A stretch of DNA of 64,000 nt from Heliocybe sulcata (Eukaryota; Basidiomycota; Agaricomycetes; Gloeophyllales; Gloeophyllaceae): contig ML213508.1 in NCBI GenBank assembly GCA_004369045.1, positions 1,226,976 through 1,290,975 of the forward strand, given 5' to 3'. Of the stretch, positions 1-64,000 are shown piece by piece. A program made the translations under genes and the position numbers. The notes below the pieces were generated by a model. The model was not told the origin of the DNA, did no database searches, and worked only from the letters and a program-made list of their open reading frames with translations. How positions within the stretch are numbered: position 1 is the stretch's first letter; every line of letters starts with the position of its first letter.

Positions 1-565
1 GTTTTTGGAATTTTCTTGAATATTGTTGAAGACAGATAGAGAAAGGTATAGACCGCTGGAGTCCGCTGGTGATCAGCCAGAGGAAAGCCCAATAGTGCGG
101 CAAAGTTGTTGAATAGAAAGTCGTTCTAGGACTCGTCAAAAATATGTGACGCTAGCTGACTAAGCAGGTGGCAGCACACGCAGATTCAAACAGAGGAGAC
201 GGTTTTCAGAACAGTGAGATATTGAGAGACAAGCTAAGCTAGCATACAAGCATAGAACTACAGGTCTTAAATAAGTTCTACGGTGTGGCTTTCTTAACAT
301 AAACAAATAGAAACAGTGAAAGAGAGGGGTTGTAAACATAAAGGAGTGTAACTAGGCTTTCAGCCACAAAGAGCGAATAAGGAAATAAAAAACGAATAAG
401 GAAACCCACGTGCGGTCCTCCGGTCTACGACTCCGAACCGTCACAGCAAGTTTCTCGATAAATCCACATTCTCTTCAGTGCTTGGCGCCTGGCACTTGTG
501 TTGCATTCGAATCCACTGCATAATTGCGCCGGAACTGTCGTTGACTGCTTGGACGTCTGCAAATC
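1..565. other. Upstream intergenic stretch
   Basis: No coding region is supported here. The stretch is A-rich in its first 400 bases and carries a short direct repeat (cgaataaggaaa-like, near 373 and 391). It probably holds the promoter and leader of the RPC34 gene that follows, and possibly the 3' end of a gene outside the window. Confidence 0.4.
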
Positions 566-2429
566 ATGAGCGGGGGTCGGGCACCCAATGCGCTCGAGCG
601 CAAGCTACACCAGGCGGCATCCGGTAGTCCGAATCGCGTCTGTAACACCTTCGCTTTCTATGCTACGCATCTCAATCTCAACTATCAACGCCGTAGATCA
701 TAACCCAGAAGGATGTCGACGTCCTCGCTCCCGATAGTCATGCGCGGAATGCCGCGTTGAACTACCTGCTGGGAACGGTACGCAAGCACGCCCACCGACG
801 ACCGTGGATATTGCTGAGCGCGTGGTGTTACAGGGTATGCTCAAGTTACTGAAGCAGGATGGAAAGAATGTCTACCAGGTGACGTCCAAGAAGGAGCTGG
901 AAGTGTGCGTGTATACCATGATGATGTGGACCGTTGATGCTGACTGGCGGGTGAACAGAAAGAAGGATATGACGGGCGAGGAGAGAATGGTGTTGAATCA
1001 TATACAGGGTGCGGGAAACGAAGGTACGTCTGCTCCGTCAAGACAATCTCAGACGCGGTTCGGGATGCCGATACCGCTTGGGTTGCAGGCATATGGACGA
1101 AGCACCTCAAGGCGAAGACGGAGCTTCACCAAACCGTTTTGGATCGCTGTCTCAAGTCGCTCGTGCAGAAGAAGATTATCAAGCCCGAAAAGTCCGTAAA
1201 GGTGCGCCCATTCTCGTTCGACCTGATTGTGCTCTTGTCTCACTGGTCTACTGAACAGTATCCGACACGGAAGATATACATGCTGGCTCATCTGGAGCCC
1301 TCAGTTGAGCTCACTGGCGGGCCATGGTATACCGACAACGAGCTTGATACCGAGTTTATCAAGCTGTTGTGCACTGCCTGTTTGAGGTTCATTCGGGATC
1401 GGGTACGTAATGATTCTGACGAGGAGCTCCCAATGCTTATTTCCGTTCGCTGCCATGCAGACCTTCCCGAAAACCAAAGTGCAAGGCACCTCCCAGCCGC
1501 TTTACCCTATCAGCCATGCACCCGCTTATCCGAGCGCGGCGCAGATTCAGCAATTCTTGAGCAAGAGTAAGATCACGGAGACCCAGCTGAGCGTGGATCA
1601 CGTGGATATGCTGCTGACTGTGTTAGTGCTCGACGGTGAAATCGAGAAGGTGCGTGCGGTTACGTCCATGGTCAATCCCGCAGAGTGCCTGACGATGTAT
1701 TGTACTCAGCTTCCGGCGTTTGCAGGGGCGCTCTGGGAGTCTCGTGCCACTGATATAAAGGAGGACAGCGATAGTGAGAGTGAGGAAGGGGCCAGGGCGA
1801 AGAAGCGGAAACGCAAAGCTAAGGATGATTCCGAACGGAGACGGAGGAAGAGGAGGAAGGGAGATACGGACTCGGAAGACGACTCGGAATCTGAGGACGA
1901 TCGGACCTCGAAGAAGACGAAGCGGAAGAAGAGCAAGAGCCAGGAGAGCAGCGAAGAGAGTGCGAGCGAGAGCGAAGAGAGGAAGAAGCGAAAGAAGAGG
2001 CGAAAGGTACAGGAGGAAAACGATCGGGAGGACAGCGAGAGTGAGAGTCAGAGTGAGAATCAAGAAGAGCGGAGCCCCAGCAAGAGCAGGCATCGGAAGA
2101 AAGACAAGAAGAAGCGCAGGCACCGCTCGTCGTCGTCGTCTGAGTCTGAGAACGAATCGGGCAGCAGACGGTCCCGTTCGAAATCCAAGTTCAAGTCGAA
2201 ACGTTCGTCCTCGCCTGATATGCATGTCGTAGATGACGCGTTGGAGGGCAGCGCGTACGTCTACCGGGCAGTGAGGCAGGAGAGGGTGTCCTTGGGCTTG
2301 AGCCAGGCGCCTTGCGGACGGTGTCCGCAGTTTGATTTTTGCAAGAGCGGAGGGCCGGTGAATCCGCAGGAATGCGTGTATTACACGGAGTGGCTGACCA
2401 AGGGGACTTTCGCTGCCGAAGGGATGTAG
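566..2429 (+). CDS. RPC34: DNA-directed RNA polymerase III subunit RPC34 (RPC6)
   Basis: This subunit of the RPC82/RPC34/RPC31 subcomplex helps RNA polymerase III open promoters and contact TFIIIB in the nucleus. The spliced protein starts MSGGRAPNALER at 566 and uses about seven exons. The tandem winged helices are clear (KKDMTGEERMVLNHIQGAGNEG, then IWTKHLKAKTEL), followed by the family signature ELTGGPWYTD near 1310-1330. The C-terminus (about 2300-2395) has four cysteines in the pattern APCGRCPQFDFC...PQEC, the known iron-sulfur cluster site of this family. The odd part is a charged segment of about 160 residues (1747-2230) rich in Lys/Arg, Ser and Glu, inserted between the third winged helix and the cluster. 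It makes the protein about 500 residues long, against 316 in human. The first intron uses a weak gtctgt donor, which is the least certain junction. Confidence 0.93.
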
Positions 2430-2884
2430 AGGAGGGCTGATTGGCAGACGTGGTTTGTCGCTTGTGGAATAGACACTTGCTCAAGAGGTCCGCAGGAAGA
2501 TTTTGCGTGCTACAGTAAAACTCATGTGCATATTATCTTCAATCGAAACTGCAGTCATAAGCTCGCGTTCGTTTCGTCCATGCCGCCCAAAAGATACACA
2601 CAAGGTGGCAAGATAGTCATGTGATCACTCATCCAATCATGTGGCGCGCCACCTCTCATGCTTTAACAAGTTCCTCAGACAGATCACAGGCGCAATCGCT
2701 CATCATTGGCTGCCACACATTTGTGGCTCGTGCGCTCTGCCCAAGCTTTTTGATATCAGGGAATCGGAGCAAGATTCCCTCGCATCTCGTCCGCGAACTT
2801 GCCCGCTACACAGTGGTACTTCTGGTCACTGGTAATTTCGTGTACCTTTGATTTCCCAAATCCTTGGCTTTGGCTAGAGTTAGG

Positions 2885-4987
2885 ATGAATATCCTAGTCT
2901 ATTCAGGGCCAGAAGTGATCTCTGCATCATTGGCCCAGAGCCTCACCTCACTGCGCACTCTCCTACTTCCGAACTACACTGTCCAAGCTGTCACGTCACA
3001 GTCGCTCGCTAATCATCCATGGGGCGCAGCATGTGCCCTACTGGTGTTTCCTTCGTGTCTTTCTGCGCCCTCGTCGCCGAAAGTCACTGAAGCTGTGAAT
3101 AACTTCGTAAATGCCGGCGGCGCCTACTTGGGGCTTTCATCAGGAGCCAAGTTTGCTGGACGCGTGACTATGCCGGATGGACAGCTCAGGTTTGACGACA
3201 AGAGGACGGCAACTTCAATCTATCCTACTTTTCGGTCTAACTCCGAGGCCACCACCGCTACACTAAGGTCTCGTGCAGATGGAAACACGGAATGGAGAGT
3301 AAATCAGGACGGTAGCAGCTCATTCATCGACATTCCTGATTCTCCGCATGTCAGCGTCCTGGCCCGGTACTCTAACGGCGGTGTCGCCGGCATCAGCTAC
3401 CTATCGCCTGGTGGTCTGAAGCTTGCCATCTGGTCGCCCAGTCTCGAGTATACTCTGGCAGAGACACCGTTGTCTCCAGATGAGCTCCGAGAAAGTGAAC
3501 AGCTTCGCCTGGCTTTGCTTCGGGATACCCTGCGCTCGTTAGGGCTGCACCTGCCCGAGGACAGGCCGCCCAACTGTCCTCTTCCTCAATTCCTGGTCGC
3601 GCCCCCTTCTCGCTCGGACATTGTCCCGCATATCCTGAGCGCGCTCCAGCTGGAAGTCCCTTCCGACGGGACAGCGCCCGCGATCCTATCAGACGCGAAT
3701 GACACATTCCACTTCCACTCTTATTCTAATGGGGTGACGGCACTCCAGCAAGCGCGAGTGACGTCCCTCGAGACTAGCCAGCTCATGAAGGAAGAAGAAT
3801 GGCAGCCGAAACACGTCGTCGTGTGCTCGACCGAACAACGACCCACAAGCGAGCATACGCCGTTGTTTGACGTAGACAGGTATTTCGGGTCGTTACACTC
3901 AGCACGGAAACAGGAAGGCTTGGATGAACGCGAAAGAGATTCCTGGGGCATGGGTGAGGCCTTGCTCTATGGCGAGGTGGTGAGCAGCACGCAGACAATG
4001 CTAGACAAGTAAGTTCTGGTTCCTAATACATGAGTAGGGAATCCTCTAATAGTGCTCGATAGGAACCCGCGCCTCCTCCACGGCCTTCCAACACCCATCC
4101 TCTCCCTCGCTGCCATCCAACTCTCCGGTCGAGGCCGAGGTGGCAATACCTGGCTGTCTCCACGAGGCTCGCTCCCCATCTCTCTTCTCCTCCGCATACC
4201 GTTTTCTCAAGTGCCGCCGGCGAAGCTCGTATTCGTCCAGTACCTCTTCAGCCTGGCTGTGACCGAGGCTGTGAGGGATGAAAAGGTCTTGGGACCCAAG
4301 TATGGGGAAAGCGTCAGGATCAAGTGGCCGAACGACTTGTATGTCGTCGATGCCGAGGGCAGAAAGAAGGTGGGCGGGATACTCGTGAATACGAGCTTCG
4401 GAACGGGTGGCGTGGAAGCCGTCATTGGTGCGCCGCCTCTCGCGCCTCCTTTTCCATCTCGCTGAATGTCGATACTCGGCAGGATCGGGGCTAAACGTGA
4501 CGAACGCCCTGCCGACTACTTCCATCGCTCAGCTTTTACCCTCGAGCTCACACAGAAAGCTGAGTATGGAGGACACGGCTGCCGTGATCCTGGCGAAGTT
4601 CGAGGCGATGTGGAAGACGTTCGTGGCACACGGCGGGTCGTTCGAACCGTTCCTGGATCTGTACCTTGAGAGGTGGTTGCATTCGTGAGTGGTCCGGCCC
4701 TACCCTTGCTTTTTGTCTCTGTTGCGGAAGATGATGCGCAGAGCACTGACGCTGCAAATTTTAGCGACCAGTCCGTCACAGTGACTTCCGTCTCCCCGTC
4801 GCAGGTTGTCAGGATATGTGGCATTACGCTTGATCACGGACTTTTGCGCACTATCCCGGAGCGCTCTGGTACCGGTGAGATTGGCGGAATGCGAGCAGGT
4901 GGAGGCATGGCGTATATCGACCTCCAGCCAGATGGGAATAGCTTTGATCTGATGGCGGGGTTGATTAAGACTAAAACGTACGGTTAG
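2885..4987 (+). CDS. BPL1: Biotin-protein ligase (holocarboxylase synthetase)
   Basis: The enzyme activates biotin with ATP and attaches it to a lysine of carboxylases such as acetyl-CoA and pyruvate carboxylase. The start is ATG 2885 (MNILVYSGPE). Four exons, 2885-4008, 4063-4427, 4483-4684 and 4765-4987, give 637 residues in frame. The N-terminal half is the glutamine-amidotransferase-like BPL_N domain. The catalytic half follows, with GRGRGGNTWLSPRG (the biotinyl-AMP binding loop), IKWPNDLYV, KKVGGILVNT and GLNVTNALPT. A short C-terminal SH3-like BPL_C domain (VRICGITLDHGLLR) ends in a typical FDLMAGLIKTK tail. Length and domain order match fungal BPL1. It lies about 450 bases downstream of RPC34 on the same strand, and nothing suggests transfer or decay. 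Confidence 0.95.
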
Positions 4988-5367
4988 GTTTCGGATTTGG
5001 AGGCAATGAGACGTGAGTATCTGTGAGCTTCGAAGTCCTGCTTGCTGAATTCTTTTGTCCATTCGAGATTGCATGCCTGTATATATACAGAGGCCCTTAT
5101 AAGAAAATATACGTATGGTATGCCTGCCTGTCATTCCAAGTATCCATCAGATCGGACTCATTCTTCAAGCTTCAGGTGCCACTTCCCTCGTCTTCCATCG
5201 CACATCTTAGCTTCCCATTCAGGTGTCCCATGGCTCGGTCTTCCGAAACATACACATCTGATCACTCAGTGAGGCTTGATAGGTTCTGCAAATTTTCTGC
5301 CATAGATATTTTCTGTGCCCAACAGTAGAATCTCCCACAACCCGGCTAGTATCCCAACAGGTTGCTT
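4988..5367. other. Intergenic flank of the transposon
   Basis: This holds the 3' untranslated region of the biotin-ligase gene and the left flank of the Plavaka element. I see no coding region. The last two bases before the element (TT, 5366-5367) match the first two after its right end (13439-13440), a possible 2-bp target duplication. Confidence 0.45.
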
Positions 5368-5397
5368 CATCAGGGAAACCCTCCGGAGCGAATTATA
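5368..5397 (+). repeat. Left terminal inverted repeat of the Plavaka element
   Basis: Thirty bases beginning CATCAGGGAAACCCTCC match the reverse complement of 13409-13438 with three mismatches. The match stops abruptly on the outer side, which sets the element's left boundary. Confidence 0.85.
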
Positions 5398-5421
5398 CAA
5401 AATTCTACATGATACAGCCAT

Positions 5422-5462
5422 TTATGTCTAATTAGTTCCCTTAGTCAGTTATGTCTAATTAT
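5422..5462 (+). repeat. Left subterminal repeats
   Basis: Two copies of TTATGTCTAATTA lie at 5422-5434 and 5449-5461. Related motifs (TGTATAATTAT) sit near the other end at 13349-13359 and 13385-13396. Short subterminal repeats of this kind are binding sites for the transposase in CACTA elements; that role here is inferred. Confidence 0.6.
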
Positions 5463-5669
5463 ATTGATCACGTTGGCCTCCTTGTCAGTCATGCGTGATT
5501 AGGTATCATTGAACATGATTATCTCATAATAATCTCATTAGCTTCCGTCTATTCACTCGTGCATGGATAGTAGGATGCGTGCATATATATTTTGCAATCA
5601 ATAAGCATACAAAATAGTAGGAGATGCGAGCGCCGAACTAGTAGCAGATCCTAAACGTACTCAACGAAC

Positions 5670-8116
5670 CTACAATGCACTAAGATCAATCAGACTAAGT
5701 GCATTCGGTTGACCGTGAACATCGCCGGCGCCATGAGCGGCAGAAGTCCTGTCGCATGAATATTAGCGCTGCACCCCATAGGTCATATAATCGACGCACC
5801 GGCATGCCTTCCACAAGCACTGCATGGTCTCGTGATAGAGGGCCGGTTTGTTCGTACGTGCTGACTCCAGCATCCCGACATGAAGGCTATACGTCTGGGA
5901 CCAGTTACTGCCAGTGAAGTCCGCGGGTACATGCTGTCCGGTAGACCACTCTGCAATTGCAGCATGTACCTGTTGTCCAATTAGCCACTAATCGCGAAGC
6001 ATCCGGGGACAGGACTCACCGCCGTGCAGACCAGGGCAACCATCGGTGCCGGGACTTCGGGCTCATTGCCACCACGCGCAAGGTCCGTAAAGATGTCCTT
6101 GTGCTGCTTGACGAAGTTCCTCCGACCAGTGAAGTATGCGGCCTGCATAACTCCGATAATAGCATCAGCTCTCCAAGGTTGGTTCCATTTGATTTGACCA
6201 CCAGGCTATGCCGATTCAGCGAGGATATCACATCAACAAAGAAGGCAGTCACTTACACGGTGATCGCCAGCGAAGATATATCGCTGTGCCTTCAAGAGAT
6301 CCTGGACATGGGCTTCCTGACCGTAGGTAAGGCCGTAGTGCCCGACGCAGAAGTTTGTCGCTATGACCTTGATGTCTCGGCGGATCACGCTGATACGGGC
6401 GTCGGCCTGAAAAGCATCGCCACCATTAACAGGAACCTGAACCCAGGAATCATGACTTACAAGCTCGGCGAGGGCGTTACGGAAGCGCTTCTCCGTGTCA
6501 TCCTGCAGTCGTCTCAGGATTGGCACATACTGGGCCCCTAGGGTCACGGCCGCTGTAACAAAACAGCCTAGAGCGACTTCCCTCCTCTTACCGAACTCGG
6601 GATACGCATTCTCAGTGATTATTTTGACCTCTATCTCACCGATGGCCAGGCGAGCTACATCTTGTATCTCCGTGGTCTGGGCTGTGAGGTTGAGCTTGTT
6701 CCGCTTGTTGTAGACGAGATGGGTGACGCCCTCCGGTTCGCTCTCCTCATCTTCGTCCTCCTCATCGGAAGGGGTAGGAGTGTTGTCGATTTCATGGCCA
6801 GCACGTGGGAGCACTGCTGGCAGCCTTTTGCTGGCAGGGACAGGTGCGGTGTTCTTGCGAAGTTGTGGTGCGACATCCATGCTGTCCCAAATAGGGACCT
6901 AACCAGTAGATAAAAAGATGTTAGCCAGGTCGAACGGGCGGCGAAAGACATACTTCTTCCTCATGGGCAATCTCGCGCTTGCTCTTGCGCACATGGTGGA
7001 CGACCTTCCGAGTGTGCTTGATGACTCCATTAACACTCTCGCCAGGCTCCCGTTTTGTCCTCCGATCGGTATTGATGACATGATTGTCGTCATCGAACAG
7101 ATTGATGGCATTTGGAGCACCACCCTTCAGCAAGGCGGAGCTAGGGCGAGAGGGGACAGTGGCTGGTCGCTCATTGTCGGAAGGATTGTCGCTGGGAATG
7201 CTGACCAGTGCCGAGTCGTATGAAGAGGAACTGCCACTGCGCAACTTCTTACGACGCATCTTAGGCGGTCCGTGCAGTAGTGGGTCATAGTCGTCATCTG
7301 CAGCGCTCTGGAATGTCGGGACCTACACAACATTCTAATCTGGTCTTTTCCAGACAGTACTGGTATCACGCACCTCACTGTCCAGCACCTGTTCGAGCCG
7401 AGTGGGTGCTAGGCCCTCAAGACCTTCGTCATCCTCAGACTCCACCGCATCATTAGGTGCTTCTTCATCAGTACTTGTGTCGCCTTCGCAACTCCCGTCT
7501 CCATCAACGAAAGACTCCTCCGAGTCAGATTGAATATCCAGAGCTCGATATTCTAGGTACTTGGTTTATATAGACACGTTCGAGGGTGAAGGAGCGGGCA
7601 CTTACGACGGTTTTGAACGGAATTGGCACCTCTGGCGTTGTCGGGGTTAGCTGAGCTGTCAGTATCTGGTAGGATAAGGAGCGAGTTCTATAAGAGGAGG
7701 ACGAATAGCGGCTTACCTTTCTTGGATTTTTTGTGTGTATTTGCCTCTGTGGGCGTCCCTATTGACGCCGCACGCTTGCGCAGCTGGGAAGTTCCCTGCT
7801 CACTGCTTTTCTTCATCCACACTGCGATGAAAATGTTCAGCTGTCCTCCGATACTAACAGTCGGGGATTCTTACCGCGGTTAGTTGCAGCCTTCACCTTA
7901 GCATCACGGGGTGCTGGCAACGATAGTGTGAGTCGACGATCAGAACTATTAAGGCTTGTACTGACCAGCTACTTTTGTCAGCTCCTTTGCATCCTTGGCT
8001 GCCTGGGCTTTGCGGTTACGCTCTCTAGTCCGCGCTGACTTCTGTCCACGGGTGAGAGTGCTCTCATCCACTGCTGCACTCACTTCCTGGAGCCTCCTGA
8101 CGGTCTTGCCAGGCAT
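5670..8116 (-). CDS. DUF6532 domain protein carried by the Plavaka element
   Basis: On the minus strand an ATG at 8116 opens MPGKTVRRLQEVSAAVDEST, and about ten exons lead to a TAG at 5670-5672. The N-terminus is strongly basic (RTRERNRKAQAAK), the middle is acidic and Ser-rich (exon near 7380-7550, then EEDEDEESEPE near 6750), and the C-terminal 250 residues match the basidiomycete DUF6532 domain. Landmarks there are IKVIATNFCVGHYGL, AAYFTGRRNFVKQHKD, FTDLARGGNEPEVPAPMVAL and SLHVGMLESARTNKPALYHE. The biochemical role of DUF6532 is unknown. The gene lies wholly between the element's terminal repeats and is transcribed away from the transposase, so it is most simply read as a second element gene, perhaps a DNA-binding or accessory protein. 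Exon ends were chosen by frame and splice consensus, and the N-terminal exons are less certain. Confidence 0.75.
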
Positions 8117-8324
8117 TGTCAGGCCACGGGAAGAAGGGTCTGTGACTAGTGGGCGAGCGTTGTCGAGGTTGAGGTTGTATGAGAGAGGGTTGAAAATTGC
8201 AGGATCCGAAAGAGGAAGTGCGATGGGCCGGCCATTGCTCAGCGCTCAGCCGGTGTAATGCCGAACTAGCGTAGCGTACGTGGCTTCAAGTCTATCGCAA
8301 AGTTGATCATCATCCTAGGCAACA

Positions 8325-11300
8325 ATGGTCACTTGTAGAGGCTGCCTCCGCAGCTTTTCCTTGGCAGGCTACACTCAGCATCTACAAAGAACAAGCTTAC
8401 CTGCTTGTAAAGCAATATACGACGCTCTTGAGAATTATGTTCCGCAGTCAGGTTCAAGTCATCAACCTGCTGACGGTTTGAATAGCGACCTACCTGGTGC
8501 AGATACTATCCCTCAGGCTCGGTTTCAGGGCGACTTCTTCAGGGAGAACTATGCACGAGGAGAGGATTTCGAAATGGAGGACGACGGGCAGGGGAAGGAC
8601 TGGCTACCAGCACTGGAGGCCGAAGGAGATTCAGACGAATCAGATGATGAGTATCAGAATGATCTTGAGAGTCGATGGGAGCCACCAGTATCGTACCCAC
8701 CATCGCGAATCCCCGGTGACCACAGCGGCGAGATCATGGATGCGCAATCAGACTCAGACAAGGAGGAGGACCCAGACTCATCCCGTACTCGGACTGCCAG
8801 AGCCAGGGCTGAGGACGCCGCTCGCCGACAGCCTGCTGTAACCAAGTTCCCAGGTGGTGCTGCTGGCAAACCAGTGAATACGTCAGAGCTCAGAGCTAGC
8901 ATGTATGAGGAGTATTCCCACCAAATGAATGCATCCGCCGACAATCCTTGGGCGCCTTTTGCATCCAAGCTAGACTGGGAAGTTGCACGTTGGGCGAAAC
9001 TCCGTGGTCCTGGTTCCACAGCGCTCACAGAGCTGCTCCAAATAGACGGGGTGAGGCATTATAGGTCCATTCGAATAATATGTTCGCTGACTTTGAACTT
9101 GGGGAAGCGGGCCACTGCGTTGCATGGCATTTTACGAGTCCTGAGGTCTGAGCAATACTTTAACTACACAATGTATTTTCTGCTTAAATAATATAACCTA
9201 CTTTGCCTATAGTGCAGAGTATGAAGGATGGTTTTGGAAACTTAATGAATCAAACCATCAACTAGGCACACAATTGATAAGTTCTGAGCACTGAGCACCA
9301 CACCAGCACACCTGAATTGCCGACGCGGCGACTAGGACCCGAATAAACCACTTCAACTGCAACTTGTAGTGGGTTCCCACGGTAAGAAGGGTCTCCGGCA
9401 AAGACGACGGCGTGAAAAATCACAAGATGTACGGTAATTCACAATAATATTGGTAAACACACCTTGAACTGATAAGATCTTATATTGAGAAGTAGAGGTG
9501 GACTTGCGCAGAACTGCACAACGAGGGACAAACGGAAGCGGAACGGACACTACAAAACGCGGTTTGTAGGGATTTTGTAGTCACGAATACAAACGGAATT
9601 AAATCGGAGCCTCAATTTTGTAGTGAACACCACACAAAATAACTCTCACGACTTCTCGGCATTTTATTCCCACGACGCTTGTGTTCGGCAAACCGCTCAC
9701 TTTTGAACGTAAGGACTCCTCCTTCGTACCTCAGGACTCGTAAAAAGGTCCACGAGTTGCTCAACTTGTCATTCAAGGATGCTGATACATTGAACAAGGT
9801 AATTGATGCATTGCCAGGGCGTCCAAAGTTCAAGCGTGAGGAACTCGTAGTCGCAGGCGAAGTATTTGACTTACATTACCGGGATGTGATCGAGTGCATA
9901 CATGCTCTCTACGGTGACCCAGAGTTTGCAGTAGACCTCGTCTTTGCACCAGAGCGTCACTATGCAGATGAAGACCGCACGATTCGGGTATACAGCAACA
10001 TGTACACTGGGAAATGGTGGTGGGCAACTCAGGTTCGTGTCCATTACGTCTGCGATTGCCTTGGCAGAGGTGCTTACCCAAAATGCTAACAGAAGGAACT
10101 AGAGCGCCAGCGCCCCGGAGCGACCATTATACCTGTAATATTATCATCGGATAAGACACAAGTGACGCTTTTCGGCAACAAATCTGCTTATCCCATCTAC
10201 ATGACGATTGGCAACCTCCCGAAGGAGATCCGCCGAAAGCCCTCTCGTGGAGGTCATATCTTGCTCGGATATCTTCCCACCACCCGGCTGGACCATATAA
10301 CAAACAAGGCAGCTAGGCGGCACACTCTCGCAAATTTATTTCATTCCTGTGTGCAACGTATCTTGTCTCCCTTGAGAGCAGCCGGGCAGAATGGTCTTCT
10401 TATGCCGAGCGGTGATGGAGTCCATCGACGAACTCATCCTCTCTTTGCTATGTTCGTCGGGGACTATCCGGAGCAGGTACTTGTAGCTGGCATCAAGACT
10501 GGTGATTGCCTGCGGTGTGATATCTCCCACCACAACCTGGGCGAGTTTGATCCTTCAGCTGATTACCCATTCCGGGAGCTTGATCCCGTCCTCGACGCTC
10601 TTGGCACCATCTCGGAAGGGCCCACTGCCTTTGTGAAGGCTTGCAAAGAAATCCGTATCAAGCCGATTCAACACCCATTTTGGGAAGATCTGCCGTACGC
10701 AAATGTCTTCCAATCGATCACACCAGACATTCTCCATCGGCTCTATCAAGGTGTTATGAAGCATGTAATATCCTGGGTTATGAGTGCTTGCGGCGCTCAC
10801 GAGATCGACGCCCGTTGCAGGCGATTCCCGCCGAATCATCAAATATGCATATTCATGAAGGGTATTAGCACACTATCGAAGATAACAGGACACGAGCACG
10901 CGCAGATGTGCCAGCTGCTGCTCGGCATGGTCATGGATATCAAGCTCCCGAATCACCTCCCGACTTCCCGTCTCGTCCGCGCCGTCCGTGCCATCCTAGA
11001 CTTCTGTTATCTTGCTCAGTATCCTGTCCACACCGATAATACTCTGAGCCTGCTGAAGGATGCTCTGGGACGATTCCATGACGAGAAAGATATATTCATT
11101 GCACTCGGCATTCGGTCAGACTTCAACTTCCCGAAGCTCCATGCACTGTTGCATTATTTACGGTCTATCCAGCTGTTCGGCACTACCGATAATTACAATA
11201 CTGAGTACACCGAGTGGCTACATATTGACCTGGCGAAGGATGCATACCGTGCTACGAATCACAAGGATGAATATCCCCAGATGACACGATGGCTGGAGAG

Positions 11301-12188
11301 ACGCGAGAAGGTCATCCGACATGACAGGTATATTTCTTGGCGACTGGGTGGGTGCCCGCCAATACGCCCACTCCCGCACCTGGTACATAAAGCAACGGAG
11401 CCCGGTAATCTCATACGTATGGCAAAGCATCCATCACTGAAGGCTGTCCCCTTGTCCAGACTGCCATCTTCGTATGGGGTGATGCACTTCCAGGCTGCGC
11501 TTGCCCGCTTTGTGGTCCAGTATCATAACCCTCATTTTACGCAAGCGCAGATCGAACTGGATGCCGAAAGCACATACATACATTTTGCGACCATCCCAGT
11601 GTTCCACAAGATTAAATTCTGCATCAAGGACCCTTTCGGACGTGAGGAATCCTTCGACCGCTCTGACACAGTGCATGTGAGACCCGTGCGCCAGGACAGC
11701 CGAAGCAACAATGTGCCTGCTAGGTTCGATACTGTCCTTGTGAACCTTGCTGGAGGTGAAACAGAGCACCGTCTGCAAGGTGATTCCGAGATTGAACATT
11801 CTACTATTCCGTGACTTACTGATACATTGTTGTGTATACAGGCTACCGCGTGGCTCAGGTCCGACTCGTCTTCTCCCTGCCCTCTGCTGCAGCAGCATCG
11901 CTATTCCGGAGACCACCTCCAGAGCATCTAGCATACGTTGAATGGTTCTCACCATTCACTCGTCCTGACCAAAACTCCGGGATGTATAAGGTATCCCGCT
12001 CTATCCGTGGTGGTGTACGGCTGGCCAGTGTGATCCCTGCATCGCAGATCATGCGCAGCGTACACCTCCTCCCGAAATTCGGACCTGTAGTGCCACGTGA
12101 GTGGTCAAGTAGCACCGTGCTCGACTCAGCGCCAGCATTCTTTGTGAATCCTTACCTAGATCGTCACTCGTTTACCACTTTCCTGTAG
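8325..12188 (+). CDS. Plavaka transposase
   Basis: This is the DDE-type transposase of the surrounding element. Exons 8325-9050, 9748-10032, 10093-11779 and 11842-12188 join in frame to 1014 residues. The N-terminus has a C2H2-like zinc knuckle (CRGCLRSFSLAGYTQH, residues 4-19), followed by an acidic linker. The Plavaka core follows: LPGRPKFKREELVVAGE, RDVIECIHALYGDPEF, TGKWWWATQ, SSDKTQVTLFGNKSAYP and IRRKPSRGGHILLGYLPTTR, then GDGVHRR and FVGDYPEQVLVAG. Aspartates in SSDKTQ and GDGVH are candidates for the catalytic acids. A C-terminal GYRVAQVRLVFSLP box ends the protein. The first intron is 697 bases instead of about 80 because another element sits inside it. No stop or frameshift interrupts the spliced frame, so it may be active. 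Confidence 0.9.
9130..9745. mobile_element. Non-autonomous inverted-repeat element nested in transposase intron 1
   Basis: An 18-bp perfect inverted repeat, TTTTACGAGTCCTGAGGT at 9130-9147 and its complement at 9728-9745, bounds about 616 bases with no supported coding region. The segment lies inside a 697-base intron; without it the intron would be about 80 bases, normal for this genome. The interior has several copies of a TTTGTAG-like word (about 9550-9625). I see no clear target-site duplication, so the superfamily is not assigned. Confidence 0.75.
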
Positions 12189-12393
12189 CTTGTAGAGCCA
12201 CCCTAATGTGCCTGAGCACGCGATAAACATGTGCGCAGCATGTTCCAAACGTGCTTCAGTCTGAGCTCGTAAATCTGACAGGTCGATCTAATCAAAGGGT
12301 AATACTGTGTAAGCGTGCCCTTTTAAATACACAAACGGTGCCCTCACAAGTTTCCCTACTCCATCATCCCGCTACCCACTACTCCTCCGAGTC

Positions 12394-13045
12394 ATGCCAC
12401 TAAGGTATACCGTCGAGCATAGTGACAATTTGGAGCGCTGCGACATCCAGATGAGCGCTGATGGCAGTGGACGGAAGTTGACTCTCACCATAGTACCCAA
12501 AGGGAAGCTAACATCAGATCCAATTGTGAGTGGTGCAAGGCGTCGGTCTCCACAAAAAAATTTGCGACTGACCGGCAAGTCTACAGAAAGTGGAAATAGG
12601 CCTCCAGGCTCCCGAAGACTCGGTGACTCCAAAGAATGAAGGGGGTGACGCATGTTCGGGCCGCAGGACACCTGGACCAGAAACGCAGCAAATCTTGGAT
12701 TGGGTGAAAAGCCTGCCGGAAGGCTCTGCAACAGAGCCTGAGGTTTGGACCGATGACCAAGTTATCAACTTCTTGGTGGAATTACGGGCGACAAACAAGT
12801 TCCCAGCACCTTTTGTAAGTTCAAGGGGTCATTGCATAGTATTACTCCGTCGCAAAAGGACTAAAACTTACATCCAGTGTACGCCGAAGAAGACTCGGAG
12901 TCGACTTGCGACACGAGACAGGAGTCCAGATCGGGGACCAGCTGCGCAGGGACCATCAGTCAGTGCGAAGAGAACCGCAAGTGATCTTCAAGTTGGTGGG
13001 CTTGAAGCTCAGAGGGTCGTCCGCAGTAAGAGCCAGTCGAACTAG
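12394..13045 (+). CDS. Small basic protein at the right end of the Plavaka element
   Basis: Three exons (12394-12525, 12587-12814, 12878-13045) with standard GT-AG junctions give 175 residues in frame, starting MPLRYTVEHSDNLERC. The first third looks like a beta-rich segment (RKLTLTIVPKGKL), the middle is acidic (ILDWVKSLPEGSATEPEVW) and the end is very basic (TPKKTRSRLATRDRSPDR), which could serve as a nuclear signal. I do not recognise the family. It lies between the transposase stop and the right terminal repeat on the transposase strand, so it is probably an element accessory gene. Clean splicing argues that it is expressed. Confidence 0.55.
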
Positions 13046-13348
13046 TACTAGGAGTACATCAGACCAAGGCGCGCAGCTCACCCCAGTCTTGAAACTCCGA
13101 TGATCATTGTATCTTCGGTGATAGAAAGTGGCCTCGGATGCCACCCTAAGGTCTGAAAATGATGTAGATACATACATGCATTGAACTGGAATATATCTGC
13201 CAAAAAAAAGTGAGTGCCGGGTGCGCCCCTGCTCAAGCATATCTCAATCTTGCTTTCCGAAGTTGACAGTGGCTGTGCAGTCCTAATACGGTATGTTGCG
13301 CCACAACCGACTCGCTCGTGCTAACTCGGACCAAGCATACATTATTCT

Positions 13349-13396
13349 GTATAATTATACTGACTTATGAGCATAAGTCTCGTCATGTATAATTAT
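13349..13396 (-). repeat. Right subterminal repeats
   Basis: Two copies of TGTATAATTAT (13349-13359 and about 13386-13396) lie inside the right terminal repeat and resemble the left-end copies, with the core (G)TNTAATTA in common. They are probable transposase recognition sites. Confidence 0.55.
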
Positions 13397-13408
13397 GTGT
13401 GAGTGAGA

Positions 13409-13438
13409 TATAATTTGCTCAGGAGGGTTTTCCTGATG
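13409..13438 (-). repeat. Right terminal inverted repeat of the Plavaka element
   Basis: Read on the minus strand it begins CATCAGGAAAACCCTCC and pairs with the left repeat at 5368-5397 with three differences. Outside it the two flanks no longer match. Confidence 0.85.
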
Positions 13439-13572
13439 TTTACGGATATCATGTTGACAAAGGTGACAACGTCAATGCCTGGAGTAAGTCTATCATGCGA
13501 CATGCGGAAGGGACGACCGACATATACCTGCCAGTGTCGAGTGAATTGAATCAGCCCTGTGTGTATATAATC

Positions 13573-14231
13573 TCACGGGTCCCATCCGTACTTATAGACA
13601 CAGTGAGCGAAAGCGTAGGTATCCCAAGCCGGAGAGCTGACAACGGTCTCCAATATCAGTTCGTCCAGTGGCTTGTATACCCTCGTAGCTGGAATAGGGA
13701 CACGGCCGCTCTGTAGCAACATGTTGCGCATGGTAGCATCGATTTCGACATCGGTGAGGACAGCTCGTCCGTAGTAATTCAAGATATGTTTTTGCAAGAA
13801 GATACGGGTGAGTCAATGTGCGACTGACCTCCGTTAGCTGGCTACGCAACCCCTTTGATATTGCCATGCGAGGTTCCCCTTGAGTGCAGGTACGCCAGAC
13901 CACTGGCAGCATCTTGGATCTGTGTCGAAAGAATGCCACAATCAACTATCTCGTGAAGAATGGCACAGCTTACCAGATGGAATTTCTCACTGGGGTGAGC
14001 GTCTCCATACTGCATGATGCTGCCGTCCAGATAAAGAGGCGTAACGATGGTGAATGACCCTGCTTGGATCATGTACGCCTGGCAGACGACGTGAACATGT
14101 GGGTATCGTAAATCGGTCCAGGTGGAACTCGCTTGCTGGATGTTGCCTCCGAAGACCTTGACGACTGCCAGATAGAAGGCCTTCGCAGAGCGGCCGACCT
14201 GTTGGACAATCAGAAAGCCGGTCAAAGCCAA
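13573..14231 (-). pseudogene. Decayed protein-kinase-like gene fragment
   Basis: Read on the minus strand, MALTGFLIVQQVGRSAKAFY is followed by kinase-like landmarks: VVCQAYMIQAGSFTIVTPLY (hinge region), AASGLAYLHSRGTSHGNIKG (the helix and catalytic-loop region, with HGN in place of the usual HRD) and HILNYYGRAVLTDVEIDA, where a DFG would be expected. An intron at about 13927-13980 joins cleanly. The next junction, after HGNIKG at about 13857, has no good acceptor and the frames do not connect. No glycine loop or complete C-lobe is visible. It resembles the tyrosine-kinase-like kinases expanded in basidiomycetes, but as a broken or pseudokinase copy immediately beside the transposon. Confidence 0.5.
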
Positions 14232-14403
14232 AGAGGCCTACTTAATCCATACCCGCATGCACCCTGGTGAAGAGATTCAACGTATGCTATACTTAGTCCC
14301 GGGTCATATGCGGTCGCGCAGTGCATGCCTGCTCTGGTGGTGGAAAGAGATGCATTCATCATCAATGAGTGACTGTTTGCGGTAGAGGTGGATATTGTCT
14401 AGA

Positions 14404-14447
14404 ACAGGAAGACTGATGCCTGACGCGTCAGGCATCAGTCTTCCTGT
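14404..14447. repeat. 44-bp perfect palindrome
   Basis: Two 22-base arms are exact reverse complements with no spacer. The outer arm begins ACAGGAAGACTGATG and the centre is TGACGCGTCA. Symmetry ends sharply at both sides. No gene overlaps it. Confidence 0.9.
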
Positions 14448-14656
14448 CAGTAAAAAGTAATATTGCTGTCAGTCAGTACACCTGCGTGACGGGAATTAGC
14501 TGTACTTACAGATTATATATGAGGCCCACTGCTTTAATGCACAAGTGAAAGTCGACATTGCTGCATTGGCAATGGCGGGAAAAACATTAATGTGAGCGCT
14601 GAGCGCTCGCTGCTGAGCAGGAAGTCCGACCAACTCCGACAAGTCACACCGGAGGG

Positions 14657-15456
14657 AACCGAATATACGTGATCGCTGTAAATGCCGACCTAAATTGAGA
14701 TGTGGGCTTTGATATATAATATTCACCGGAAATGGCAGGTTATTTTTTATATATGTTATATTGTGTATAGGAATTTATATATATGAAATACATACGAAGC
14801 TACACTATGTTGGAATATGTTGAAGTAAATCATAAATATTGTCCGATGTGTAGTTATAAGTATAATTCTTATTTGTATTGAGGTTTTTGATCGACAACAA
14901 TTTCGAATATTTCATTGCACTGGGATTATCGCCCATATCTGGTATATCTTCCGAGATATGCTTGATGTGTGGAATTTCGAATTTACTTCAGGATACCCCA
15001 ACAGACCCGAATGGGAGCCCATATATGGAATATATCGCCATGACAAATGTTGGTCCCCGGTTTCGTTTTGACATTTGTCCCACTGGTGCTGGAAGAAATA
15101 TTAGCCATCATCATTTCGAAGCAGAAAATTTGAAATGTCCAATAAACTTCTACTGTATATGGATATGTTTTACTATATATGTAATACAGACAGAACTACG
15201 TGAGAAGCTAATATTTAAAATTTTTACTTTCTGCCGTAGCTTCGGCCAAATATGAGATCACCATTCACCTTAACCTTTGCACGCGAATAACAAATATGCC
15301 TTGCAAGTCATAGAATCACACAAATTGTAGATATATGTTCTCATTTTAACGATATGTGATATATCAAATAGATAATCATGTATCCAATTGCACGGATATT
15401 TCAACCGTGACTTCCCGATATTGGGCCACATTTACAGGGCAGTCATATATTCGGTT
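14657..15456. mobile_element. AT-rich element with imperfect terminal inverted repeats
   Basis: The left end (AACCGAATATACG...CTGTAAATG, from 14657) and the reverse complement of the right end (AACCGAATATATG...CTGTAAATG, ending 15456) match over about 27 bases with several mismatches. The 800 bases between are strikingly AT-rich, with many TATATA runs, against GC-balanced flanks. A 125-codon open frame (14878-15255) has no recognisable domain. This fits a non-autonomous DNA element or the worn shell of one. No target duplication is evident. Confidence 0.5.
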
Positions 15457-15760
15457 ACTGGAAGTGTCAATGGGCGGACGCGCGGCACGTGATGGGCGCG
15501 CCGCGCCACCGGCTGATCACCGGCCAACCTGTCCCGCCGATATGCCGCCTACCAAATCGGGCTTGTGCAGCTGAGCGTTGCCGACGTTTGTGTCCAGCGA
15601 CGTCGTTATCACGACAAGCAGACACAGGGTTTGTCCTCTGGCACCGACTTGACACAAAGGTTGCGGTAAGGATATCTCAACCCGTAGTCTCGACTAGATT
15701 GTCACAAATTCTGGTCTGGCCGTGTAGACCACCACCGGCATACCTTCATTTCGCACCGCA

Positions 15761-16605
15761 ATGAACGCCTCGCAAAGCACCGAACGCAGTATTGATCTTC
15801 AAGTTCTCATACCTCCTGAACTTTGCACCAGGGATGTCTCTATCCCTTGGGACGCCACCCTCCTCGATTTGTTGGCCACACTCAAGCAGTTTGTGACTCA
15901 GGACCATAAAGCAAACATCAACCTTCATGCGGTCAGTCCCCTCCCAATTTGCGTGGGTGAGAGACAGAATTTGAATCCATTGTTCAAGCCCAAGCAGGAA
16001 GCAAAGCATCTCTTAACCGCCGATGCGGTAACTGAAGTCTATTTGAAAATCCTGGTTCGCAACCCCGATAGAGAGAAATGGTTAAATGAGCATACGGCTA
16101 TCCACCAGCTGAAGAGGTTAAAGTTCCGCGAAGCCTATCCACAAGTTATTGATCCCCACAGGACCGAATGCATAGACTTTATTGTCACCGCGAGCGACCC
16201 GCCAGTGTTGGGCAAGCATGGCCGAGATAGCCAGGAGAACAGTCCTATCACATGTGCGCGCAGTTCTCCGCTCATGCAAGCTTTACTCACTATAATCCAT
16301 CTAAAGGCATGAAAGCTGCTATTGCAGGGGCGTACCGAAACTTGGACCCGAGCGATGGCGCGATAATCACGAACTATTACAGCCAACAGGCTGACGCTGC
16401 TCGGGCACTGTTTGATGCCCGCTACGTTTCCGGCCAGCATGCGGCGATGCGCCTCGCCCCTCCCGTTGAGATCTATTGCTCAGCGTTCGCTAACCTCAAA
16501 GCTCGATTGTACGGCACCGTCGACCAAGCGGCTGACCCCGTGATATATCTTGATATGCCGGAACTCATGCCAGGCTGGAATCCGTCCCAGAAAGATCGCA
16601 CTTAG
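15761..16605 (+). CDS. Hypothetical protein, 261 residues
   Basis: An ATG at 15761 opens MNASQSTERSIDLQVLIPPE. Exon 1 (15761-16204) and exon 2 (16264-16605) join in frame across a 59-base GT-AG intron. The product is hydrophilic, with no signal peptide or membrane helix. I see no motif I can name; notable stretches are DREKWLNEHTAIHQLKRLKF and YYSQQADAARALFDARY. It is a stand-alone gene next to the AT-rich element. It could equally be the remnant of a larger gene, since no family support is available by eye. Confidence 0.5.
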
Positions 16606-16816
16606 TTGTTCCCCGGGTTTCTTTGTTATAACAGGAACAAGGGCGACAATTTATTACTACGTGCACGGAGTCCTGGAGATAACATAGACAGCAATGAACA
16701 TTCACTCAGAAAAGTCCATGAAAACCCTGTGCTCATGGCAGAAACGCCCTGTATGCCGATTTTGAGCAATCATATGCCACAGTGCCATGATAGGAACTCA
16801 CCGTGAACAAACAGTA

Positions 16817-17102
16817 CTACATGTGCGGGCGGTTAGTTCCACACGCGGGACAGGTTGCTTGAGTACTGGAGATGTAGGCTCCGCATTTCTTGCACGGTAC
16901 AACTTCTGAGACTGCATCTCTGATGGTCTGCAGTTGAAGATTAGCAAAGGTAACATTAGTACAGTCCTGTGCAAGGTCGCACGTTTGGCTTGTTAACATG
17001 CATATCGACTTGCAAGTTGGCTTGAGATAAGTCAAGATAAGAAGAATAATCGTAGGTTATCGTCGATAGCTCACCTTTCGCGTCGGCCGTGGCGGTAAGC
17101 AT
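16817..17102 (-). CDS. Possible tiny zinc-ribbon protein
   Basis: The minus-strand frame ends PCKKCGAYISSTQATCPACG, two CxxC pairs typical of a zinc ribbon, then TNRPHM and stop at 16817. An upstream ATG at 17102 (MLTATADAK) can be joined through an unusually long intron of about 180 bases, with an acceptor near 16897, giving fewer than 45 residues. The cysteine pattern is convincing but the start and the intron are not. It could be an isolated C-terminal exon of a lost gene. Confidence 0.3.
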
Positions 17103-19102
17103 CGTATAATGCAATGTTTGGTGGGCAAGAGATGTTGGGTACTTTGGTAAAACGGTGAAGTACGTTGAGAGCTGTGGTGAGATGGCAGACCTTTGGTGAG
17201 AGGTCCTTTATATATGCGGGCACGCCAAGATACTGTAACTAGATGTCACGAATTGAATTTCGGTCAGATGTTTACGCTACGCACCATTTCCAAGTTGCTG
17301 TACCGTGGATATGCTATTGTGCTGCACTAGTCATAATGCAAATTTTCGGTTATGACTGCACCTGTGGAAGGTCCGATTCAAGAGGCATATGTGGTTCCTT
17401 GCCATCGCCGATAATGCTGGGGCGCGTCCTGCGTCTTGGGTGACAACAGATGTAGACCAGATCATGAAAGAGCGCATCCAGTATTGAAATCTGAAATAAA
17501 TCAGAGAGCATGAAGCCTACGGTGTGGCGCTATGGCGCGGACAGCTCGGATGTCTCAGAGTCCTAAGATCTCAAATTTCCTATGCGCGGACAGGCCCCGG
17601 TATCCAAAAAATGACTTGTGCTCTTCAGTACCAAGGCTTCCTTGCTTGAAGGTTTCTCTTCGGAAAAGATCGTTGTTCTGGCAGATTGATCTAGAACTTG
17701 AGATGTTTCAGATTAACGGCGACCTATGAAAAGCAGGAGTTGCTAGGGCGCACATCGTCGTATGCATACACGCGCCTTGTTGTGAGCTCTACCATGACGC
17801 CCTTGCATTCTTTCAATCCACCATATTCTTTCTGTATCATCGTATGAGTATCTTTGCGGCAATATGACTACTAGCAGACTGGCCGCGAAGTCGACAGTCA
17901 TTTTACCGTCCTTATATGTAGCCATGAAGGACCTGGGCCTTGTAATACTACCGTACATCGGATACATCGCAGTTTACTGAGCACGAGTTCTTCTTCATCG
18001 CTACCCATCGCTCACTCGCAGTCATCCCGACAATTGCCCTACGTGTCTGCGACAGGCATATCAGCTTCTCATGACCAGGTGGCTCTAGTAGGACGCAAAA
18101 TATATTGTATCCGCTCCTGAAGGCAGTAAGGTTCCGAGTAACTGGAGCGGACATACCGGTATCCAAGGGGTGGCAAAAATTCGTGCCCATCAAGCTTTAG
18201 CGCTGTACGCCGTCGCAACACTGCGGTAGAACCGTACTAGTACTGCATTAGCTGTGCCACTTTTTCGAGTATCAACCAATGAAATCGTGAGACCCTGTCG
18301 TCATAAGCCCCCGTGGCGCTGCTTACTCTTGCTTACTGCGAAGAGCCCTTGGAAATTCAAATATTCAAGTTGGGCGACACCACCACGATGAAAAAGGACT
18401 TGGATCTAAGCGGTAACGGTCCTCGCGACTTCAAGCTTCTCAAACTTCAAAGCCCTTGTATAATAGGGTAGAAGTCACCGCGAACACATAATGCAGACCC
18501 GGACACCCTCAATCACGACATCCATTCTCTCGAAACTGCCCTTTTCTAGGTAAGGACAACCTGGATAAATGAGAGCCTTTTGCTCACATCAAGATCTAAT
18601 TTCTGCCATCCAGCTTTGCATGTAGAGCGGCTATGTTAAAGGATCTTGTTATGACCTTGTTCCCTATCGGCTCGGATTACTTGTACTAGGAAGACGGCAA
18701 AGCATAGCCTGAGGCCTGATGAACGGGAGCTTGTAGAGATGGCAGATAAATTTGGAGAAATAAAAAAGCAAATGTCAAGAAAGCTGTAAGTCCGTTTGAT
18801 GTGGTTATGTCCTCTGCTCTCCAGAGAGCGACAGCCGTTAACGCACGGATATTGGCAGGACTGACAAGACTAAGTACGGGGACCATCAGCACGCTATGCT
18901 CTTATGGCCACCCTGAGCATACTGATTATTGGATGCTATTTTCCTGGAGATAAGTGAAACCACTGATGGAGCTCGGGCACGCCGGCGATGGGCTGCAGCT
19001 GTCCGTCGCAAGGGAACAAGGCTCTCAAGGAAAATAGTGTAAGCGCTAGCCCTCCTCTCTGATCTTTTGCTAGTACTTATCAATGAAGTACAAGCACCCG
19101 TG
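17103..19102. other. Gene-poor stretch
   Basis: About 2 kb with only short open frames on both strands. None has recognisable domains, consistent introns or a credible start. I find no inverted-repeat element or RNA gene here. Confidence 0.4.
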
Positions 19103-19408
19103 CTATAGGTCGTCTCGCAACCTGCACACATAGGGATCATAAGACCAAGTCCACGGATCGAGTTGGCGGGTTCCACAACCGGTGTTGGGTATAAGGTATG
19201 ACTCTCCGGCATTCGTCTTCGCAGAAACGGATAGAAGAGGATTCGGAGGTACCACTGAACCAACGTCTTTCACAGCATACGGAGATAGTCTGCCGAAAGC
19301 CAACTGTGGCACTGGAACACCGAGGACGAAACATTCAATTATGGCGTCTGGTTGATAAATTTTCGCAGCACGCTCGAGGATCTCCGAGTATGGCTGCTGG
19401 AGGTACAT
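19103..19408 (-). other. Unassigned coding-like exon
   Basis: A minus-strand frame of about 100 codons (MYLQQPYSEILERAAKIYQP...) is preceded by a splice acceptor (ccatttcag) and has a protein-like composition (GVPVPQLAFGRLSPYAVKD). A second coding-like piece lies just upstream (about 19500-19600). I cannot join them into a supported gene or name a family. It may be the end of a decayed gene. Confidence 0.2.
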
Positions 19409-19835
19409 CTGAAATGGATATCCTCGTCCATATGCGCCGAGATATCGTCATTTCTTTGGTTGATGGGAGGTCGTGGTACAGTGCTGCATTCCAGTTGAAT
19501 TGGAAGGATACTGCCCTGCCTCACCCTCCCGACTTCCAAACTTATGAGTCCGTTCAATGGCAGTACCAGCATACACTCAGTCCGATAAGGCAAGTCTGCA
19601 GAAATGCTGGATGATGAAAATTTAGATTGACGAGTGCTCCATCCACCAGACCATCTGCTGCGATAATCGGACGCCCAGCTTCGAAAAGGAACCATGATGG
19701 ATGTATGAAGGTGCAGTGATCGTAACCTGCGGGGAGGAAAGCATCTCTTTCTGGTAGATGATTCAGAATCCTGTTTCTATCACGCGATGAGCCAGCGAAT
19801 GATTCAGAGGAAGGAACGCTTACAGATCTGTGCGG

Positions 19836-20668
19836 CTACTGTTTCTGCCATTTCTCGACAAGCTGAAGTAAGAGCGGGACATCGTCGATCTCGCCGTCGA
19901 TGGCAGCGGAGGGCCCAGGCCGTTTGTAGAATCGTCCCTCGAACTCGGACGGGTAGAAGCCTGCGTATTCCCAGTCGATGATGCCATTTATTTTGAGGGT
20001 GCTCTCGTCGACGATGACATTATGCTGCGATAAGTCGCCGTGGCATAGAACGAACTCAGGTTCGTCTGCTCCCCGAAATTCGAGGAGACCAGCGCCTCTC
20101 TCCTTCAATGCCATGTCCAGACGATACGGTAGGCACGCGGACCCCGCAAGCCCGCCCATCATCTTCGACTTGATAGAATGCAGTGTATCGATATACTGCT
20201 CCAGTTCGACTGTGACCACCGCTTTCTGCTCGTCGGATAACTCCGCCATGAGCACTCCCGGAACGACATCCTCAAGAAGGTAATAGCGCCCGCAGTCTTC
20301 GAACGCACCGCGTATGACAGGCACTGGAATATTTGTGTGCTCCTTCACGTAACGGATAGCTGCAGCTTCATTTTGCAACCGCTCCTTCACGAAGCGAGGA
20401 ATGACCATTTCGCTGCGCCAGTTGATGGTGTACTCCCTCTCTTCCAAGCTTCTCTTGATGAACATCTCGGATGGGTCGTTCCCAACTACAAAATATTTCT
20501 TCTCGTGACTGAGGCCGATACATCCAGGCTCCATCACTCTAGCAGGCTAAAGAAGATTGGATTGATAAGAAGTCCATAGATCGATCCGACAACATTACGA
20601 ACCTGCTGAGGTGGCAGCACAATGCGACCATTGTCCGCAGGAGTATCGTTCTCCGGTGTCTGAGTCAT
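19836..20668 (-). CDS. APH-type (aminoglycoside/choline-kinase-like) phosphotransferase
   Basis: Two exons (20603-20668 and 19836-20546) spliced through a 56-base intron give 258 residues, starting MTQTPENDTPADNGR. The kinase-like fold shows AAIRYVKEHTNIPVPVI, the hinge YYLLEDVVPGVLM, the catalytic loop FVLCHGDLSQHNVIV (HGDxxxxN) and the metal-binding IDWEYAGFYP. All catalytic residues expected for the APH family are present. Basidiomycetes carry many such single-domain enzymes, and their small-molecule substrates are unknown; the bacterial name does not imply antibiotic resistance. The exon-1 start is chosen because the first intron places it in frame; MEPGCIGLSHEKK at 20534 is an alternative start. 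Confidence 0.85.
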
Positions 20669-21586
20669 GACCAACGCGGAAGATAGAGCGACCTTTCCGA
20701 CTCGACTGATTGTGAAAGAGAGTACTGAAGATGGCTTATACAGACCAAAATTTGAGGCAATCTGTCAATATAACAAAGCAATGCCAAAGCCACTAGCTGG
20801 GAACAGAACAATAAGCGCAACAACATTCTTCGCCATTAGTAACTTATGGGTCCACGCGCCAATCACGGCGAACTAAAGTGAGCCGGGCATCTCGGGCACG
20901 GTGCCTTTATTTGCACCTTATGCCTTTGACAACCCAGGGCTTCACTTGCAAGCGTATCATGCGACGATACTGAAGACCGAGTACTGAAGACCCAGTACTG
21001 AAGTGGAATTCAGACCTAGATGCAGACGGCTGTCACAAGAGTGACAGTCATGTGATCCTGGTTCGCATACGGTCACGGTGGCCGAATCGCAGGAGCCACA
21101 AAATCAGCGCTAGCGAGACGCGTACGAGAAGCAGCAGTACATTCTTCTCTATTAGCGAATGCGTGCTGCCCTGTGATATTCTCGTTCACCCAACTTTCCG
21201 TGCGTTTGCGGCAACGCGCAGTTGTCAAAGGCCGGCATATCAGCCACCCCTTCCAGGCATTGTCTTCGTCACTGTTGGATGTTGAACTTCTACTATCGGG
21301 CGCTAATCCTTAATAACGTATGTTGAGTTTATCAATGGCGTTGCAGTGTGAATGCCGTTCTCCCTCTGACAGGGACGTCTCGTATGATACTGAGAGCGAA
21401 TGTTCGAGGAGTTCATGATCAGAATTAATCGGGAGCATGCCTTCATCGCCATTCTTTGCTAGGTCATAACAAATATTCAATTACATGGGCACGACCCAGA
21501 CTGTAGATGAGCGCACGCTATTCACTGTCGCTATCGATCTCGACCTGGGGCCCATGTCAATATTCTAAGGGGTACAGATCACATTC
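20669..21586. other. Intergenic stretch
   Basis: No gene supported. Two short minus-strand hydrophobic frames starting near 20838 (MAKNVVALIVLF) and near 21150 (EKNVLLLLVRVSLALIL) look weakly alike and may be relics of one duplicated leader. A gtactgaaga-like word recurs three times near 20968-21000. Confidence 0.3.
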
Positions 21587-24455
21587 CTAACGCACCACTT
21601 TGGCCGTCTTCGCCCTTGAGCGGGAGGCAGCCGCGCGTGACGTACGCCCTGTACCAGATGGCGCGAAGCTGAGAGTCGATTGCTTAGCACTAGCCGCCGA
21701 TTTCTTGGCAGCAGGCTTCTTCGTAGTAGTCGTTTGACTAATTCCAAGGATTAGCTGAGGGACAGCAAACGGAAGAAAAGAACAGTAAGGCACCTCATAA
21801 TTGCAGCTCTGTTCGTCCGCTTAGTAGGCTTCGGAGCCTCTTCTTCCTCTACATCATCGTCATCGTCATCATCCGATGGGACCTTTGGAACGCATGAGCG
21901 AAAAGGTCGGTAAAGGTTGTCGCACACTCACCACAGCCTTCTTCCCTCGGCCTTTCGCAGGTGCCTTCTTCGGAGCAGCGGCCTTCTTCGCAGGCGCCTT
22001 CTTCTTCGGCGGAGGCGCATCAGAGTCGTCCAAAACCTCAAAATCGGACCCTCCTCCGACATCAACGTCCATCATCATCGAGTCGACAGACGCATCAGAC
22101 TCTTCCGCGGCTTTTGACTTGCCCTAGTCACGCGAGTTAGTCGATGCACAAGGCCAAGAGCGATACAGGCTTGCCTTAGATTTCGTGGCAGCCTTTCGCT
22201 CCCTCTCGGCGTACTCCTTCTCCTGCTGCTCTCTGGCTTTGGCGAGCTAAGCGGTGGACAAGCAGTAGAATGAGTGATGAGACGGAGCAACAGTGCCACT
22301 GAGCATACCGCATCTTCCAAATCATCTTCGTCCATCTCGCCATTGGCTTGGACGTCTTTCAATAACGACTTCAGTGTTCCCTTCACATGCCTGTAGTTCA
22401 CTAGTGAGTCGGTTATTCACAGCTCACCTCTCACCCGAGCAACTTACGATTCAATCGCGTGCGGATCGTCTTTGTCCACGAACACCTGTATCGCATCACT
22501 CATCCCTCCCTCAGCAAGCAGCTGCAGCTCCTGCGCTGCCAGATATTCCTGCACGAGCGTCTGCACCCGCACTCTGCTCAGCTTCTCACTGACCGAGAGC
22601 TCTGGGTCGTCGATACTCAGCTCAGGTTGATCAATGAGCACTTTGCCCGAGCGCGTAGCGGTCTTCTTCGCTCGGTGGAAGGCTAGAACGTCGCGTGGGT
22701 TCGCGATACGCCCCGCGAATTCTTGGCCGAACCGGATGGGGTTGGACATCTCGGGTACGCCAGTCGTGTCCACCTTCAAACGCATTTAGCTGTCATGGCT
22801 GAGACAGTCTGATGGAGACGTGTCTACCTTTAGTCGCACCAGAGGCAGCATCCTAGGGAGCTCCTCTTCGCCTTCTTCTACGGCTCGCGCGTTCCGTTCG
22901 TCCCAGAGTTGGTTTGCTTGATCGATGAGCGCATTGACCTAGGTCCCAAGCTGAGATACACAGTTGTCGGAAGCTAGAACAGTCACTTACTTTTGACTTC
23001 AGGTATTTAGTAATCTCCATCTGGTCATTCAAGTCGAAGCTCTCAGATTCGGTCTCTTCGCTCAAGACGACCTCATCCAGGACGAACGGTCGTACCGTCC
23101 GGAGAGCAATCGGCGTCATCTGGAACTCCTTTCCTTGGACTTGAAGCAGTGCTACATGCCTTATGAATCAATGATCAGTACAGCCATCATCCTCATCCAG
23201 AACATGAAACGCGCGTTTATGGCTCACTTTTCCAAGGATTCACCATCTGCTAAGGATGTCGCCACAGAAGAACCAGGCTGAGAGATATAATACTTCTTCC
23301 CTGCCACCGGTTCGGGAACAATACGGCAATCATGCTCGTGACCCCATATAACTAGGTCGATGCTGTCGTCGAACATGCCTTCTGGTACGAACTCCTGAGG
23401 TCCATGTTTGACGCTGCGGCCCATCAGTCCCCTAAACATTCATGATCGTATGCGAGGCAAGCCTACCGATTTTGATGGAGAATCAGGATATTGAACCAGT
23501 TGTCCTTATCTCTCGGCATAAACATCCGTACTCGATTGCTGCGCAATTCAAAGTGCATTCTCTGATCCTTGACGTTCCCGACGCCGTATATACCAAGCCT
23601 CGTACCGGCCTTTCTAAGCAAGACAGGCTTGATTGCAAGACCGCTGTCCTGAGCTTCTTTGTCGTTCAACGGAAGATCGAACTTGCCCATGTAGTTGACC
23701 AGGCCCGCGGCTGACAGAAGGTCTAAGGCGCAAAGTGCACCCTCCTGTCGCATAGTGAGGTACATTTGTGACGACATGTAAGGTAAATCTTACAGGACCT
23801 GCACCTTGAGGGTCGTCATGGTTCCCGTGTATTGAGAAGACGGGAATTGCAACGTTGAAGTTAGGATCCTCGTAATTTACGCCAGGGAATCTGTTTTGAC
23901 ATATCAGCGCAGGGCTTTATGTGCACGATTGCCATCCACACACGAGAATCCGGCTGGTTTGCCGTCATTTGGGTCGCTCAAAAGCTCGATCTGGATGGGC
24001 TTGTCGCCCAGAGTGTATTCCCGTAAGAGAGCCATGACTTGGAACAGGGTGTCCCGGGACGGTCTGTTCTCGTGGAAAAGGTCTCCGCCAAGCAGAATCA
24101 GGTCAACCTATAGAAGCGTCCGTGTCGTATAAAAGTCGACAAGGAATAAAAGGTTTAAATTGAGAACGAAGTCCCGCGGCCAAGTTAGACATGTTCTTAT
24201 GAATCGGACACTCACATCGTGCTTGACAGCCAGGTGCAGTATCTCTTTGAATGTATTGATAGAATCCTGACCACGTATTGGGTCTCTCTCGTTGTACCCA
24301 ATATGATTGTCTGTGGCCAGCAGGATCTTGATTGTATCATCCTCCGCTGCAGTCGTGCAGTATGTAAGAACTTTAGTCAGTAAGAGACTTCAGTTCAAAT
24401 GGCACTAACTAGAATCCTCGTGAGGAGCATCGTTGTGATCTCCGTCGTTACTCAT
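21587..24455 (-). CDS. MRE11: Double-strand-break repair nuclease MRE11
   Basis: This is the manganese-dependent nuclease of the MRE11-RAD50-NBS1 complex, which senses and trims DNA breaks and acts at telomeres and in meiosis. The ATG at 24455 opens [14 protein letters not shown], and the first intron leads into [16 protein letters not shown] (phosphoesterase motif I). Then come [17 protein letters not shown] (motif II), [13 protein letters not shown] (motif III), ILHQNR and [12 protein letters not shown] (motif V), all with intact metal ligands. The MRE11 DNA-binding/capping domain follows ([18 protein letters not shown] and on). The C-terminus has a Lys/Ala/Pro-rich tract ([18 protein letters not shown]), an acidic run (about 21838-21880) and a basic end ([12 protein letters not shown]). 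Many short introns divide it. Three ACGCGT boxes lie just upstream. Confidence 0.95.
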
Positions 24456-24551
24456 GCCCGCAGCTGTCTCAGTACTTGTGTCGGCTACTTGTCCAACAAA
24501 GGGCAAAACCCGGCGGGCACGATGAAGAGGTTGCCGGTGGCGCGGAGCAAG

Positions 24552-24594
24552 ACGCGTCGGGCACACGCGTCGCGTGTTTAATGAGTAGACGCGT
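24552..24594. promoter_or_regulatory. Cluster of three MluI cell-cycle boxes upstream of MRE11
   Basis: ACGCGT occurs at 24552-24557, 24565-24570 and 24589-24594, about 97-139 bases before the MRE11 ATG. The hexamer is the binding site of MBF-type (Mbp1/Res-like) G1/S factors in fungi. Three copies in 43 bases in the promoter of a DNA-repair gene suggest S-phase-linked expression. The function here is inferred. Confidence 0.6.
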
Positions 24595-25371
24595 TTGTCG
24601 CGTCGGTGTGACGACTTCCAGCTTTCTCCCGATAGTACTTATACGTATACTGAGGTATATGCCCAATTCGAATGCTACCTTTCTACTCCTAAACATAGTT
24701 GGAAACTCTATGTCTAGAGTATATAGCATGAATGGTCCCTAGAGTTTCCTCGGATCGCGCCTTCCTCCCTTTGCCAGGAGTTGTGAGCGCAGGGAAACCC
24801 AGAGCCGAAATTCAGCTCTGCGCTTATGGGTACTGTATGAGTAGTGCTCCAGCATGTCTCATTCTCTCCCTCCCCTATAATGATCCATATAACCTTCAGC
24901 TCGTTCGGAGAAATATTGTCGCTGCTGCTGAACTAGTTGGCGTCCGGGGACGTTATCAAACTCTGAATGAAAGCCAAGGCGCCGATGAAAACTGCAGAGA
25001 TCTCCTACAATCCCTCCACACTCCGTGATGCCAGTCCTTGATGTGGGAGACAAATGCTGGGGACTGCAGGGGTCAGGCGGCCGGCCAGACGCGGTGGCGC
25101 AGATGTCACGGGCAACATCCATGTTATGATATGTCCATGGTCTTGATGTCGCCGGTGCAAAAGACGCCAAACCGTCCAGCGATCGGACTCTCAGACTGCT
25201 AATGTCAAGATGTCCAAGACAAGTCAGCAAGTAAGGAAATGGACGCCAAGTTCTTGCCATGGAGAACCGTAAGCCGACAATGCTGACGCAAGCAAGAGAT
25301 CCCTGGTATGTCCTTCATTTACATCACAATATGTTACGCCCTCTTCTGAAGGCTCGCAAGAGCTGTCTATC
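24595..25371. other. Intergenic stretch between GDP-fucose synthase and MRE11
   Basis: No gene is supported. A minus-strand frame at 24859-25260 has no domain, no neighbouring exons and poor composition. The MRE11 promoter is at the left side and the 3' flank of the GDP-fucose synthase gene at the right. Confidence 0.35.
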
Positions 25372-26843
<1,472 letters not shown>

Positions 26844-27036
26844 GTTTGCAACCACGAGAACGACTGCTGAGGTGACACAGGAGAGAGGCGGATCGTAACA
26901 GCTACGGATCTAATCTCAACAGAGTGCAAAGGAGAGGATAGACGCCGTTCTCGCGGTCGAGCGCTTTATCCACGCCACACAACGAGCAGGCTTCGATTGC
27001 GTTCATAACTTCCTTTGGTCTTTATCCCCCACCACC
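26844..27036. promoter_or_regulatory. Shared promoter of GDP-fucose synthase and FAD synthetase
   Basis: Only 193 bases separate the two divergent start codons, so both promoters must overlap here. No clear TATA box is seen. Confidence 0.5.
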
Positions 27037-28574
27037 ATGGAGAACCGGAACATTGCAAAGGAGGTCTACGACCTGGCAGAGTCATCGAGCAGCGTGGCTC
27101 ACCGCGTCAAGGAGGCAGTTCGGGTCATAGAGGATGTCCTCGACGAGTACGGGTGAGTACCGCCGATTGTGTGGAGGTATATGCGCAGACTGACAGCAGG
27201 AGCTTTGAAGGGAGGACCGTGTGTCCATTAGCTTCAACGGTGGGAAGGACTGTGAGTGCCCAACATCGCAGACTATATCGCCGTATTGAGGGAGATCTAC
27301 CAGGTACGGTACTATTGCACCTCTACGTTGGCGTCCTCGCCCGCCGTTCCTCATCCAGGCGCAAGAACATTCCTGCAGTATACATACCCCTGCCGTCGCC
27401 CTTCCCCGCTCTCGAGACCTTCATCGCCGATACTGCCCGCGCCTACTCTCTCGATCTCTTCCACAGCGAGCCACCGGACGAGCAGCAGCCGGTGGAGAGC
27501 GTCCCCAAGTCAGTCGTGAACACCCCCGCTACGGAAGACCTGCCAAAGCAGAAGGGTGGTGAGGGTATGCGGATGGCCCTCAAGCTGTACAAAGAAAAGT
27601 TTCCGAATGTCGAGGCCATCCTGGTGGGTACGAGAAAGGGCGATCCTCATGGGGGTACGAGCAATGTCATCAATTGCAATTATGCGACTCAACCTCGTAG
27701 CAGCTATTCTCCAATACCGCAATCCCTGCGACCCTGGTTGGCCCCGCTTCGAACGCGTGCACCCGATCATCAACTGGTCATACAACGACGTCTGGGTCTT
27801 CCTTCGCACACTGAAAATACCCTATTGCTCTCTCTATGATGAAGGGTGAGTTCCCCTTCCTCCCTGCTGTTGCTGTCCTTCCGCAGGCCCAGGGCCAAAG
27901 TCACGCCAGCTTATTCCTCGCCTTGCTGGTCACCGCAGCATCACGGTGGAGTATGATCAGTGGCGCTAGTTCGAGAGACGCCAGCCCTGAGCGCAATGGC
28001 GGTGATTGCGCAAACGAGTCGTTGAGTCCCTGAGATGGCGCCCACGGTGGCTTTCGGAGTATCGCACCATGATGCTGAGGTGGCCGCGTTTGTTGCGTTA
28101 GAACCAGCTACCGTTTAGAATCGCCCTTCTGCTTGCGCCAGCACCACTCCTCTTCTCTATACCTTCACTAATCGATGCATCAGATACACCTCCATCGGCT
28201 CGACATACAACACCTTCCCCAACCCCGCTCTCAAAATCCAGCCCTCCTGCTCGACCCTCCCCCCGCTCACGAACGGTACGGGCACCTCCACACCGCGCTC
28301 GCTCCCAGAACACGCTGCGCTCGTCACGCTTTCCTCCGATCCCACTACCACGTGCTTCCCCGAGGCGAACAGCGGCGAGTTCGCCACGCTATCGATTGAC
28401 CCCAGTTCCACCTGCTTCGCCGACAGCACCGCGTGTGGCGATGCACCTCTTCTTAATGGTTCAGGGAGTGGTTTGAGTCAGTCGACAATGGAGGTACGGT
28501 ACCGCCCTGCGTACGAGCTTGTGGATGAGAGCCTCGAGCGTGCAGGGCGGGGCTCAGCTATAGCCGGACCATGA
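27037..28574 (+). CDS. FAD1: FAD synthetase (FMN adenylyltransferase, PAPS-reductase fold)
   Basis: It transfers AMP from ATP to FMN to make FAD. The ATG at 27037 opens [20 protein letters not shown]. The PP-loop appears as [17 protein letters not shown] across an intron near 27252, followed by [49 protein letters not shown] and [23 protein letters not shown], all hallmarks of the yeast Fad1 family. The C-terminal extension (Ser/Thr-rich, then [17 protein letters not shown]) ends at 28574. One intron (about 27847-28179) is roughly 330 bases, six times the local norm, and splits the DEG/YTSIG signature. The product is cytosolic or mitochondrial; no targeting signal is visible. Confidence 0.9.
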
Positions 28575-28885
28575 TCGACGTTTATCTTCAAGCTGTATTA
28601 TTGGAAGAAGCAACGACCTTGACCGGACTAGGCGACGTTGTATGGTTCAGGCATCGGAGAAGTCATGAAATCTTGTAATGCTACTTTTTCTTCCTTCCTT
28701 CCTTCGCTAGCTCTGTACTTTCCCGGGGCAATCTACACAAGCGTTGAGCAATTTTTTCAGCGCGAATCCGTATCTTCTTGGATGTTGCTATCATTATATT
28801 ATGCTTTATGAGAGTCTAGCGTATATATCTATATCCGTCGGCCCTACTACGAGTGTTCATCATGAGTGACACGAATGCCTCGAGT

Positions 28886-30239
28886 TCACTCAGGTTTTAC
28901 GTGGTTCGGGGTCACCTTGCCGGCTTCCACATCTTCAAGGGGTACGCGCTCGTACGCCTTGCTGTTGTTCGATTGCTGCGGGAGAGACTCGAGATGCTTG
29001 ATCCAAGTGTAGTATATCGAGCCACCGAGAATAGTCGCGATGGACGCAGCACGGCCACTAGGGCACATCCAATGTCAGACAGCAAGATGTAAGGACAGGC
29101 TGATGCAACTCACGTCGTGACAATTTCAGAGAAAAGCCAGACTCCGAGTATGGTTGCAAGGACACCACGCACGGCGGAAGAAACCATGTGCGTGATGGGA
29201 GAGGTCACCTTAATAGAGAGCAGACTCGCAATGCTCATAAGAAAGCCGAAGACCCCCTAGAACATTGTCAGAACGTAAACTGAATTGATGTCGAGTCGCA
29301 TGTACCGTGATAGCAGATCCCCACAAGAATGTCGTGAGCGGGCTCATGGCACCAACGGCCACGGCTTCTGAGGGTCCGAAGAACAACTTCATCACGCCCG
29401 GCACCTCACCAGCAAGCACGATGAATGGAATCAGCGCGACCGCACTCAGCGAGTTGCCGTACCACGATAGGTCGAGCGTGTTGCCCTTCACGACGTCGAG
29501 CGTGCGCTTAATGATGACAGAGTGCGTTGCAGTAACTGCGGACGAAACGACGCCGAAGAAAATGCCGAGCGTGGAGACAGCTGTGCCGTCCAGGAAAACG
29601 CCGACGAAGAAACCCAGGGTGACAATCCCACACGCAAAGAGGATGCGCAGCGATGGGCGGGACGAGAGCATGATGTACGAGGTCAGGCAGGTGAATGGCA
29701 GAACGAGACCGCGCGCCACTTGGTAAAAGGAGGCATCGACGTATTTGAGAGTGAAGTTGCTGAAGCTGCGATGGGGTCAGTAGAGGTCGTCGAACGGTAC
29801 GTCGGGCGAACCTAAGTCCAATGACATTCAAACCAACGAGAGGCGCGAGATTCTTGAGACGGGGGAGACTGAAGTCCATAGGTACCTTGACCAGACCTGC
29901 CGTGTGCGATACCAGGAAGAGAATAACGGCGATGACGAGCTGAGTGAATAGGAAGAAGAGAGGCACATCGGTGCTGCTCAAGACCCATTTGTTTCTGCCG
30001 TTTCTTCAGCATCGTGTACAGCATCATGAACCTGGTGAAACATACGCCATGACCATCTAGCCCTGCAGTATCAGTATTTCAACCTCGTTCAAACGATAAG
30101 ACACCCACAGCCAACGCAGCTACCAAGTAGAATAAGACAGTACCCGTCTAGATATTGGATCAGCAATCGACGACGTCCATTCATCGTTCAGACGCACCAC
30201 GGCTGCTCTAGAGTGCCCCTCGCCATCTTTTGAAGACAT
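28886..30239 (-). CDS. GDP-fucose transporter (SLC35C1-like, DMT superfamily)
   Basis: A Golgi antiporter that would import GDP-fucose in exchange for GMP. The ATG at 30239 opens MSSKDGEGHSRAAV. Three short introns then join TGTVLFYLVAALA to MVMA to NKWVLSSTDVPLFFLFTQLV, which matches the family's first two membrane helices. Later landmarks are VGLNVIGL, FTLKYVDASFYQVARGLVLP, FGVVSSAVTATHSVIIKRTL and WYGNSLSAVALIPFIVLAG, then HMVSSAVRGVLATILGV. About ten hydrophobic helices are visible and the tail ends in GKVTPNHVKPE. SLC35C1 and related GDP-sugar carriers share this FYQVARGL-type box, so fucose specificity is inferred partly from the nearby GDP-fucose synthase. A TPT-family carrier of another sugar is the alternative. 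Confidence 0.82.
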
Positions 30240-31229
30240 ATCCGCTGGCACCAATTAAGCTAGAAGACTATGGACAAACGAATGGAAGACAGCAAGGAGG
30301 GCTGTTGCAAGATATTAGCGACAACCGCAAAACGCGTGGGCGTTTGCGCAGTACCGGCGGCCTAGGGGATGCGGGGAGCGGGTGGGGAGGAGAGAAGCGC
30401 GGGAACGCGGACTTCGATGGCGAGTCTTTCTTGAACCTTGACCTCCACGACGTCGTGGAAGCTGCTCACCGCTAAGATGTCCTTGTCCTGATGTTCTGGT
30501 CACTGCAGGAGCCTACACTGCTCACTGGTCTGTGCGATTTTAGGCCACAATCGTGGCCATGTAACGGCCGAGACGAGGCGCCCGGGGTTCTGATGGCCAA
30601 GCATTATACGTCAGTCGTCACGACGAAGACCTTTCCGATAACTGCTGACAAGGATGACCTAAGGGCTACATGCCTCATTAAAATATCACTGGTCGATAGG
30701 TACCTTTTCCTCCATTATTTACGCGCCCCACAGGACATTTCGCAATCCATACCTGCATCAAGCTGATCCTGACGCCTCTGAGCGCTCTAGAGGAGATCAC
30801 TCGGGCCACATGTCTGCACTATATGGAACTCTGAATAGCTTTGAAGTATGGCATATGCACGCGTTGGTTCTTCAAAGCCACAGTCTGAGCACGTCGCCGC
30901 CGCCATAGTTGAAACTGGATCTTGACTGGATCAGCTCTCGACAGGACTTTTACACCCAGACGTCTCCGAGCGCCCTCTTCCTCACCTATTACCGTTCGAG
31001 ATAGTGCTGGAAGTACCTAACTGCTGTGGCCGTTGGTTCGGGTCCCATGGGAGCCTTCCAAACCCAACGCACTTCTGCTGGGAGTTTCTCTCTCAGGTGC
31101 TTACTCTGAGGCTCTCATCCATGTCAACACTGCGAACAACCCGTCTCCAAGGCCGTTCTCATGCAATGGTTCTTCAAAATGCTGAGGATTGGTATGCTAC
31201 CTAGCTGATGCACTTCTCCCTGGGGATCC
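30240..31229. other. Intergenic stretch
   Basis: About 1 kb without a supported gene. A short GC-rich frame near 30310-30475 has no domain. The left edge must hold the GDP-fucose transporter promoter. Confidence 0.35.
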
Positions 31230-31639
31230 CGACAGCTGCAAAACCTCAAAAAATAAAATCTTATTTTAATCCAAATGATTTTTCTTTGTCTTTTCCTTGG
31301 TCTTCGACTGCCCAGAGAATTTCATTTTTTTTGATTAATTTGAGTTTAACTATGTTGTTAGATAATCTTAAACCTATTTCTAACATTCTTTTTTATTTAA
31401 ACGGACAATCTACCCTCTAGTCAAAATATTTTAGTGGCTGCTAAAGTTTTTTAGTCTTAAAAACGGGACATTTTTTATTGTTAGCGCGAGGTTGAGAAAA
31501 TGTTCCATTTTTTGGCCCCCGAAAAGCTAATTTTACAGCATAAAGTAATTCTTTTTTTTAGTGCTACAATTTTGATCTCGAGATTTGGGATAATCACAGT
31601 AATTGCGACGCGAAGAAAAATAATTGAATAAATATTAAA
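31230..31639. other. AT-rich island next to the tRNA
   Basis: About 400 bases of very low GC (long T runs, aaataaaatcttatttta) contrast with both neighbours and end at the 3' end of the tRNA gene. A T-run on the tRNA's strand (complement of 31615-31619) can act as its pol III terminator. No coding region is supported. Origin unknown; an inserted organelle or retroposon fragment is possible but unproven. Confidence 0.4.
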
Positions 31640-31725
31640 GCTCCCGGTGAGGATCGAACTCACAATCTTCTGCTGGAACCCAACAAAGTAGGAAGCAGAC
31701 GCCTTGACCATTGGGCCACGGGAGC
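31640..31725 (-). tRNA. tRNA-Arg(CCT) with a short intron
   Basis: On the minus strand the acceptor arms GCTCCCG and CGGGAGC pair perfectly. The D arm (GCC...GGC), the anticodon stem (TCTGC/GCAGA) and the T arm (GTGAG TTCGATC CTCAC, which contains the B box) are all present. The anticodon loop reads TTCCTA, then about 14 extra bases, then A, giving anticodon CCT with an intron at the standard position after base 37. Total length is 86 bases. A reading with another anticodon would need the intron elsewhere. Confidence 0.9.
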
Positions 31726-31872
31726 TGAATTACGTAGAGTAATTTACTTTATATCAATAGAAGTTCTTATTTTATAATGACCTAATGGTGACAAGCAGAA
31801 AGAACTGACTATACTGAGCATCGTCAGAACACATTACTGGGTAACCTCAACTTCCTCCTCAGACCCAACAAG

Positions 31873-33580
31873 CTACATAGTACCCCACTGTCCTCCCGCT
31901 CCTCCGGCATACCCGGGCTGCCCCGCATTCCACCCCGGCTGCTGGAACTGCTGCCCCATTCCCGCCATCGGGATCGGGGACGGTGTAGTCGCAAATGGAG
32001 CTTGTGGTGAGGTCCCAAACTGTTGCGGCATCGAAGAGAACGTCTGCGGCTGCGGTTGAAACGGTGCGGGTGCCCCTGCCATCATCGCGGACATATGGGG
32101 CTGTGGCTGGAATTGCTGCTGAGGGTAAGAACCGAATCCTGCCGGTGGTTGAGGAGAGAAGGGCATCCCGGTATGCTGTTGTTGAGCGAACGGGTTTGAT
32201 TGCATTCCGTTCATTGGCGAGAATGACGGGGAAGATGAAGGTCCCATGAATGACGATGGTGGCTGCAGATTTTGCTGGAAATGGCTGCCGCCGGTCATCC
32301 CAGAAGCGAAGCTAGGCATGCTACCAGACATCCCCGAGAACCCCAGGCCACTCCCTGTCGCGCCTGTCATATTACCGTATGGCGGTGAAGGGTTGAAGCC
32401 TGCGGGGTTCGGGCCTAGACTATTGAAACCAGTCGGGTTGGAAGCGATGTTGCCATACATAGCGCCCACGCCATTCATAGACCCGAGCCCTTGTTGCGGC
32501 AGAGCGGACGTCGTCTGAGGTGACACGATTTGAAGGGGTAGCGTACTGTTCGTCGAAGGTGCTTGCAGGGAAACTAGGTCGTCCCAGACAGGATTACTGA
32601 ATGATTTGTCAGGGCTGGCTTGAGGTTGGGTTTGCGGCTGGGTTGACGGCGCAGAAGGAGCGGGATAGGTACCAGACATCAAGGGCCGGCTAGCAGTAGT
32701 ATTGGGACTTGGCGATAGAGCGGAAGTACCGGCTGTGAGTCTACTTGGTGAAGGGCTAGTCCTCGAGCGGACAGGAGGCACTGCCGCTGCCGATCGCGAA
32801 GGACCAAGCAGTTGTTCTGCTATCCGTGCCCCACGGGAGGAGACGGGCGTTACGGGTCGTTGGGGGGCCCGGGGCTTCTCTGCGATCTGTGCAGGCCGGG
32901 TCTTGAACCTTTGAAACTCGTACTTTGCTTGAATAAAGGACTTGAGTTATCACGGGATATCAGAGCCAATGGTTCAAATCCGGTACTCACCTCGAATGTA
33001 CTTCTCAATTTCACTATCTCGCTCGGCCTCCATCATGTTGGCTGGAAGGGGATTACGAGTTTCATCCGGATTATACACCGAATTTGATTTGACATTGCCA
33101 GTGTTCTTCATGTGCTATATTCGTGAAGAGATATACGTTACGGTGCGTTCTCAGTACGGAGGTGGACGTGGGCCGACCTCGACTTGCTCCTTCGTCCACG
33201 TATCCAGGGTCAAGCTCTTTCTGAGATAAATGGGAAGATTAGCGTCGCAGTATCAACCGCAAGCATTCGACGCACACTTTCGAAATGTGGGTGCCCATCT
33301 TTCTATGAATAGCGGCGCAATGGACGCTAATATCACGGTCAACTTGAGTACAAGGACACATCTGACCAAAAGGTACAGCATACCATAGGAATATCCCAAG
33401 ATTATGAGAAGCCCATCTCGGATTCTTGGACTTGCAGTCTGCGCACACGTCTATTCTCCATCAGTATGAATGCCGGCCATCCCGACCAGCATGAAACTCG
33501 CCATTTCCAGGTTGAGCGACTAGCTCAAGCAAGATACGTTGATGCCGTTCTGCTGCGACCTTGCTTACACCGCTGGACAT
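31873..33580 (-). CDS. AGE2: ArfGAP of the SMAP/Age2 type
   Basis: It stimulates GTP hydrolysis by Arf in trans-Golgi/endosome vesicle traffic. The ATG at 33580 opens [15 protein letters not shown]. After a short intron the ArfGAP zinc finger reads [19 protein letters not shown], continuing into FLCVHC, with the exact CX2CX16CX2C spacing. The arginine finger is in [15 protein letters not shown], followed by [12 protein letters not shown]. The C-terminal half (about 300 residues) is low-complexity Pro/Gln/Ser/Gly/Met-rich ([29 protein letters not shown]) and likely disordered, as in SMAP proteins. The first intron appears to begin with GC rather than GT (AATG/gcgagt), because only that junction keeps NDVCADC in frame. 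It is divergent from the PEX39-like gene. Confidence 0.9.
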
Positions 33581-33815
33581 GTTGCTGGCATATGAGCACA
33601 GTAGCGAGCAGAGGGAAAAGATGAGGGTGACATCGTTACGGTTAAGACTCAAGAGTATAAGGCGGCGGAAGTAGCCGGCCCAACCTCTTCCTGGACCTTC
33701 ATCACCGCGACCTAAATTAAGCCCAAGCTTTCCGTGACGACGTTCATTCCTGAGAGACGACCATTCTTTGGGCACTGGTTTAACTGTTGAAGATTGTGCT
33801 CGACCTACGCAGCCC
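33581..33815. promoter_or_regulatory. Shared promoter of ArfGAP and PEX39-like genes
   Basis: The 235 bases between two divergent start codons must carry both promoters. No specific element was recognised. Confidence 0.45.
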
Positions 33816-34431
33816 ATGGCGTCCGAGCAGAGTAATGTCGAGGATGCAATCCGTATGTTTCTATCATACCCATTTGCAGAAGATCAGACGTATCAGGTAC
33901 GCGCCGGCTCTCCTCAAGTAGACTTGGTGTTTTGAAAGTCCATTCGCAAGCAAGGTCTCGCAAGCATCTTGTCCGCGAACTCGCTAGAGGACAAATCGGA
34001 GGATGAGAAGGAAAGCTTGTTGATGCAGTCGCAGATATACTACTTCAATAGGTTCTCGCCTTTCAATACCTCGTAAGCCATGTCTAACTGGCCGAAACAG
34101 GATTGCGCAGACGTCCATAACATTGGATGACGTCCGAGCCTTGCAATGCTCGCTGTCGTCGGCTTCCGCGGCTCCGTCGGTAGCTGCAGAAGTAGAACAA
34201 CCCACTTGTACAACAGTCTTTGCTCCGGAGGAGATGCAGACGCTGTCGTTTGCAGAACTCAAGGAGCTGATCGAGCAAGGGAAAACCGATCAGATACCAA
34301 ATAATAAGGTCATCACTGATGCGCTTAATGTGAGTACTCGCTCTCTCCTATGGAGCGTACACTATAACAGCAGCCAGACAGCGCCCCCGAGCGAATCACA
34401 GTCCCAGCCGCGCAAGAAACCTTGGGAGTAG
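33816..34431 (+). CDS. PEX39: PEX39-like peroxisomal import factor (KPWE protein)
   Basis: Four exons (33816-33896, 33951-34051, 34101-34329, 34378-34431) join in frame to 154 residues. The C-terminal part reads MQTLSFAELKELIEQGKTD, then QIPNNKVITDALN and, after the last intron, APPSESQSQPRKKPWE at the very end. This arrangement of a short helix, an IPNNK segment and a terminal KPWE is the pattern I know for PEX39 (human C6orf226, yeast YJR012C), a small cytosolic protein that helps PEX7 deliver PTS2 cargo to peroxisomes. The N-terminal 90 residues (AIRMFLSYPFAEDQTYQQGL, ILSANSLEDKSEDEKESLL) have no known motif and make the protein longer than the minimal family. The assignment rests on the C-terminal motif only. 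Confidence 0.65.
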
Positions 34432-34929
34432 GTTAGGCGGAAGCGGCAGAAGAAGGTGGACGATGAATGTACGAAGATCTGTAGAAAAGTAGAGCGTGGA
34501 CAGACGGTGGAGTGCATTCGCGACGGTCGGAAATCGTTCGCCTGATTGCTGAGGTTAAGAGTGTCCCGAAGAGCTGACTGTTTCTTGATACTTCGCAGTT
34601 CTTCGCACCCACTACTCTTACACATGTCGACTTGCTCGATGAGTCCGAGGAGATTATGACGGTGCAGTACTGTGTGGTTCGTAACTAATCAGGACCTTGC
34701 TCAAGACTTGCATCTCGAGGTGTACACCGTATAGCAGTGCGGCCTACTCCTCATTAACCGACTGTAAAGGGTATCAGGCTCGCGCTGTATTGCTTGCTTC
34801 GGTCGATTTTCGAGATGACACGAATTTTACGTAAAGTATCGCTGCGTTTGCTATATCCGTAAGAACGCCGCGCCAGCTTTCTCTCGCAACCATCCTCGTC
34901 GCCTCAGGAGTTGGCGTCTCTGTGATACA
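34432..34929. other. Intergenic stretch
   Basis: No coding region supported. It contains the 3' flank of the PEX39-like gene and the promoter of the next gene. Confidence 0.35.
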
Positions 34930-37900
34930 ATGACTAACATACATGCTGAGAGAGCAAAGAGGTGGAATGTCACTCCCTACCAGGCGGAATGGTTTGCGAA
35001 CGCCATTGAATACTGCCAAAATACGACAGAAGGGAAACGTGGAGTGCGCGATTGGTAGGTTTCAAGGAGCTGTCGAATGCGCTATCTAACCCATCGAACA
35101 GGATCACCAGGAAACTGGGCCCGGAGGGGGCTCGTGAAACGTTAGCTCTCTGCGCCCGTCCACCAGACAGATATTACGGGCCGGCCTCTAGCTTTGGCCT
35201 GGGCAGTGCCAAATTCTGGATCATACCCGCGGTATGCTGGACTATTACCTTTTCGATCTGAATCTATATGAACAGGCCCTCGATTATCAGGCCGAATTAG
35301 GTGAGACGATGAGCGTCGTGTCCCGGGGAATGTTGATCAATGCTCATTCCCCAAGGTACCAACTGCGATGCTCTTAAATTATACTATTCGTTCGTGTCTT
35401 CACAGAACCTATGTGCTCCTGAACGAAGTAAGCCGGCTCCGAAAAGACGACGCGGAGAGAGTTCTACGGCGTGGCTGGCAGTAAGTGTGTTTACGCTTTA
35501 CATGTTGCGTTAGATTTAGCTTGCTATTGTAGCGGCGATATGGTAGGTCGATATTGAGGAGTCTTGATGGTCGCTATAAAACGTTCGACCTGTAGATTCC
35601 CTTCTAAACGGATGTAAATTCCCAAACCTAGACTGGGGCTCGGCTAGAGCCATTGCGATATCTGAATTTGTGAGTCTAAGTTCAGCTTCTCTCGCTTAGC
35701 TTATTGGCATGCATGTTCCTCAGGACAAGGCCCGCGACACCATGGATCTGATGCGCGCAAGCCCAGATCGCTTCGTAGATTCCATCATCCGCCGGGCTCG
35801 TAGCACCATCTTGTCCCCAAGAGAGTTCCCAGAAAATGATATTGTAACCAAGGGTCTCATTCAAATCCATCAGGCACTCAGATCTCGACTATACATCTTC
35901 ACGGTAAATATTCTATCGGCGAAGTTATCTGCTTAACTTACACTGCATCTCTCGAGATTTCACATATGGCATGGAAACATGCAGCCGAACTATTCGAGGA
36001 TCTGGCTAACATGGGCCTGACAACTGCCTCTGCAATAGAACGTGAATATAAGCGGGATACGGCTTTCATGTGGCGCCTTGTCATGTGCTTCGCAAAGATC
36101 GATATGCTTGCGAGGATCCTTTGGTATCGGATGGTTCAAGTGGTATCTGACAGTCAACACTTTCGACCTTACTTCAAAAGACTACGTGTACGTCGTCCGT
36201 ATCTCGCTTTGAAGCGCTCTCATAGAGTTTCGCGACGCAGACATCCGAGGGTGTGGCCCACGTGCTACCTGACAAGTCATATATTGGACGACATGGATAC
36301 GAGACTCCCTTGGACGAGCTTGTTGTTGGTGCCTTCTGCGAGGGGCGGGATATCAGTGAATTCTACGCTAGTTTGAGCACTCTGCTGGTCTGTGTCTTTC
36401 GCACCTGGTGACCTGCATAGATGTGATGACTGGGGCTTCTCGGATACAACAGGAGGAAGACCGTACTCGTGCGGACGTATTCGATGCCGACGCGTATGAC
36501 GAAATGGGAGACTTGGCAACAGGTATACCCCTGTTTTGAGCTCTTTGGATGGCATGGTTTGATTCTTCGTCCTCAAACAGTTGCCGAATTTATCGTGAAC
36601 ATCCGTGACTCCCCTTTTGGACAGGCCCTCCGTCTGCACATGAAGTCCTTGCTTGCCGACGATCCGACCCAGCAACTGGAGCCGTACAAGTTTATTGCGG
36701 GTGTGGATCCTTCTAAGCTCACTCTGACGGAATCTCCGGAAAGCGGGTACTGGGGCCTTCCCTTCAGTATCGTATGGGCAACCGGCACCGCCTGGTTACA
36801 TGTCACCGGCACGATGAATGTCGGAGCTTTGATGGAGAAGCTACTTTACGATTTTGGCGATCCTAATTCCCTCAGCTTGGTGCCTTTCTCACTGAAACAG
36901 CTTTGGGCCAGCATTGATAAGCACCTTTGGGAGACCTCACAGACTCTAGATATCCCCGGACACGCTGGAAGTGTCGCGAAAGAGTTCGGCGTCTTTGATC
37001 CTGCCGAAATGAAGAGGCCTACTTGGTTGGATGTTATATTTGCACAGCTCGTTGTGGATATGCCAGGTGTACGAGTTATTCCGACGGCCGAGGGTACTCT
37101 CATCTTACCTCCCGACTATGGAGTCTCGAAGGGGGAGTCGGAGCCTCAGCCACGGACTACGCCAGCACCTGCTCCAGTTGTCCACGTCCCTCCCGTCGCT
37201 TCAGCAGATGCCGCCGTGGCATCCGGTCGTGCATACGTAAGGGACATGAAAACCAGAGAGCCTAAGAGCAAGACAAGAGGCGCTCGTGAAGAACCTCCAA
37301 AGGATAACGGTGATGTTTCAGACGAAGACCGTCTGGAAGACTTTCCACTTGAATTACCGCCGGGATTCAAGTTGGGCAGGAAAGTCGTGAAGGTGAGTCT
37401 GCTATCGCTGGCACAGTCCTGGGCCACACAGCATCGCTTGGTAGATATTTGAGCAGATCCTGGCTCCTGCTCCAGATGCCCTCGCCGAGGATCACGCCCC
37501 TAGAAAAGGGCAGATACGATGGGGTGACTTCGAAAAGGTGCGTGAAATGATGTACTGTCTGTACGCAGATTTCGACCTGAAATTTCGTCGTCCAGGCCAT
37601 GCGACGCATTGGTTTTGCCGTGGTGCAGACGACTGGGTCTTCAGTTCGTTTTGATCCGCCGGCCCAGACAGCCAGACCTATATCATTGCATCGAGTTGAG
37701 ACTTTCCTTGGCCTTTCTATTGATCAATATACTGAGCGGATAACCCAATAGCCTCACCCTGAGTCTATTCTGACTCCCGTTCTCATCAAATGGTGAATTA
37801 ATTCTTCCACCGGCACTTGTCATTGTTTTGCCCAGGTTAACCCTATTTGTAGGATTGGCGCACGCTTGCGACGATGCTATGGATGGACTCAGGCTACATT

Positions 37901-37934
37901 CACTCGTCTTGATGGCCAGGATGAGGCCAACTGA
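34930..37934 (+). CDS. Unnamed Agaricomycete family protein, copy 1, HicA-like C-terminus
   Basis: The ATG at 34930 opens MTNIHAERAKRWNVTPYQAE. Homologous exons can be followed to the stop at 37934 by comparison with copy 2 (42128-45075, opposite strand). Shared blocks are WNVTPYQAEWFANAIEYC, RASPDRFVDSIIRRARSTIL, AWKHAAELFEDLANMGLTTA, EREYKRDTAFMWRLVMCFAK, FGQALRLHMKSLLADD, a Pro-rich hinge with VHVPPVASADA, EDFPLELPPGFKLGRKV, and the end KGQIRWGDFEKAMRRIGF with GSSVRFDPP and RPHPE. That last module, with its following WIGARLRRCYGW, resembles the HicA-like alpha-beta fold. I know the block pattern from uncharacterised Agaricomycete proteins but not a function. Several internal exon junctions, especially near 35280-35640, are approximate. 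Confidence 0.6.
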
Positions 37935-38565
37935 ACGTTACCAAGCCACTCTGACACAGACCTACCCTCTCTGCTCGCACAAAACGCCTCTTCTGGCCCC
38001 CGATGCATTACTGGAGGAGTTCGTGATTGTAGCTCCATATTCCATGTCGCAGTAACTCGCGTACTGCCGGTAATCCCCGGTTCGGATTCAATTCCTCCAT
38101 CCCTCTGTCTGCATCTCGGCGCCTTAGCTGCCTGTCTTGGTGAGACGCATTATACGTGGCGTACTTCACGCCTATCTCACTTGTATGCGTGACAACTCTC
38201 CCACCCTCTACTTGCTGCTCCTGTCATTCTTTGTATGATAGGACGGAGACATGTTACTTGATTCCAAAGACGCCGATTATCCGCTCTTACGGCACGGTAA
38301 ACACGAAGCTTCTCTAACATCGGTGTCCTCAGTATCCACAATATGAATATTTGGGAGCAAACGACGTATACCTGTACATCAATGCGATATTCAATTTCTC
38401 GCGCTGAAGCTTGAAGCTTGACTGATTACTATTCAATCTTTGAGCACGCGCCGTGCTAAAGCAGGAAAGCACGTGACTGTGCGCGTCGTGTTCAGGGTCG
38501 GTCCAATTATAGGGGTTTGCATAAGTTGATAACTTGGACGTAAACACCGTCGGCGCTGCTTCAAC

Positions 38566-41500
38566 ATGGAGAATATGTAAGTTCATTAAAATGCTGCAAA
38601 CACGGCTCTGATATAAATCTCTTACAGGCGACGACGCTTCGCAGGCTCTGACCTTTACCCCGAACTTCCTAAACGCGAGACAGCCACAGGCGCGTCGTCG
38701 CCCCAGACGATCATCGTGAGCAGCCGCATACAGCTTCGCTCGTCATGCAAGATAACTAAAAGGACCGTGACAGTCTGTTTCTTCCCTTTCGTCATCGTCT
38801 AGGACTTCAGAGGACTCTCACCCACCAAGAATTCGCACAGCACGGCCGCGAGTGATAGAGTCGGATTCGGAATCATCAGGGATAGAGGAGATACCGCCTC
38901 CGAACCTCCAGTAAGTCTTCGGCAATGCAGTTTCACTGTGACTCAGCATCCTAGTTCCAACGCCAAAGCAAGGAATAGAGGCGGGCGGCGAGTGGTCAGT
39001 GACTCGGAAGAGGACCCGGTGGGGCAAGATCTAGAGTCCGAGACCGGATCTTCATCTTCGGTGATTGAGATGCCAGTGCCGCAGATCTTCAAGCCCTCAG
39101 CTCAAGATTCCGATACTGAATCTTCGTCTTCATCAGTAATTGAGATGCCAGTGCCGCAGATCAATCCCACACCCGTCGGCTCCAGAGCTTTCCCCGATTT
39201 CAAGTCCTCCAAACCCCTTCCGAATCCTACCCGATCCAATCCGATGCTGCCTTCCGCACCAGCACCAGCGGTATGGGAGAGCTTCGACATGCACGAAGAC
39301 GGATACCTCTACGATCCGAAGAAGAGCGCGGCAGAAGCAGAGAAGGACATTCGTGCACTGTGCGAGGATACGCTCGCTCAGAAGGACTACGTCGAAGTGG
39401 ACATGTCCCTTGCGACTGTGCCGGGGTTCAAGGAGGGCATCACGTTGCTTCCGCATCAGATTCTGGGTAGAACGTGGATGAAGGAGCGTGAGCAGGGCAA
39501 GAGCCGCGGCGGGATTTTAGCGGATGATATGGGGTGACGGAATTCAACTCTTTTCTGAGCTGTGCTAACGATGATTTCGCTGGTAGGCTGGGAAAAACAA
39601 TACAGACCCTCACAAGGATCGTCGAAGGCCGGCCGACCAAGGCAGACAGAAAGGACGGCTGGGCGGCACCTACGCTGTAAGTGCCTCAGGTTGTACCAAT
39701 TGCAAAATCCACTGACCTGCTTCGCAGAGTCGTCTGCCCTCTGGCTCTGGTCGCGCAATGGAAGAGCGAGGCAGCGAAGATGACTGAAGGCCTGCGTGTC
39801 ATCGAGCACCACGGGCCAAAGCGGACCACTGGTTCGTTGCAGCTTCCCCATCGCTACGCTTCTTGTCTGACAATATCCCCGCGAATTATCCTTCTGGCAG
39901 ATCCGGAGGTTTTGAAGCGCTGTCATATCGTTGTCACGACTTATCAAATCGTCGAGAAGGAATACCAAGCCTATCTGAGTGACGCGAAGAAAGCGGGACC
40001 CGCGAGCGATGACGAGGAATCGGACGACTTCGGGAACACGCTACTCAAGAAGAAGCCCAAGACTCGAGCCAAGAAAGCACAGGAAGTGAAGAATGCGCTG
40101 TTCAAAGTCAAATGGTGGCGGATTGTCTTAGGTCCGTGGCTTCCTCGTCTCTCTGTGTATGTGAGCTGAAGGATCCCGATAGATGAGGCGCACAATATCA
40201 AAAATAGAAATGCCAAGATGTCGATCGCGTGCCATAACTTGACGGGAAAGTATAGATGGTGTTTGACTGGTACCCCCCTGTATGTAGACACTGGCTGTCT
40301 TCCTGTGTAAAAGAGAGCTGACTCGTTGTTTGCAGGCAAAACAGCGTTGAGGAGCTATACTCCCTACTGAAGTTCCTCGAAATTCGTCCTCTCAATGACT
40401 GGGAGACCTTTAACAACAGAATCGCGAAGCCCGTCAAGTCTGGGAGGTCGGGCCAGCCGATGAAACGGCTTCACGTAAGTCTCATTCAAAGTCCAATGCC
40501 ACCTCAATGCCATAGCTGAGTCCGACTGCTACTAGCTGGTTCTGGCCGCGGTCATGCTACGGAGAAAGAAGGATACCATTCTGAACGGGAAGCCGCTTCT
40601 CGACCTGCCCGCGCGCAATGTCGAAGTGGTATCGTGCACCTTCGATGCAGAGGAGCGCGAGTTCTATAATACCGTGGAAGAGAAAGTGAGGGACTCCTTC
40701 GAGAAGCTCGCGCAGCAGGGGAACCTGCAGAAGAGCTACACGACAATTTTGATTTTGCTGCTGAGAATGCGCCAAGGTAGGTTGCCTTGCATCTGTGCGA
40801 CGTGTGAGATGTGCTAAGCAATGTGTCCGTGCTTAGCTTGTGATCATCCGGCATTGATCAATAAGGATTATCGGGCGGATGCCGAGGCTATTGAGCCGAA
40901 GGCGGGGAAGAACAGTGATGACGAAGATGATGCCGACGAGCTGACTAAGGCTTTCGGTGCGTTGGGTGTCACCCAAAAGCCCAAGTGTCAGATGTGCCGG
41001 ACGGAGTACGTGGCATCTCACCTCGCTTGACGCTGTAGCAAACTAAGCTAATCGTGACATGCAGCCTCGACGCGTCAAATATGTCAGATGAAGACGCGTC
41101 CTACTGCACGGCGTGTAGTGACCTTGCTTGCCGGGCTCGGCGTAAGTCGACTGTGTCGGGTCCGTCAAGTCTTCCTCCTGACTCCGCGAAAATTCGCAAG
41201 ATGGTCGAGCTGTTGCATGAGATTGATGATCGGTCAGAGGGGCAGGAGAAGACGATCATTTTCTCGCAGTTCACGTCAATGCTGGACCTTATTGAGCCGT
41301 TCTTGAAGGCAGAGGGTTTCCGGTTCGTCAGGTGTAAGTCATACACGGATCAGCAGTGTTGTATAGCGGCTGATGTGGTGACCACCTAGATGATGGCTCG
41401 ATGACGAAGGATAAGCGAGATGCTGCACTTGAGAAACTTAAGGAGGATAAGAAGATGAAGGTTATCTTGATCTCCTTCAAGGCTGGTAGTACTGGTACGT

Positions 41501-41969
41501 TTCTCCTACACTGTTGTCCTTGACCGGAGGCGTCATTCGGTTTTATTGAAGGTCTGAACTTGACTATGTGCAACAATGTTATCTTAACGGACTTGTGGTG
41601 GAATCCTGCATTGGAGGTAAGACCGCTGTGGTTGGTCCGATATAATCGGGTGCTGATTTGGCTTGAACTATTAATTAGGATCAAGCCTTTGACCGAGCGC
41701 ATCGGTTCGGCCAGAAGCGTGATGTCTTCATCTATAAGCTGACTATCGAGGCGACTGTCGAGCAGCGGATTCTTGAGGTGTGTATTCTCTACGCGCAGTC
41801 CTTCTATAATCCTAAATTATCTATATAGCTACAAGAGAAGAAGCGGGCTCTGGCGAACGCTGCCCTTGCAGGTGACAAGCTGAAGAGTTCGAAACTCGGT
41901 CTCGACGACCTCGTTGCTCTCTTCCACTCCAACGACGCGGATGACGCGGATGATTATGGCTCGGACTAG
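38566..41969 (+). CDS. SNF2-family DNA translocase, Rad5/Rad16/Uls1-like
   Basis: An ATP-dependent DNA translocase of the Rad5/16 group, nuclear, involved in damage tolerance or removal of SUMO-marked proteins. A tiny first exon (ATG 38566) and short introns lead into a Ser/acid-rich N-terminus holding two copies of [12 protein letters not shown] (SUMO-interaction-like, near 39055 and 39130). The core has [33 protein letters not shown] (Walker A), [29 protein letters not shown] (Walker B), [13 protein letters not shown] and PLNDWETF, then [14 protein letters not shown]. After ACDHPALI comes a short cysteine insert (KCQMCR...[10 protein letters not shown]), then the helicase C domain with [33 protein letters not shown] and [10 protein letters not shown]. 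The cysteine insert sits where Rad5 and Uls1 carry a RING but keeps only two CxxC pairs. It lies between two inverted family copies. Confidence 0.88.
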
Positions 41970-42127
41970 ACGATCGAAATCCCACTATGCATTGGTTTGC
42001 TTGTTCTGTATCTGTTTCGCCATCTTTTGTCATCTCTCCACCTTATGCTTCATGCATCCGTTTCTGTTCAGTCTGTTGTACCTACTGATACTATCGAAAT
42101 GTGATTGGCATGCCTCAAATGCGACGG

Positions 42128-45075
42128 TCACTCAGGGACATTCGGCTCATCGAGGCGGCTGAACGTAGCTTGGGTCCATCCGTAACATCTTCGCAAGCGT
42201 CCGCCAATCCTGCAGACGGGGTCAGCATGGGCAAAAGAAGGCCAGTGCCGATGAGAGAATCGCTTCACCATCTGATGAGAATCGGGCTCAGAACAGGGTC
42301 GGGATGAGGCTGCTGGATCTCCCGGTCAGTACGTCGTCTAAGAAGAAACCAAGTGAAGTCCTGACGCGATGGAATGATATAGGTCTAGCTGTCTGAGCTG
42401 GAGGGTCGAACCGGACAGATGATCCCGCTGTCTGAATCACAGCGAATCCGATACGCCGCATTGCCTGAGACGAATGTCAAGGACAACTGTCATGTGCAGG
42501 GAGCGAGCTCTTCACACACTTTTTCAAAATCTCCCCATCTTATCTGCCCTTTCCTCGGGGCATTCTCGTCGGACTGGGTACCCGGATCAGGATCCAATAT
42601 CTGCGCGAAAATCTGTCGAGGTCATGAGCACCGGAAGTCAGAGTGGCAATGATCCCGAACTAACCTTCAATACCTTCCTGCCCAATTTGAACTCGGGCGG
42701 AAGGTCGAGTGGAAAGTCCTCTAAACGCTCCTCGCCTGGTTCTTCGTCGACCTGCTCTAGAGACGTGTCCGCCTCAGGAACGCTCGCGCGGGTCTTGCTC
42801 TTGGACTCCTTGGTACCCATTTCTTTGACGTATGCATGACCGGATTTCACAGTCGAGTCGACCGATGCCACAGGAGGGACATGGACTGCCTGAGCAGGCG
42901 CTGGCGTGGTTTGCGCTCTGAGTTGCTGCGTCTCTCTTTCGGCGCTCTCCCCTGCGAGTCTAAGCATCTTCTGCATGTAACTCGGCCTACGGGGATCCTT
43001 CGGGTGCGTGAGGCCAAACTCGCCAGCTACGGTCCCAGCCTGCCCAGGTATATCTAGGGCCAGCGACCCGTGCCACAGGTGCTTGTCCATCCCATCCCAA
43101 AGCTCATCGAAGGCGAGGGGTAAGTAGGGGTACGCGCGAGGGTCGACTGTTATCATGAATACGCGATCTAGTTGAGCACCCACGTTCATGGACCCAGTCA
43201 CGCCGAGCCAAGCGGTCATAGCGGCATCGACTACCACGTAGGCGTGGCCCCAGAAGCTCCTTTCCGGCTGTTTTGTCAGTTTGAGCCTGCCTGGATCGAT
43301 GGAGCATATGTGCCGGTATGGTCCCAAGTTCTGTGCACTGTCCTTTGCTAGCAATGACTTCATGTGTGCGCGAAGGGCTTGTCCAAACGCGGACTCGCGA
43401 ACGTTTTCCATGAATTCGTTCACTGGTCGAGGATGGTGGTTATCATACTCGTGTTCCCGAAAAGGTACGCACCTATTGCCAAGTCACCCATTGCGTCGAA
43501 TGCTTCGGCATTGAACTTTTTCGCCTGGCTGGGGTCTTTTGCCTGGTATTGGACGTCAAATGAGGATCTCGATAACTGGCCAAATGGGAAGACTGACCAA
43601 GAGAGTAGTGAGGTTGTTATAGAATGCACCCGCGTGCTGATGTTCGCATATAGAGCGAACAACAAGTTCATCGACAGCGTGCTCGAAGCCTGCCTTCGCA
43701 ATGTATGCCTTGTTCCTCTCAACATGAGCACGGCCATCCTGCGACTGCAAACTGCTGCTTAGAGAAGGATCAAGGATAGAGAAAGTGCCGGCGTACCCGC
43801 CACCGTTTGCAGTACGGGCGAAAATGCTCGGTCCAAGACAAGATCTGTTGCAGGTGACCCCAGAGAAGACCGCCTAGGAAGTCGACCTTTGCAAAGCACA
43901 TCACGAGACGCCACATGAAAGCGTCGTTTTTCTTGTATTCGCGTTCGATAGAAGAGGCTGTGGTCAAGCCCGTTCTCGCAAGGTGCTCAAACAACTCGGC
44001 GGCGTCTTTCCACGTTGCGTGCGCGACCTTGTATGGGAACCAGGTGAGTAAGAGGCGTACTTTGTGACTTGGAATACTACTGTACCGTGAAGACGTATGT
44101 CCTGGAGCGGACGGCGTCGTGCCACTGAGTGAACTCTCTCGTTTCTTGGTCTTCGTGGAGGACCCCTGGTGAAAGGATGGTGCTCTGGCTGCGGCGAAGT
44201 GTAGCTTCTATGAAGATCTCTGGCTGCGTGCGCAGAGACTCCATGATGTCGCATACTTTATCCTACGAGGCTCATTATGTGAGCAGATACCCAGGGTGAT
44301 AGTCTGAGCGGGACGGACAAACTCGGATATAGCGATGGCCCTGGTCGTCTCCCAGTCGACATCCGGTATCTTGCAGCCTTCCAACAGAGATGCTATGGCA
44401 GTGTTTTTAGTCCAAGCAGATGAATGTGCGAGCTCGACGCACCGTGGCGCCGCTGGTCGATTCGGGTTGAGCTCTGCTGACGATTGCATACCTTGGAAAA
44501 AAAAAGGACTTACTGCCGCCCAAGCCAGAGAGCTCTCGCCGCGCCGCCTTCGTGGGGCAGGCTTCTGCCGTGGAGGTTGGCAGAGCTCGTTCAGAGCTGT
44601 GAACTCGTGATACAGCTTCATTGCTTCGTATGAGATGCCTTGTCCCACGACCGAGTCTGATCGATTAACACCAACGGACTAAGGGTATAGCGCTCACCGA
44701 ATTCCACCTACGAAGAATGTATCAGTGCAGCGCCACCTGGTACTGTCTTCTGTGCAACATACCGCAGCCTCGTTCCACGTTTTCGCATTCCCGTAGGGCG
44801 TGCCGTACTTTCTCCTGGCCGGCGCTGCGCACGCCTCTAACTTTTTGCGACTTTCTTGAGGGCCGTAGGTGCGGAGTGACCTGCCAGTGCGAAGCCGACA
44901 TTAATATTGCCACACTTTATACAGGAGAGAAGGGAGGCGTGTGTACATACCATGCTCGGAGTGCGTGCCTCCCTTCGTCTGTTTTGTGGCAATAGTCGAA
45001 GGCGTTTGCGAGCCGTTCGGCTTGCCATGGGTTGGTGTCCCATCGTTTTGCTCTTTGCGCGTGGATTGAAGACAT
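42128..45075 (-). CDS. Unnamed Agaricomycete family protein, copy 2, HicA-like C-terminus
   Basis: The minus-strand ATG at 45075 opens MSSIHAQRAKRWDTNPWQAE, matching copy 1 from the first residue. The family blocks recur in the same order: FANAF-type helix, WETTRAIAISEF, EATLRRSQSTILSP, TWKDAAELFEHLARTGLTTA, EREYKKNDAFMWRLVMCFAK, FGQALRAHMKSLLAKD, ALDIPGQAGTVAGEFGL, VHVPPVASVDS, EDFPLDLPPEFKLGRKV, GQIRWGDFEKAMRRIGF, GSSVRFDPP, HRPHPDPVL and IGGRLRRCYGW. The last two exons splice at the same places as in copy 1. Orientation is opposite to copy 1, with the SNF2 gene between them. Divergence is substantial (roughly half the residues differ in the middle part), so the duplication is not recent. 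Some junctions in 43750-44650 are uncertain. Confidence 0.6.
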
Positions 45076-48000
45076 TGGATTCAGGACAGCGATCGATTAG
45101 ATAGAGGCTTCACGAAGGGATATGTTTATACAACTGAACCCCGATTAACGGTTAGCACGGCAGATACGTAATCTGTATTATACGAGTCCTTAATTGATGC
45201 GACCCGAGGCGCAGGACCGTCTGCATCGTGCATGTACTATAAGCATAGAGACGGCCTTCCAGCAATTATTTGCATTACTTTCTTCCAGCAACACTAGTAG
45301 TGTATCATAATCGTCGGTTACTTCAAGCTGTGGTCGGAGTCCGTACCAGCCGGCAACTACCGGGGGCCTTTTGATTGGCCAGCCAGATGTCGCGCTGGTA
45401 AGGTTGACCTCTCCAATCCGCTATATATGCAAGGCTACGTTCTGATGAGCATGGAGGCTCCAGTCTACCTGCCAGTGATCTATTGTGCGCAACCTAAACT
45501 TACTCGTACGTCTTTCAAGTTGCCGCTGCAGACGCCCGACGTGTTCAATCTGCTTGTCCAGTACTTTCTTGCTGTGGCCTGAATGCATCTCGCCTACGAT
45601 TATCCGGGATCTGTATTCTGCATTCTTCAGCTGTGATCTACTTGCTTGGCCCTGGGCGAAGATTATGTTGTTATCTGCCTCTGAGATTGAAACTGGGTTT
45701 TGGATTTTGGACCATCGCTCTGGACGCGTTTCGTTTCCATCGCTCACGCAGGCAGAATCCAGATCATCTGGATCCCGGCTCGGAATGGTCGTTCGATAAC
45801 ACCACTCCTTCCACGAACTATGAGCGACTGCAATCGTGCTCCATACTCGAAGCCTGCATTGGTTTCGCTCAGGTATATATGCAACTGGTTCTGACATTGC
45901 TCTTCCGCCGATGTTATCTCTCGCACGACTGTCTTTTGACGACTGCGTGTGGATATCCCGCACCTATACTCGTGCCACTGCCACTTCTGCCGCGGACACT
46001 GGACCTGCCTGTACATCCCCAGCCTTCCTGAACTTCAACGCATCCGGCCCGAAGTAGGTCTCTTTTGTCCACACCGAACCTCTCGTCCTGAAGTAATTTT
46101 GGCTCGCCTCTCCATCTCTAACCTATTTCAATCCTCGGCACTCTATTTGTGTTTAATCCTCTGAAGACCTGTGCCTCCGACTTTTTCAGGTTCCGGTCCG
46201 GGAGTTTCGCAAATGGGTACGCTTCTGCAGATCGGTGTGTGAACGTACGTGCTTGCCAGTCATGCGTTGTCAGGACTTTACATGAACATTGATGGTGAAG
46301 GGGAGTTGTGGCGGAGCCCCTCACCGCCGAGCTAATCTCTAGGTCTTTGCTGGTTGCGTTCGCTTTCAGTTGCCAGCGCGGGTGGACGTCGAGGACGAAC
46401 CATGCCCCAAGTGCGTCCTTTACGAGTTCCCTCTTGCGCCACCGCGTCGCCGGCATGATCATTTTCGTTTGGGGCTTCTCCCCGACTATTTTTACGATCC
46501 TTTTCTCGTTGCGCTGAGTGTAGGCTACTATAGATTCAGACCGCTGTTCTCGTCGTTGCCGAGTGTTGACGAGCCTCGAAAGTCTCGGAAGTCCTAGTCA
46601 GATATTGCACCGGCAGGCCGAACCCTGGTTTTTTATCCATCCTGTCGTCGTAGGATCGACGTCTCACACGGCGCCCCTTTCTCATCTAAATTTCTGGATG
46701 CTTGCTCCACTTATGACAGCTGCAGTCGAGTCTTCTCTGCACTGTCGCGGGCGTCCGTGTCCGTGTCCGATACGTGTTCTGTCTCTACATTATCTCGTGC
46801 CTTTTGACTCTTTGAAGGCGGCCGTGCACAGAGTGCAAGCTTGGCGATGGATAATGGGCCCCTTCGGTTAACTTCCATGCCATTCCGCGAGATCTGTAGA
46901 CCTGACACTAGTACTGGTACCTCGCTTAGTGGAGAGCGGTGCTGGCGAGGTACGTAAGTGCGACGCCGATTCTGATTCGTTGTTTGGCTTCCCCCCTTCA
47001 CACTGGTTCGGAATCTGACTATGCCTTTTTTGAATGTTGGACGCTTCTGAGATTGAAGTGGTCGCACTGTTTTGCGGGGTGATGAGGAGAATTCTGCGTG
47101 CCAGAAAATTGGTACACATTTTTCTCTCCATTCCTTTCGAGGGTAACGTAAAGCGAGTACTTTCGAAGCGCGACAAGTGAGACACGCGATTAATGTGATC
47201 GTCTAGATCGCTCCTTCGACTGTCGAGATGGTGACAGCGCCTGGACGTTGACTGCGCTGCAATTTTATTCTGATATCTGAGCGGGTGTGTCGGAGCGATC
47301 GTTGTGGGTGACTTGACAAGAGACCGAGGAGAGGGTCCATTATTTCTGCAAATTTTGCGAAATTTGTTTGCGTGGCCTTCGACTTCGATAATATGACCTG
47401 ATTGCGTAGGAATCCGAGAGATTAGATTGTTCGGTGACCGGGTGCCATCGTTACCGGTTCCGTAGGGGCACGAGGAATGTTAGCGACGCAGGCCTGACAA
47501 AGATGACATGACGATGAACGAGTCCCAAAGCGGTAAGAAAGAAAGAAAACGATCGACGCAGGGAAGGCGCCGAGCGTGCGTGCGAGTCGGAGGCACGCGG
47601 GCTGTCACTGCAAGGGGCGTTGCGAGTGCATTCCTTGGGGAGGTTGGGGGTCGTAAAGGGGTATGACGCTGCCTAACCGAAGAAGTCAGAAGTGGGCCGG
47701 GAATACGTCGGAACGCCCACATAACGTTAACAGAAGACATCGACGCGTGCATCCATGGCAAGCGTACACTGCGAGGAGAACTTTCCGGAGAGTTCTGATC
47801 AGTCAAAGGATGCACAGAGTTCGTCGGCAGGTTCCGAGCCTATGTTGGTCAGCTGCAGGCGACGCTTCTGGCTATGAGTAAGCTGGGGCCTGGGAGGGCA
47901 CAGTCATAGTATACGTTGAGTAGGGCGCGGCGACGGCGGCGACGAGCACTCAGCATACGGCGACAGAGGCCGGACAATCGATCAAAAGTGAGCGGAATAA

Positions 48001-48200
48001 GCCGAGAGTGCCGAGAGTGGCCGAATTGGGTGAGTGTTGAGACGGTTGAAACGGAGAGAGTCCTGACGAGTCGAGCAGACGCAATCGACGTCGGGTTTGT
48101 TGGCTGACGACGTCCGGTGCCCTGTCCGAAGCCCCGATTATAATGTATGTGCCCTTTTGCTCGCTTAGACTTGCCACCTAATTCCTCCTGCCACCTTTGC
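45076..48200. other. Long stretch without a confidently supported gene
   Basis: About 3 kb. A minus-strand frame at 45421-45963 (starts MRDIHTQSSKDSRARDNIGG, helical Gln/Arg-rich end) and a plus-strand C-terminal-like exon at about 46365-46597 (DVEDEPCPKCVLYEFPLAPP) are coding-like, but neither can be linked to further exons or a family. The last 600 bases probably hold the promoter and leader of the Zn2Cys6 gene. Confidence 0.3.
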
Positions 48201-51200
48201 ATGGCCATCCTGCCTATGCACGCCCCGCACATGTTCTCCAACCACTACACCCACCATGCCGACACCTCCCACAGACCCTTCATCAAGCTCGAGTCCACAG
48301 AGTCCCCCGACTTGCCCCCTTCGCCCACTCCCCACTTCAACTTCTCCGGTCATACCTACAACTCGTCCCCGCACCTCTTCCGCTTCGGCGCCCCGCACCA
48401 CTCCCCCTCCCATCTCAACTTCATGTCGAACCACTGGGGCCCCTCGTCGTCCTACAGCATGCACCAGTACGACCTCCCCGCCATACACGACTCGCGCGCG
48501 GGACCGCCCTACGCGGACGACTACGAGGACGCCGACGAGCTCTCCGAGCTCCCTGAGTCCGCCGCGCAGCAGTCTGCCCCGAAAAAGGCCGACGACAAGC
48601 AGATCCGCAGGCGGAGCAGCAAAGGTGCGGTGTTTCCCTACCGCGAGTCTGGCGCGTAACGGATGTGTATGCTGTCTATCAGCCTTTGGGTGTGAGGTCC
48701 GATCTGCATGAGAGACGGAGAGGTAGAATACGCATCTGCTCGCTCCAGACCCGTTCCCCAAAGCACCATAGTAACACTGACCGCCTCGTCTCGGGTAAAC
48801 CCTTTTCCCTACGCAGCCTGCGACCAGTGCCGCAAGTCAAAATGCAAGTGCGAGCGCTCGTCCGAGAACGAGCCGTGCAAGAACTGCGTGCTCCTCAATA
48901 CCTGTGAGTGGTGTCTTATCTAAGTGGGACTGGATACTTGACGACGGACAGCCTGCACGTTCCTGGGCCCGTCGAGGAAGCGCGGCCCCCCAAAGGGGTA
49001 CATCGACGCCATCGAGGCGCGGCTGCACCAGACCGAGGCGCTCGTGGGCATCCTCCTCGGCTCCACCGACTCGCGCGCGCGCACGCTGCTCGACGACCTC
49101 GCTTCCGTCGTGCGTCGCTTCCCCGCGCTTCTCTTTCTCTTTCGTTGCTCTGACTGGGTGAGGTAGGACACGCTGGCGAAGGAGATTATCAATCGCGTGG
49201 ATAACTCGCCGTATGGGACAAAGGGCCGCCGGCGCGGCGCGGATGGCGCGGCGAATGGGGGGCGCGCGCGGTCTGCGAGGCCCGGGGGCGCGCAGAGTCT
49301 GCCTGCGAATGGAGAGCAGGCGGCTGCGCAGGAGGCGCTGCGGTCTACTCAGTACGCTCTCTCCCTTCCCTTCCTAACCTCGCGGACTTATACATATCGC
49401 CCGCAGCCCGTCGAACGAGTGGCAGGACCAAGTAACAGCAAAGCTGCACGCGCTGGGGGGGCCCGGCTACGCGTCGTCGTACGACGAGCCGACGCTGCCT
49501 CTGCACCCGGCGCAGCGGAGGCGGTCGCGCTCGCCGCGGTCGGGCTCGCCGGAGGGGTATGGGGAGATGAGCAGCCCGAGTCAGTTGGACGAGAGCGAGG
49601 ACGAGGACGAGCTGGCGGATGCGGTGGGGCAGCTGAGTCTGAATGAGCATGAGGAGGTGAGGTACCATTCGAAGGTGAGCGGGTTGCATTTGTTGGGGGT
49701 GAAGGAGCGGAGCGATGGGAGGAGCGAGGGGGGGATTTGGTGAGTGGTTAACGTTTAGTTGTGCGGTGGGGTGGGGGGGAGCTGATTGGGGTGGTGGGGT
49801 GTAGGAAGTTCCCGAGCTCGAGGGTGTGGCCGCCGTTACCTGAGAACCGACTCCCGGCGAAGAAGGAGGAGGAGTATGCGGCGCGGTTGCCGGATATGGG
49901 GGTGCAGGAGCACCTTGTGGACTTGTACTTTACGTACGTGCACACTGCGTTCCCGATCGTGCACAAGAAGACGTTCCTCGACGACTTTAGTCACGCGTGA
50001 GTACTCCCTCCGCTGCAATTAACATGGCTGATTCGGGGTTATAGGCGCGCGAGCATGGACTCGCCGACACACAGCCCGGACACGGCGTCGCCTGTGCGTT
50101 CTTCGCCGTTTGGGCGGCGGCGGCAGACGGTGCCCGCCTTGCTGCTATTCGCCATGTTCTCCATCGCCGCGCGGTACTCTCCCAACGCAGAGGCGCCGCC
50201 GCCGCCGTTCGGCGCGATGTGGCCCGCGGGGGACGGGTACCTGGAGGAGGCGAAGCTGATTTTAGACTGCACGTACGCGTCGTCGAAGCCGACGACGGTG
50301 CAGGCCTTGCTGCTGATGGGCTACCGGGAGATTGGGATCGGGGCGATGGCACAGGCGTGGTTGTACATTGGGATGGCGGTGCGGATGGCGCAGGATTTGG
50401 GGATGCATAAGAGTGCGGATAAGTGGCAGAGGAGTGTGGGGACGCTTTTTGGGGGGTGGGAGTTGCAGGAGAGGAAGAGGATTTGGTATGCGTGTGTGGT
50501 GATGGATAAGTATGTGTCGACGTATATTGGTGAGTTTTGTGGGAGTTCTTTTGGGTGGGGAGGGGGGAGCTGATTGGGGGTGGTGGGTAGGCCGGCCGCT
50601 TGCGATTTTTGGGGGCGATTTTGATAATGGGTTCCCGAGCGAGGAGGAGGCGGAGGAGTTTGAGGAGTGGGCGCCGCATGCGTCTGAGCCGGTGGCGGTC
50701 GAGCGGGGGGAGCAGACGCCTGTGAACAGCGCTATCGCTGTGCCGGGGCGTGTGATTTCGTGCTTTAACGCGTCGGCGAGGTTATGTGAGTGGATTTGTT
50801 GCTGTGCAGGCGTTGGCTGATTGGGGGCGCAGCGATTGTGTTGAGCAGTATTGTGCAGATGATTTATCCGATTCGTCCGAGGCAGGGACGGTATGCGGAG
50901 GCGCAGCGGCTGGAGAAGGAGCTGGATAGGTGGTATATTGAGCTGCCGGAGCATTTGCGGTTTGACCCGGCGGCGTCAAAGGCGCCTGCGCCGTTGCCGC
51001 ATATACTTACGTTGCATATGCAGTACTGGTGTACGGTGCTGCTTTTGCACCGGCCGTTGTGCGTGCGGTTCTTTCTTTTGGTGGATGCGGTGGCTTATTT
51101 TTTCTTTGCAGTATTCGGCATTTGACAGAGACCACGCGGAACAAGTGGGTGTTTCGTTGTAGCCATTGGAATGAGTTTTGATTGGCTGTGTAGGTCTCCT

Positions 51201-52224
51201 GCTTCGGATACTCAGGAGGAGCAAGACGTCCGTGCGATTTCGCAGAAAAATTACGACATGTGTGTGCGCGCCGCCAATTATATAACGTCTATAGGTATGT
51301 ATTTCTTTGTCAGTCCGATGCAGGTCCCGCTGACCGTGCCCTTTAGTATCCGTCTACTTGCAAAACTTTTGTATCAGACGGTGCTCCGTTTTCCTGTGCT
51401 ATTATGTTTTCACGGCGAGTATCATGCACGTGACGACCCGTAAGTGTTGCGCGAATTGTATCGTCCAGGAGACTCAATTTGTCGATAGTGACGGCCTATC
51501 CTAATGATCCGCAAGCACGAATGGGCCTCCAAAAGCTGGTCGATGCGCTGGAGAAGATGGAGATGGTCTGGCCGAGTGCTGGCCGCGCTCGCGAGCTCAT
51601 TCATGGTTCTCGCGCATGGTCCAGTGACGCTGCGCACCCTCGTCCCGAGTACTCGTCGTACCTGCGCCACAAGCGCCCGCACGACGACGGGGAGTCTGTT
51701 GAGCACGGCCACCTGCCTGTGCTCGAGTCGTCGTTGCGGCGCTCGAGCTACAGCCCGTCCAGCGGCCACGGCTACCCGCTGAGCGGCGTCGACATGCCGC
51801 CGAGCGATATCCCCAGCTACTTCCCGTGGGCGGGCGACAGCGCGCTGTCGTTCTCCGGGAGCCTGTCCACCTCGGTGCTGCCCCAGCAGTACAGCACTGG
51901 CCTCGTGGACGAGCGCACGCCCGCTTCGATGAGCCGGGGGCAACACCCAGAGGGGGCTGTCAACGGTCGCTACCCCCAGTTCTGGAACGACTACTCCACG
52001 TTGGGGCAGCTCGGCTCGACGAGCTATGGGGTGCCTGTGTTGCCGGAGATAGCTCAACCGCAGCAACACCATCAGCAGCATCACACGCCGTCGAGCAGCC
52101 ATGGCCAGCACTCGCCCATGTACTTGCACGACCATTACCACATGTTTAGTGAGTGCCTTCTGCCTCGTGTTCTCCAAGCGAGTGCTTATTGTTTTCAGAT
52201 AACCTTCCGCCATCGAACCCCTAA
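48201..52224 (+). CDS. Zn2Cys6 fungal transcription factor with Fungal_trans domain
   Basis: A nuclear DNA-binding regulator. The start is taken at 48201 (MAILPMHAPHMFSNHYTHH); an ATG at 48231 is equally possible. After an acidic, His/Ser/Pro-rich leader, an intron of about 195 bases precedes the zinc cluster ACDQCRKSKCKCERSSE...PCKNC, with the Cys6 spacing intact. The linker GPSRKRGPPKGYIDAIEARL and a short dimerisation helix follow. The fungal regulatory middle region runs from LVDLYFTYVHTAFPIVHKKT through LLLFAMFSIAARYSPNAEA, MGYREIGIGAMAQAWLYIGM and RIWYACVVMDKYVS to QYWCTVLLLHRPL. The C-terminus is Ser/Gln/His-rich with a HQQHH run, and a last short exon ends NNLPPSNP. The layout resembles sugar and cell-wall regulators such as XlnR-type factors, but the target cannot be inferred. 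About eleven introns; GC is unusually high in the DNA-binding exons. Confidence 0.88.
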
Positions 52225-52752
52225 TGTGTATTTGTTCCCAGATGTATCATAATTTAGGACGGTTCGGCACCCTCCTGCGTATCATGTTTGTATCATGTAG
52301 TCATCAGTGTTGTGGCATTGTACGGCTATGAGTCATCAGTAATCCTAATCTTTCTCTCATCCTCCTCGGCTAGCGTTTGTATTCCTTCTGCATCCGTGTT
52401 CGCCTAACCAGAGGTTAGGGTTCCGTTTCGGCCTGGCTATTGGACAGCTCGCATATCCAATTGCTTTGTACGACAGGGACGAGGAATGATATCGCCCCAC
52501 TAGATCGCCCCACGCCCTACTTGTGCAGATCCGTCGGGTGGCCTCGGCTGCGAGTCTGACTCCCGCCACGATCACCCATCCACGCCGATAATCTATATTA
52601 GGTGAGGTATACACATCTACGACAAATATTGTAACAGACAGACAAAATGGAAAGAACAAAAAACTCGGCCACCAAAAGTTCATGAGGGAATTTGTGCTGC
52701 GATTGTTGCTTGTCGTCTACGTGGCAAAGTGGAGGGTTCCAGCATGAGACGC
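52225..52752. other. Convergent intergenic stretch
   Basis: The 3' flanks of the Zn2Cys6 gene and of the UDP-glucose dehydrogenase gene meet here. No coding region is seen. Confidence 0.4.
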
Positions 52753-54767
52753 TCAGAGTCGCTCGCCTCGGCCGATGACGGCGACCTAACAAGCAAACAC
52801 GTTTCATGTCAGTGTTCCTTGATAACGCAAGCGAGGGACGCGGAGGGACTGGAAGAGGAACCAACCTTGAAACCAATGTCCCTGAGCTTCTCGACGTCGA
52901 TGAGCATGCGGCCATCGAAGACGAAGGCAGGCTTGTTCATGCCTGCGTAGACCGTCTCCCAGTCGATTTCCCTAAACTCCTTCCACTCGGTCGCGATCAC
53001 GACTGCCTCGGCATTCTTGCATGCCTCCAAGGCAGACCCGCAGATCTGCACCTGCTTCTGGACTATACGCGCAAAGATGAGGATTGAGAGTATGCATGAG
53101 TCAAGAAGGGTCAGGACGTACTGGTAGCGGCGGGGGTGACGGGCATGGCCTCGGCGAGGTCAAGCCAGATCTGCTCATGCGGGACCTTGGGATCGTAGAG
53201 GTTGACGAGGGCGCGCTCGGCGACAAAGTCCTTCACCAGCGTGATCGCGGCGGATTCACGGGTATCACCGGTGTCGGCCTTGAACGCGAAACCGAGGACA
53301 GCAATGCGCTATAATAGCATTCCAAGTCAACAACTAAGCCCCCGAAACCAAGTCCGTTCGCACTGACCTTGCCCGTGATAGTGTTGAACAGAGTATCCAC
53401 GACCCTCTTCGAGAACCTCCTCTTCTGGTACTCGTTCATCTCGACCACCTGGCGCCAGTACGCCGCGACCTCGGGCAAATGCAGGCTCTCACTGAGGTAC
53501 ACCAAGTTGAGGATGTCCTTCTGGAAGCAGGAGCCACCGAAGCCGACGGAGGCCTTCAGGAACTTGGGGCCGACGCGCGAGTCCCGGCCAACAGCGTGCG
53601 CGACCTCGTCGATGTTGGCACCTGTGGCCTCGCAAATCGCGGACAGCGCATTTATAGAGGAGATGCGCTGCGCAAGCATCGCGTTCGCAGCGAGCTTGGA
53701 GAGTTCGGAGGACCACAGGCCGACGGTGAGGATGCGTTCCCGGCTGCGATAAAATCAACTCCAGTACGATAGGTCGTAATCTGAATACACTCACGGAACC
53801 CAATGCGCATACACCTCGGCGAGGCTCACGGCAGCATCCTTGCCCTCCTGGGTTTGCAGTGAGCCGATGAGGACGCGGTCGGGGCTGAAGAGGTCGGCGA
53901 TGGCAGTGCCCTCGGCAAGAAACTCGGGGTTGGAGAGGATCTGGAACTTGCAGTTGGGCTTGCTGTTCGCCTCGAGGATGGTGCGCATCGACTCGGCGGT
54001 GCGGCACGGCACGGTCGACTTTTCGACGACAATCTTGGAGGAATCGGCGACGGCGGCGATGCGACGCGTGGCGAGCTCGACGTAGCTGTCGGGAAGGCGT
54101 TAGCATTCGATGTCAAGGTATCGCAATGGCGAGTATAGCCAGCATATATTGACAGGACGTCTCGTCCAATTTTTAATTGATATATGCCAGTGCTTGAGAG
54201 CTGCCTGATAAGCCCAGGTTTTCGTGGGTTCCACATCCGAAGTCGAATGCGATCATCCATCGGAGAGAATGATGTAGAAAGCTCCTGGCGCCTGACGACA
54301 TCCCGAATGTAAAATTCAGCACTCACTTCAGATCGGCCGCAAAGCCAGCTCCGACGCCGTTCTTCTTCGTGGGCGTGTTCACACTGACGAAGATGAGATC
54401 CGCCTCCCGGATGCCCTTGTCCACGTCGGTCGAGAAGAACAGGTTCCTGCCGCGAGCTTGCCGCACGACATCCTCTAAGCCGGGCTCGTAGATGGGCAGG
54501 TCAAAGTCCTTGCTGTTCCACGCGTCGATGCGCGCCTGGTTCAAATCGACGATGGTGACAGTGATGTCGGGGCACCTTAAAGCAATCACGGCACACGTCG
54601 GTCCACCTTACACGCTGTCAAACAGTATTATAAAGGCAAGTGTTAACTGCGCTTACCAACGTATCCCGCCCCGACTAGATGCGCGTCGCGTCAGTATCCT
54701 CAGCAACCGCGATATTATCGATAAAACACGTACTACAGCAGATCTTCTTAACTTGAACAGGAGCCAT
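52753..54767 (-). CDS. UGD1: UDP-glucose 6-dehydrogenase
   Basis: It oxidises UDP-glucose to UDP-glucuronate with two NAD+, giving the precursor of glucuronic-acid and xylose-bearing glycans. The ATG at 54767 opens [11 protein letters not shown]. Two short introns yield [20 protein letters not shown], nearly identical to the animal enzyme's NAD-binding start. Further landmarks are [94 protein letters not shown] and the catalytic cysteine in [17 protein letters not shown]. The C-terminal domain has [27 protein letters not shown] and [18 protein letters not shown], and ends GRGERL at 52753. One intron (about 54090-54325) is longer than usual. Fungal homologues are about the same length. Confidence 0.95.
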
Positions 54768-55810
54768 GGTCGTCGAGGGTGGTGGTTAAGAAAAAGAGCG
54801 AATTGACACGTAAAGGGTTATAAAGAGATGGTGGTCCGGTCGAGAGTGCTACCCTAGCTTCCATGCCGGGCGCGACCGACACGATCAGCTTGGCAGTACT
54901 CGACCATCATCTATCTCACCGCGCTCGCTTGACGCCGTTTTGCGCACCTGCACAGTTCTGGAGCTCAACCTCGATATATATAGCGCTCGGACGGGCATAT
55001 TCTAGTTCCTGAGAAAAGCTACCGAGATATGCACTCGAATACGGCATGGGAGGAACTATTCGAGGCAAACTCAAAGACCCAGAGTACGTGTATAATGCTC
55101 GGACGGGCCATACGATGGGCAGGACCTGCAGCGAGGATCTTTGGGCATACATCGTTGCAGAGAGTCTAGACGGAAGCTCATAGGATTTGGCATACTGGCT
55201 CCGGTATCATGCTCAGGGCAAGTCTTATTATTCAATTGCTAGACCTACGTTCTGTTTGATGCGGACATTCTACTTACGATCTTGTGTTCTGTTACCCTCT
55301 GGAATCTATGGTGCATTGCAGCAGCATGCTGTCTTTACGCAGCGCAGGTACGGCCGAGGAGGTATGAAGCACAGGTAGCGACTGCACACACGGAAGACAT
55401 ACTGCGTTTCCGGCTGCTCTCTCTTAAGTGGAAACGGCGTCATTCTGTATCAACCCGAGGCCCTCGAGAGTACCCATGGGATGCAGTCGGCGTGCGAGGT
55501 AGTAGTCCAGCCCATCCGTACCGTAGTCTGCGTAGGGGTCTGAGAGAATAGAGGATATCATGATTATGAACGTCCAGCATAGATTTGTAACGAGACGTGC
55601 ACGCACAACATCCGCTCATCTACGCCTGTCTGCCTCAGTCGACGACGGACGCGTTTACTCTAGGCGCCCACAGTCGCCGCCTGTGATTCTCACCTGAGCT
55701 CCGACTTCATCTTGTTCTACTCACAGCGTCTATGTAAAGCCGTGAACAAGCGCTCTGTCTTACTCCCTTTAGGTTCAGAATGTACCCATAACTTTGAGCA
55801 TCGAAGTACG
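54768..55810. other. Intergenic stretch between UGD1 and the EST1-like gene
   Basis: About 1 kb with no supported gene. A GCTCGGACGGGC word occurs twice, about 115 bases apart (near 54986 and 55100), and could be a shared regulatory site of the two divergent genes. Confidence 0.35.
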
Positions 55811-58800
55811 ATGTCTAACACAGCAGAATCAGCTTCAAGTTTGTTAAGGTACGCAGACCCTGCATACATGCGCTGATCAGATTTGGTCAGACTGATTATA
55901 CCTGAAATCGGTTTGGGCAGCAGGGAAACGAAGGGTGCACAGCAAGGGTTGAAGGAGCTGCTGAAAGCACAGGAGCCATGGGCGAGGGAGGTCGAGTTCC
56001 AGCGGAAGAAGTGAGTCGATCCTAGTATGATGGCAGGTGGAATGCTCAGCAGCCATCACACCGCAGTCTCAGACGCTTATACCTCCGCCTCTTGTTGATC
56101 TATCCATACGCAAAAGAATCCAAGGACGTTGAAACCCACCTATGGATGCAGACATCCCATCAGTTCATATCCCTGTACAGACAGCGCATCTCCGCGCTCG
56201 AGCGCGTCGCGCATGGCCCTCCTCCTCGGAACGGGGCTCAACGCCAACAGGGAGGACCCGTAGAATACCGAAAGCTGCTGCAGCGTTTCCGACAGTTCCT
56301 GGCCGAGGAGGAACGCTTCTGGGTCCAGTTTATTCTCCGCTTTGGACGCGCCTTCGGGCTCGTCGAGGTGCAGTCTGCTCTGGCGACCCTGCAAATAGCC
56401 CAGGGTGACGAGGATGCGCCGGCGGAAGATGTGACCAACCAATCTCAGCCGCAGGGCGGTAGAAACAACCTTGGCTTCCCTCCTGAAGATCCCACCGTCG
56501 ACGTGACGCCGGAGAATCCGCAACAGCGCCAGAGTCAGCTCTATATCCTCAGCAAGGCGCTCGTCTGTATAGGGGATATCCTGCGCTACAAAGAGTTGTA
56601 CAACGACGGCGGCGGGCGGCCGCGCGCGGGACACGAGGACGGTCCTGTGGCGGCGCCACGGGGCAGAGGCGGAAGAGGCGCGCAGCAGCTCCCCGCGCGA
56701 GAAAGGAATTATGAGAGGGCGCAGAGATATTACGAGCAGGCAAGGGCGCTGGTGCCCGACGAGGGCAACCCATCGCATCAGCTCGCAATTTTGTCAATGT
56801 ACAAGAAGGATACTTTCGGTTCTGTGGTGCACTACTATAGGGCGCTGTGTGTGCAGCAGCCCTACGATCCTGCGACGGAGAATCTGGCGACCGTGTTGAA
56901 TAAGGCACTGGAGGCGTGGAGAAAGAACCCGGAGCGACCGAGTTTGACGGAGCCGAGACACAAAGTGGCGGCGTTCAAGAACGACGTGCTTGTGCTGCAC
57001 GCCCTTTGGAGGCTTGGAGTGGAAGAGTATGTCTATGCATTTCTACTAATACATGACTACTGATTGTAACTGCCCCGGTTAGGACCGTGACCGCGGGTCC
57101 CAAGCACGCCGAACAGTTATCGCTCGACTTTGCTGACCTTATGTCCGATCGTGTCTTACCTGTCGAAACCATTCGCGACGTCGTTCTGCTCTCTCATGGT
57201 GCCCTACTCAAGCACCGCAAGTTCCGCGACCCACCCCTTTCCGGACACCGTCGCTCAAAGTCCAGCGGTCAAGACCATCCCAGGACCGCTTCTGCCTCCG
57301 CCATCGAGTCTCAGATAGCTACACACGTGATGACGCTGTACCGGACGCTCATGGAGGTCGGATCAGCAGAGGTAGCGGAGAGGCCGCCGGAGGATGCGGC
57401 GGAGGGTGATCTGGCGCAGAAGATTACCGCTGCATTTAGGAGAATGCTGCCTGCTCTGCGAGTGGCTGGCAAGTGGCTGCGTGCGAATGTTGGGTACGTC
57501 ACGCAAAGGTCGACGCCGAAGGAGCGTAGGGAGAATGACGGTCAGGACCGGAGGAAGGGAAGATCGACCGGCGTGCTTATATCAGATATGGATCTGTTCT
57601 GGGCGACTTATGTGCAGTTCTTGTCCGCGTTACAGCGCACATTCCCGCTGAAGGAGCTGCCGGCTCTTTCTGCACCACTGGAGGAAGATATTGACCTTGC
57701 CGGGTTCATCCCGTTGAAGAGGCTTCTTACGGATCGCGCGAAGGCTCGTGTTGGTGGTGACAAAGTACATCCCAACGATGAGCAGCTTATGAGGATTTCT
57801 GACATTCTGGCGGACGCGAGGTCTGTGGCGCAGTTTGATGTGAGTCCATCAAGACTGTAATGCGCCCTTGTGTGTCTGACAGCCCCATCCAGGAATCCCC
57901 GATCACGCTGAAAGGAGACTGCTTCGTAGTCGGAGCTGGCGCCGCGGAAGAAGTGTTCGCCGATGGTGTCGCCTTCAATGGAACGCCTGTCCGCACCAAG
58001 TTCTCATCTGCCCTTGTCGAGGAGCCTCTTGAGCAAGGAGAAGATGATGATATACCGGACGCAATGACAGACGTTACCCGCACTGATGATGACCCTGTCC
58101 AAGAGGCGGGCAATGCATTTAGGACTGGTCTCCGCAGTTCCACCTCCGACCTCGGCGGTGACGATGAGGACGAGATAGTATGGAATCCCAGGCGAGATAA
58201 ACTTTTACCCCTCCTCTCAGACAATCCTGACGCTTTGACTAGACCCGCCATGTCTCCCATCGCGAAACCTGCATTGTCTCCTATCGGTCCAGTGAAATCC
58301 GCGGTTTTGCCTTCCCCTCCTGCTCCTCCCCATCGGAGTCCGGTTGGACCAAACTTTGGTCCCATAGGCCCGCCCCAATCTCCTCCGACACTTCCGCGGC
58401 ATTCTCCAGCTGTAACGACGCCCAAGGCTGGCCCCACATCTGGCACTACGGCCCAGGATCTTTTGAATAGGATCAGGGGAGGAGCAGCGCCCGTAATCAG
58501 CCCCAAGGCTCAGGCACAGCCTTTGTTCGGCACGGGGTCGTCAATATGGTCCGGGGGCACCAGTACGACGCCAATGTACCCTGCTCTTGGATCCACTGCT
58601 CTCAACAATCAGCAGTATTACTCTTCGCGTTTACCTACGCCTTTGCTGGACAACGGCCAGCTGGCACAATCTTCATACGCCCCGTCTTCGCAGGGGATGC
58701 GATACGGCTTGGCCGACGCAGCGACTGCCTCTCCTTTCGCTGCGCAGTCTCAGATGCCAATTGGGAGCGGTCATCATCGTGTCGCCTCGGCTTCGATCGC

Positions 58801-59098
58801 CAGTCCCTTATATCATGCGTCGTTTTCGAGCCAGGTCCCTGCACGATATGATACCTTCGCCGAATATGATACGTTCCCCGCTCAGCAACAACTCAACCAA
58901 GTTGGCAATTTTGCGCAGAATACGTCGACTTTGGGCTTCCCGGAACAAGCGCCGGCCTTTGGCCATAGCCGTGGTGTATCTGCGGGATCTCATCTGGGTA
59001 CTGCCGGCCTTCAGCCATATCGTAACGACTTTCAGGGTCAATTTTATCCCCGCCAACCTCAACAAAGGCCTCTATCACACGTTTGGGGGAATACTTGA
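55811..59098 (+). CDS. EST1/SMG7-family protein (telomerase/NMD factor)
   Basis: Proteins of this family bind telomerase or phosphorylated Upf1 and serve telomere upkeep or nonsense-mediated decay. The ATG at 55811 opens MSNTAESASSLL. Two short introns join it to SRETKGAQQGLKELLKAQEP, then NLRRLYLRLLLIYPYAKESK, the 14-3-3-like start. The helical repeat domain carries KLLQRFRQFLAEEERFWVQF, LYILSKALVCIGDILRYKEL and the hallmark YYEQARALVPDEGNPSHQLA followed by YKKDTFGSVVHYYRALC (the EST1 DNA/RNA-binding motif). The middle continues with LISDMDLFWATYVQFLSALQ. The last 350 residues are Pro/Ser/Gln-rich and probably disordered, ending SHVWGNT. There is no PIN domain, so it is closer to SMG7/Ebs1/Est1 than to SMG6. 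Five exons, about 1,000 residues. Confidence 0.9.
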
Positions 59099-60079
59099 AG
59101 CCTGCCAGAGTCCTATAACAGAAACTGCTGCCGTCGCTCTGCGGTGATGTAGCTCCTTCAATGCCAGCATGCATCTGCTGTGTGTTGCGCCAACTGGATG
59201 TCAGGGCTTATACTGCTTCATCGCCTCAGCATGCCGCCCACTTCACGGTATTATGAACGAATGTCTCGACAAGGCTATTGGCCCCGCCGCCGCCGTTGTC
59301 GTCTTGCCTGTCCGGCATGCCTTCGATTAGTCTATATCCCTTAGCCCAGTGCAAGTCATGGGCCGCTTGAGGATTACAGCGCCTTGGATTATGAAGTCTG
59401 GACATTCTTAGATGCGTCAAGACGTGTTTACTCCGCTCGACCTCCTGTACTCGTTATGACTGTTTAGTGTTTTACTACAATGACAGCAGTTGTACCTGAC
59501 GGATCGCAGATTCAGGACTTGCGTACTCTGTCATGCAATCACCTCGTACCTCGGATGAAGTGCATGATGAACTTGTTCCTGGGAGCCACTCACGCCGGGA
59601 CCATCTACAGGTCTATATCCGTTATACGCGCAGTATGTGCCGGTACAGATTTATCCACCTCCCAAGTTATTTCCACACTCTGCGTCCTTGCAAGAAGTGA
59701 AGTCAATGCCGCGTGGTGGTTTCCCGAGTCATACTTTGTGCCGTACCATGTGTCATGATTTAGTTGAGTCTTGTTGAAGGTATGGTGGAGAAATGCGTGC
59801 AGCAGCCTGGTTTTTCGATAGCAGACGATACCTGATACCGAAGATGCTCGTCCGACTATCCTTGAGAGCAGAGTCAAGTCTACTTCTTGCGTACTCCGAC
59901 ATTTGATAATATACATGATATGTACGTCTTCGATGGTTCACGATCTGCGAAGCAGAGACGATTACGTTGTGGCAGACGTCGGGAGGTACGGAGATAGTCC
60001 GACTCACCAACGAATAACTAATAAAACAGAAAACACCCAGAGACCCCCAAAGAGATGATGTTATTGCGAGTTGGGAGGT
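59099..60079. other. Intergenic stretch
   Basis: About 1 kb between two convergent genes. Short frames on both strands have no recognisable domain. Nothing else is seen. Confidence 0.4.
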
Positions 60080-60779
60080 TCAAGAGGGAGTCGAGGATGT
60101 AACGCCCTTTATATCCTTCTCCGAGGATATCGACACACTCTTCCGCCTAGTGAATCCTTTCTGCTGTCCGCCGCTTGCATCTGGACCTCGAGGATTGCGT
60201 GCGACTTGTACTTCGACTTTCGCGGCGTTCCCAGAATCTTCTGCGCGATCTTGCCCAAATATTCGCTGCCTAGCCTCGCGATAGAGCCTCTCGCGCTCTT
60301 GCAAGCTCTGACTCTGATCTGCACTTGTTTTCAGAGGATCAGAGTGATTGAAGGACGCGGTTGGCCGTTTGAGGATTTTCATGGTTGGCTTCAATGCCTC
60401 GAGCGGTGGTATGGAGGTTGGCGTAGATGTAGACGTCTGGGATGGGAGAATGGTCGGCATGGGCGGCTTGGAATTTCTGAAAGCATGCCTGTTTAATGCA
60501 TACGAGTGTCCATGGAGTAGCGAACTCACGCAGCTTCCCAAACCGCCTTGCTATCCTCCTCTTCCTCGTCTGATTCAGCATCCCAGTCGTCAGGGACGCT
60601 CGCCGGTGGTGACGGGCGATGGACACGGGAAACTGGCGCGAACGTCTAGTTTGGAGCGTAAAGAGCTAATGTCAGTGTAAAATTAAGTAGCCTGTCACTT
60701 GAGAACTGTGTTCTTGAAGCAGTCGAGTAGTGGGACGTACAGAAGGCTCGTCCCATGGATCATTTGCAGCGACAGCCAT
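60080..60779 (-). CDS. SUZ-domain protein (SZRD1-like)
   Basis: The minus-strand ATG at 60779 opens MAVAANDPWDEPS. An intron leads to FAPVSRVHRPSPPASVPDDW and an acidic patch (DAESDEEEEDSKAVWE). A second intron precedes NSKPPMPTILPSQTSTSTPT, then the SUZ core TMKILKRPT...SLQERERLYREARQRIFG, with the charged ERE-Y-ARxRIFG box that binds RNA in this family. The end, GFTRRKSVSISSEKD, is basic. SUZ proteins are small cytoplasmic RNA-binding or translation-associated factors. The intron at about 60480-60530 was placed by frame. It shares a 132-base promoter with the HNH_2 gene. Confidence 0.75.
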
Positions 60780-60911
60780 GGCGGTATAAGGTTCGGGTAC
60801 GAGGGGCAAGAGGGTACTTATCAGGAAATACTTCCCACAGTTAAAGTCGCCTATGCCACGTCTTCGAGTCTTAAGGTTACTCCCAACTCCAGCACTCAAC
60901 TGCAGCGCAAC
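60780..60911. promoter_or_regulatory. Shared promoter of SUZ-domain and HNH_2 genes
   Basis: Only 132 bases lie between the two divergent ATGs, so the regulatory region is shared. No named element was recognised. Confidence 0.45.
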
Positions 60912-62297
60912 ATGGCTGCAAACCCAGGATACGTTTCTCTACATCTCGGGGTCATTGGATCTGTCTGGCTGTACATTCCGATAGATATCGTTACCCGCCT
61001 CTGTTTCCGCCCCATCAAATACTTGAAGTACCTTGGCTGGGTGATTCTTGACCTCGAGGGGGTAATTCACTCAGGGGGACAGCTCGTCGACGATGACGCA
61101 GAACTGGTTCCGAGCGGCTCGTACGTCTACGTCGTGGAAGATTGTAAGCTACCAATGCCTCCTTCAACACTGTCTAACGTCTTCCGCCAACAGTGGCTTC
61201 TGCAACACCTGTGAACGTAAAGGTAGCAAATAAGCGGACCGAGTCGCAAACACAAACATCTGCACGCGAGGCTTTCAGAACTATTTTGAAGCGTAGGGAT
61301 CCCGTATGTATCTTCACTCGCAAGCTGCCCTTCGTCGGGTTGCAAGCCGTCCACATTGTCCCGTTCGCGAGGGGCGAAGAGGTAAGCTATAATTTGAACT
61401 CTCTGTTGCATATCTTCTTATGAGATGACTGTTATATAAGTGGCTGCAAGCGATTATCAACGACCGTACTTACTCGGCGGCGATGGAGGATGTGCCGAAA
61501 GACGATATTCGCATCAACCACAGCGTTAACGGTTTCATCACATCTTACGATGTGCATATTGCCATAGATGCGCGTCGAGCCGCCGTGCTTCAGGTGAGCT
61601 ATAGATGCTGTTGTTGTGGGCCTGTCACCTAACCGGTCTTCAGACTCCCAATCCCATGCTGTCCAGTGACGATGTACGACAGCAACTTCATCCGAATTGG
61701 GACCACGATCACCACCCGAAAGATGAAGCGAAGCACTATACCTTCCAGTGGTTGACTTTTGGTGGCTTTGATCCAAAAGATGTCACCCGCGATATACCGA
61801 ATTGCATGCTGGCGGTTTTCTCTGGGGACCCTCAACAACCGCGGCCTTCTCCGCTCCTCCTCCACTACATGTATGGTTGTACCGTTCTTCAGTTGTGGGG
61901 GAGAAATGTGGACGTACTGGCCGATAATCCTCGCTTCGCTCATGCTCCACCTCCCACTGCCAGGATGCTCGGGCCTCCTCAGACAAGGGCCGACTACGGC
62001 AGAGTCAATGGAAAGAGGGAGGCGGCTCGCTCGAACGCCAGTTCCAGAGAGGGAGATCACGAAAGCAATGAAGAGGAGGATGGAGAGTGGCACAGGACGG
62101 AGTCGGGCGCTTGGCAAAGAGTCCGCAGATTCCACGATTTTGATGCGGTACAAGATCTTGTCTTGGAGCTTACGCTGCGCGGCAAGCCTGAGCGATGCCG
62201 CCAAATCGAGGCTGAGAAGGAGGAATGGGAGTCTGACATGCGAGCTTGGGTAGCAGAAGTCAACAGTAGTGGAGTACCTCCCGAAGATCCTCAGTAG
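60912..62297 (+). CDS. HNH_2 nuclease-domain protein
   Basis: The ATG at 60912 opens MAANPGYVSLHLGVIGSVWL. Four exons with short introns (after VVED, after ARGEE and after AVLQ) keep frame to the stop at 62297. The central part reads DPVCIFTRKLPFVGLQAVHI, VPFARGEEWL, then INHSVNGFITSYDVHIAIDA, the HNH_2 pattern (conserved His in VHIVPF, Asn-Gly in VNGF, and a final DxHxxxD). Basidiomycetes have many such proteins, of unknown function; the fold is a nuclease fold but activity is unproven. The C-terminal 200 residues include HYTFQWLTFGGFD, an acidic patch (SNEEEDGEW) and a coiled-coil-like end (RCRQIEAEKEEWESDMRAWV). Confidence 0.8.
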
Positions 62298-62419
62298 TAT
62301 GTATTTGTACGCTCAAGTGTCCATGAACTCGAGGCAGCTGGCCACTTCTAGAGCATGGCAATCTCTCTGAGTCCTGAGCTCAATTCTTGTGCAGATGGCT
62401 CATGTCGAAAATAAAGGTC

Positions 62420-62470
62420 CAGTGACATATGCCTAAAAACGTAATGGAACATATGCCTAAAGACGTAAGA
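62420..62470 (+). repeat. Short tandem direct repeat
   Basis: ACATATGCCTAAARACGTAA occurs twice in succession about 28 bases apart, followed by an incomplete third word (aacatatacc). It lies between the HNH_2 gene and the hairpin-rich tract and may mark the border of the recombinase-bearing element. Confidence 0.55.
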
Positions 62471-62639
62471 AACATATACCAAATATATTAATGTACAACA
62501 CGCCCACGTGAACTGCTCAAGTAACGCCCGCCACAAAGGCCTCACGTTTCCCCAAGCTAGGGATCGGGTGGGGAGCGAAGACAGAGGTCAGCCAGTAGAA
62601 TAGATATAAATGATACGACACGAAATCGTTACTGTTGGA

Positions 62640-62905
62640 TACGATTTCGCTGGGTTGGGGAGGGCCTGGTGCGGCAACGGCCGAAGGCCGTTGGGCCTGC
62701 CGAGATGCCGATGTGGCTGAGGGCCACAAATGTGTGGCAGCCAATCGGAAGCCGCACCGAGGCACTGAGTGCGAGGGTGGGCAGAAACGCGTCGTTTCTG
62801 CTGCCGGACGAAACCCGGGCTACACCCAACCAGAGCCGAAGGCTCATGACAGCCGGGTTTTGGCCAAGGCCGAAATGGCTACCCCAACCCAGAGGCGAGG
62901 CTCTG
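62640..62905. repeat. Hairpin-dense tract
   Basis: At least five short perfect hairpins follow one another: AACGGCCGAAGGCCGTT, GCCACAAATGTGTGGC, CAGAAACGCGTCGTTTCTG, GAGCCGAAGGCTC and CCAGAGGCGAGGCTCTGG. Loops are three to six bases and two share a GAA loop. The tract has no supported gene and lies just 3' of the recombinase frame. Confidence 0.6.
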
Positions 62906-63041
62906 GAAGTAACACCTTGAGGAACAGCGTGAAGGCAGTGCAATTCATACGACATGGGCAGCTAATAACAGCTAACATAAGTGACAGCGGGACAGGCAGC
63001 GTACAAAGCGCGAGAGCAGCAACAACGAATAAACACGGTAC

Positions 63042-63749
63042 TTATGCGACGAGACTATCGGGAAAATCAGCGGGCAAGTTATTATGAACACGGTATGCGT
63101 CGAAGTCAGACTTAAGCATAGCAATGCGGGATTTATCATATGATTTCGAGATGGTGAGGGGGAGGAGATCCTCAAGGCGCCGCCAGTACAGGAGGAAAGC
63201 GAGAGACCTCCAACGGCCCTGGGCCGCAACAGTTTCGGGCAGGACCCCCGCTAAGAGAAGTTCGGTAGCGCCGCCAATATGGAAGCTGTGCCCAGACATG
63301 CGTGACAGTCGCAGCGGGTCCCAGGCCTCCTTGCAGCGGCCAAGGAAGGCCGACTTCGTCATGGGCATCCAGCCCTCATCAGTGGTAGCGTACGCGAAGA
63401 GCGGGGTGTTGTCGGGCATGCGCGAGTTGAGATTGAGGTGGCGGCGCAAGGCGCACACGGGGCAGAGGAGGTTCCGCCCAGTGAGCAAGATGCGAGCACC
63501 CGACTCCTTCTCCACCTTGCCGAATGGTATTGTGAAGAGCGCTGACTCGATGCCGCAGGGGAGAGACTTGAATACGGGCTGAGGGGCCATAGCGACGTGC
63601 CGGCGACGGTCGAAGGCCAAGCGAGAAGGAATGGTCAGTTCGCCAAGGCGACAGCAGCCCCAGAATGCAACAAGTGCAACAGCAAGGACCGCACAGTCTC
63701 TGGGATCGTCCGGGCTAAGGAAGAGCTCCAGTGCCAAGAGGTGCTCCAT
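63042..63749 (-). mobile_element. Tyrosine-recombinase frame of a Crypton- or DIRS-type element
   Basis: A 235-codon minus-strand frame shows the tyrosine-recombinase (DNA breaking-rejoining) fold known from basidiomycete mobile elements: AFWGCCRLGELTIP, LLCPVCALRRHLNLNSRMPD, TPLFAYATTDEGWMP, the conserved GHSF-IGGATELLLAG region, and QGRWRSLAFLLYWRRLEDLL. Whether its parent is a Crypton (DNA transposon) or a DIRS-type retroelement cannot be told, because the sequence upstream leaves the window. A splice acceptor just before 63749 suggests an earlier exon. It is treated here as a fossil; its age is not estimated. Confidence 0.7.
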
Positions 63750-64000
63750 CAGGAAAACTAATATATCATGTAGTTTAGGACCATTCTACCTTAACTACGG
63801 CACCCTACATAGCTGCGTTGGTTTACCCGGTAGGCTATCGTAGGCGTGGTAGGTCAGAACAGTCTCATCATAGGATATGATAGGTGCTGTAGGAAACCAA
63901 TATACCACTGTATCTACGGTAGACTGTGACAGAACCTACAGACTCTATGGCATTCTCAGTATGTACAGTGCAGCAAATCATTGCCAAGTCAGTCGCGCTA

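What the first reader, a model, noticed from the sequence alone, without database searches (positions are those of the whole stretch)
5368..13438. A whole Plavaka transposon carrying a DUF6532 gene inside its terminal repeats
Matching 30-bp inverted ends enclose an uninterrupted 1014-residue Plavaka transposase, a divergent DUF6532 gene and a small basic protein. DUF6532 is abundant in Agaricomycetes with no known role. Finding it between the repeats suggests that it is, or began as, a transposon gene and could explain its expansion.
Basis: partly seen in the sequence, partly recalled or inferred. Interest (0 to 1): 0.82.

Follow-up and report, generated by a model that had tools for sequence, protein, structure and literature searches.

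The report
DUF6532 is a fungal transposon gene
In this fungal genome a protein family of unknown role (DUF6532) turns out to be the second gene of a group of jumping genes (PlavakaB), which makes its likely job, helping the transposase recognise the element's ends, testable.

Summary
Window 5368-13438 is a complete 8,071-bp PlavakaB-type element: inverted ends matching at 27 of 30 positions, a 2-bp target duplication, a Plavaka transposase splicing to exactly 1,014 residues, and a divergent DUF6532 gene. In the window's own genome (31.6 Mb) I found 8 complete elements with CATCAGG ends, a 2-bp duplication and a Plavaka match. All 8 also carry DUF6532 at the opposite end, both genes pointing outwards; at least two of these transposase genes are disrupted. 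Of 14 DUF6532 loci, 12 lie just inside such an end. DUF6532 and transposase trees agree on the 8 elements. Two of three close DUF6532 pairs show purifying selection. Subterminal arrays follow the clades in two of three lineages. No DUF6532 lies within 20 kb of the KDZ, Helitron or divergent Plavaka loci found. So DUF6532 is an integral PlavakaB gene here. Its most likely role, inferred only, is a TNPA-like protein that binds subterminal repeats. The third 'small basic protein' is private to this copy. Other fungi could not be tested.

The parts
5368..5397 (+). left terminal inverted repeat, CATCAGG..., preceded by TT
   Evidence: 27/30 pairs with the right end
5398..5690 (.). AT-rich subterminal region with TAATTA/CTAAT words
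   Evidence: both 320-bp ends together: CTAAT 6 against 8 in the 7,431-bp interior; TAATTA 4 against 1
5670..8116 (-). DUF6532 gene, modelled as 11 exons, 644 aa: charged, low-complexity N part (about 347 aa) and C-terminal DUF6532 domain
   Evidence: gene model; window exon coordinates; PF20149; composition
8325..12190 (+). Plavaka transposase gene, 4 exons (8325-9050, 9748-10032, 10093-11779, 11842-12190), 1,014 aa
   Evidence: PF18759; splice check
9097..9743 (.). 647-bp dispersed repeat inserted in intron 1 of the transposase gene
   Evidence: 99.5% identical copies at C28 and C10; 44 matches in the genome, itself included
12313..13045 (+).
13340..13408 (.). right subterminal region with TATAATTATAC words
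13409..13438 (-). right terminal inverted repeat, followed by TT

Best explanation
The window holds a two-gene cut-and-paste DNA transposon of the PlavakaB type (CACTA-like CMCT clade). Gene 1 is the Plavaka transposase. Gene 2, at the opposite end and divergently transcribed, is a DUF6532 protein that, judging from matching trees, has been inherited with the transposase since before the three PlavakaB lineages of this genome split. Shown here: the gene's place inside the ends, its fixed position and orientation, co-inheritance with the transposase, and selective constraint. Inferred: gene 2 works like TNPA of plant CACTA elements. It would be a fast-evolving nuclear protein that binds lineage-specific subterminal repeats (CTAAT-type or CTACA-type) and brings the ends to the transposase, which cuts at CATCAGG and makes 2-bp target duplications. 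On this reading DUF6532 genes are numerous because the transposon copies them.
For: Eight complete elements (C6 x2, C8, C30, C5 x2, C41, C27; 6.3 to 20.0 kb) have CATCAGG ends and an exact 2-bp, never 3-bp, duplication. All 8 hold both genes at opposite ends, pointing outwards. Four more DUF6532 loci without a readable partner gene lie inside CATCAGG ends: C46, C32, C12 and a nested remnant. As a yardstick, the word CATCAGGRAA occurs once in the 55.8 kb of the window outside the element. Trees: same topology over the 8 elements, Mantel r 0.85, p 1.2e-4; with C37 added r 0.67, p 9.5e-4. dN/dS of DUF6532 is 0.15 and 0.17 in two close pairs, against 0.12 for a transposase pair. Subterminal arrays: CTAAT in the W/C8/C30 lineage and its small derivatives, CTACA in the C5a/C41a/C6b lineage; the top 5-mer count is reached by 0 of 300 shuffles in C8, C5a, C41a, C6b and the four small elements. 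Controls: 0 of 11 KDZ, 0 of 10 Helitron and 0 of 9 divergent Plavaka loci have a DUF6532 within 20 kb (loci grouped by me from searches whose counts are lower bounds). The CACTA precedent of a conserved transposase plus a dissimilar TNPA binding divergent subterminal repeats is in PMC2613891 (passages).
Against: No biochemical or structural evidence that DUF6532 binds DNA: no PDB relative by profile, and the single-sequence model of half the domain is unusable, pLDDT 37. Subterminal arrays are weak or unclear in C27 (68 of 300 shuffles reach its top 5-mer) and C30 (75 of 300), and middling in C5b (9 of 300). In W the top 5-mer is ATAAT (2 of 300), and in C6b it is CCTAC, with CTACA second. In C37 the readable DUF6532 fragment groups with another clade than its Plavaka neighbour and cannot be assigned because of a gap. 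The C27/C32 pair gives dN/dS 0.63 at 4% synonymous divergence. The near-copy pair C5a/C41a shows more difference in the transposase rows (0.20) than in DUF6532 (0.05), against the rule that DUF6532 is faster, although the C41a row is two joined ORF pieces. At least two of the eight transposase genes (C5a, C41a) look disrupted and a third (C6b) is interrupted by a nested element. One genome only.
Confidence: 0.6

Rival explanations
1. DUF6532 is an integral PlavakaB gene but acts against host silencing (as the TET-like gene of the larger elements may, or as VANC does in plant VANDAL elements, the last recalled) rather than in end recognition.
For: In one PlavakaB lineage a weak Tet_JBP match lies directly upstream of DUF6532 (C5b, C27, C32) or in the same element stretch (C37). 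Lineage-specific subterminal arrays would also be expected of an anti-silencing binder.
Against: DUF6532 has no match to a known enzyme family above chance. It occurs in all three lineages, whereas the TET-like gene is in one. A co-factor needed in every lineage fits end recognition better.
Confidence: 0.18
2. DUF6532 is a host gene that was captured as passenger cargo and is kept for the host or drifts.
For: Large PlavakaB elements here do carry passengers: FKS1-type glucan synthase sequence in C27 and a LIM-domain ORF in C5b.
Against: Same place and orientation in 8 of 8 elements, trees matching the transposase, purifying selection in two of three close pairs, and 12 of 14 DUF6532 loci inside PlavakaB ends. 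The other two (C37, C38) could not be placed, so a resident host copy is not fully excluded.
Confidence: 0.05
3. The association is chance: DUF6532 and Plavaka simply both pile up in repeat-rich regions.
For: Both are repeats.
Against: 0 of 11 KDZ and 0 of 10 Helitron loci have a DUF6532 within 20 kb. The two genes share TIRs with 2-bp duplications and a fixed divergent layout.
Confidence: 0.01

Closest known systems
PlavakaB DNA transposons (Kojima 2025, PMC12730594; outline, passages and section 3.2 read)
   Same: Ends CATCA..TGATG, 2- or 3-bp target duplications, Plavaka transposase; some families carry TET-like genes, as the C5b/C27 lineage here does.
   Different: A word search of the main text shows no DUF family named (the one hit of 'duf' is an author name in the references) and the passages read mention no general second gene of Plavaka. 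Its supplement could not be read. Here a DUF6532 gene is constant.
Plant CACTA/En-Spm elements with TNPA and TNPD (PMC2613891, passages read)
   Same: Conserved transposase plus a dissimilar second protein, short conserved TIRs, divergent subterminal repeats; Kojima puts Plavaka and EnSpm in one CMCT clade.
   Different: Maize TNPA comes from alternative splicing of the element's transcript and acts on CACTA ends. DUF6532 is a separate divergent gene; no sequence comparison with TNPA was made, and DNA binding is untested.
Nuwa-type Harbinger elements with a Myb/SANT second protein (named in PMC12730594)
   Same: Two-gene layout, transposase plus accessory protein.
   Different: DUF6532 has no Myb/SANT match; different transposase and target duplication.

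Membership tests
PlavakaB transposons | PF18759 transposase | tested here: met
   E 9e-84 and 3e-25 on two ORFs; 1,014-aa frame
PlavakaB transposons | termini 5'-CATCA..TGATG-3' | tested here: met
PlavakaB transposons | 2 or 3 bp target-site duplication | tested here: met
   2 bp in the window copy and in 11 of 12 TIR pairs; 3 bp in 0 of 12
PlavakaB transposons | transposase falls in the published PlavakaB clade | not testable with these tools
   Kojima's sequences (supplement) were not available
DUF6532 (PF20149) | match above the curated cut-off of 24 bits | tested here: met
   32.8 bits for one ORF, 135 bits for the hand-trimmed spliced domain; 7 of 7 rows given to that call match, out of 14 loci
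CACTA TNPA-like accessory protein (works like) | element has lineage-specific subterminal repeats | tested here: met
   CTAAT or CTACA arrays in two of three lineages; third lineage unclear
CACTA TNPA-like accessory protein (works like) | protein binds those repeats and is needed for transposition | not testable with these tools
   bench assay needed
CACTA TNPA family (membership) | sequence homology to TNPA/TNP1 | not tested
   no TNPA sequence was compared; Pfam gave no such family

The most novel reading that the evidence does not exclude
The whole DUF6532 family is a transposon family: a new class of TNPA-like subterminal-repeat-binding proteins that co-evolve with their PlavakaB ends. DUF6532 genes annotated across mushroom genomes are then transposon genes, or proteins domesticated from them.
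Probability: 0.45. Interest if true: 0.75.

Novelty: new variant of a known kind. Interest (0 to 1): 0.62.

Why it matters
If it holds beyond this genome, a Pfam family of unknown role gets a genomic context, an origin and a testable function. PlavakaB changes from a one-gene to a two-gene transposon, in line with other CACTA-clade elements. Gene catalogues that count DUF6532 as lineage-specific host genes may be counting transposons. The clade-matched pairs of DUF6532 protein and subterminal array found here are ready-made reagents for a binding test.

Tried and rejected
Rejected: C37 as a ninth pair. Its Plavaka element (left end 28388) has the 5' part of a C5b-type DUF6532 at about 48.05-48.36 kb, but then a run of N (50174-54520), and the DUF6532 fragment beyond it groups with another clade. 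C41:72 kb runs into the contig end. C46: the side where a transposase would lie is N, so no absence is claimed. C38:59.6-60.9 kb has no CATCAGG end within the 58.0-62.5 kb read and gives only a poor gene model. A CATCAGGAA word at C37:55775 was not accepted as an end.

Led nowhere: exact 8-mers as subterminal repeats (5- and 6-mers worked better). PDB profile search (one match, E 0.61). AlphaFold on half the domain without an alignment (pLDDT 37; dropped, no fold search made). A viral-contig scan with a transposase ORF (nothing). PlavakaA-type TGT..ACA ends in the same regions (only weak pairs, or perfect ones that belong to nested inverted repeats). Literature: DUF6532 and PF20149 are in one held paper, Plavaka in 11. 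I opened 5 of those 11, by passages or sections, and what I saw there does not describe DUF6532 as a gene of Plavaka. IPR045341, an accession typed from recall, gave no paper. Iyer et al. 2014 is not held, so whether that work noticed the gene is unknown.

Counting choices: grouping matches into loci (28 DUF6532 matches into 14 loci; 39 Plavaka into 19; 21 KDZ into 11; 11 Helitron into 10) was mine, and the positions used are typed in the script. There C41:72 kb counts as 'within 20 kb' only through its neighbour's DUF6532, so 8 of 10 strong Plavaka loci have their own DUF6532 and 2 of 10 are unreadable. In one search codon columns in stretches of low identity (under 35% in a 21-column window) were dropped before the dN/dS count, which favours conserved columns. 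In one search columns with over 35% gaps were dropped.
Full report
Observation. The 30-bp ends at 5368-5397 and 13409-13438 pair at 27 positions and are the longest inverted pair in the region. They are flanked by TT on both sides. Between them lie a DUF6532 gene on the minus strand and a Plavaka transposase on the plus strand. Its first intron is 697 nt because a 647-bp dispersed repeat (9097-9743; four further near-full-length copies at 99-100%, 44 matches in all with itself; edges) sits four bases before the 3' splice site. The DUF6532 gene is modelled as 11 exons and 644 residues. Models come from a simple codon-and-splice script that allowed introns of 40-110 nt, so exon edges are approximate.

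Genome test. The window lies in a 31.6-Mb, 51-contig genome that could be searched; its species was not determined. Plavaka matches (39) fall into 19 loci, 10 of them strong (E below 1e-60). DUF6532 matches (28, E up to 1) fall into 14 loci (my grouping; the tool calls such counts lower bounds). Looking for CATCAGG ends around them gave eight complete elements: C6:1232343-1240413 (the window), C6:1290722-1298555, C8:1288297-1294638, C30:78377-84980, C5:339403-348325, C5:585985-601735, C41:54891-62710 and C27:416-20424. None contains N. All eight show a 2-bp duplication (TT, TC, TC, TG, CA, CA, AA, CT in that order) and none a 3-bp one. All eight have a DUF6532 match near one end and a Plavaka match near the other, both pointing outwards. 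The ends of the window, C8 and C30 elements match over 23-27 of 30 bases, those of the others over 15-20, with the first 11-13 bases conserved. In ten modelled copies the DUF6532 stop lies 69 to 388 bp from its end. Not all copies look intact: the C5a and C41a transposase models are broken off (569 and 394 aa) and C6b's is interrupted by a nested element. Four small TIR pairs exist (C1, C17, C22 and the one nested in the C6 element); three show the 2-bp duplication, the nested one does not. The nested one keeps a DUF6532 remnant, 45% identical to the C8 copy; the other three match neither gene.

The remaining DUF6532 loci. C46 and C12 share the DUF-side end of the C30 element and C32 shares that of C27. 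With the eight complete elements and the nested remnant, 12 of 14 loci lie just inside a CATCAGG end. For scale, CATCAGGRAA occurs once in the 55.8 kb of the window outside the element. C38 is a poor relative of the C5a copy without an end, and C37 lies beside a gap.

Controls. No DUF6532 lies within 20 kb of any of 11 KDZ loci, 10 Helitron loci or 9 divergent Plavaka loci. Of the 10 strong Plavaka loci, 8 have their own DUF6532 and 2 cannot be read (contig end, gap). The divergent Plavaka loci are about 19-60% identical to the transposases here in short pieces; whether they are PlavakaA was not established.

Co-inheritance. Trees of nine rows from 275 DUF6532 and 940 Plavaka columns agree on all eight complete elements: W and C30, then C8; C5b with C27; C5a and C41a with C6b (support 86-100 for DUF6532, 98-100 for Plavaka). 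The distance matrices correlate (8 elements: r 0.85, p 1.2e-4; with C37: r 0.67, p 9.5e-4). The only conflict is C37. DUF6532 diverges more in most pairs (W-C30 0.64 against 0.39; C5b-C27 0.46 against 0.38; C5a-C6b 0.69 against 0.51). The near-copies C5a/C41a go the other way (0.05 against 0.20), where the C41a transposase row is made of two ORF pieces.

Selection. By a Nei-Gojobori count on columns left after dropping low-identity stretches, dN/dS of DUF6532 is 0.15 (C5a/C41a), 0.17 (C30/C46) and 0.63 (C27/C32, only 4% synonymous divergence). Transposase pairs give 0.12 (C30/C41b) and 0.08 (C5b/C37). The other pairs tried are saturated at synonymous sites.

Ends and a working model. The W/C8/C30 lineage and its small derivatives have CTAAT words in the outer 320 bp (C8: 11 against 4 in the interior; W 6 against 8; C30 5 against 4; small elements 11-16 against 0-2). 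The C5a/C41a/C6b lineage has CTACA instead (13, 14, 10), with none or one CTAAT. The top 5-mer count is reached by 0 of 300 dinucleotide shuffles in C8, C5a, C41a, C6b (there the top word is CCTAC) and all four small elements. W (2 of 300, ATAAT), C5b (9), C27 (68) and C30 (75) are weaker. The motifs were picked from the same sequences, and C5a and C41a are near copies (about 93% in DNA). This is the CACTA layout: conserved tips for the transposase, divergent subterminal repeats for a divergent binding protein (PMC2613891, passages). DUF6532 would be that protein. Its make-up, a charged N part of about 160-350 residues and a C-terminal domain, is compatible but not diagnostic. DNA binding is not shown.

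Wider setting. One lineage is large (15.8 and 20.0 kb). It carries a weak Tet_JBP match directly upstream of DUF6532 in C5b, C27 and C32; the four genome matches at E below 0.01 (C37, C27, C5, C32) all lie in this lineage. They are below the curated cut-off and would fit the PE-type TET-like proteins that Kojima reports in transposons, PlavakaB included. Passengers include FKS1-type glucan synthase sequence in C27 and a LIM-domain ORF in C5b.

Literature. DUF6532 or PF20149 occurs in one held paper, which lists it with Plavaka, KDZ and four other domains as additional in two Ganoderma species (passage). Kojima 2025 defines PlavakaB; DUF6532 is not in its main text by word search. Its supplement and Iyer 2014 could not be read. 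Within these searches I did not find the link in print.

Verdict. That DUF6532 is an integral PlavakaB gene in this genome: about 0.95. That it is a TNPA-like end-binding accessory: about 0.6. That this holds for the family at large: about 0.45, untested here.

Noticed in passing
window 9097-9743: A 647-bp dispersed repeat (four further near-full-length copies at 99-100% identity, 44 matches in all) sits in intron 1 of the transposase gene just before the 3' splice site; an 18-bp inverted repeat (9130-9147/9728-9745) lies near its ends.
   Followed up: partly
L027:7224-9594 (C27:7224-9594, inside the 20-kb element): 1,3-beta-glucan synthase (FKS1-type) sequence, Pfam E 2e-166 and 1e-46 on two ORFs, lies between PlavakaB ends, suggesting capture of a cell-wall gene or part of it.
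   Followed up: no
L025:7242-7697 (C5), C27:3276-3812, C37:39138-39548, C32:59256-59462: TET/JBP-like oxygenase ORF, directly upstream of DUF6532 in C5, C27 and C32; the four best Tet_JBP matches in this genome are all in this one PlavakaB lineage, all below the curated cut-off.
   Followed up: partly
L025:3787-4341 (C5:594787-595341): LIM-domain ORF (E 4e-12) inside a 15.8-kb PlavakaB element.
   Followed up: no
C6:1291144-1292895 (L011): A 1.75-kb non-autonomous PlavakaB element with a DUF6532 remnant is nested in the C-terminal part of another element's transposase gene and shows no 2-bp duplication.
   Followed up: partly
C5:341.2-342.1 kb and 345.8-346.7 kb (L009, L010): Near-perfect inverted copies of a further repeat inside the C5a element; similar arms at C41:51.7-59.0 kb. 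Probably another transposon inserted more than once.
   Followed up: no
window 12200-13330: About 1.1 kb between transposase stop and right end is private to this copy; its distal part (query 890-1111) has 70% matches at C9 and C1.
   Followed up: partly
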